Shown: piece by piece, positions 1-40,988 of the stretch
Numbering within the stretch: the stretch's first letter is position 1
Layout of the letters: each line of letters starts with the position of its first letter
DNA from: Acetobacteraceae bacterium
GTDB lineage: Bacteria > Pseudomonadota > Alphaproteobacteria > Acetobacterales > Acetobacteraceae
Direction: 5' to 3'
DNA length: 40,988 nt
Assembly: GCA_027483995.1 (NCBI GenBank)
Contig: JAIXTK010000329.1
Location: 1 to 40,988, forward strand
Made by a program: the position numbers and the translations under genes
Notes under the pieces: generated by a model
The model's input: only the letters and a program-made list of their open reading frames with translations
The model's database searches: none
What the model was told of the DNA's origin: nothing

Positions 1-2
1 AC

Positions 3-245
3 CGGGAGACGATCACGGACCTGGTGGTGATGGTGGACGCAACGGGGACGCGGGCTGCGGCGGAGTTCGTGGTGCACGGGACCTATATCGCCACCGATCC
101 CGGGGTGCCGAAGGGGACGCCTGGGGCCTCGGGGCAGAGCTATACGTTGCCGGCGGGGGCGTTCTTTACGCTGCGCGAGGGGCGGGTGGCGCGGATTTCG
201 AACCACTACAATCTCGGGGATTGGGTTCGGCAGGTGGGTGGGTAG
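3..245 (+). CDS. SnoaL-like / NTF2-fold ketosteroid isomerase-related protein, C-terminal part (5' truncated by window edge)
   Basis: Frame open from the window start; ...FVVHGTYIATDPGVPKGTPGASGQSYTLPAGAFFTLREGRVARISNHYNL resembles SnoaL-like polyketide cyclase C-termini. Confidence 0.7.
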   Translation, partial: RETITDLVVMVDATGTRAAAEFVVHGTYIATDPGVPKGTPGASGQSYTLPAGAFFTLREGRVARISNHYNLGDWVRQVGG

Positions 246-294
246 CCGCGCGCTGGGGCTATCGCGGGCGGGCGCTGCGGTGTGAGGCGCGCGC

Positions 295-1020
295 CTATCG
301 CTCGGCGACGGTGTGGGGAGCGGCCGGCGGGTCGGTGACGCGGGCGCGGCAGAGGGGGGATTGGAGGCAGAGGGCGGCCAGGGCGTTCCAGCCGGCGTCC
401 GCCCAGGCGGCGGGGGAGAGGGGGGTGCTGGCGGCGAGGGTGGTGGCGGCCTCGATTGCGTCCGTGGCGGTTTCCAGGGCGGCGGTGGCGAGGCGCTGGG
501 CGGCGGTGGTGGCGGTTTCGAGGCCTGCTGCGGCGGTGGCAATGGTGGCTTCGGCGGCGCTGGCGAGGGCGGGGGCGAGGGTTTCAGTGATCGCGGATTG
601 GGTGGCGCGAGTGGCGGTGGCGACGCTGTCCAGGCCCGTGCTGGCCGCCTCGGCGGTGTATCGGCCGATATGGAGGACGACGGGGGCGGTGCGGTCCATC
701 ATGTAGAGGACGCTGGGGGTGAGGGCTTCGCCCACGGTGCAGAAGCTGGCGAAGACGACGCCGACGACGCCGATGGCCAGGACGGCGGAGTTGGCGGGGG
801 TGACGATGCCGCCGGAGACGAGGTTGACGAGGTTTTCCGGGCCGAAGCTGATGGCGGCCAGGGTGCCGCCGGTGCCGGTGGCGAGGCAGCCGAAGGATTT
901 CATCACTTCCATGGACGGCTCGGGGTCCGTGGCGGCGGATTGGGCGTGCGTGGGGAGGGCGGGCAGGAGCAGGGCCGCGGAGAGGAGGGCGGCGCGGACC
1001 AATCGGGGCATTCTGACCAT
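295..1020 (-). CDS. Hypothetical secreted/membrane protein with signal peptide and Ala/Thr-rich helical C-terminal half
   Basis: MVRMPRLVRAALLSAALLLPALPTHAQS signal peptide; two hydrophobic segments; ATATRATQSAITETLAPALASAAEATIATAAAG low-complexity region; start trimmed from the 356-aa ORF. Confidence 0.6.
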   Translation of the reverse strand: MVRMPRLVRAALLSAALLLPALPTHAQSAATDPEPSMEVMKSFGCLATGTGGTLAAISFGPENLVNLVSGGIVTPANSAVLAIGVVGVVFASFCTVGEALTPSVLYMMDRTAPVVLHIGRYTAEAASTGLDSVATATRATQSAITETLAPALASAAEATIATAAAGLETATTAAQRLATAALETATDAIEAATTLAASTPLSPAAWADAGWNALAALCLQSPLCRARVTDPPAAPHTVAER

Positions 1021-1123
1021 CCTGGCGACGTGGAGCGATGCCGGGCGGTGGGGGTTCTTGCCCCCCTCGTGCCCAGCACCCGACTGCTCCTTATGAGGCA
1101 GGTCGCTGAAGGACGGCTTAACG

Positions 1124-2131
1124 CTACGTGGCGAGGGCCTCGCGCACCGCGGCTTTGAGGAAGGCGAAGTCGGCGGGGATGACGGAGGGGTTGGGGTTGC
1201 CGGCGCGGTGGCCCCAGATGCTGGGGATGGGCTTGAGGACGCCGTTGCGCAGGAAGGGGAGTTCGGCGGCGTTGTCGGCGACGCGGAAGTAGAGGTCGGT
1301 TTCGCTGGGGAGGAGGACCATGCGGGCCTTGATGGCGCCCAGGGCGGTGGGGAGATCACCGCCATCGGCGATGTCGCCGTGGTACCAGGTCATGAGCTGG
1401 GCGTAGAGGTTGGCGGCAGGGCGGGCGCCCATGCGCTCGGTCCAGTCGGTGCGCAGGTAGGTGTCGAGGTCGGGCGCGCCGAGGGCGGTCATGTGCAGGT
1501 TGGCGCGGTAGAAATCCTGGCTGAGGGCCCAGCCGGCGTAGATGTGGGCGAAGGCTTTCTTGGCGAGGGCGGGCTCGGCGCTGAACTTGCCGTCGCCGGC
1601 GTATTCCGCGGCGGATTCGAGGGTGCGGAGCAGGCCGGAGTGGAAGACCTTGTTGTGGACCGAGGTGCGGGCGGTGCCGCAGACGACGAAGGCGCGGTCG
1701 ACGGCATCCGGGTGCAGGGCGGCCCAGTGGTAGGCCTGCTGGGCGCCCATGGAGAAGCCGTAGACGGCAGCGAGGCGGGTGATGCCGAAGATATCGAAGA
1801 GCAGGCGGCGCTGGGCTTCGATGAGGTCGGCGTAGGTGACCAGGCTGGGCCAGTTCGGCGTGGTGGCGGCCGAGGAGGCGAGACCGTTGCTGAACATGTT
1901 GGGGATGACGATGAACCAGCGGGTCGGGTCCAGGATTCCGTCGGGCCCGATGAGGAATTCCATATCGGGGTGGGAGGCGCCGTAGGAGCAGGGGTAGAGG
2001 ATGACGTTGCTTTTGTCGGCGTTCAGGGTGCCGTGGGTTTTGTAGGGGATCGTGCAATTCTCGATCACGCCGCCCTTCTGCACCGGAAAGTTGCCGAGGA
2101 CGAAGGTGCCTTGGGCCTGGGGCCAGCTCAT
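1124..2131 (-). CDS. Alpha/beta fold hydrolase, MetX-like (homoserine O-acetyltransferase-related)
   Basis: Nucleophile elbow GFSMGA; MetX-like IPYKTHGTLNADKSNVILYPCSYGA and LPSETDLYFR...IPSIWGHRAGNP. Confidence 0.8.
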   Translation of the reverse strand: MSWPQAQGTFVLGNFPVQKGGVIENCTIPYKTHGTLNADKSNVILYPCSYGASHPDMEFLIGPDGILDPTRWFIVIPNMFSNGLASSAATTPNWPSLVTYADLIEAQRRLLFDIFGITRLAAVYGFSMGAQQAYHWAALHPDAVDRAFVVCGTARTSVHNKVFHSGLLRTLESAAEYAGDGKFSAEPALAKKAFAHIYAGWALSQDFYRANLHMTALGAPDLDTYLRTDWTERMGARPAANLYAQLMTWYHGDIADGGDLPTALGAIKARMVLLPSETDLYFRVADNAAELPFLRNGVLKPIPSIWGHRAGNPNPSVIPADFAFLKAAVREALAT

Positions 2132-2156
2132 GAATCGGGATTCCAGCGAAAAGGAG

Positions 2157-2196
2157 AAAAGTCTTTTTGCTTCTTTTTCTTCAGAAAAAGAAGATT
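2157..2196 (-). repeat. Type-A AT-rich 3'-end hairpin element (downstream of phaR)
   Basis: + strand AAAAGTCTTTTTGCTTCTTTTTCTTCAGAAAAAGAAGATT; identical over 40 nt to 21364-21403. Confidence 0.95.
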
Positions 2197-2817
2197 CTAT
2201 TCTTTCTTGCCCGCGAGCCGCGCCTCGGCCAGCTGCTTGCGGAGCAGATCGACTTCCCGGCGCAGGGCGGCGATTTCCTCTTCCTGCGGGGAGGCGGGGG
2301 CGCGGGGGGCTTCGGGTTCGCCGGGCAGGAAGGGGGAGAAGAGCGACATGGCGCGTTCCATCATCGCCATGTTCTGGCGGCCGACTTCCTGCAGGCTGGG
2401 CGGGATGAAGGTGCCCATGGTGGATTCGACGGCGCGGCGCATCTGGTCCTGCTGGACGGCGAAGGCGCCCATGGCCTGTTCCAGGTATTTCGGCACCACG
2501 GATTGCATGGAGTTGCCGTAGAAGCCGATCAGCTGGCGCAGGAAGCCGGTGGGCAGCATGGCGCGGCCCTTGTTTTCCTCTTCCACGATGATCTGGGTGA
2601 GGACGGAGCGGGTGATGTCTTCGCCGGTTTTCGCGTCGTACACCACGAAATCGCGGCCGAGGCGGACCATTTCGGCGAGCGAATCCAGCGTGATGTAGCT
2701 GGAGCTTTCGGTGTTGTAGAGGCGTCGGTTGGCGTATTTCTTGACGACGACCGGTGCCGCGTCGCCGGGCTTGGCGTCGGTGTGGCGAGCGTCCTCGAGT
2801 GGCGCTGATTGCGACAT
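2197..2817 (-). CDS. phaR: Polyhydroxyalkanoate synthesis repressor PhaR
   Basis: VVKKYANRRLYNTESSSYITLDSLAEMVRLGRDFVVYDAKTGEDITRSVLTQIIVEEE is the PhaR N-terminal DNA-binding signature. Confidence 0.93.
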   Translation of the reverse strand: MSQSAPLEDARHTDAKPGDAAPVVVKKYANRRLYNTESSSYITLDSLAEMVRLGRDFVVYDAKTGEDITRSVLTQIIVEEENKGRAMLPTGFLRQLIGFYGNSMQSVVPKYLEQAMGAFAVQQDQMRRAVESTMGTFIPPSLQEVGRQNMAMMERAMSLFSPFLPGEPEAPRAPASPQEEEIAALRREVDLLRKQLAEARLAGKKE

Positions 2818-2951
2818 CCTGCCCCCTTGCTGCCCCGGGTGGGGTTTTGTGCGGTGCAATGTAGCACGGGTGTTCGCGGGATTGAAATCTTGCGCGTGGT
2901 TTCCGCCGAATGGGCGTGTGGGTATGCTGCGCCGCGGAGGGGCGATGCGGG

Positions 2952-3296
2952 ATGACGGGTGGGCCGGAGGATGCGGGAGAGGGGGCGGTGCGGGGCGACC
3001 CGGCCGCGCTGATGCGCGACTGGCTGACGCTGATGCAGACGGAGTTGGCGGGGTTGGCGACGGACCGGGAGGCGCTGGAGACCTGGCAGGCGCTCGCGGG
3101 GGTGTGGGCGCGGGGGCTCGGTCCGCATGATCCGGCGGGGTCCGCGGCCGTTGCTGCTGCACCTGCTGCTGGCGGGGATGCCCCAGGGAGAGATGGGGTG
3201 GTTGCCGCCCTTCTGGAGCGGATCGATGCCCTGGAGCGGCGGGTGGCCGAGCTGGAGCAGCGTGGCCGGCGGCCAAAGCGGGGTGGCGCCGGCTGA
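2952..3296 (+). CDS. Small acidic/coiled-coil protein upstream of phaC; possible PhaE-like or phasin-like accessory subunit
   Basis: MTGGPEDAGEG...DPAALMRDWLTLMQTELAGLATDREALETWQALAGVWARG...VVAALLERIDALERRVAELEQRG; overlaps or abuts the phaC start. Confidence 0.5.
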   Translation: MTGGPEDAGEGAVRGDPAALMRDWLTLMQTELAGLATDREALETWQALAGVWARGLGPHDPAGSAAVAAAPAAGGDAPGRDGVVAALLERIDALERRVAELEQRGRRPKRGGAG

Positions 3297-4269
3297 GCTG
3301 ATTGCGGGGGTGGCGGCGTATCGGCGGCATAAGTGGCGGCGGGAGATGGCGGAGCCGGCGGTGATGTGGGCGGAGGGCGGCTCGCGGCTGCTGGATTACG
3401 GGGGGGACGGGCCGCCTGTGCTGTTCGTGCCGAGCCTGGTGAACCGGGCGTATGTGCTCGATCTCGTTGAGGGGCGGTCGATGCTGCGGTTCCTCGCGGA
3501 GCAGCGGCGGGTGCTGTTGCTGGATTGGGGGTGGCCGGGGGAGGCGGAGCTTGGGTTCACACTGACCGACTATGCGGCCGGGCGGCTGGTGCGAGCGCTG
3601 GTGGCGGTGGGGGCGGCGGTGGGGGCGCCGGTGGTGCTGGTGGGGTATTGCATGGGCGGGTTGCTGGCGCTGGCGGCGGCGCAGATGCGGCCGGAGCTGG
3701 TGCGCGGGCTGGGGTTGCTGGCGGTGCCGTGGGATTTCCATGCGGCGGATGGGGCTGCGGCGCGGGGGCTGGGGCAGCTGGTGCCGTTGCTGGAGCCGCT
3801 GATGGCGTTGACGCAGCGGCTGCCGATCGACGCGATCCAGACGCTGTTCGCGATGATGGATCCCGGCGGGATCGCGGCGAAGTATGCGGGGTTCGCGCGG
3901 GTGGACCAAGGCAGCGCGCGGGCGCGGCAGTTCGTGGCGATCGAGGACTGGCTGAACGATGGTGTGCCGCTGGCCGCCGCGGTGGCGCGGGAGTGCCTGG
4001 GCGGGTGGTATGGCGAGAATACGCCGGCGCGGGGGCTTTGGCGGGTGGCGGGGGAGGTGGTGGATCCGCGGCGCGTGCGGGTGCCGGCCTTCGTGGCGGT
4101 GCCGGGGCGGGACCGGATCGTGCCGTCGGAAAGCGCGCTGCCGCTGGCTGGCCTGATCGACGGCGCGGTGCTGCACCAGCCGGCGGCGGGGCATGTGGGG
4201 ATGGTGGCAGGCGCCAGTGCGGAGCGGGTGCTGTGGGCGCCCTTGCAGGACTGGATTGCTGCGCTTTGA
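3262..4269 (+). CDS. phaC: Short PhaC-type polyhydroxyalkanoate synthase (alpha/beta fold); start codon uncertain (GTG at 3262 or 3283)
   Basis: GYCMGG lipase-like box with Cys nucleophile; VLFVPSLVNRAYVLDL, LDWGWPG, VPAFVAVPGRDRIVP, AGHVGMVAGA motifs of PhaC. Confidence 0.8.
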   Translation: MAGGQSGVAPAELIAGVAAYRRHKWRREMAEPAVMWAEGGSRLLDYGGDGPPVLFVPSLVNRAYVLDLVEGRSMLRFLAEQRRVLLLDWGWPGEAELGFTLTDYAAGRLVRALVAVGAAVGAPVVLVGYCMGGLLALAAAQMRPELVRGLGLLAVPWDFHAADGAAARGLGQLVPLLEPLMALTQRLPIDAIQTLFAMMDPGGIAAKYAGFARVDQGSARARQFVAIEDWLNDGVPLAAAVARECLGGWYGENTPARGLWRVAGEVVDPRRVRVPAFVAVPGRDRIVPSESALPLAGLIDGAVLHQPAAGHVGMVAGASAERVLWAPLQDWIAAL

Positions 4270-4334
4270 TCCCGTTGTGCGGCGCGGTAAGATAGGGGCA
4301 AACGCGGAAACATCCGCCGCAGGAGAACGCCATC

Positions 4335-5507
4335 ATGGACGACATCGTCATCGTCTCGGCCGCGCGTACGCCGGTTGGGAGCTTCAACGGGGCCTTCGGC
4401 AGCGTGCCGGCGCATGTGCTGGGCACGGCGGCGTTGCAGGCGGCGCTTTCGCGCGCCGGGCTGGAGCCGGGCGAGGTGGACGAGGTGATCCTGGGCCAGG
4501 TGCTGACGGCGAACCAGGGGCAGAACCCGGCGCGCCAGGCGGCGCGGGCGGCGGGGATTGCGGACACGGCGACGGCGTTCGGGATCAACCAGGTGTGCGG
4601 CTCTGGCCTGCGCGCCGTGGCGCTGGCCGCACAGCAGGTGCGCACCGGCGAGAGCGCGATCGTGGTGGCCGGCGGGCAGGAGAGCATGAGCCAGAGCCAG
4701 CACGGCACCTATCTGCGCGCGGGCGCCAAGATGGGCGACATGCAGCTGGTGGATACGATGATCAAGGACGGGCTGTGGGGTGCCTTCTTTGGCTACCACA
4801 TGGGCAACACGGCCGAGAACGTGGCCCGCGCCTACCAGATCACCCGCGAGGAGCAGGACGAGTTCGCGCTGGGCAGCCAGCAGAAGGCCTCCGCCGCGCA
4901 GAAGGCCGGGCGGTTCAAGGACGAGATCGCGGCGGTGACGGTGAAGGGCCGGCGCGGCGATACCGTGGTGGAGAACGACGAATACATCCGCCACGATTCC
5001 AGCATCGAGGGCATGGCCAAGCTGCGGCCGGCTTTCACCAAGGACGGCACCGTGACCGCCGGCAATGCCAGCGGGATCAATGACGGCGCCTCGGCGTTGG
5101 TGGTGATGTCGGGCGCGGAAGCCGCGCGCCGGGGGCTGACGCCGCTGGCGCGGATCGCCAGCTTCGCCACCGCGGGCGTGGACCCTTCCGTGATGGGCAC
5201 GGGGCCGATCCCTTCGAGCCGCAAGGCGTTGCAGCGGGCGGGTTGGGGCATTGGCGACCTTGACCTGATCGAGGCGAACGAGGCCTTCGCGGCGCAGGCC
5301 TGCGCGGTGAACAAGGACATGGGCTGGGATACCAGCCGCGTGAACGTGAACGGCGGGGCGATTGCGATCGGGCATCCGATCGGGGCTTCCGGTGCGCGCG
5401 TGCTGGTGACGCTGCTGCACGAGATGCAGAAGCGGGACGCCAAGAAGGGCCTGGCGACGCTGTGCATCGGCGGCGGGATGGGCGTGGCGATGTGCCTGGA
5501 GAGGTAA
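4335..5507 (+). CDS. phaA: Acetyl-CoA C-acetyltransferase (thiolase)
   Basis: [37 protein letters not shown] active site; [43 protein letters not shown]. Confidence 0.95.
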
Positions 5508-5510
5508 GAG

Positions 5511-5552
5511 TCTTCTTTTTTCTGAAGAAAAAAGAAGCAAAAAAGACTTTTT
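5511..5552 (+). repeat. Type-A AT-rich 3'-end hairpin element (downstream of phaA)
   Basis: TCTTCTTTTTTCTGAAGAAAAAAGAAGCAAAAAAGACTTTTT; reverse orientation of the 2157 copy with 1-nt length changes in homopolymers. Confidence 0.93.
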
Positions 5553-5568
5553 CCGTTTGATACGAAAG

Positions 5569-5600
5569 CGCCGTGGCCAGGTTGGCCACGGCGGTTTTGT
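5569..5600 (+). terminator. Intrinsic terminator downstream of phaA
   Basis: CGCCGTGGCCA-ggt-TGGCCACGGCG followed by gttttgttt. Confidence 0.85.
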
Positions 5601-5611
5601 TTGCAAAATCA

Positions 5612-5650
5612 GAAAAGTTTTTTGGTTCTTTTTTTCAAAAAAGAACCGCT
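5612..5650 (-). repeat. Type-B AT-rich 3'-end hairpin element (downstream of aapP)
   Basis: Minus strand AAGCGGTTCTTTTTTGAAAAAAAGAACCAAAAAACTTTT; identical over 39 nt to 21281-21319. Confidence 0.95.
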
Positions 5651-5657
5651 TGTTTGT

Positions 5658-6410
5658 TTAGTGCCCGCGCAGGATCTGGCTGAGGAACAGCTTCAGGCGG
5701 TCGGTCTGGGGGGATTCGAACATCTCATGCGGGGTGCCGCTTTCCACCACTTCGCCGCGATCCATGAACACCACGCGGTCGGCGACCTGGCGGGCGAAGC
5801 CCATTTCGTGGGTGACGCAGACCATGGTCATGCCGCTGTCGGCGAGTTCGATCATGGTATCCAGCACTTCCTTGATCATTTCCGGGTCGAGCGCGCTGGT
5901 CGGCTCATCGAACAGCATGATCTTGGGGCGCATGCACAGGGCGCGGGCGATGGCGACGCGCTGCTGCTGGCCGCCGGAGAGCTGGCCGGGGTATTTCTTG
6001 GCCTGCTCCGGGATCTTCACGCGGGTGAGGAATTCCATCGCCAGCGCCTCGGCCTCGGCCTTGGGCATCTTGCGGACCCAGATCGGCGCCAGGGTGCAGT
6101 TCTCGAGGATGGTGAGGTGCGGGAAGAGGTTGAAGCTCTGGAACACCATGCCGACTTCGCTGCGGATGGTGTCGAGCGCGCGGGTATCGTCGGTCAGTTC
6201 GGTGCCGTCGACCAGGATGCGGCCTTCCTGATGCACTTCCAGGCGGTTGATGCAGCGGATGAGGGTGGATTTGCCGGAGCCGGAGGGGCCGCAGACGACC
6301 ACCTTTTCCCCGGTGGCGACTTCCAGCGACACGTCGCGCAGGACGTGGAGCTGGCCGAACCACTTGTTCACCTTGTCCAGCTGGATGGCGGGCTGTGTTC
6401 CGTTGCTCAT
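5658..6410 (-). CDS. aapP: General L-amino acid ABC transporter ATP-binding protein
   Basis: Walker [25 protein letters not shown] signature, [13 protein letters not shown]; encoded with aapM/aapQ/aapJ. Confidence 0.93.
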
Positions 6411-6423
6411 GTTGTCGTTTCCT

Positions 6424-7563
6424 TCAGCGCCGCACGGACTTGGAGAATTCCCGCTCCAGGCTCTGGCTGTAGCGCGCCATCGAGAAGCAGAAGCAGAAAT
6501 AGATGAGGCCCAGCATGATGTAGACCTCGGTGGAGAAGGCCTGCCAGATCGGGTCGGTGACCGCGACCTTGCCGGAGGTGAGCAGGTCGAAGATGCCGAT
6601 GATGAGCACCAGCGAGGTGTCCTTGAAGAAGCCGATGAAGGTGTTCACCAGCGGCGGGATCACCAGGCGCAGGGCCTGCGGCAGGATGATCAGGCCCATC
6701 TTCTTCCAGTAGGACAGGCCGAGCGCGTCGGCGGCTTCGTACTGGCCCTTGGGCAGGGCTTGCAGGCCGCCACGGATGACCTCTGCCAGGTAGACGGCGG
6801 CGAACAGGATGATGGCGATCTGGGCGCGCAACAGCTTGTCCGGGTTGAGGCCGACCGGCATGAACAGGGGGAACATCACGCTGGCCATGAACAGCAGGGA
6901 GATCATCGGCACGCCGCGGATCACCTCGATGTAGATGACGCAGATCAGCTTGACCGCGGGCAGGTTGGTGGCGCGGCGGCCGAGGGCGACCAGCACGGCG
7001 ATGGGGAAGGCGCAGGCGAGGCCGAAGGTGGAGAGGATGAGGGTGATGGGCAGGCCGCCCCACTCATCCTGGGCGACATAGCGCAGGCCGAACACGCCGC
7101 CCCACATCAGGGTGAAGATGGCGACGAGCACGGCCACCCAGATCAGCGCCAGCACCGGGCGCCAGAAGCGGCGCATGGCGGAGACGACGAACAGGCCGAG
7201 GAACAGCACCAGCACGATGGCGGCGCGCCAATGCTCCTCATACGGGTAGCGGCCGAAGAGGATGAAGCGGTACTTGTCCCAGATGACGGCCCAGCAGGCG
7301 CCTTCGCCCTTGGCCTGGCGGCAGGCATCGGGGTTCAGCTTGCCGGTGGCCGGGTCCATCGGGACGGTCCAGACCGACTTCAGGAACGCCCAGTCGATCA
7401 GGCCGACGGTGAACTTGATGAGGAAATAGGCCAGCGCGAGGGTGACGAGGCTGGACCAGACGGAGCTGAACAGGTTGGCCCGCATCCAGGCGACCGGGCC
7501 GGCCACCAGCATGGGCGGTTGGGCGCGGTCGGCGACCGAGGCGTGGGTGGTGGTGGTGGCCAT
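6424..7563 (-). CDS. aapM: General L-amino acid ABC transporter permease
   Basis: AapM-type N-terminus and [44 protein letters not shown]. Confidence 0.92.
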
Positions 7564-7567
7564 CGGA

Positions 7568-8779
7568 TCAGCGCTCCACCAGCGCGATGCGCGCGTTGTA
7601 CCAGTTCATGAACAGCGAGATGGACAGGCTGATCGAGAGATAGACCGCCATGATGATGGCGATGCCCTCGATGGCCTGGCCGGTCTGGTTCAGCGTGGTG
7701 TTCACGATCGAGACCAGGTCTGGGTAGCCGATGGCGACCGCGAGCGAGGAGTTCTTGGCCACGCCCAGATAGGTGCTGGTCATGGGCGGGATGATGACGC
7801 GCAGGGCCTGGGGCAGCACGATCATGCGCAGCATGGTGCCGCGCTTGAGGCCGAGGGCGCCGCCGGCTTCCCACTGGCCGGTGGGCACGGAGAGGATGCC
7901 GCTGCGCACGATCTCGGCGGCGAAGGCGGAGTGGTAGAGCACGAGGCCGATCATCAGCGCGGTGAACTCGGGCGAGATGGTGGCGCCGCCGTTGAAGCGG
8001 AAACGGGCCTTCACCGGCACGTCCAGCGCGAAGGGGGCGCCCATCAGGGCCCAGACCGCCAGCGGCAGCAGCAGCAGGCCGACGAGGACAACGGGCCAGA
8101 CCGCGGGGCGCAGGCCGGTGGCATGCTGGATGGCGGTGGCGCGGCGGCTGGCGAACCAGGTGGCGATGCTGCCGCCGAGGAAGGCCAGGGCGGCGCCGGT
8201 ATGCGCGTTCTCCCAGATCAGCAGCGGCACCTTGAGGCCGCTATTGGACATGAACACGCCGGGCATGACCGAGATTGCGTCCCGCACTGGCGGGAAGGTG
8301 AGCATGACGGCGTACCAGAAGAGCAGGTGCAGCAGCAGCGGCACGTCGCGCATGCCTTCGACATAGGCACGGCACAGCCGCGAGAGCAGCCAGTTGTTCG
8401 AGAGGGAGGCGACGCCGACGACGGTGCCGAGCAGGCTGATCAGTGCCACGCCGACCACGGTGACCATGAGGGTGTTGAGGATGCCGACCAGGACGGCGCG
8501 GCCATAGGTGTTCACCGCCGGGTCGTACGGGACGAGGGTTTCGCCGATCGGGATGCCGGCGGTGCGGCCGAGGAAATCGAAGCCCGTGGCGATTCGGCGC
8601 TGTTCCAGGTTGGTGGCGGTGTTGGAGGCCAGGTACCACACGCCGCCAACGAGAAGCCCGACGATCAGCACCTGCCAGACGATGGCGCGGAAGCGGGGAT
8701 CGGACCAGCTGAGCGAGAGCCCCTTGGGCGGGGCCCTTCGCGCGCCCGACATGCGGGGGTCGGTGGTGGTGGTGGACAT
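7568..8779 (-). CDS. aapQ: General L-amino acid ABC transporter permease
   Basis: MSTTTTDPRM...WYLASNTATNLEQRRIATGFDFL; EIVRSGILSVPTGQWEAGGALGLKRGTMLRMIVLPQALRVIIPP; start trimmed from the 452-aa ORF. Confidence 0.92.
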   Translation of the reverse strand: MSTTTTDPRMSGARRAPPKGLSLSWSDPRFRAIVWQVLIVGLLVGGVWYLASNTATNLEQRRIATGFDFLGRTAGIPIGETLVPYDPAVNTYGRAVLVGILNTLMVTVVGVALISLLGTVVGVASLSNNWLLSRLCRAYVEGMRDVPLLLHLLFWYAVMLTFPPVRDAISVMPGVFMSNSGLKVPLLIWENAHTGAALAFLGGSIATWFASRRATAIQHATGLRPAVWPVVLVGLLLLPLAVWALMGAPFALDVPVKARFRFNGGATISPEFTALMIGLVLYHSAFAAEIVRSGILSVPTGQWEAGGALGLKRGTMLRMIVLPQALRVIIPPMTSTYLGVAKNSSLAVAIGYPDLVSIVNTTLNQTGQAIEGIAIIMAVYLSISLSISLFMNWYNARIALVER

Positions 8780-8926
8780 CGTCCGCGGGCACCTTGTGTT
8801 GGCGGCGTCGCCGGGCGGGCGGGCCGGAAGCATCTTGACCGAAGAGGAAGCAAGTTTTGCGCCAGGATGCAATGCACCCCGTGCGCGGACGGGGGTGGCC
8901 GGAATGATGGCCTGGGTGGTTTGCAC

Positions 8927-8957
8927 GAAAAAGCCGCCCTGGCGAACCAGGGCGGCC
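8927..8957 (-). terminator. Intrinsic terminator between aapJ and aapQ (minus strand), UUCG loop
   Basis: Minus strand GCCGCCCTGG-TTCG-CCAGGGCGGC-TTTTT. Confidence 0.85.
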
Positions 8958-8979
8958 CTTCAGTGCGCCCGGATGCGGA

Positions 8980-10011
8980 TCAGCGCATCGGGGGGGCGTA
9001 GTGCAGCCCGCCGTTGTTCCACAGGTTGTTGATGCCGCGCGGCACGCCGTAGGGGGTGACGTTGCGCTCCCACATCTCGCCGAAGTTGCCGACGGCCTTG
9101 ATGGCGTTGTAGGCCCACTTGTTGTCCACGCCGAGCGCCTTGCCCATGTCGCCCTCGAGGCCGAGGAGGCGGCGCAGCTCGGGGATGGTGGCGGTCTTGG
9201 CGACTTCGTCGATGTTGGCCTGGGTGACGCCGTATTCCTCGGCGATCAGCTGGGCGTAGTAGGCCCAGCGCACGACGTCGAAGAACTTGCCGTCGCCCTT
9301 GCGGACCATGGCGCCGAGCGGCTCCTTGGAGATGATGTCGGGCAGGAGGATGTGATCCTTCGCCTTGTCACCCTGCTGGAAGCGGAAGCCGGCGAGGCCC
9401 GAGGCATCGGTGGAGTACACGTCGCAACGGCCGGCGAGATAGGCGTTCTGGATCTCGTTGGCGTCCGCGATGATGATCGGGGTGAACTTCATCTTGTGGG
9501 TGCGGAAGTAGTCGGCCACGGCGAGCTCGGTGGAGGTGCCGGGGGCGACGCAGACGCTGGCGCCATCGAGTTCCTTGGCGGCCTTCACGCCCAGCGTGGC
9601 CTGAACCAGGAAGCCGGTGCCGTCGTAGAAGTTCACGCTGGCGAACTGGCCGCCGAGGTTGCCTTCGCGGCCCAGGGTCCAGGTGGTGGAGCGGTACAGC
9701 AGGTCCACTTCGCCCGACTGCAGCGCGGTGAAGCGGTTCTGCGCCGTGGTGGGGATGAACTTGACCTTGCGGGGATCGCCGAGGATGGCGGCGGCCACGG
9801 CGCGGCAGCTATCGGCGTCGATGCCGCGCATCACGCCCTGGCTGTCCGGCAGAGAGAACATCGGCGAGTTGCCGGCGGTGCCGCAGTTGAGTTCGCCGCG
9901 CTTGATGATCGCGTCGATCGTGGCGGAGCCGCTGCTCTGGGCGTGGGCGCCCACGCTGGCAACGGAGAGGAAGGCGCCGGCAAACAGCGCGCCGACGGTC
10001 ATACGCATCAT
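8980..10011 (-). CDS. aapJ: Amino acid ABC transporter substrate-binding protein
   Basis: Signal peptide MMRMTVGALFAGAFLSVASVGAHAQ; GELNCGTAGNSPMFSLPDSQGVMRGIDADSCRAVAAAILGD. Confidence 0.93.
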   Translation of the reverse strand: MMRMTVGALFAGAFLSVASVGAHAQSSGSATIDAIIKRGELNCGTAGNSPMFSLPDSQGVMRGIDADSCRAVAAAILGDPRKVKFIPTTAQNRFTALQSGEVDLLYRSTTWTLGREGNLGGQFASVNFYDGTGFLVQATLGVKAAKELDGASVCVAPGTSTELAVADYFRTHKMKFTPIIIADANEIQNAYLAGRCDVYSTDASGLAGFRFQQGDKAKDHILLPDIISKEPLGAMVRKGDGKFFDVVRWAYYAQLIAEEYGVTQANIDEVAKTATIPELRRLLGLEGDMGKALGVDNKWAYNAIKAVGNFGEMWERNVTPYGVPRGINNLWNNGGLHYAPPMR

Positions 10012-10177
10012 TGTGAAGCTCCCTTTGTCTCTGGCGGTTACACCACCGTGGGGGTGTTAATGGCGACGCTTGCGCCAAAGATCAATGCCTGCCCTGCCGG
10101 AAACGCATCTCTGGCGCCATCGAATTGATGCCGGGAATGTTTCGTGCGGTCGAATGCCGGGGCAGGGTGGCGCGAAG

Positions 10178-11026
10178 CTACTTCACCGCGCCCTGGGTCA
10201 TGCCCTCGATGAACTGGCGCGAGAGCACGATGTAGACGGCGATGATCGGCAGCGCGGCCAGCGAGAGGCCGGAGAACAGCACGCCCCAATCGGTGTTGTA
10301 TTCGCCCATGAACACGGTGAGGCCCTGCGGCAGGGTTTTCAGCCGCTCGCTGGTGATGAAGACCAGCGGGAAGAAGAAGTCGTTCCAGATCGGCACGGCG
10401 TTCTGGATCGCGGCGATCACCAGGGCGGGGCGGGCGAGCGGCAGCATGATCAGCAGCATGATGCGCAGCTCGCTGGCCCCTTCCATCCGCGCCGCCTCCT
10501 CCAGCTCCGTGGGCAGGGTGCGCAGGAAGCCGGTGAGGATGAAGATGGCGCTGGGCAGGCCCATGGCGACATAGATCAGCACGAGGCCGGGGCGGGTGTT
10601 GATGAGGCCGAGGGCGTCGAGCTGGATGAAGAGCGGGATGATCGCGAGCTTCAGCGGCACCATGAGGCCGGAGAGGAAGAACAGGAAGACGAGGCCGGAG
10701 AGGCGGAACGGGTAGCGGGCGATGGCGTAGGCGGCCATGGTGCCCACCACGAGGATGGTGAGCACGGCGCTGGCGGTGACGATGACCGAGTTGCCGAGAT
10801 AGAGGACGAAGTTGGTCTCGCCCCAGACACGGGCGGCGTTGGTGAGCGAGAAGCTCTCCGGCAGGGCGAAGGGCGAGTTGAACAGCTCGGCGTTGGTCTT
10901 GAAGGCCGAGAGGATCATCACGAACAGCGGATAGACCATCACCACGGCGTTCAGCGCCAGCAGCACCTGGATGGCGCCGTTCTTGAAGCCCTCGCCTTTC
11001 GGCGCCACGCCTGTGCGCCGGGGCAT
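10178..11026 (-). CDS. Carbohydrate ABC transporter permease (MalG/UgpE-type)
   Basis: ILTGFLRTLPTELEEAARMEGASELRIMLLIMLPLARPALVIAAI EAA loop; several TM segments. Confidence 0.88.
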   Translation of the reverse strand: MPRRTGVAPKGEGFKNGAIQVLLALNAVVMVYPLFVMILSAFKTNAELFNSPFALPESFSLTNAARVWGETNFVLYLGNSVIVTASAVLTILVVGTMAAYAIARYPFRLSGLVFLFFLSGLMVPLKLAIIPLFIQLDALGLINTRPGLVLIYVAMGLPSAIFILTGFLRTLPTELEEAARMEGASELRIMLLIMLPLARPALVIAAIQNAVPIWNDFFFPLVFITSERLKTLPQGLTVFMGEYNTDWGVLFSGLSLAALPIIAVYIVLSRQFIEGMTQGAVK

Positions 11027-11028
11027 GG

Positions 11029-11817
11029 TCAGCCGGTCTCGTACCAGGAGGGGCGGCGCTTGTCGCGGAAGGCGGCGGTGCCTTCGCGGCCTTCGGGGGA
11101 GGAGCGCTGGGTCCAGCCCTCATGCGACAGCAGGGCGACCTGGCGGCTGTCGAGCTTGAGGTTGTTGGCGCCGAGGAAGCTGTCCTTGGTGGCGGAGATG
11201 GCACCGGGGGCGCCGAGGAAGATGGCGTCCAGCACCTGTTCCAGGCGGGCTTCCATGTCGCCCTGCACGACCTCGTGCACCAGGCCGATGCGGGCGGCTT
11301 CCTCGGCGCCGAAGCGTTCGCCGGTGAGGGCGTAGCGGCGGGTTTGGCGCAGGCCGATGGCGTTGACCATGTGGGTGCTGATGGGCGTGGGGGCGACGCC
11401 GACGCGGATCTCGGTGATCCCAAACAGGGCATCGGGCGCGGCGAGTGCGACATCGACGCAGCAAACAATGCCGACGCCGCCGCCGAAGCAGGCGCCCTTG
11501 ACCATGGCGATGGTGGGGTGGGGGAACTCGTTCAGCTTGCGCATCGCCTCCGTGGTGGCGTGGGAGGCGGCGTAGGCGCGCGCCGGCGGGTAGGCGGTGG
11601 CCTGGTTGAGCCAGTGGACGTCTGCGCCGGCCTGGAAGTGCTTGCCGGCGCCGCGCAGCACCAGGGCGCGGATGGCGGGGTTGGCGGCCAGGCTGTCCAG
11701 CCCGCCGAGCAGGGCGGCGAGCATGTGTTCGTCATAGGCGTTGCCGCGTTCCGGCCGGTTGAGGGTTGCGGTGGCGACGCCGCGGGCATCGATTTCGAGC
11801 AGGACGGGATCGGCCAT
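11029..11817 (-). CDS. Enoyl-CoA hydratase/isomerase family protein
   Basis: VATATLNRPERGNAYDEHML; LRGAGKHFQAGADVHWL; MVKGACFGGGVGIVCCVDVALAAPDALFGITEIRVGVAP. Confidence 0.92.
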   Translation of the reverse strand: MADPVLLEIDARGVATATLNRPERGNAYDEHMLAALLGGLDSLAANPAIRALVLRGAGKHFQAGADVHWLNQATAYPPARAYAASHATTEAMRKLNEFPHPTIAMVKGACFGGGVGIVCCVDVALAAPDALFGITEIRVGVAPTPISTHMVNAIGLRQTRRYALTGERFGAEEAARIGLVHEVVQGDMEARLEQVLDAIFLGAPGAISATKDSFLGANNLKLDSRQVALLSHEGWTQRSSPEGREGTAAFRDKRRPSWYETG

Positions 11818-11821
11818 GGGG

Positions 11822-12778
11822 TCAGCCCACCACGCTGGCGGGATCGGTGTTGGAGCCGCAGACCAGCACGCCGAGGCGCGCTCCCGGCGGCGCGGCGAAG
11901 GCGCCGGAGAGGATGCCGGCCAGGGCGGTGGCGCCGCCGGGCTCGGCGACGAGGCGGAAGCGGTCCCACAACAGGCGCTGGGCGGCGCGGATGGCGTCGT
12001 CTTCCACCAGTACCGCCTGGGTGACGTGGGACTGGGCGATGGGGAACATCAGGCTGCCGACCTGGCGGGCGCCGAGCGCGTCGGCCGCCACGCCACCGAC
12101 CGGGGAGGAGACGGGAGCGCCGGCGGCCAGCGCGTTGTGCAGGCCGGGGCAGCCGAAGGGCTCCACGCTGACGATCTGCACGCGGTTCTCGGCCCAGGCG
12201 GCCATGCCGCCGATGAGGCCGCCGCCGCCGGTGGCGATCAGGAGGTGGGTGATCCCCGGTGCGTCCTCCAGGAATTCCTTGGCGACCGTGCCCTGGCCGG
12301 CCAGCACGGCTTCGTGATCGAAGGCGTGCACCTCCATCGCGCCGGTTTCGGCCTGGCGGGTGCGGCTGGCGGCCAGCGCCTCCACATAGGTTTCGCCGCC
12401 GCGGACCAGGCGGGCGCCGAGGCTTTCGATGCGGGCGATCTTGGTGGCCGGGGTGTGCTGCGGCACGAAGATCTCGGCGACGAGACCCAGCGCGCGGGCG
12501 GCATAGGCCACCGCCGCACCATGGTTGCCGCCGGAGGCCGCGATCACGCCGGCGGCGGGCAATTCGCCGGCTTCCTGCGCGGTGAGGATGCGGTTGAAGG
12601 CGCCGCGCGGCTTGAAGCTGCCGGCGTGCTGGAGCAGTTCGAGCTTCAGTACCATGTCCACGCCGAGGCCGAGCTCGGCGGCCGGCACCGCCAGGACGGG
12701 GGTGCGGCGAACATACGGGGCGATGCGCGCGGCGGCGGCGGCGATGGCGGAGCGGGAGATGGCGTGGGGCGCGTTCAT
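11822..12778 (-). CDS. Threonine/serine dehydratase (PLP fold type II)
   Basis: KLELLQHAGSFKPRGAFNRIL PLP-lysine motif; AASGGNHGAAVAYAARALG; ATGGGGLIGGMAAW; start trimmed from the 343-aa ORF. Confidence 0.9.
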   Translation of the reverse strand: MNAPHAISRSAIAAAAARIAPYVRRTPVLAVPAAELGLGVDMVLKLELLQHAGSFKPRGAFNRILTAQEAGELPAAGVIAASGGNHGAAVAYAARALGLVAEIFVPQHTPATKIARIESLGARLVRGGETYVEALAASRTRQAETGAMEVHAFDHEAVLAGQGTVAKEFLEDAPGITHLLIATGGGGLIGGMAAWAENRVQIVSVEPFGCPGLHNALAAGAPVSSPVGGVAADALGARQVGSLMFPIAQSHVTQAVLVEDDAIRAAQRLLWDRFRLVAEPGGATALAGILSGAFAAPPGARLGVLVCGSNTDPASVVG

Positions 12779-12895
12779 GATGGCAGGTCTCGCATGCGGG
12801 ACGGGCGGCTTCAAGTTCACGGGCAGGGGCCAGCCGCGACAATCCGCTGCCAAGAGGCTTCCGTTCTGGGCGCAGACGGGTCATGTTCCGCGCCC

Positions 12896-13342
12896 ATGCA
12901 GATACATGCGAGCTGCGCCGCCCGAGACGGGGCCGGGGTTCTGCTGTTGGGCCCGCCCGGGTCCGGCAAGTCGGACCTGGTGCTGCGGCTGCTCGACCGC
13001 GGGTTCACGCTCGTGGCCGATGACCGGGTGGTGATCGTGGACGGCCAAGCCAGTGCGCCCGCGGCGCTGGCGGGGCTTCTGGAGGTGCGTGGCCTGGGCA
13101 TTCTTCGTTTGCCTTATCTGGCACGTGCCGAACTTGCCCTGGCGGTGACGCTGGGCGGGGCGGTGCCGCGCCTGCCGGCGCCGGCGCGGGATGCGGCGCT
13201 GGGATTGCCGGTGCTGGCGGTGGATGCCGCGCGCCCGGCGGCGCCACAGATCGTGGCACTGGCGCTGGACTGCGCGCTGGGACGGCTGGCGCAGCATGCC
13301 GGGGCGTTCGCCGGCGGCTGCGCGGCGGAGATGCCGCGATGA
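12896..13342 (+). CDS. hprK: HPr kinase/phosphorylase, short alphaproteobacterial form (catalytic domain only)
   Basis: MQIHASCAARDGAGVLLLGPPGSGKSDLVLRLLDRGFTLVADDRVVI; followed by rapZ and PTS genes. Confidence 0.9.
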   Translation: MQIHASCAARDGAGVLLLGPPGSGKSDLVLRLLDRGFTLVADDRVVIVDGQASAPAALAGLLEVRGLGILRLPYLARAELALAVTLGGAVPRLPAPARDAALGLPVLAVDAARPAAPQIVALALDCALGRLAQHAGAFAGGCAAEMPR

Positions 13343-14310
13343 GCGAGGCCGTGCCCGAACTGCGCCGTGTGGCGGTGGTGACGGGGCTGGCGGGGGCCGG
13401 CCGTGCGTCCATCCTGCGGGCGCTGGAGGATGTGGGGTACGAGGCGATCGACAACCCGCCGCTGGACCTGATCGATGGCTTGGTGAACAGCATCGAGGGC
13501 GGCGGCGCGCGGATGGTGGCGCTGGGGGTGGATGCGCGCAGCCGCAGCTTCACGCCGGAGCGGGTGCTGGAACTGCGCGACCGGCTGCGCGGCATTGCCG
13601 GCATGCGGGTGGATCTGGTGTTCGCCTGGGCGGAGGAGGTGGTGCTGCTGCGCCGCTTCACCGAGACGCGGCGGCGCCATCCGCTGTCGCCGCGCGGGCG
13701 GGTGGCGGACGGGATTGCGGCTGAGACGCGGCTGATCGCGCCGCTGCACGAGCTGGCGGATTGGGTGATCGACACCTCCGACCTGCCGCTGGCGCAGCTT
13801 CGCCAGCAGATCGACGCCTATTTCGGCGTCTCCGCCGAGGCGCCGGGGGGGCGGCAGTCCCTCTCGATTTCGCTGATCTCGTTCGCGTTTCCCGCAGGCC
13901 TCCCGCGGGAGGCGGAGCTGGTGTTCGACGCAAGATTCCTTCGCAACCCGTTCTACGACACCGCATTACGGCCCAGGACCGGGCTGGACGCGGCGGTGGC
14001 GAGCTATGTGGCGGCCGACCCGGACTACGCGACCTTCATCGACCGGCTGACCGGGCTGCTCGACCTGCTCTTGCCGCGCTTCCTGCAAGAGGGCAAGAAA
14101 TACGCGACTGTGGCAATCGGCTGCACCGGCGGGCGGCATCGCTCCGTGACGATTGTCGAGCAGCTGGCTTCGCATTTGACGGAACAGGGCTGGCGCGTGA
14201 CAGCGACCCATCGTGAACTGGCCCGCGAGGGCCTGCTGCCGCGGCAGGAGGCTGCGACTGCTTCGCCCGCGGACTCGGAGACCGCCCTTTTGAACAAGCC
14301 CGTGCCATGA
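13339..14310 (+). CDS. rapZ: RNase adapter RapZ (YvcJ/RapZ family)
   Basis: VVTGLAGAGRASILRALEDVGYEAIDNPPLDLIDGLV; SISLISFAFPAGLPREAELVFDARFLRNPFYD; VAIGCTGGRHRSVTIVEQLA; ATG overlaps hprK stop. Confidence 0.94.
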   Translation: MSEAVPELRRVAVVTGLAGAGRASILRALEDVGYEAIDNPPLDLIDGLVNSIEGGGARMVALGVDARSRSFTPERVLELRDRLRGIAGMRVDLVFAWAEEVVLLRRFTETRRRHPLSPRGRVADGIAAETRLIAPLHELADWVIDTSDLPLAQLRQQIDAYFGVSAEAPGGRQSLSISLISFAFPAGLPREAELVFDARFLRNPFYDTALRPRTGLDAAVASYVAADPDYATFIDRLTGLLDLLLPRFLQEGKKYATVAIGCTGGRHRSVTIVEQLASHLTEQGWRVTATHRELAREGLLPRQEAATASPADSETALLNKPVP

Positions 14311-14365
14311 TGCCGGCTCAATGCGTGATCGCCCCGTGCGGCCGCTCCCCGTCGGGTGGGGTGCG

Positions 14366-14788
14366 ATGATCGGCCTTGTGCTCGTGACCCACGGCCGGCT
14401 GGCCGAGGAGCTGCGCTCGGCGATGGAGCATGTGGTGGGCGCGCAGCGCAACGTGGCCACCGTGTGCATTGGCCCCGACGACGACATGGAGGGGCGCCGG
14501 GCGGAGATCACCCGGGCGATCACCGAGGTGGATACGGGCGACGGGGTGGTGCTGCTGACCGACATGTTCGGTGGCACGCCGAGCAACCTCGCCATCTCCC
14601 AGATGGTGCGCAAGGGCGTGGAAGTGCTGTCGGGCGTGAACCTGCCGATGCTGGTGAAGCTGGCCAAGGTGCGCGGCAGCCAGCCCTTGGCCGATGCGGT
14701 GGATTGCGCCACCGCGGCCGGGCGCAAGTATATCGCCGCCGCTTCCCATATTCTGCCGCAGGCCAAGCCCGGCAACGGGACCTGCTGA
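14366..14788 (+). CDS. PTS sugar transporter subunit IIA, mannose-type (EIIA-Man)
   Basis: MIGLVLVTHGRLAEELRSAMEHVVG (His active site); VVLLTDMFGGTPSNLAISQM. Confidence 0.93.
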   Translation: MIGLVLVTHGRLAEELRSAMEHVVGAQRNVATVCIGPDDDMEGRRAEITRAITEVDTGDGVVLLTDMFGGTPSNLAISQMVRKGVEVLSGVNLPMLVKLAKVRGSQPLADAVDCATAAGRKYIAAASHILPQAKPGNGTC

Positions 14789-14789
14789 C

Positions 14790-15113
14790 GTGACGGATGG
14801 CGGCCCTTCCCCGGAGCAGGACCCGGGCGGCGCCGATGCCTCCGTGCTGCGGCGCACGCTGTTGATCGTGAACAAGCGCGGGCTGCATGCGCGGGCCGCG
14901 GCCAAGTTCGTGACGCTGGCCGAGCGCTTCGGCGCCTCTGTCGATGTGGAGAAGGACGGCCAGTCTGTCTCCGCACGCTCGATCATGGGGTTGATGATGC
15001 TGGGCGCGGGCAAGGGCGCCACGATCGTGCTGCGCGCCGAGGGCTGGGACGCCAAGGAAGCCATGGAAGCCCTGAGCGCCCTCGTCGAGGCCGGCTTCCA
15101 TGAACAGGACTAG
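14790..15113 (+). CDS. ptsH: HPr family phosphocarrier protein (GTG start inferred)
   Basis: LLIVNKRGLHARAAAKFVTLAERF (His15 motif), GQSVSARSIMGLMMLGAGKG (Ser46 region). Confidence 0.92.
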   Translation: MTDGGPSPEQDPGGADASVLRRTLLIVNKRGLHARAAAKFVTLAERFGASVDVEKDGQSVSARSIMGLMMLGAGKGATIVLRAEGWDAKEAMEALSALVEAGFHEQD

Positions 15114-16944
15114 CCCGCCCGAGGCCGAGGTGGAGCCGCCGCCGGAGAGGGGGGTGGCGGAACGGCCGGAGCGGCGGTTCACCGGCATCGCGGTTTCGCC
15201 GGGCGTGGCGATCGGGGCGGTGTTCGGAGCTGTCGAGCCGCCGGCCATCGTGAACCGGGCGCGCATCCATGCCGCCGACATCGCGGCCGAGACCTCCCGG
15301 CTGGAAGCGGCCATCGCGCAATCGCGCAAGCAGTTGCTGAAGCTGCGGGCGCGGCTGGCGGTGCTGCCGGAGGACAGCCAGGCCGAGATCGCGCCGCTGC
15401 TGGATGCCTATCTCGCGATGATCGGGCCTTCGCGCCTGGTGCGTGGGGCGCGGCGGCGGATCGCGGAGGGGCTGGTTTCGGCCGAGACCGCCGTGCTGGA
15501 CGAGAGCGAGGCGATTGCCGAGGCGATCATGGCCGTCGCCCCGCCGGGCGATGACGACCGGGCCGGGCGACGGCGCCGGGCGGACGAGGTGCGTGAGATC
15601 GGCCGCCGGCTGCTGCGCAACCTGACACGCTCGCCATTTCGCAGCTTCGCCGCCTTGCCGGCAGGCGCCGTGCTGGTGGCGGAATTCCTGCGCCCGGCCG
15701 ATGCCGCCCTGCTGGACCCGGCGCGGCTGGCCGGGGTGGCCACGGAGGAAGGCGGGGCAGACGGGCATACGGCGGTGATGCTGCGCGCGCTGGGCGTACC
15801 CACGGTGCTGGGCGTGGCCGGGCTGTCCGAGGCGGCGCGGCCCGGGGACATCATCGTGGTGGATGGCACCGCGGGCAGCGTGATCCTGCATCCCACCGCC
15901 GCCACGCTGGCCCATGCCCGCAAGCTGGTGACCGCGTTTGCGCGCGAGCAGCAGCGCCTTGGCAAGCTGCGCCGGCTGCCGGCGGTGACCGAGGATGGCG
16001 AGCAGGTGGAGCTGCAGGCCAATTTCGAGCTGCCGGCCGAGTTGCCGCTGATCGCGCAGGCGGGGGCGGCCGGCATCGGCCTGCTGCGCAGCGAGTTCCT
16101 GTTCATGAACCGCGAGACGGTGCCCGACGAGGACGCGCAGTACGAGACCTATCGCAGCGTGGTGGAGGCCATGGCGGGCGACCCGGTGACGATCCGGGTG
16201 CTGGACTGGGGTGGCGAGAAGGATATCGAGGCGCTGCAGACGGCCAATCTGGTGCCGGTGGTGACGGACCCGAACCCGGCGCTGGGGCTGCGCGGGCTGC
16301 GCATGCTGCTGCGCCAGGAAGATCTGTTCGAGGACCAGTTGGCGGCGATCCTGCGCGCCTCTGCTCACGGGCCCGTGCGGGTGCTGCTGCCGATGGTCAC
16401 CACGGTGGCCGAGGTGCGCGAAGCGCGCGAGATCTATGAGCGGGTGGCGCGGCGGCTGCGCCGGCGGGGTGAGCGGATGGCGGAGAAGCTGCCGCCGCTG
16501 GGCATCATGATCGAGACGCCGGGGGCGGCTTTGTCGGCCGATGCGCTGGCGCTGGAATCGGATTTCTTCGCGATCGGCACCAATGACCTGACGATGTACA
16601 CCCTGGCGGTGGACCGGGCGGATAGTGAGGTCTCCCATTTGTACGACCCGCTGCACCCCGCGGTGCTGCGCCTGGTGCAGTTCGCCACCGAGGCGGCGTT
16701 GCGGCTGCGCATGCCGGTTTCCGTCTGCGGCGAGATGGCGGCCAATCCGCGGCTGACCAAGCTGCTGCTGGGGTTGGGGCTGCGCAGCTTCTCGATGAAC
16801 GCGGCGGCCATTCCGCGCGTGAAGCAGGCGGTGCGTGACGCCAAGATCGATGATTGCGCCCGGTTCGCGCGCAAGGTGATGGAACAGTCCGACCCCGCGG
16901 CGATCCAGCTTCTGGTGATGCCGCCACCGCCGCCGGCTGGTTGA
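15100..16944 (+). CDS. ptsP: Phosphoenolpyruvate-protein phosphotransferase (EI)
   Basis: FTGIAVSPGVAIGAVF; EGGADGHTAVMLRALGVPTVLGV active-site region; LLRSEFLFMNRETVPDEDAQYETYR; FFAIGTNDLTMYTLAVDR. Confidence 0.93.
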   Translation: MNRTSPPEAEVEPPPERGVAERPERRFTGIAVSPGVAIGAVFGAVEPPAIVNRARIHAADIAAETSRLEAAIAQSRKQLLKLRARLAVLPEDSQAEIAPLLDAYLAMIGPSRLVRGARRRIAEGLVSAETAVLDESEAIAEAIMAVAPPGDDDRAGRRRRADEVREIGRRLLRNLTRSPFRSFAALPAGAVLVAEFLRPADAALLDPARLAGVATEEGGADGHTAVMLRALGVPTVLGVAGLSEAARPGDIIVVDGTAGSVILHPTAATLAHARKLVTAFAREQQRLGKLRRLPAVTEDGEQVELQANFELPAELPLIAQAGAAGIGLLRSEFLFMNRETVPDEDAQYETYRSVVEAMAGDPVTIRVLDWGGEKDIEALQTANLVPVVTDPNPALGLRGLRMLLRQEDLFEDQLAAILRASAHGPVRVLLPMVTTVAEVREAREIYERVARRLRRRGERMAEKLPPLGIMIETPGAALSADALALESDFFAIGTNDLTMYTLAVDRADSEVSHLYDPLHPAVLRLVQFATEAALRLRMPVSVCGEMAANPRLTKLLLGLGLRSFSMNAAAIPRVKQAVRDAKIDDCARFARKVMEQSDPAAIQLLVMPPPPPAG

Positions 16945-16948
16945 GCGG

Positions 16949-17377
16949 CTAGATCTGCGGCTCCTGCGTGGCGGAGTGGCCGTAGAGGCGGCTGGGGACG
17001 CGGGACATGGGCAGGGTGGGGTCGCCGCCGGCCACGGCTTCCAGGTGGGATTTCACGCTTTGCAGCGCGGCCAGGGCGGCGTGGCCAATACGTTCGGCGG
17101 TTGTCTCCGGCCCTGTTGGGTCTGGCGCGAGCGGGCGGGTGCGGTCCAGCGCCAGGACCAGTTCCGTCACATCCTCCATCGCCGCGATGCGCCAGGTGCA
17201 TTCGGGTTGGAAGGGCCAGCTGATGCGGCCGGCCTCCCGATCAACCTGCAGGCCGCCATGCGGCAGGGCGGTGTCGTCGCGGCGCAGCTGGGGCAGCCAG
17301 TTGCGGATGTTGGCAGGGTCGGCGAGGAAGGCGAACACTTCCCCGGCCGGGCGGGCGATGGTGATGCGGTATTCCAT
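16949..17377 (-). CDS. SRPBCC family protein (START/polyketide cyclase-like)
   Basis: MEYRITIARPAGEVFAFLADPANIRNWLPQLRR N-terminus; start trimmed from the 204-aa ORF. Confidence 0.8.
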   Translation of the reverse strand: MEYRITIARPAGEVFAFLADPANIRNWLPQLRRDDTALPHGGLQVDREAGRISWPFQPECTWRIAAMEDVTELVLALDRTRPLAPDPTGPETTAERIGHAALAALQSVKSHLEAVAGGDPTLPMSRVPSRLYGHSATQEPQI

Positions 17378-17412
17378 GCCCGCCCAACGCCGCCCTGGCC
17401 CATGCGGTTGCG

Positions 17413-18471
17413 TTATCCGGCGGAGAGTTGCACCCCGTCGCGGCCCTTCGGTGCTTCCTCCGGCTTGCCGAAGTTCAGGTTGCGGTACCACACCATGTAT
17501 TCGGGGTAGGTCATCGTCTCGTAGCGCGGCGGGTTGCCGGGGCTGGTGCAGCTGGGCAGGCATTTCATGCGCGTGGTGTAGGCGCAGTCGAAGAAGAACG
17601 GGATCGCGTAGCGCTCCTGGCCTGAGCGGTTGATCACGCGGTGCGGGGTGGCGAGGAAGCGCTCATTGGTCCAGCGGCGCAGCATGTCCCCGCCATTGAC
17701 CAGGAAGCTGCCGGGCAGGGCCGGCGCCTCCACCCACTTGCCGTTGGGCAGGCGGATCGAGAGGCCCGGCACCTTGTTCTGGGCCAGCAGGGTCATGAAG
17801 CTGGTGTCGCTGTGCGGGGCGAGGCCGAACTCGTTCTCGTCCGTGCCCTGCTGTTGCGGGTAGTGGGACATGCGCAGCGTGTACATCGGCGGCGCGAAGA
17901 GCGTGCCGAAGAAGCCGGGGTCGAGATCGAGCGCGGTGGCGTAAAGCGGCAGCAACGAGAGGCCCAGGCCTTCCATGGCGCCGGCATAGGCCATCACGGT
18001 TTCGCGGAAGCCGGGCAGGGCCTCTGGCCACTGGTTCTGGCCGCGGAAGGGCAGGGCGGCCAGCACGTCCGGGTGGTCTGCGGCCAGGTCGCGCTTGACG
18101 AAGAAGGCCTCGTTCACGTTCGGCTTGTTGTTGGCGTTGAGCTTGGAATGCCGGGTGGTGGAGCCGCGCACCGGCAGGTAGCCGATATTGTGCTGGTTGA
18201 TCTTGAGCTTGAGCTTTTCCTCTAGCGGCTGGGCGTGGAAGCGCTTGGCCGCGTCGAAGGCGGCATCGACCAGGCCCTGGTCCACGCCGTGGCCGGTGAC
18301 GAAGTAGAAGCCGACATTCTCCAGCGCGTGGCGCAGGGCGGCGGCGGCGGCCTCCTGCGCGCCGGGCTTGCCGGCGAGAGTATCGGTGAGGTCGATCACC
18401 GGGATCTCCTCCGGCGCATCGTGGCGGATCGGGTTCAGGCTTGGGGCGAGGTGGTTGCCGAGGTCGTTCAT
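17413..18471 (-). CDS. Isopenicillin N synthase-family Fe(II)/2-oxoglutarate oxygenase
   Basis: IPVIDLTDTLAG...LENVGFYFVTGHGVDQ; GLAPHSDTSFMTLLAQNKVPGLSIRLPNGKWVEAPALPGSFLVNGGDMLRRWTNERFLATPHRVINRSGQERYAIPFF (HxD...H, RxS). Confidence 0.92.
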   Translation of the reverse strand: MNDLGNHLAPSLNPIRHDAPEEIPVIDLTDTLAGKPGAQEAAAAALRHALENVGFYFVTGHGVDQGLVDAAFDAAKRFHAQPLEEKLKLKINQHNIGYLPVRGSTTRHSKLNANNKPNVNEAFFVKRDLAADHPDVLAALPFRGQNQWPEALPGFRETVMAYAGAMEGLGLSLLPLYATALDLDPGFFGTLFAPPMYTLRMSHYPQQQGTDENEFGLAPHSDTSFMTLLAQNKVPGLSIRLPNGKWVEAPALPGSFLVNGGDMLRRWTNERFLATPHRVINRSGQERYAIPFFFDCAYTTRMKCLPSCTSPGNPPRYETMTYPEYMVWYRNLNFGKPEEAPKGRDGVQLSAG

Positions 18472-18580
18472 GGGGCTGCGCTCCGCGCGTTTGCGGGAGT
18501 TTCCTCATGGGCATGTGCCGCGGTCAACCGTTGCGACGCGACGGCGGTGCGGGCAAGCATGCACGCGGACAGGAGCCGCC

Positions 18581-19819
18581 ATGACCATCACCCGCACCGA
18601 CCTTGAAGCCCTCGACCGTGCCGACGAACTGGCGCCGTTGCGCGAGTTGTTCGCGCTGCCGGAGGGGGTGATCTACCTGGACGGCAATTCGCTCGGCGCG
18701 CTGCCGAAGGCCACGCCGGCGCGGGTGGCGGAGGTGGTGCAGCGCGAGTGGGGCCAGGGGCTGATCCGCAGCTGGAACGACGCCGGCTGGATGGCCACGC
18801 CGGCGCGGGTGGGGGACAAGATCGCGAAGCTGGTGGGGGCTGCTTCGGGCAGCGTGATGGTGGCGGATTCCACCAGCGTGAACCTGTACAAGCTGCTTGG
18901 CGCGGCGCTGGCGGCGCGGCCGGGGCGGCGGGTGATCGTATCTGAGCGGCGGAACTTCCCGACCGACCTCTACATCGCCGAGGGGCTGGCGGCACTGCTG
19001 GACCAGGGGCACGAATTGCGGCTGGTGGAGCCGGAGGGGGTGGCAGCCGCGATTGGTGAGGACACCGCCGTGGTGATGCTCACCCATGTGAACTACCACA
19101 CCGGCGCCATGCACGACATGGCGGCGATCACCCGCGCGGCGCACGACAAGGGCGCGCTGATGCTGTGGGATCTCGCCCATTCCGCCGGGGCGGTGCCGGT
19201 GGATCTGGCCGGGTGCGACGTCGATCTGGCCGTGGGGTGTGGCTACAAATTCCTCAATGGCGGGCCCGGTGCGCCGGCCTTCCTCTATGTGGCGCCGCGG
19301 CTGCAGGAAGGGATGCGCTACCCGCTGACCGGCTGGCTCGGCCATGCCGCGCCCTTCGCCTTCGAGACCGGCTACCGCCCGGGCGAGGGCATTGCGCGCA
19401 CCATGGTGGGCACGCCGCCGGTGCTGAGCCTGGCGGCGCTGGAGGTGGGGATCGACATCGCGTTGCAGGCGCCGATGGACCAGCTGCGGGCGAAATCGGT
19501 GCGGCAGACCACGATCTTCGCCGAATTGCTGGAGCAGGTGGGCGCGGGGCAGGGGTTCCAGCTCGCCTCGCCGCGCGATGCCGCCCGGCGCGGCAGCCAG
19601 GTGTGCCTGGCGCATGGGCAGGCCTATGCGATCATGCAGGCGTTGATCGCGCGTGGGGTGATCGGGGATTTCCGCGCGCCTGATATCCTGCGCTTCGGCA
19701 TCACGCCGCTGTACACGCGCTATGTGGACCTGTTCGATGCCGCCGAGGCGCTGCGCGCGGTGATGGCGGGTGGCGAGTGGCAGGCGCCGGAGCACCAGAC
19801 CCGCCGCGCGGTGACGTGA
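18581..19819 (+). CDS. kynU: Kynureninase
   Basis: [79 protein letters not shown]. Confidence 0.95.
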
Positions 19820-20307
19820 TCGAGGTTCTGGAAACCGACATCACCACGCTGGCGCTGGACGCCATCGTCAACGCCGCCAATGAAACGCTGCTGGGTGGCG
19901 GCGGGGTGGACGGGGCGATCCATCGCGCCGCCGGGCCGGGGCTGCTGGCGGAATGCCGCGGGTTGGGGGGCTGCCCCACGGGGGAAGCGCGGATCACCGG
20001 CGGGCACAAGCTGCGGGCGCGGCATGTGATCCATACCGTGGGGCCGATCTGGCGGGGCGGCCTGCACGGCGAGCCCGCGCTGCTGGCTGCGTGCTACCGC
20101 GCCTGCCTGGTGCTGGCAGCGGCGCACGGGCTGCGCAGCCTGGCTTTCCCGGCGATCAGCTGCGGCGTTTATGGCTATCCGATCCCCGACGCCTGCGCGA
20201 TCGCGGTGCGCGAGCTGGCTGCCGCGCAGGGGCGGTTCGACCGGATCGTTCTGGCCGCGTTCTCCGGCGATGTCGCGCGCCACTACCGGGCGTTGCTGGC
20301 GGCCTGA
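19816..20307 (+). CDS. Macro-domain protein, probable O-acetyl-ADP-ribose deacetylase (GTG start overlapping kynU stop)
   Basis: [65 protein letters not shown]...[21 protein letters not shown]. Confidence 0.93.
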
Positions 20308-20347
20308 CCTCCGTTAATCTTTGCGCAATCAGTTGATCCCACATGAG

Positions 20348-21274
20348 ATGAACTTCCGGAAAGCCCCATTGCGCGGCGGCCGGGATGGCCCGATGTATCG
20401 GTGGCTGGAGAGGTTGGAGATGGGATTCGTGCGGTCTGTTCGTGTGGTGGCGTTTGCGGTGGTCGCGGCCTTGGCCGGACCCTTTGCGGCGCCCGCGGCC
20501 CTGGCCCAGGCGCCCTCCGTGGCTGCGCCCGATACCGTGACCGAGCCGGGCGTGGTGCGGCAGGGGAATGTGCGCGTTTCCCTCGGCATGGGCGTGGCGC
20601 TGCGGCCGGATTATGCGGGCTCGCGCAGCCAGACCCTGATGCCGGCGCCGGTGGTGGATATCCGCTTCCGCGACACGCTGTTCCTGTCCACCGCCGGCGG
20701 GCTGCCCTCGCTGGGCGCCAACCTGATCAACGAGGCCGGCTGGCGCGCCGGGCCCGTGGTGCGGCTGCGCTTCCCGCGGCAGGAGAAGGCCAACGCCGTG
20801 CTGCGCGGCATGGGTGACGTGGACTGGACGCCGGAGGTGGGTGGCTTCGTGGAATACCGCGCCGGCTTCTTCCGCCTGGGTGGCGAGGTGCGCCGCGGCG
20901 TGGGCGACCATGACGGCGTGGTGGCGGAGCTGCGCGCCGATGCGGTGACGCGCCCGGCCGATGGGCTGACGCTGTCCTTCGGCCCGCGCCTGAACCTGGG
21001 CGACGAAAGCTTCACCCGGCGCTATTTCGGCGTGGATACGCTGCAATCCGCGCGCACCGGCTACCCGGTCTATCGCCCCAATGGCGGCGTGACCAGCGTG
21101 GGGGCGTCGGTGTTCGCCAGCTATGCGCTGACCAGCAAGCTGAGCCTGACGGGGATCGTGGAGTTCAATCGCCTGCAGGGTGGGGCGGCGGATTCGCCGC
21201 TGGTGCGCGGCGGGCGCGGCGATGCCAACCAGATGTTCACCGCGCTGTCGCTGACGTATTCGTTCGGGTGGTAA
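20348..21274 (+). CDS. MipA/OmpV family outer membrane protein (start uncertain)
   Basis: Signal peptide ...VVAALAGPFAAPAALAQ; RVSLGMGVALRPDYAGSRSQTLMPAPVVDIRF; C-terminal beta-strand ALSLTYSFGW. Confidence 0.85.
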   Translation: MNFRKAPLRGGRDGPMYRWLERLEMGFVRSVRVVAFAVVAALAGPFAAPAALAQAPSVAAPDTVTEPGVVRQGNVRVSLGMGVALRPDYAGSRSQTLMPAPVVDIRFRDTLFLSTAGGLPSLGANLINEAGWRAGPVVRLRFPRQEKANAVLRGMGDVDWTPEVGGFVEYRAGFFRLGGEVRRGVGDHDGVVAELRADAVTRPADGLTLSFGPRLNLGDESFTRRYFGVDTLQSARTGYPVYRPNGGVTSVGASVFASYALTSKLSLTGIVEFNRLQGGAADSPLVRGGRGDANQMFTALSLTYSFGW

Positions 21275-21280
21275 GCAAGG

Positions 21281-21319
21281 AAGCGGTTCTTTTTTGAAAA
21301 AAAGAACCAAAAAACTTTT
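21281..21319 (+). repeat. Type-B AT-rich 3'-end hairpin element (downstream of mipA-like gene)
   Basis: AAGCGGTTCTTTTTTGAAAAAAAGAACCAAAAAACTTTT. Confidence 0.95.
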
Positions 21320-21363
21320 GTGACTTGAGACGGGAAGACCGGGTCCCTCCGCCTCAAACGAAT

Positions 21364-21403
21364 AAAAGTCTTTTTGCTTCTTTTTCTTCAGAAAAAGAAG
21401 ATT
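21364..21403 (-). repeat. Type-A AT-rich 3'-end hairpin element (downstream of Wza-like gene)
   Basis: + strand AAAAGTCTTTTTGCTTCTTTTTCTTCAGAAAAAGAAGATT; identical to 2157-2196. Confidence 0.95.
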
Positions 21404-21409
21404 TTTGCT

Positions 21410-21976
21410 TCAGAACAACCTCTCATAGATCGTCACCACATCCCCAGGCCTTAAAACGGTGAGTGGGTCCGCGCGCCCTTCCACTGGCTTGCCGTTCACC
21501 AGCCGCACCACGGCCGCCTGGTCCTGCACGGCGCGGTAGGTGAATCCGCCGGCCACCGCGGCCACGCTCAGCACCGTCATGCCGGGCTGGTAGGGGTATT
21601 GGCCCGGCCGGTTGACTTCGCCCAGCACGAAGACCGGGCGGTATTCCACCACTTCCACGGAAACGCTGGCATCGCGGATCAGGCTGCGGCGACCGAGTTC
21701 GGCCACGATGGCGCGGCCCAGTTCGTCGGTGGTGAGGCCCTGGGCGCGCACGGGGCCGAGCAGGGGCAGGGCGATGTTGCCGGCATCGTTGACGCGGAAG
21801 ATCTCCGACAGCGATTCCTCGCCGTAGGTGAGCAGCCGCACCTGGTCGCTGACGCCCAGGCGGTAGGCGGCGTCGGCGGGTTCCGGCAGTGGTGGCAGGT
21901 TTTTCACCCGGCTGCAGCCGGCGAGCACCAGCAGCACGGCCAGGCACCATCCCAGTTTCCACGCGTTCCGTGCCAT
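21410..21976 (-). CDS. Polysaccharide biosynthesis/export lipoprotein (Wza/GumB-like, SLBB)
   Basis: Lipobox LLVLAGC; YRLGVSDQVRLLTYGEESLSEIFRVNDAGNIALPLLGPVRAQGLTTDELGRAIVAEL; RPVFVLGEVNRPGQYPY. Confidence 0.93.
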   Translation of the reverse strand: MARNAWKLGWCLAVLLVLAGCSRVKNLPPLPEPADAAYRLGVSDQVRLLTYGEESLSEIFRVNDAGNIALPLLGPVRAQGLTTDELGRAIVAELGRRSLIRDASVSVEVVEYRPVFVLGEVNRPGQYPYQPGMTVLSVAAVAGGFTYRAVQDQAAVVRLVNGKPVEGRADPLTVLRPGDVVTIYERLF

Positions 21977-22013
21977 GCCTGCCCTGCCCATTCCGGCCAA
22001 TCCTTCTTTTATC

Positions 22014-23336
22014 CTACATCGCAACGCGCAGGCGCAGCAGGGCGATGCCTTCCTGCACCGTGGCGCCGTCGCTGCGGCGGCGCGTCGTCCAGTCCCAGGT
22101 GGCGGCGGCGCGCAGCTGGCGGTTCATCAGCCAGGTGGCGCCGAGGCCGAGGCCGAGCAGTGTCTCGTGCCCGCGGCGCTGCTGGGTGTCGGCGCGCTGC
22201 AGGTCGGCGGAGGCGGAGAGCAGCACGTTGCGCTGCAACTCGTGGTCCACCGCCATGCGCCCGCCGGTGAAGGCGTAGGTAACGGCGGAGAGCTCGGCGG
22301 CGTCTTCGGTGCGGCGTGACAGCGTTGCGGTAACGGTGGTGAGGCCGGAGGGGCTCCAGATCGCGGAGGCCTCGGCCATCGGGCCGGTGACGGGGCGCAG
22401 CGTGGGGTCGGCGAAGATGCGGTGCTGCACGCCGGCCAGGGCGCGCACGCGCCAGACGGCGTCGGTGGCGTAGTCGATGCCAGCCAGCACGGCGAAGGCG
22501 GTGGCGTCCCGGCTCGGCTGGCCCGGCTCGCGCCGTGCGTGGCTGAAGTCGACGGCGCGCAGATCGAGCACCAGGTCGCGCAGCGGGGCGAGCTGCCAGC
22601 GTGTGGTGACGTTGCCTTCGGTGGCGAGGCGATCGCGGTAGCGCTGCACCACGCGGCGGCCCCCGACGAACACGTCGTCGTAGGTGGTGTCGCTCAGTGA
22701 GAGGCCGGGGGCCACGGAGAGCCTGCCGCTGCGCCAGGTGTAGCTGGCGCGGGCATTGTTCACGCGGTAGCGGCCGGGCCGGTCGATGGCGAGGCCGTTC
22801 AGGGCGCGTGAGGTCTGGAACAGGTCGAGATGGGCGGCGCCGAGCACCAGCTGGTCGCGCCCGACCTCCATCGTGCCGCCCAGGGCGGCGGTCCAGGCGG
22901 TGGCGGATTGGGCGGTGGCGGAGAGCACGCGCTGGTCGTCGAAGCTGAGAAAGCCGCCAATGGCGTGGCGGCCCCAATCCGTGCCGGCGAGCAGGCTGCC
23001 GGAGGTCTGCGCCACGGCGCTGGCGCGCCCGCCGGGCTGGCCGGTGGCGTTGCTGGTGGTGCCGAGGGCGGTGGAGAGGGTGGGCCGAACCACCACGCCG
23101 CCGAGCCGTACGCCGCCGGGGTCGTAGGCTTCGCGGGCGCGGGATTGCACGGTCACGCCGGGGGCGGCGCCGTAGCCGGGCAGGCCGGCGGGGAAATAGC
23201 GGTCGATCAGCTGCGCGCGGGCAGGGGGGGCAAGCGGCAGGACGGCGGCAATGCCCAGCACGAGCCGGGCCGCGCGGGCCACCAGGCCGTGCCGCCGCGC
23301 CGGGCTATCGCTGCGGGGCAGGGTTGCCACCGCCAT
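22014..23336 (-). CDS. Outer membrane beta-barrel protein of EPS loci
   Basis: Signal peptide; LGGVVVRPTLSTALGTTSNATGQP; alternating beta-strand pattern to C-terminus; adjacent to Wza-like gene. Confidence 0.8.
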   Translation of the reverse strand: MAVATLPRSDSPARRHGLVARAARLVLGIAAVLPLAPPARAQLIDRYFPAGLPGYGAAPGVTVQSRAREAYDPGGVRLGGVVVRPTLSTALGTTSNATGQPGGRASAVAQTSGSLLAGTDWGRHAIGGFLSFDDQRVLSATAQSATAWTAALGGTMEVGRDQLVLGAAHLDLFQTSRALNGLAIDRPGRYRVNNARASYTWRSGRLSVAPGLSLSDTTYDDVFVGGRRVVQRYRDRLATEGNVTTRWQLAPLRDLVLDLRAVDFSHARREPGQPSRDATAFAVLAGIDYATDAVWRVRALAGVQHRIFADPTLRPVTGPMAEASAIWSPSGLTTVTATLSRRTEDAAELSAVTYAFTGGRMAVDHELQRNVLLSASADLQRADTQQRRGHETLLGLGLGATWLMNRQLRAAATWDWTTRRRSDGATVQEGIALLRLRVAM

Positions 23337-23660
23337 GGGCCGTGCCTATTCTCATGAGACGAGGCAAGGTCTTGATTTTCGCCTCGCTCCTTGGTTGCAG
23401 ACATCGCATTTTAACAGTCGTACCCCCAATGAGCGCCGCGCCGGCGCCCTGGTGTGTGCGGAGATTGGACCTGTTGATGAATTGGCAGTATCCTTGAGGC
23501 TTGGCAATCGTCCTTCCAGCGCCACGGGAACATCACGGCTGATGCCTGAGGCTGTCGCCCCGCGACCGGTCGCCCCCGCCGTGCTGCGCCTGCCGCAGCC
23601 TGGGGCGCAGGCGCGCGTGAGCGGCAGCGGGATCGGGGGCAGGGCCGTGCGGGGTGCGCC

Positions 23661-25883
23661 ATGTCGCTGACCCGCCCTTCCGACGGGCTTCAGGTCGATA
23701 TCCTGAACGAGGCGCGCGCACCGGAAACGGTGTCGCCGTTCCGCATCATCGATGTGCTGTGGCGGCGCAAGCTGCTGATCTTCAGCGTGGTGATCGTGCT
23801 GATGGCGGGTGCGGCGGTGCAGATCGCCAGCCTGATCCCACTGTATGATTCCCGCGCCCTTGTGCTGATCGACACGCGGCGCAACGCCATGTCCGACCTC
23901 CAGGCGATCGTCTCCGGCAGCCAGTCGGATCTGCTGCAGGTGCAGACCCAGGTGGACATCATCCGCTCCCAGGCGCTGGCGATCGACGTGGCGCGCCGGC
24001 TGGACCTGATGCGCGAGCCGGAATTCGCCGCCGCGATCTTCCGCCGGCCCGGCGGGCTGGCCGCGCAGTTCGCCCCGCTGCTGGCCCTGGCCGGGCAGGC
24101 GCCACCGCCAGCCCCGGTGCTGACGGATGAGGAGAAGCTGCGCGCCGCCGCCGCCGTGCTGGCCAACGACAAGCTGACGGTGGTGAACGACGCCCGTTCC
24201 TACGTGATCGCGGTGCAGGCGCGCACCGAGGATCCGGAGCTGGCCGCGCGCATCGCCAATACCTATGCCGAGGTATACCTCGCCTTCAACAAGCAGCTGA
24301 AGGACAGCGCCGTCCTGCGCGCCAACCACTTCCTGGACCAGCGCCTGGCGCCGCTGAAGGACAAGCTGCGTGACGCCGAGCGCGAGGTGGCCAATTACCG
24401 CGAGCAGAACGGCCTGATCGAGGATCGCAGCAATTCCGGCGGCGGCGAACGGCGGGTGACGGTGCTGGGCCAGCAATTCGCCCAGCTCAACGCCCAGATG
24501 GTGCAGGCCACCGCGGCGCGGCTGCAGCGTGAGGTGAGCCTGGAGCAGATCCGCGAGGCGCAGCGCGGCCGCGGCAGCCTCTATGCGATCCCGGAAGTGG
24601 TGGCCTCGCCACTGATCCAGCGCCTGCGCGCCCAGCAATCGGAGATCAGCACACGGCTGGCGAGCCTGGCGCAAAGCCGGATGGACGGAAGCCCGGCGCT
24701 GATCGGCCTGCGCGCGGAGGAGCGCGAGGTGCGGGCGCGGATCGACGACGAGGTGGCCAAGACCGTCGGCGCGATCACCAGCGAGGTGGCCGCGGCGAAG
24801 GCGCGGGAGGAAGCGCTGCGACACACCCTGGCGGAGCTGCAGATTCAGGTCGCCGACCAGAGCAAGGCCGAGATCCGCCTGCGCGAGCTGGAGAGCGAGG
24901 CGACTGCGGCGCGGCTGGTCTATACGGAAACGCTGAACCGCGCCGAGCAGAACTCCAACCAGCGCGACGGGCAGCAGCCCGATGCGTCCATGATCTCCCC
25001 GGCCACCGTGCCGCTGGCCGCGGCCCCCCCCACCAAGCGGCAGCTGTTGGTGCTGTCCTTCTTCGCCTCCTGCCTGATCGCCGTGATCGCCGCCCTGGTG
25101 CGCGACCGGCTGGAAACCGGCTTCCGCACCGCCGAGCAGGTGGAGGAGGAGACCGGTCTTTCCGCCCTGGGCTTCATCCCGCGCGCCCGGGACCGCGCGA
25201 CGGCGCTGATGCTCGATGACCGCGACATGCCCTTCGCGGAGGCGGTGAACACCGTGCGCGGCGCGCTGCAGATGGCCGATGTGGCCGGGCGGCCGAAGGT
25301 CGTGCTGATCACCTCCGCGCTGCCGGATGAGGGCAAGACCTTCTTTTCCGTCGCCCTGGCACGCAGCGTGGCGCGGGCCGGCGGGCGCAGCCTGCTGGTG
25401 GATTGCGATTTGCGCCGCCCTGGCGTGGCCACCACGCTCGGCATGGTGCCGCAGCAGGGCGTGGCGGCCCTGGTGCCCGGCCAGGGCGTGGCGGAGCTGG
25501 TGCAGCGCGACGAGAGCACCCAGCTGGATGTGATCACGGCGGCCGGCGCGCGCGAGAACGTGCAGACCATCGTTTCCTCCGATGCGCTGCGCGCCTTGGT
25601 GAACGAGGCGCGCGCGCATTACGACATCATCGTGATCGATTCCCCGCCGGTGCTGGCGGTGGTGGACAGCCGGGTGCTGTCCTTGATGGCTGATTCCGTG
25701 GTGATGGTGGTGCGCTGGCGCCGCACGCCGCGCATGCTGGTGCTGCAGGCGCTGAAGCAATTGCGCGTCTATGGTGCCAAGGTGGCCGGGGTGGTGGTGA
25801 CGCAGGCCAATCTGCGCGCGCTCGCTGCCTCCGAGGGCAGCCACGCCTATGTCCACCGCAAATACGGCAGCTATCTGCGCTGA
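23661..25883 (+). CDS. Polysaccharide co-polymerase / BY-kinase (Wzc/GumC-like tyrosine autokinase)
   Basis: Wzz domain, long coiled coil, ITSALPDEGKTFFSVALARSVARAGGRSLLVDCDLRRPG, IIVIDSPPVLAVVDS, C-terminal Tyr cluster AYVHRKYGSYLR. Confidence 0.94.
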   Translation: MSLTRPSDGLQVDILNEARAPETVSPFRIIDVLWRRKLLIFSVVIVLMAGAAVQIASLIPLYDSRALVLIDTRRNAMSDLQAIVSGSQSDLLQVQTQVDIIRSQALAIDVARRLDLMREPEFAAAIFRRPGGLAAQFAPLLALAGQAPPPAPVLTDEEKLRAAAAVLANDKLTVVNDARSYVIAVQARTEDPELAARIANTYAEVYLAFNKQLKDSAVLRANHFLDQRLAPLKDKLRDAEREVANYREQNGLIEDRSNSGGGERRVTVLGQQFAQLNAQMVQATAARLQREVSLEQIREAQRGRGSLYAIPEVVASPLIQRLRAQQSEISTRLASLAQSRMDGSPALIGLRAEEREVRARIDDEVAKTVGAITSEVAAAKAREEALRHTLAELQIQVADQSKAEIRLRELESEATAARLVYTETLNRAEQNSNQRDGQQPDASMISPATVPLAAAPPTKRQLLVLSFFASCLIAVIAALVRDRLETGFRTAEQVEEETGLSALGFIPRARDRATALMLDDRDMPFAEAVNTVRGALQMADVAGRPKVVLITSALPDEGKTFFSVALARSVARAGGRSLLVDCDLRRPGVATTLGMVPQQGVAALVPGQGVAELVQRDESTQLDVITAAGARENVQTIVSSDALRALVNEARAHYDIIVIDSPPVLAVVDSRVLSLMADSVVMVVRWRRTPRMLVLQALKQLRVYGAKVAGVVVTQANLRALAASEGSHAYVHRKYGSYLR

Positions 25884-25934
25884 TACCAACCGCCCGAAAT
25901 GCCGACTCTTCCGGTATTTCGGGCGGTTGGTATC
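25882..25934. repeat. Perfect 19-bp inverted repeat after the BY-kinase stop codon
   Basis: GATACCAACCGCCCGAAAT - 15 nt - ATTTCGGGCGGTTGGTATC; stem extends by a further G.U + 3 bp, leaving a 7-nt loop. Confidence 0.95.
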
Positions 25935-26012
25935 GCGCGCCGGGCTGGCTGGCGGCCGGTATGAGAGCCGCCGCACGGGCGGGGCGGGTTTCGGCCCCGT
26001 GGGGCCGCGCGC

Positions 26013-27428
26013 GTGCAACTGACGCTGTTCGGCTATTTCCTGCTGCCGATCTGTGCCGCGGCGATCCTGCAGCCGGGCTGGCAGCTGCAACTGGTGCTGC
26101 TGGCCAGCGCGTTCGGGGCGGCGTCGCCGCTCGTGATCGGCGGGCTAGGGTTGCCGCCGGGGGTGATCCCGGCCTGCCTGTTCCTGGCCTATGTGGCGCT
26201 GCAATTCCTGCTTGGCGCCCGCTTCCCCGCCTCCGGCCGTGCCTGGCGCACGCTGGAGCCGTTCCTGCTCGCAGCGCTCTATGCGCTGGTGACCGCGGTG
26301 CTGGTGCCCCGGCTGCTGGCGGGCAGCTTCACCGTGTGGCCGCAGAAGCTCACCCCGCCCTTCGACCTGCCGGTGCCGATCCAGCCCAGCATGTCCAACG
26401 TGACGCAGACCTTCTACCTGCTGATCGATACGGCCGTGCTGGCCGGCGTGGCCCTGCATCTCGGCCGGTCGCACCTGGATCCGCTGCGGGTGCTGCACGC
26501 CTATCTCGCCTGCGGCTACCTGGTGGTGGCGATCTGTGCCTGGCAACTGGCGAGCAAGCTGACCGGGATCTGGTATCCGGAGGCGTTCCTGTATTCCAAC
26601 CCGGGCTGGGCGATCCTGCCGGGCCAGATGGTGGGCACGGTGCCGCGCATCAACGGCCCGTTCAGCGAACCGGCGGCGCTGGCCTTCTACCTCTCGGGGC
26701 TCGTGTTCTGCTGCGCCTGGCTGGTGCTGCGCGGCCATCGCAGCCGGGCGGCGATGGGGCTGCTGCCGCTGGCCCTGCTGGCGCTGGTGTTCTCCACCTC
26801 CACCACGGGGTTCGTGGCACTCGGCATCGGCGGTGCCGGGCTGGTGGCCTACGGTCTGACGCGCGCGCCGCGCCGCGTGGCGATGCGCATCTTCCTGGTG
26901 GCCGTGCCGCTGGCCGCCGCTGGCGTGTCCGCGGGGTTGTTCGTATCCTCCATGTCGTCCCAGATCGAGGATTCCATCGCGGTCGTCACGCGCCAGAGCC
27001 TGCGCAAGGCCGACAGCGATTCCTTCACCAACCGCACCGGGCTGGACCTGGACAGCCTCGCGGTGCTCTGGCCCACCTACGGGTTCGGTGCTGGCTGGGG
27101 CAGTGTGCGCGCCTCCAGCCTGGCGCCGGGGCTGCTGGCCAATCTCGGCGTGTTCGGCACCGCACTGTTGGCCTGGTTCGCGGTGCGGCTGGTGCGGCAG
27201 GTCGGGCGAGCCCGGCGGTTGGCCAGCAGCGCCGGCCAGCTGAAGGTGCTGGATGGGCTTTCGGCCGGCGTGGTGGGCCACCTGACCGCTGCCTTCATCT
27301 CCGCCCCCGCGCTGAACGCGCCCGATTTCTATGTGCTGCTCGGCACGCTGATCGCCTGCGCCGCCCGTGCGGAGGAGGATGGGCGGCGCCGGGCCGCGGC
27401 CGTGCTGGCGCGCCAGGCCGCTTCATGA
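26013..27428 (+). CDS. O-antigen ligase/polymerase-like multi-TM membrane protein (Wzy/WaaL type)
   Basis: About 10-12 hydrophobic segments; INGPFSEPAALAFYLSGLVF ligase/polymerase-like motif; in EPS operon. Confidence 0.8.
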   Translation: MQLTLFGYFLLPICAAAILQPGWQLQLVLLASAFGAASPLVIGGLGLPPGVIPACLFLAYVALQFLLGARFPASGRAWRTLEPFLLAALYALVTAVLVPRLLAGSFTVWPQKLTPPFDLPVPIQPSMSNVTQTFYLLIDTAVLAGVALHLGRSHLDPLRVLHAYLACGYLVVAICAWQLASKLTGIWYPEAFLYSNPGWAILPGQMVGTVPRINGPFSEPAALAFYLSGLVFCCAWLVLRGHRSRAAMGLLPLALLALVFSTSTTGFVALGIGGAGLVAYGLTRAPRRVAMRIFLVAVPLAAAGVSAGLFVSSMSSQIEDSIAVVTRQSLRKADSDSFTNRTGLDLDSLAVLWPTYGFGAGWGSVRASSLAPGLLANLGVFGTALLAWFAVRLVRQVGRARRLASSAGQLKVLDGLSAGVVGHLTAAFISAPALNAPDFYVLLGTLIACAARAEEDGRRRAAAVLARQAAS

Positions 27429-28480
27429 CGGCGCTGGCCCTCAATGCCCGGTTCCTGAGCCAGGACCTCACCGGCGTGCAGCGCTTCGGGCTGGAGATTG
27501 CCCGCGCCCTGGCCGCACAGCGCCCGTTGGCGGTGCTGGCCCCGCCGGATGCCCGCGACGAACCCGGGCTTGCCCCGCGCCGCGTTGGCCGGCTGCGCGG
27601 CCAGGCCTGGGAACAGCTGGACCTGCCGCGCCATCTCGAAGGCGCCGTGCTGATCAATCCCGGCAACACCGCGCCGCTGGCCCTGCGCCGGCAGGTGGTG
27701 GTGATCCATGATGCTGCCGCCTTCGCCGTGCCGGGCTCCTATGGCTGGCGGTTCCGCGCCTGGTATCGCGCGCTGCACCGGGCACTGGCATGGCGCGGCG
27801 TGCGGATTGCCACCGTCTCCACCCATGCGCGCGGGGAGATTGCCCGCCACCTGCACCTCGATCCCGCCGATGTGGCGGTGGTGGGGGAGGGGGCGGAGCA
27901 CATCCTGCGCCCCTGCGCTGATACCGGCCTGCACGCCCGGCTTGGCCTGGAGCGCCCCTACGTGCTCGCGGTTGGCAGCCTCGCGCCGCACAAGAACCTC
28001 GCGGCGCTGGGGGCAACGGCCGCGCTGCTCGCCGGGCGCGGGATGGACCTGGTGGTGACCGGCGGGCTGGATGCCCGGGTGTTCGCCGCCGCGGGCCTGC
28101 CGGCCGAGGCGCGCGCCATCGGCCGGGTGGACGATGCCGGGCTGCGCGCGCTGTACGAAGGCGCGGCCTGCTTCGTGTTCCCCTCCCGGCACGAGGGGTT
28201 CGGCCTGCCGGCGCTGGAGGCGATGGCCTGCGCCTGCCCGGTGGTGGCGGCCCGCGCCACTTCCCTGCCGGAGATATGCGGCGATGCCGCCCTGCTGGCC
28301 GACCCCACCAATCCCGCTGACATCGCCGCCGCCGTGGCCAGCGTGCTGGACGATCCGGCCCTGGCCACACGCCTCAGCGCTGCCGGAACGGCACGCGCCG
28401 CCGCCTTCACCTGGGCCGCCGCCGCGCAGCGCCTTGCCGCTGTTGCCGACGCCGCCGGCCGCGATAGGAAGCCGGGATGA
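27425..28480 (+). CDS. Glycosyltransferase family 4
   Basis: MTALALNARFLSQDLTGVQRFGLEIARAL; YVLAVGSLAPHKNLAALGATAALLAGRG; FVFPSRHEGFGLPALEAMACACPVVAA; ATGA overlap with upstream gene. Confidence 0.93.
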   Translation: MTALALNARFLSQDLTGVQRFGLEIARALAAQRPLAVLAPPDARDEPGLAPRRVGRLRGQAWEQLDLPRHLEGAVLINPGNTAPLALRRQVVVIHDAAAFAVPGSYGWRFRAWYRALHRALAWRGVRIATVSTHARGEIARHLHLDPADVAVVGEGAEHILRPCADTGLHARLGLERPYVLAVGSLAPHKNLAALGATAALLAGRGMDLVVTGGLDARVFAAAGLPAEARAIGRVDDAGLRALYEGAACFVFPSRHEGFGLPALEAMACACPVVAARATSLPEICGDAALLADPTNPADIAAAVASVLDDPALATRLSAAGTARAAAFTWAAAAQRLAAVADAAGRDRKPG

Positions 28481-29577
28481 AAATTGCCATCATCCATGAA
28501 TGGCTGGAAGGCGTGGCCGGCTCCGAGCGGGTGCTGGAGCAGATGCTGCTGTGCTACCCACAGGCAGACCTGTTCGCCCTGGTGGATTTCCTGCCCGCCG
28601 ACCAGCGCGGCATCCTGCACGGGCGGGTGCCGCGCACCAGCTTCCTCCAGCGCCTGCCCTTCGCCCGGCGCTGGTTCCGCCACTACGCCATGCTGCTGCC
28701 GATGGCGGTGGAGCAGTGGGACCTGTCGGGCTACGACCTCGTGCTCTCCAACAGCCACGCCTTCGCCAAGGGCGTGCTGACCGGGCCGGATACGCGCCAT
28801 GTCAGCTACGTGCATTCCCCCATGCGCTATGCCTGGGACCTGCAGCACCAGTACCTGCGCGAATCCGGGCTGGATCGCGGGCTGCGCGGCATTGCGGCGC
28901 GCTGGCTGCTCTCGCGCCTGCGCCTGTGGGACCGTGGCACGGCCAATGGCGTGGACCTGTTCCTCACCAATTCCCACTACGTCGCCCGGCGCATCAACAA
29001 GGCCTATCGGCGCGAGGCGGTGGTGATCCCGCCGCCGGTGGATATCGAGACGTTCACGCCCGGCGGCGAGAAGCAGGATTTCTACCTCGTCGCCTCCCGC
29101 CACGTGGCCTACAAGCGCATCGACCTGGTGGCCGCCGCCTTCGCCGCCATGCCGGATCGCCAGCTGGTGATCGTGGGCGACGGCCCCGCCCATGGCCGCG
29201 TGCGCGCGGCAGCCCGCGGCGCCCCCAACATCACCTTCCGCCAAGCCGTGCCCCAGGCCGAGCTGGTGGCGCTGATGCGTGCCGCCCGCGCCTTCGTCTT
29301 CGCCGGGGAGGAGGATTTCGGCATCGTCCTGGCTGAGGCGCTCGCCTGCGGCACCCCCGTGATCGCCTTTGGGCGCGGTGGGGCGGCGGAGATCGTGGCG
29401 GAGGGAGCGGGGGTGCTGTTCGCCGAGCAGACCGCGGCGGCGATCGCCGAGGCGGTGGGGCGGTTTGCGGCGATGGCGTTCGACGGGGATGCCTGCCGGG
29501 CCGCCGCGGCTGGGTTCGGCGCGGCCCGCTTTCGTGGCCAGCTCCTCGCAGCGGCATCGGCGGATGGCGGGGCGTAG
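28477..29577 (+). CDS. Glycosyltransferase family 4 (GT4)
   Basis: MKIAIIHEWLEGVAGSERVLEQML; HVSYVHSPMRYAWDLQHQYL; FVFAGEEDFGIVLAEALACGTPVIAFGRGGAAEIV; ATGA overlap. Confidence 0.94.
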   Translation: MKIAIIHEWLEGVAGSERVLEQMLLCYPQADLFALVDFLPADQRGILHGRVPRTSFLQRLPFARRWFRHYAMLLPMAVEQWDLSGYDLVLSNSHAFAKGVLTGPDTRHVSYVHSPMRYAWDLQHQYLRESGLDRGLRGIAARWLLSRLRLWDRGTANGVDLFLTNSHYVARRINKAYRREAVVIPPPVDIETFTPGGEKQDFYLVASRHVAYKRIDLVAAAFAAMPDRQLVIVGDGPAHGRVRAAARGAPNITFRQAVPQAELVALMRAARAFVFAGEEDFGIVLAEALACGTPVIAFGRGGAAEIVAEGAGVLFAEQTAAAIAEAVGRFAAMAFDGDACRAAAAGFGAARFRGQLLAAASADGGA

Positions 29578-29840
29578 CAAGGCCTGCAGGCCGGTGTGTC
29601 GGCTTTTTTTACACAGGAATTGTGGGTTGCCGGCGTCAATCCGGTCGCATCGGACCGCGGGGCGCTAATTTATCTAATAATTTCATATGCTTGAAGGAGT
29701 TCGACCACTCCGGGGTGGCCTGTATGATCCATTCGCAAGGGGGCAATGGCCCCGGATGGGAGTCGGCAATCTTTACATTCTCGCTGTGAACGATTGGCTG
29801 CCCCTGGTTTAAGTGTTTGTTTTCAGGGGAGAAAAAATCC

Positions 29841-29855
29841 TGGCACGGTGTTTGC
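29841..29855 (+). promoter_or_regulatory. Sigma-54 (RpoN) -24/-12 promoter upstream of PEP-CTERM gene
   Basis: cTGGCACG-GTGT-TTGCtt matches YTGGCACG-N4-TTGCW; GG (29842-29843) and GC (29854-29855) in register; ~37 nt from -12 to ATG. Confidence 0.85.
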
Positions 29856-29880
29856 TTCTATGCCCAGGACAGTTTTTGCC

Positions 29881-29886
29881 AGGAGG
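29881..29886 (+). promoter_or_regulatory. Ribosome binding site of PEP-CTERM gene
   Basis: AGGAGG 5 nt upstream of ATG at 29892. Confidence 0.85.
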
Positions 29887-29891
29887 CTCTT

Positions 29892-30605
29892 ATGAGCATT
29901 GTAAAGAAGATTGGCGTTGCCGCATTGGCTGGTATGGGACTTTTGGCCGCAGGGAGCGCGTCTGCAGCGGTTATCACGCAGACGGCCACGATCCCCACGG
30001 CCTCCACGAATTGGAACATCGCGAGCGCCTTCAACAAGTTCAACACGGACCTTGGCCCGCTCCAGAGCATCATCATCAGCATCGCTGGCTCGGTCAGCGG
30101 CAACATGAAGCTCGAGAGCCGTGATGGCGCTCCGACCACGATTTCCGGGACGCTGCAGGCGAACCAGACCGTGTTCCTTGGTGCCTTTACGATGGTCACC
30201 AACTTCCCCTCCATCACCCAGTCCTTCGGCGCCGCGGCGTTTGATGGGACGGTGGATTTCGGCGGCACGTCTGGCGTGACGTTCAGCAGCCTGTCCAGCT
30301 CGGCCAACAACTCCGCGACCCTGCTCCCCACCAACCTTGTTGACTCGCTGCTTTACATCCCGCAGTTCACCTGCAGCGCCTTGGCCGCAACCTGCGGCCC
30401 GCAGGTCTCCCTGTCGACCCAGGCGGTTGGCACTTCGGCGGGCCAGGGCGCGGGCAACCTGACGACGGAGTTCAACACCTCCTCCGGCGCCACGCTGACC
30501 CTGACCTATAACTATGGCGTCGCCACGCCGGAGCCGGCTTCGATGGCCGTGCTCGGTATCGGTCTCGTCGCTCTGGGCGCCTATCGCCGCAAGCGCCGCC
30601 ACTGA
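29892..30605 (+). CDS. PEP-CTERM sorting domain-containing secreted protein
   Basis: Signal peptide MSIVKKIGVAALAGMGLLAAGSASA; C-terminus ATPEPASMAVLGIGLVALGAYRRKRRH (PEP motif + TM + basic tail). Confidence 0.93.
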   Translation: MSIVKKIGVAALAGMGLLAAGSASAAVITQTATIPTASTNWNIASAFNKFNTDLGPLQSIIISIAGSVSGNMKLESRDGAPTTISGTLQANQTVFLGAFTMVTNFPSITQSFGAAAFDGTVDFGGTSGVTFSSLSSSANNSATLLPTNLVDSLLYIPQFTCSALAATCGPQVSLSTQAVGTSAGQGAGNLTTEFNTSSGATLTLTYNYGVATPEPASMAVLGIGLVALGAYRRKRRH

Positions 30606-30642
30606 GGATAGCGTAGCGGCACAATACGTGCCGTGAAGTTCG

Positions 30643-30678
30643 AAAGGGGCGTGGCAATCCTGGTGCCACGCCCCTTTT
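30643..30678. terminator. Bidirectional intrinsic terminator between convergent PEP-CTERM gene and ada
   Basis: AAAGGGGCGTGGCA-atcctgg-TGCCACGCCCCTTT, flanked by A and T runs. Confidence 0.9.
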
Positions 30679-30679
30679 G

Positions 30680-31726
30680 CTATTTGATCGGGATGGCGCT
30701 GCTTTCCCGCCGCAGCATCTCTCGCTTCCGCGGCACGCCCCAGCGATAGCCGGTAAGGTCCCCGTCCTTGCCCACCACCCGGTGGCACGGCACGGCGAGC
30801 GACACGGGGTTGGTCGCGCAGGATCGGGCAACGGCCCGAATGGCCTTCGGCGCCCCGATCATCCCGGCCAGCTCGCCATAGGTCCGGGTCTCCCCGGGCT
30901 GGATCCGGCGCAGCGCGTCCCACACCCGCACCTGGAACGCCGTGCCGCGTAGATCGAGCGGCAGCGCCAATGCCTGGCGCGGCTCTGCGATGAAGGCCAG
31001 CACCGTGGCCAGCGTCTCCGCCAGCCCGGCATCGTCGGCCTCGATGCGGGCCTTCGGGAAGCGCCGGCGCAGATCGCCCATCAGCGCCTCATCCGGTTCC
31101 GCGAAGCCCAGGAAGCACACCCCGGTCTCCGTGGCTCCCACCAGCAGCCGCCCGAATGGGCTGTCGGCAAAGGCGGTGCGCACCACCTCCCCGGCACCGC
31201 CGCGTCGCAGCGCCCCTGGGGTCATGCCCAGCAGCTTGCCGGTATCCTCATAGACACGGGATTCGGAACCGAACCCCGCCTCCTGGATCGCATCCGCCAC
31301 CCGTCCGCCCCGGGTCAGTGCCGCCTGCAGCCGCAGCGCCCGCACCCGTTCGGCATAGCTGCGCGGCGTTACCCCTGTATGCTCGCGGAACAGGCGCAGG
31401 AAATGGAAACGCGAGTAACCGGCCCGCCTGGCCAGCGCCTCCAGCGAGGGGATCCCCTCCTCCGCCTCGATCGCCGCACAGGCATCGGCCACCACCGCGC
31501 GCGCGATCGCCTCGCGCTCCCCCTTTGGGTCGCAGCGCCGGCAGGCGCGGAATCCCTCCGCTTCCGCTTCCGGAATATCGGCGAAGTAACGCACATTCTC
31601 CCGCCGTGGCCGTGGGGAGGGGCAGCCCGGCCGGCAGTAGATCCCCATCGTGGTGACACCGTACAGGAAGTCGGCGGGCTGCCGCTGCGCCACCAGGTTC
31701 CAGCGCGTGTCGTCCAGGGTGCTCAT
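30680..31726 (-). CDS. ada: Bifunctional DNA-binding transcriptional regulator/O6-methylguanine-DNA methyltransferase Ada
   Basis: YCRPGCPSPRPRRENVRYF...CRRCDP (AdaA Cys4), AraC HTH ARRAGYSRFHFLRLFREHTGVTPRSYA, AVPCHRVVGKDGDLTGYRWG. Confidence 0.95.
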   Translation of the reverse strand: MSTLDDTRWNLVAQRQPADFLYGVTTMGIYCRPGCPSPRPRRENVRYFADIPEAEAEGFRACRRCDPKGEREAIARAVVADACAAIEAEEGIPSLEALARRAGYSRFHFLRLFREHTGVTPRSYAERVRALRLQAALTRGGRVADAIQEAGFGSESRVYEDTGKLLGMTPGALRRGGAGEVVRTAFADSPFGRLLVGATETGVCFLGFAEPDEALMGDLRRRFPKARIEADDAGLAETLATVLAFIAEPRQALALPLDLRGTAFQVRVWDALRRIQPGETRTYGELAGMIGAPKAIRAVARSCATNPVSLAVPCHRVVGKDGDLTGYRWGVPRKREMLRRESSAIPIK

Positions 31727-31901
31727 GCGCCCGCTCCTTATCTGCATCGCAGGATCACTCTGCCTGCGGCGGCGGGCAGGAGCCATCCGCGGATTGCGCC
31801 CACCATCCAGTTGCCGGGGCCACGGCGAGCCCTGTATGGATTATGAAGCTGGCCACCCGCTGGGCCGGATACATCCTTTGCCGAACAAATTGGAGTGGTC
31901 G

Positions 31902-32462
31902 ATGCGACCAGCATTCGCCTGCCTGCTCGCCCTGGGCCTCACCCAGTGCGCCCCACCCCCCGCCGCCCCGCCGGCCGAGCCGCCCGTGGTGGCAGAGGAG
32001 GCGGTGCCCGACGCCGCGTTCTGCGCCCGCCCGGCCGAGAAGCAGGCCTTCCAGGTCGCCGCGCTGAAAAGCCGGCTGATGGTCACCGCCCTGGCCTGCG
32101 ACTCCAGTGACAAATACAACGCCTTCATCAACGCCAACCGCACCGCCCTGCTGCCGCAGGAGAAGACGCTGGGCGGCTACTTCCAGCGCTATTACGGCCG
32201 GCGTGCCCAGACCGAGCACGACGAGTACATCACCAACCTCGCCAACGCCCAGTCGCGCCGCCGCATCATCGACAACGCGCGCTTCTGCAGCGACGGCCAG
32301 AAGCTCTATGCCGATGTCGCCACGTTGAAGACCCCTGCGGAGGTGGCGGCCCTGGCCGCCAGCCGCACCATCTCCCAGCCCTTCAACGTGAAGGAATGCC
32401 CGGAGACGCCGGCGCCGGCCCCCCGCCAGTCCCGCCCGGCCCAGCCGCCCGCCCGCCGCTGA
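31902..32462 (+). CDS. Hypothetical lipoprotein
   Basis: MRPAFACLLALGLTQCAPPP lipobox-like; conserved-looking body LMVTALACDSSDKYNAFINANR. Confidence 0.75.
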   Translation: MRPAFACLLALGLTQCAPPPAAPPAEPPVVAEEAVPDAAFCARPAEKQAFQVAALKSRLMVTALACDSSDKYNAFINANRTALLPQEKTLGGYFQRYYGRRAQTEHDEYITNLANAQSRRRIIDNARFCSDGQKLYADVATLKTPAEVAALAASRTISQPFNVKECPETPAPAPRQSRPAQPPARR

Positions 32463-32485
32463 CGGGTTTCCGTCAGACGATACGA

Positions 32486-32520
32486 AAACGCCAGGGAGGG
32501 TGACCTCCCTGGCGTTTTTG
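32486..32520 (+). terminator. Intrinsic terminator downstream of hypothetical lipoprotein
   Basis: AAAACGCCAGGGAGG-gtga-CCTCCCTGGCGTTTTT. Confidence 0.9.
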
Positions 32521-32552
32521 TTTGTGCGGCCGTGCGGCTGTGAGATGCCCAA

Positions 32553-32581
32553 CAAAAAACCGGCCCCTTTCGGGGCCGGCT
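32553..32581 (-). terminator. Intrinsic terminator downstream of OmpA-family gene
   Basis: Minus strand GCCGGCCCC-gaaa-GGGGCCGGTTTTTTG. Confidence 0.9.
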
Positions 32582-32620
32582 TCCTGGTCGCCAGGTGTCT
32601 GGAAAGCGTCGGTCTGCGGA

Positions 32621-33613
32621 TTAGCGCAGAACGATTTCCACGCGGCGGTTCTGCGGCTCGCGGGTGTTCGGGCCAGTGGCCACCAGCGGGCGAGTGTCGC
32701 CATAGGCGTTGATGTCGATCGCGTTGCGCGCCACGCCGAGGCGGACGAGCTCGGCCGCCACGTTCTGCGCACGGCGCATCGACAGGCCCTGGTTGTACTG
32801 GGCGGTGCCGGTGCGGTCGGCATGGCCGCCGACTTCGATGCGGGTGGTCGCCACGCGGGTGGAAGCCTGGGCGGCGTCAGCGATGATCTGGCGGGCGCGC
32901 GGGGTCAGGTCAGCCTTGTCCCAATCGAAGAACACCAGGTAGGTGCGGGCCGGCGCCGGGGCCGGAACCGCGGCCGGGGCCGCCACGGGCACCGGGGCCG
33001 CGCCGAAGGCGTAGCGCAGGCCGAGCATGCCGGAGATGTTCATCTGCGGGTCGGTGCGCAGGCCGCCGTTGTAGCGGACGTCCTCAACCGTGCTGAGCAC
33101 GCGCGCTTCGGCGGTCACGGCCAGGCCGGGAACGTCGGTGATCGGGAAGGCGGCGCCCAGGATGCCCTGCGCTGCGATGGCGCCGCGCATGGAGGCACTG
33201 GTGCCGCCCGCACGCATCTCGCCCCACTGGTAGCCAGCGCCCACGCCCACATACGGGGTCATGAAGCCGAGCCCGGCGTCGAAGTCATACAGAACATTGA
33301 CCATCGGGCCGTAGGAGTGGTTCTGGCCCTTGCCAGCACCGATCTTCGCCGGCTGGTAGCGATAGTTGCCTTCCAGCTCGATGCGCAGGCCGTTGCCGAA
33401 GGCATAGCCGATGCTGCCGAGGCCGGCGACGCCCACGCCATCAGACTTCAGCTTGCCGCCACGCGAATTGGTGGTGGTCTCGGTCAGCCAGTTCACGCCG
33501 GCGCCGGCGCCGACATAAACACCGTTCAGCGCCTGGGCCTGCACCGCAGACGGGGCGATGGCGAGGGGGGCGGCCAGGACCGCCGCGGCGATCAGCGCAT
33601 TGCGCAAGTTCAT
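32621..33613 (-). CDS. OmpA family outer membrane protein
   Basis: Signal peptide; 8-stranded barrel; C-terminal OmpA domain YLVFFDWDKADLTPRARQIIADAAQ...VGGHADRTGTAQYNQGLSMRRAQNVAAELVRLGV. Confidence 0.94.
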   Translation of the reverse strand: MNLRNALIAAAVLAAPLAIAPSAVQAQALNGVYVGAGAGVNWLTETTTNSRGGKLKSDGVGVAGLGSIGYAFGNGLRIELEGNYRYQPAKIGAGKGQNHSYGPMVNVLYDFDAGLGFMTPYVGVGAGYQWGEMRAGGTSASMRGAIAAQGILGAAFPITDVPGLAVTAEARVLSTVEDVRYNGGLRTDPQMNISGMLGLRYAFGAAPVPVAAPAAVPAPAPARTYLVFFDWDKADLTPRARQIIADAAQASTRVATTRIEVGGHADRTGTAQYNQGLSMRRAQNVAAELVRLGVARNAIDINAYGDTRPLVATGPNTREPQNRRVEIVLR

Positions 33614-33842
33614 CTGTCTTCTCCTATATTGTACCGGAGACGCAGCGCGGCCCGGCCAAGCGGCATGTCGACTCGAGGGCGCTACCACTCGAATCCCAAG
33701 ACCGTATTTAGCCCCGGAGGCGCAGGCGAACCAGCCTGGAACGGCTCACCAACGTGTTACGTCTCGCTTCCGGCGCTCACTGTGGCAAGAATGTCACAAG
33801 CTGTGGCACGCCCGAAACGTGACATCTGCGCGCGCAAAAGCG

Positions 33843-33938
33843 TGGCGGAGGAGAGCGGGAGTCGAACCCACCCAGGACTGCTTGGCGGCCCCAACCGGCT
33901 TTGAAGGCCGGCCGACCCACCGGGGCCGATTCTCCTCC
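33843..33938 (-). tRNA. selC: tRNA-Sec (anticodon UCA at 33902-33904), CCA encoded
   Basis: Minus strand GGAGGAGA-ATCGGCCCCGGTGGGTCGG-CCGGCCTTCAAAGCCGG-TTGGGGCCGCCAAGCAGTCCTGG-GTGGGTTCGACTCCCGC-TCTCCTCC-GCCA; 8-bp acceptor stem, long variable arm, strong similarity to E. coli selC. Confidence 0.95.
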
Positions 33939-34007
33939 ATGCACGAGCATACCCGAAATCCCTGCGCCACAAAGTGCCACCGCGTGCTGTCCGTGCTAGG
34001 CTGGGGC

Positions 34008-34529
34008 ATGACCGTCGCCATCCCCACCCTGCTCACTCCCCGCCTCACCCTGCGTGCCCTGCGCGCCGAGGATCTCGACGCCTTCGCGGCCATGCACGCC
34101 AACCCCGACGTGATGAAAACGCTGGGCACCGGCGTCACGCGCACGCGGGCGGAAACCTGGGACATGATGGCCCGCATGCTCGGCCAGTGGGCGCTGCGCG
34201 GCTACGGCATGTTCGCCGTGGTGGAGAACAGCTCCGGCCGCTTCATCGGCCGCGCCGGCATCCTGCACCCCTACGAGTGGGAAGGGCCGGAACTGGCCTA
34301 CGGGCTGGATCAGCCATACTGGGGCCGCGGCTATGCCACCGAGGCCGCCAACATCCTGCATCGCTGGGCCTTCATCCAGATGCAGATGCCAACGCTCGTC
34401 AGCTATGTGGTCCCTGGCAACCAGGCCTCACGCAACGTCCTGCAGAAGCTCGGCGCCTCCTGCCAGGGCATGACCAGGTTGTTCGGCACCGTGGATGCGG
34501 AACTCTGGCAGCACACCACGCCGGGCTAG
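34008..34529 (+). CDS. GNAT family N-acetyltransferase (RimJ/RimL type)
   Basis: TPRLTLRALRAEDLDAFAAMHANPDVMKTLG; ELAYGLDQPYWGRGYATEAANILHRWAF; VVPGNQASRNVLQKLGA. Confidence 0.93.
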   Translation: MTVAIPTLLTPRLTLRALRAEDLDAFAAMHANPDVMKTLGTGVTRTRAETWDMMARMLGQWALRGYGMFAVVENSSGRFIGRAGILHPYEWEGPELAYGLDQPYWGRGYATEAANILHRWAFIQMQMPTLVSYVVPGNQASRNVLQKLGASCQGMTRLFGTVDAELWQHTTPG

Positions 34530-34879
34530 ACGATCTTCCCTTCGAAGGGCGGCAGCAGGTCCGGGCTCTCGAACTCCAGCACCCACAGGTCGGGGTCGAA
34601 GCGCGTCTGCCGCTCCACATAGGCATCGGCTGCCGCCTGGTCCACGGGATCGGGCCCGGTGGCGCGCATCCAGGCTGCCTCGCCGTCCGCGGTGCGCATC
34701 TGGCTCAGCACCGACATGCCGCGCTTGCCGTGCAGCACCACCAGGATGCCGCCGGAATCCGCATCACCCTTGCGCAGCACCGCGCCATAGCGCCCGGCCC
34801 CATTGCCCATGCGCAGCGCCATCGACACCCAGATGCCGGCCTTGACCCGGGGCTCAGGCACGGGCCGTCGCCCCGCCAT
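34526..34879 (-). CDS. DUF1491 family protein
   Basis: VKAGIWVSMALRMGNGAGRYGAVLRKGDADSGGILVVLHG...AWMRATGPDPVDQAAADAYVERQTRFDPDLWVLEFE. Confidence 0.8.
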   Translation of the reverse strand: MAGRRPVPEPRVKAGIWVSMALRMGNGAGRYGAVLRKGDADSGGILVVLHGKRGMSVLSQMRTADGEAAWMRATGPDPVDQAAADAYVERQTRFDPDLWVLEFESPDLLPPFEGKIV

Positions 34880-35567
34880 CGATCGGGATCGCCTGGCCGG
34901 TGATGCTGCCGGCCCCCGCGCGCGCCAGGAATGCCACCATGTCCGCCACCTCCCACGGCGAGGCGATGCGCCCCACCGGCACGCCGGCCGCGGCTTCTTC
35001 CGCCGTGATGCCGATTTCGACGAAACGCTGCGTGGCCATCTCGGTGTCCACCCAGCCCGGGCAGATCGCGTTCACCGTGATCCCCCGCGGCGCCGCCTGC
35101 ATCGCCATGGCGCGCGTCAGCCCGATCAGCCCGTGCTTGGCCGCCACATAGGCGGGCTGGTCCGGCACGCCGCGCAGCCCGAGCACGGAGGAGATGTTGA
35201 CGATCCGCCCGGTCCGGTCCGGCAGGCGAGCCAGTGCCGCCCGGCTGCAATACCAGGCACCGGTCAGGTTGGTGGCCAGGATGGCGTGCCACAGCGCATC
35301 GTCCGCGTCATTGTCTTGCGCGCCTGCCAGCCCGGCATTGTTCACCAGCAGGTCCAGCTTCGGCAGCCCGGCGAAGAACGCATCCACCGCTGCCCGGTCC
35401 GTCACGTCCAGCTTGGCATAGGTCACGCCCCAGGGCAGGTCCGCGGCCGCCGAGCGCGCGGCCGCAATCACCCCGAACCCGTCGGAGACCAGCCGGCGCG
35501 CGATCGCCAGCCCGATCCCCCGCGTCCCGCCCGTGACAACCGCGAAGCGTGTGGTGGGCCCGTTCAT
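34854..35567 (-). CDS. SDR family oxidoreductase
   Basis: VVTGGTRGIGLAIARRL; LLVNNAG; YVAAKHGLIGLTRAMA; GQAIPIDGG; start trimmed. Confidence 0.92.
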   Translation of the reverse strand: MNGPTTRFAVVTGGTRGIGLAIARRLVSDGFGVIAAARSAAADLPWGVTYAKLDVTDRAAVDAFFAGLPKLDLLVNNAGLAGAQDNDADDALWHAILATNLTGAWYCSRAALARLPDRTGRIVNISSVLGLRGVPDQPAYVAAKHGLIGLTRAMAMQAAPRGITVNAICPGWVDTEMATQRFVEIGITAEEAAAGVPVGRIASPWEVADMVAFLARAGAGSITGQAIPIDGGATARA

Positions 35568-36331
35568 GCTGCTGTCGTCCCGCCATCCACGGGGAACACC
35601 ACGCCGGTCACGAAGCTCGCCGCGTCCGACGCCAGGAAGGCGATGGCCGCCGCGATCTCGCTGGGTGCGGCGAAGCGCCGCATCGGCACGGCCTGGGTGT
35701 AGGTGCTGGAGGAATCGCTCGGGAAGCGGTCCGGGTATTTGGCGGCGAGCTGGCCGATCACCTGATTCAGCATCACCGTATCCGTGCTGCCCGGCGCAAT
35801 GGCGTTCACCCGCACGCCATGCGGCGCCCAATCGAGTGCGGCGGAGCGCGACAACTGCGCGATCGCCGCCTTGCTGGCGCCATAAGCGGCCGAGAGCGGC
35901 TTGCCGATCAGCGCCTGGTCGGAAGCGACGTTGATGATGGAACCGCGCCCCTTGGCGATCATGCCCGGCAGGACTGCGCGCATCAGCGCGTAGGGGGCGA
36001 GGAAGTTCACCGCGAACACGCGCTGCACCTCGTCGAGGTCGGTCTCCAACACGCTGCCCAGCACGGTGATCCCCGCGCAATTCACCAGGATGTCCACCGG
36101 CCCGCCCTCGGCGATCAGCGCCGCCGCCCGCGCCTCCACGCTCGCGGCATCGGCCAGGTTGAACTCCGGCAGGTCCAGCCCGATCACCTCGGCCCCGTCG
36201 GCCGCGAACAATGCGGCCACCGCACCACCGATCCCGCCGCGATGGCCGGTCACGATCGCCCGGCGCCCGGCCAGGCCGAAGGAGATGGGGGCGGAATGCC
36301 CGAAGGCTGGGTGCGGCGTGTCTGTGCTCAT
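35564..36331 (-). CDS. SDR family oxidoreductase
   Basis: LAGRRAIVTGHRGGIGGAVAALFAADGAEVIGLD; ILVNCAG; YGASKAAIAQLSRSAALDWAPHGVRVNAIAPGSTDT; 4-bp overlap with next SDR. Confidence 0.92.
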   Translation of the reverse strand: MSTDTPHPAFGHSAPISFGLAGRRAIVTGHRGGIGGAVAALFAADGAEVIGLDLPEFNLADAASVEARAAALIAEGGPVDILVNCAGITVLGSVLETDLDEVQRVFAVNFLAPYALMRAVLPGMIAKGRGSIINVASDQALIGKPLSAAYGASKAAIAQLSRSAALDWAPHGVRVNAIAPGSTDTVMLNQVIGQLAAKYPDRFPSDSSSTYTQAVPMRRFAAPSEIAAAIAFLASDAASFVTGVVFPVDGGTTAA

Positions 36332-36381
36332 GCCCCCACAGTTGCGGCCGGCTTCGCGAAAGGCAAGGCCGGCCGCATCCG

Positions 36382-38331
36382 TCACATCGCGACGGGCCGT
36401 GGTCGGCCGGGAAACAGGGCAGGGCGCGTTACGGGCGGCATCGCCCGCTCCCAGTACAGCCCGGGCACCGCGGCCTCGATCTCCACCTGCCGCACGCCGG
36501 CCAGCGGGATCCGCCCGGCCCCGTCGGTCCAGCGATGGCCACCCTCCGTCGGGTGCCAGCCCTCGCCCAGCGCGCCGAGGTCCACCGCCTGCCCGTCCAG
36601 CACCAGCCCCGTCACGCCCACGCCCAGCGGCCGGTGGTCGTCGCTGCCCGCGATCACATGCGCCGGCACGAAGACGCGCGAATGCAGCAGCCCCGTCTGC
36701 GCGCCCGGCGGCAGCAGGAACACCGCCGGCCCCTCGCCGGGACGTTGCGCCACCACGCGCCCGTCCACTTCCAGTGTCAGGCACGGGTTGTTCACCAGCC
36801 GGTGCCCCAGCGCGATGGCGCGCATCGCCAGCCGGTGCCGCACCGCGCTCAGCGCGGCCCCCTCCGTTACCAGCGGCGCGATGCCGGCGCGCTTCCAGAT
36901 GTCGTGCGCGAAATCCGGATGCAACTGCACCTCGCCGCCGCCATTGGCGAAGGCGCGGCGGTTGCCGGTGTCCAGGTAGCTCTCCGCCGGCAGGCCTTCG
37001 GCCAGCAACACGGTATGGGTCGCCTCGCCCAGGCTGGTCTCCACCTCCACGTGGAAGTAGGTCACCTCGTCCGCCTCCTCCTGCAGGATCGTGGCGCCAT
37101 TCAGCAGGTAGCGGGCCGGGATCAGGCCGCCATCCAGCAACAGCGCGTGGTCGGGTGAAAGCCACAGGTCGCGGATGGGCGCGCCGGGGCGGAAGGCGCC
37201 GGCCTCGATGCGCACCGGCAGCACATCGCGCGGGCGCGGATGGCGCCGGCAATCCAGCGTGCGATGGCCGATCCAGCGCACCTTCAGCGTGGCGCCGAAG
37301 GCCGAGAGCACCTCGTCGCCGGGGTCCAGATCCTCCACCGCCACCGGCCCGTCCGGCGTGGCCAGGCGCGTGCCGGCGCGGAAGCAGGCCGCTTCGATTG
37401 GCGAGGACAGGTCCAACGCCGGGCCCGCGCCGGTGTTGAAGCTGTTGCTGCCCACGGTCGCGCTGCCCAGCGCCACCTGGCCGGCGGAAATGTTCCAGAA
37501 GACATTGCCGCTGATCGTGGCCGGCGCATTGGTGCCGCCCACCGAGCTGTCGTTGCGCAGCAGCGTCGGCGGCCCGCCGGTGGCGTTGTTGATGAACACG
37601 TTCCCCGTCATCGAAAGGGTCGTGTTGTCGTAGGAGGGAAACAGCTCGCCGCCGAGGTGCACGAAGGTGCGGTTCTGCGCCTGCGCGCCCTTCTCGATCA
37701 CGTTGCCGGAGATGGTGGCCGCCCCGCCATTCGGCAGGTCCACGGCATAGTTGCCGATCGTGTTCGGCCCGTCCTGGATGCGGTTATTGGTGACGATCGT
37801 CTCGCGCGCCCGGCTCTTGATCTCATGGCCGCCCACGGGGTCGTGGAAATAGCTGTTGGTGATCGACAGCTGCGCGATGTCGTTCACATAGATGTTGTGC
37901 GTGATCCCGTCGCCGTTGCCGTTGTTGTTGAACTCGCTGAAGTCGATCGAGATCGTCCCGCCGGCGGAGGAGGCAGCGAGGATGCCGTTCTGGTTGTGGT
38001 GGAACCAGGAGCGGGTAATCGTCAGCGCCCCGCCCTCGTAGCGGATGCCCGCCCCGTTGCCGTCCGGCACGGTGGCGCCGGTGAACTCAATGTGGTCGAG
38101 CGTCACGTTGGCGTTGATGGTCAGGATCGCCTTGCCGTTGGGCGGCTGGGCCACCGCCTGCAGCTTCGCCAGCCCGCCCACGCCCTGGATCGTCAGGTCA
38201 TGCCCGATCGTGGCGAAGTCGTTGGTGTAGGTGCCGGCATCGATCAGGATGGTATCCCCGCCCGATGAGGCCCCAATGGCCGCGGCCAGGGTGGAAAAGG
38301 TCTTGCCGGCGCCAACCGTCAGCGTGGCCAT
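36382..38331 (-). CDS. Right-handed beta-helix repeat protein with C-terminal Hint (Hint_2-type) domain
   Basis: MATLTVGAGKTFSTLAAAIGASSGGDTILIDAGTY...; ITRSWFHHNQNGI, ISGNVIEKG, MTGNVFINN coils; then ACFRAGTRLATPDGPVAVEDLDPGDEVLSAFG...LWLSPDHALLLDGGLIPARYL...THTVLLAEGLPAESYLD. Confidence 0.88.
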   Translation of the reverse strand: MATLTVGAGKTFSTLAAAIGASSGGDTILIDAGTYTNDFATIGHDLTIQGVGGLAKLQAVAQPPNGKAILTINANVTLDHIEFTGATVPDGNGAGIRYEGGALTITRSWFHHNQNGILAASSAGGTISIDFSEFNNNGNGDGITHNIYVNDIAQLSITNSYFHDPVGGHEIKSRARETIVTNNRIQDGPNTIGNYAVDLPNGGAATISGNVIEKGAQAQNRTFVHLGGELFPSYDNTTLSMTGNVFINNATGGPPTLLRNDSSVGGTNAPATISGNVFWNISAGQVALGSATVGSNSFNTGAGPALDLSSPIEAACFRAGTRLATPDGPVAVEDLDPGDEVLSAFGATLKVRWIGHRTLDCRRHPRPRDVLPVRIEAGAFRPGAPIRDLWLSPDHALLLDGGLIPARYLLNGATILQEEADEVTYFHVEVETSLGEATHTVLLAEGLPAESYLDTGNRRAFANGGGEVQLHPDFAHDIWKRAGIAPLVTEGAALSAVRHRLAMRAIALGHRLVNNPCLTLEVDGRVVAQRPGEGPAVFLLPPGAQTGLLHSRVFVPAHVIAGSDDHRPLGVGVTGLVLDGQAVDLGALGEGWHPTEGGHRWTDGAGRIPLAGVRQVEIEAAVPGLYWERAMPPVTRPALFPGRPRPVAM

Positions 38332-38737
38332 CGCGGGGCTCCTCCAGCTTGCGGCCGCCCGCGGCGATAGGCTGCGGGCCGGCGGCATGTAATCCATAAG
38401 TGATTCGTAAGAATGCGTTGATGGAAACAAAAATCCACCTTGGCGTGTCGCACTTCCTATGACGAATAGTTGAAGCGATGTCATCTGGAGAAATACATGA
38501 GAGGTGCCGTCAAATCAGAAATTCACTATCGAGCGTCTGGAATGCGAGCATGCGGATAAAAATCAGCTTGGCATTGTTGAACCAAGCGCAGATGTTCCAG
38601 GAAATGATGCATCCCGCCTGTGCCATTTTCGGCAACCCCGTCCGCCGCCGCCGTCACCCTCGTCCAGGCCGCCTCTCGACAAGCCCCGCCGCATGCCAAC
38701 ATTCTGGCCGAGCCAACAGCGACCGGGGGACAAGGCG

Positions 38738-39733
38738 ATGCGGCTGATCATCTTCGCACTGGGCATGCTGCTGGCCCTTGCCGCGCCGGGGCCGGCCCGC
38801 GCCCAGGCGCCGGAGCGCATCACCTTCGGGCTCGACTGGGTCGCCCAGGCCGAATACGGCGGCTACTACCAGGCCGTCGCCACCGGCCTCTACGCGCGCC
38901 GTGGCCTGCAGGTGGCCATCCGCCAGGGCGGGCCGCAGGTGAACCACATGCAGCTGATGATCGCCGGGCAGATCGACTTCAACCTCGCCGGCGGCCGCGC
39001 CATCGAGTTCGCCGCCGAGGGCCTGCCCTACCTCGCCGTGGCCGCGATGTTCCAGAAGGAACCCGCGGTGCTGATCGCCCACCCCAACATGGGCAATGAC
39101 AGCTTCGAGGCGCTGGTGGGCAAGCCCATCGCCATCGGCGCCGATACCCGCGCCGGCTGGTGGCGCTTCCTTGCCGCCCGCTTCGGCTACACGGAAAACC
39201 AGATCCGGCCCTACACCTTCAACATGGCGCCCTTCATCACCAACCGGAACCTGATCCAGCAGGGCTACGTCTCCTCGGAGCCGTACCTGATCCAGAAGGA
39301 ATCCGGCATCGTGCCGCGCGTGCTGATGATCTCGGATGCCGGCTATCTCGGCTACGCCAACATCCTCACCACCTCCCGCCGCCTGGTGGAGCAGAAGCCG
39401 GATGTGGTGCAGCGCTTCATCGATGCCTCGATCGAGGGCTGGTACTCCTATCTGTATGGCGACCCCACCCCCGCCTTCCGCCTGATCCGCGAGGCCAACC
39501 CGGAGATGACCCAGGACCTGATCGACTACGGCTACAAGGTGATGAAGGAGCGCGGCATCGTCGATTCCGGCGATGCCCTCACGCTCGGCATCGGCGCCAT
39601 GACCGACGCGCGCTGGAAGGCCTTCTACGAATCCCAGGTCGCCATCGGCATCCACAAGCCAGGCATCGACATCTCGAAGGCCTACACCACGCAGTTCGTG
39701 AACAAGCGCGTGGGGATCGAGCTGAAGAAGTGA
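38738..39733 (+). CDS. ABC transporter substrate-binding protein, NMT1/THI5-like (SsuA/ThiY type)
   Basis: Signal peptide MRLIIFALGMLLALAAPGPARAQ; ITFGLDWVAQAEYGGYYQAVATGLYARRGLQVAIRQGGPQVNHMQLMIAGQIDFNLAGG. Confidence 0.92.
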   Translation: MRLIIFALGMLLALAAPGPARAQAPERITFGLDWVAQAEYGGYYQAVATGLYARRGLQVAIRQGGPQVNHMQLMIAGQIDFNLAGGRAIEFAAEGLPYLAVAAMFQKEPAVLIAHPNMGNDSFEALVGKPIAIGADTRAGWWRFLAARFGYTENQIRPYTFNMAPFITNRNLIQQGYVSSEPYLIQKESGIVPRVLMISDAGYLGYANILTTSRRLVEQKPDVVQRFIDASIEGWYSYLYGDPTPAFRLIREANPEMTQDLIDYGYKVMKERGIVDSGDALTLGIGAMTDARWKAFYESQVAIGIHKPGIDISKAYTTQFVNKRVGIELKK

Positions 39734-40677
39734 GCGAAACCGCCCCCTGGAAGGGCCTCGACACCACCCGACCGCCGCATTTCATCGGCTACGACCAGGC
39801 CGAGCGCATGGTCGCCGCCCTGATGGACCGCGCCGCCGCCTGGAACCCCGATGCCGTGGTGGCCATCGTCCGCGGCGGCCTCGTCCCCGCCACCATGGCT
39901 GCCGCCACGCTCGCTTTGCCGCTGGCCATGGCGGGGTGGGACCGCACATCCGGCCGCGTCACCTGGCTTGGCGACCGCCCGCGCGGCCGCCTGCTGGTGG
40001 TGGATGATTGCTGCGCCACGGGGGCGACCATGCGCGCCGTGCTGGCCGATTGCGCAGCCGCCGGCAGCGAAACCCTCTCGCTGACCATCGTCCACGACCC
40101 CGAGACCACCGGCTACGTGCCGGACCTCTCCCACCCCATGACGGACTACTTCCGCCTGCCCTGGGAACGCGGCGAGGCCACGCCCGCGGCCCGTGCCCGC
40201 CGCACCGGTGGCGAACCCGCCGATCGCGCCTTCGAAGCCCCCTTCATCGGCCTCGACCTCGACGGCATCTTCCTGCCGGACATCACCCGCGAGGACTACG
40301 CCGCCGACCTTGAAGCCGCCCTGGCCCGCCGCGCCGAACTCACCCCCTTCGCCACCCTGCCGCATTTCTCGCCGGACCGCGCCGTGGTCATCACCGGCCG
40401 CCCGGACATCGACGAAGCGCCCACCCGCGCCTGGCTCGCCCGCCACGGCCATGGCGGCCTGCCACTGCAAATGCGCCCAGCCGCCACGCCGACCGACCTC
40501 GACAGCGTCGCGCGCTACAAGGCAGAGGCCGCCACCCGCTGGGGCTGCACCCATTTCGTGGAAAGCGAGCCGGAACAGGCCATCCGCATCGCCGCCCACG
40601 CCCCGCACCTCGTCGTCAGCTGGTGGTCCGCCGAGGAAGCCCGCCACTGGGTCGTCGGCGCCGCCGCCCAAAGGTAG
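39730..40677 (+). CDS. Phosphoribosyltransferase-HAD phosphatase fusion protein (GTG start overlapping previous stop)
   Basis: PRPP loop LLVVDDCCATGATMRAVL with upstream VVAIVRGGLVPATMAA; then HAD motif I GLDLDGIFLPD, motif II VVITGRPD, motif III/IV region RYKAEAATRWGCTHFVESEPEQAIRIA. Confidence 0.85.
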   Translation: MSETAPWKGLDTTRPPHFIGYDQAERMVAALMDRAAAWNPDAVVAIVRGGLVPATMAAATLALPLAMAGWDRTSGRVTWLGDRPRGRLLVVDDCCATGATMRAVLADCAAAGSETLSLTIVHDPETTGYVPDLSHPMTDYFRLPWERGEATPAARARRTGGEPADRAFEAPFIGLDLDGIFLPDITREDYAADLEAALARRAELTPFATLPHFSPDRAVVITGRPDIDEAPTRAWLARHGHGGLPLQMRPAATPTDLDSVARYKAEAATRWGCTHFVESEPEQAIRIAAHAPHLVVSWWSAEEARHWVVGAAAQR

Positions 40678-40689
40678 CGTGGGGCAACG

Positions 40690-40988
40690 ATGACCCTCCT
40701 ATCCATCGAGGCCGTCGCCCGCCGCTTCCCCAACGGCACGGAGGCGCTGCGCGACGCCACCCTCTCCATCACCCAGGGCGATTTCGTCGCCCTGCTCGGC
40801 CCCTCCGGCTGCGGCAAATCCACCTTGTTGCGCCTGATCGCCGGCCTCGATGCCCCCGATGCCGGCGCCCTCCACTGGCAGGGCGGCCCCCCCGGTCCCG
40901 GCGAGATCGGCTTCGTCTTCCAGGACGCCACCCTGCTGCCCTGGGCCACCGCGGAAGAAAACGTCTGGCTGCCGCTGCGCCTGCGCGG
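40690..40988 (+). CDS. NitT/TauT-type ABC transporter ATP-binding protein (3' truncated by window edge)
   Basis: LLSIEAVARRFPNGTEALRDATLSITQGDFVALLGPSGCGKSTLLRLIAGLDAPDAG...IGFVFQDATLLPWATAEENVWLPL. Confidence 0.95.
   Translation, partial: MTLLSIEAVARRFPNGTEALRDATLSITQGDFVALLGPSGCGKSTLLRLIAGLDAPDAGALHWQGGPPGPGEIGFVFQDATLLPWATAEENVWLPLRLR

Follow-up and report, generated by a model that had tools for sequence, protein, structure and literature searches.

A gene-end-associated repeat of paired A/T-rich arms in Acetobacteraceae and its possible role at mRNA 3′ ends

The window, meaning the whole 40,988-nucleotide stretch of DNA analysed here, comes from an Acetobacteraceae MAG and carries A/T-rich hairpin arms of two types, A and B, at three sites where genes end. 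Pfam identifies the neighbours of these elements as phaR, an alpha/beta hydrolase, the phaA thiolase, an ABC ATPase, a MipA-family protein and a Poly_export/SLBB (Wza-like) protein. The features at the three sites are as follows.

2158..2193, minus strand: solo type A arm behind phaR; stem CTTCTTTTTC/GAAAAAGAAG, loop TGAA, linker C, purine tract AAAAAGA, then CTT
5505..5511, plus strand: phaA stop codon TAA and short purine spacer (NAAG-type flank) before the arm
5512..5549, plus strand: type A arm behind the phaA stop codon, long variant; upper stem 7, tract AAAAAAGA
5550..5612, no strand: central GC-rich inverted repeat of the phaA unit; RNA fold z = -6.9
5613..5647, minus strand: type B arm out of the convergent ABC-transporter gene; stem GGTTCTTTTT/AAAAAGAACC, tract AAAAAA
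21275..21284, plus strand: NAAG-type purine flank between the MipA-family stop codon and arm B
21285..21319, plus strand: type B arm behind the stop codon of the MipA-family gene
21320..21363, no strand: central inverted repeat of the MipA/Wza unit; RNA fold z = -5.2
21364..21400, minus strand: type A arm out of the Wza-like gene

An earlier note on this DNA had described three dispersed copies of a 40-nt type A element, at 2157-2196, 5511-5552(+) and 21364-21403, next to phaR (PF07879), the phaA thiolase and a Wza-like Poly_export protein, and the copies and their neighbours are all confirmed. The first and third 40-nt stretches are identical, with exact core copies at 2169-2194(-) and 21376-21401(-) where shuffles lead one to expect 0, and the second has one additional base in each of the T-run, both A-runs and the final T-run. 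Every type A arm in the window lies 3′ of the stop codon of its gene and in the direction of that gene; behind the arm hairpin there is no U-tract, and the canonical U-tract terminator is absent from the arms, as the note had also observed. However, the view of a single 40-nt element has to be given up, as the usual unit is a facing pair of arms. At two of the three window sites type A faces, around a variable inverted repeat and ~110 nt away, a sister arm of type B that had been missed (5624-5647(-) and 21285-21308(+)). The phaA/ABC transporter and MipA/Wza sites are thus single two-armed units between convergent genes, in which each arm reads out of its own gene, and the phaR copy is the sole solo arm of the three.

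When up to two mismatches are allowed, the type A core is matched 197 times on the forward and 184 times on the reverse strand of the window's genome, and most of these places count on both strands because the arm is nearly palindromic; a direction-specific pattern covering all arm types finds 245 + 240 places (~485 arms), and its reversed control finds 0. At least one arm is present in 49 of 150 sampled Acetobacteraceae genomes, with up to 869 arms each, and carriers include Roseomonas, Pseudoroseomonas, Rhodovarius and Gluconacetobacter, as well as Neokomagataea with two copies. Cultured carriers are Roseomonas sp. GC11, in which a narrower pattern finds ~200 arms, and Gluconacetobacter liquefaciens. 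A narrower pattern had no match in 24 sampled genomes outside the family, nor did the element match in the phages searched, and among the plasmids searched it matched only two Pseudoroseomonas records, where it is unannotated. An apparent strand bias along the chromosome of one genome (G112) was rejected as a listing artefact. The element corresponds to no known Rfam family, with weak sub-threshold matches only, the open-access papers searched contain no description of it, and the passages searched in two Gluconobacter RNA-seq papers (PMC5756330, PMC6191907) do not report the motif.

Pairing of unlike arms is the rule in this family. Type A faces type B in 30 of the 32 facing pairs found in 369 kb of the window's genome, and 697 kb of the congeneric genome G006 hold 22 pairs (18 A+B, 4 B+C); with all material taken together, heterotypic pairs make up 167 of 183, and in further genera 12 of 15. 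The stems of the arms, type B (GGTTCTTTTTTGAAAAAAAGAACCAAAAAACTTTT) included, are A/T-rich with a TGNA loop in a genome of 69% GC. In the lower stem, which varies, a change on one side is matched on the other (CTTC, GTTC, TTTC, CTCC, GTCGC, GTCCC and others), the loop-closing pair is C-G, T-A or G-C, and stems are perfect in 627 arms and contain one mispair in 31. Full units are predicted to fold as RNA into three adjacent hairpins (z = -6.9 for the phaA unit and -5.2 for the MipA/Wza unit), and in the lower stem of the phaA central repeat the purine tracts of the two arms, A and B, pair with each other. The central inverted repeats of G000 (e.g. L068 4648, L074 5725, L064 3639) fall into recurrent classes, GATGCGGAGAGG.., GCACGCGTGCC.. 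and GCGCCGG.., which suggests mosaic exchange of the middle part.

The most regular property of the arms concerns length. If the upper stem is defined as the base pairs that separate the lower-stem C from the TGNA loop, then in 554/560 arms the purine tract behind the linker C exceeds it by exactly one base: 11/11 with a stem of 4, 204/204 with 5, 324/329 with 6 and 15/15 with 7. These 560 arms share descent and are not independent events, but the rule holds across ~nine combinations of closing pair and stem length. It also holds in 47/51 arms from later-fetched loci of further genera, including 3/3 in a state newly counted there (closing G, upper stem 7, tract A8). The single-base homopolymer differences pointed out in the earlier note are therefore real, but they are not incidental, as they belong to this strict rule. 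The tract ends in GA almost exclusively where the closing pair is C-G. Antiparallel pairing between the purine tract and the T-run was considered as the cause and rejected, as it suits the types with closing C and T and fails for the G type. A new kind of gene-end element in which the purine tract packs along the upper stem, making a third strand, would explain two things: the one-base excess of the tract over upper stems of 4 to 7 bp, and the base at its matching position, which is G almost only with a closing C-G, and otherwise A; we nevertheless consider such a fold rather improbable.

The arms are tied to gene ends. In three congeneric genomes (G000, G006, G003) they adjoin stop codons on their own strand, mostly at 4-18 nt, and read out of the gene. 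The nearest upstream gene is on the same strand for 47/59 scored arms in G006 and 51/76 in G000, mostly 4-18 nt away by a home-made, self-trained gene caller; in other genera the distance from stop codon to arm reaches ~60 nt and the placement rule is looser. Elements occupy 49/198 convergent, 75/892 tandem and 4/199 divergent junctions, an enrichment of convergent over divergent (Fisher p ~2e-12) that exists even though divergent regions comprise more intergenic DNA (40 vs 24 kb). Clearly, the copies are neither limited to three nor randomly oriented, and with ~485 arms, convergent-junction enrichment and same-strand stop codons upstream, the gene-oriented 3′-end family proposed in the earlier note extends across the genome. 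Not one of 136 arms in G000 and G006 lies inside a gene, and a DNA uptake sequence was rejected on this ground; those of Neisseria and Haemophilus that double as terminators are similar in being identical short words in inverted pairs behind genes, but the unit here is longer and structured and has no copies within genes.

Stop codons beside arms are TAA in 77/129 cases vs 127/1184 elsewhere in G000, G006 and G003, where TGA dominates the genome; this bias is not seen in further genera, and because the flanking NAAG repeats can supply the TAA, it may be either a cause or a consequence. Elements also stand behind two of ~67 tRNA genes examined. These two cases point to the 3′ ends of transcripts and weaken the idea of a stop-codon-specific element whose role is purely translational. 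Another dispersed repeat, CGTCATTGCGAGCGAAGCGAAGCAATCC in form, occurs near some elements (L063 ~16300, L079 ~12080) and behind a tRNA-Lys gene (L325).

The placement of the paired arms recalls intrinsic bidirectional terminators, which share with the element a dyad between convergent gene ends and a T-rich strand beyond the central hairpin. According to this explanation the unit contains a long central hairpin with A-tract/T-tract pairing of both arms at its base, and in either direction the far arm follows with its T-rich strand (CTTCTTTTT or TTCTTTTTTT), which would act as the U-tract. The geometry fits, as ~9-10 T-rich bases follow the stem base in either direction, and the enrichment between convergent genes fits as well, as does the phaA site of G003, where the element is absent and a canonical terminator (GC hairpin + T8) stands in its place. 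A GC-rich hairpin with a direct U-tract is not found in single arms; full units have a T-rich strand after the central hairpin. However, solo copies are proximal arms without that strand, the opposite of what this explanation requires. Known terminators also lack near-identical sequence at hundreds of sites, the extra hairpin before the main stem and the A-tract behind that first hairpin. Our scan seldom scored element ends as canonical, and where genes stand in tandem the next start codon is in many cases just 10-35 nt from the end of the element, which leaves little room for a promoter, argues against a complete terminator and makes a strong-terminator role doubtful. We judge this explanation unlikely.

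Comparison of orthologous sites separates the arms from everything around them. At the small number of five such sites the arms diverge by 1.5%, the centre by 37%, third codon positions by 18.4% and second codon positions by 2.4%. The centre of the phaA unit differs strongly in sequence between orthologues and its hairpin still folds, and the long arm variant at this site is retained in five congeneric species, evidence against gene conversion as a simple means of homogenisation. The solo phaR arm is unchanged in G006 though its flanks differ, and is absent in G003; the Wza-side arm (21364..21400) has base changes in G006, its element is missing in G008, and in G001 there is an IS-like interruption. 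More generally, occupancy differs between more distant congeners, with some near-empty sites. Units thus come and go, and those present appear to be held by constraint. The mobility suggested in the earlier note is half borne out, as presence varies between congeneric species but the copies present are kept by constraint and do not decay, and its two further suggestions, sequence upkeep and a non-canonical form, are both supported. Arms that stay nearly unchanged while the surrounding DNA drifts probably have some function at gene ends.

By layout the element is nearest to the REP/BIME/REPIN repeats of E. coli and Pseudomonas (PMC3116915, PMC3733652), with which it shares hundreds of short extragenic palindromes, mostly in inverted doublets (here 183 facing pairs) that combine two arm types around a variable spacer, and a suggested involvement in attenuation and in the formation or protection of mRNA 3′ ends. 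Some of the E. coli REPs also sit near stop codons, no more than 15 nt off (PMC12306157). However, REP stems are GC-rich, whereas these are A/T-rich with a TGNA loop in a 69% GC genome, the purine tract follows the stem in length, and the arms are constrained at orthologous sites. The GTAG/CGTC tag is absent from the hairpin foot of the listed arms, whose flank is an NAAG-type purine sequence, and CGTC repeats are reported to be missing in Acetobacteraceae (PMC3733652). A cognate RAYT is lacking too: among nine congeneric genomes a RAYT-type Y1 transposase (PF01797) occurs in three, as one weak copy each, and is absent from six, among them G003, although its number of copies is higher than in G000 and G006. 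Since the tag and RAYT tests failed, we do not file the element with REPINs. ERIC/MITE-type repeats are likewise imperfect palindromes of ~100-150 bp in intergenic DNA, but here the ends are conserved, the middle is variable, orientation is tied to gene ends, no recognised transposase is known from the search for the Y1 type, and no target duplication is apparent at the few near-empty sites. The element is outside the known families of such repeats.

These comparisons bear on the possibility of a selfish REPIN-type miniature mobile element, tolerated only behind genes and without host function. Its doublet layout, high copy number, patchy distribution (49/150 genomes), presence or absence between congeneric species and near-empty sites would all be expected, and copies in G028 have in common a ~170-nt internal module, a sign of dispersal. 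Yet orthologous copies do not decay, and even second codon positions change more than the arms do; five species retain one length variant specific to its site, six of nine congeneric genomes have no RAYT, and no target duplication is apparent at the few near-empty sites. We therefore regard a purely selfish element as very unlikely.

Constraint could also act on DNA. E. coli BIMEs bind gyrase, IHF and HU, and the arms might similarly be bound by a sequence-specific protein (gyrase, nucleoid or repair) where transcription makes supercoils. This would agree with the enrichment between convergent genes, with A- and T-runs fixed in sequence beyond pairing alone, and with the single mispairs in arm stems, where G-U is not preferred over A-C (9 vs 9; 17 vs 17), giving no sign that a gene-strand RNA hairpin is selected. 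However, solo arms almost always point out of the gene a few bases from the stop codon, neither of which a supercoiling site needs, and fixed protein contacts hardly explain the length rule, so we consider a DNA-level site improbable.

From placement, folding and constraint we infer instead, with somewhat less than even confidence, that the element is a family-specific, dispersed gene-3′-end module that protects mRNA 3′ ends from trimming or weakens readthrough there, and that spreads by a RAYT-independent route. The unit would consist of two A/T-rich arms in an inverted doublet, in most cases an A/C-type arm with a B-type one, and of the variable GC-rich hairpin between them, situated directly behind stop codons and occasionally behind tRNA genes. 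Once transcribed it would, as predicted, form three neighbouring hairpins, of which the first, together with the stable central hairpin, would block 3′-to-5′ trimming and attenuate readthrough of transcripts ending beyond the gene; between convergent genes this would work in both directions. Counting against such a barrier, the T-runs and loop are conserved beyond the needs of a plain barrier hairpin, and the solo phaR arm with its flank folds no better than shuffles (z = -1.2). If the proposal is true, a single bacterial family would, in many of its genomes, flag the ends of genes with a spreading A/T-rich structure that hardly varies and has no relation to RAYT-driven REPs. This would provide a clean natural system for studying how repeats become host-maintained 3′-end signals, and the elements would be relevant to expression tools in acetic acid bacteria and Roseomonas. 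The length rule makes sharp predictions for mutagenesis.

Two further features of the window deserve mention. A further AT-rich stretch in this GC-rich DNA, at 29659-29838, is apparently unrelated to the arms. A tRNA-Sec gene lies at 33847-33938 (-) (Rfam RF01852, 77.5 bits), and the organism may therefore make selenoproteins.
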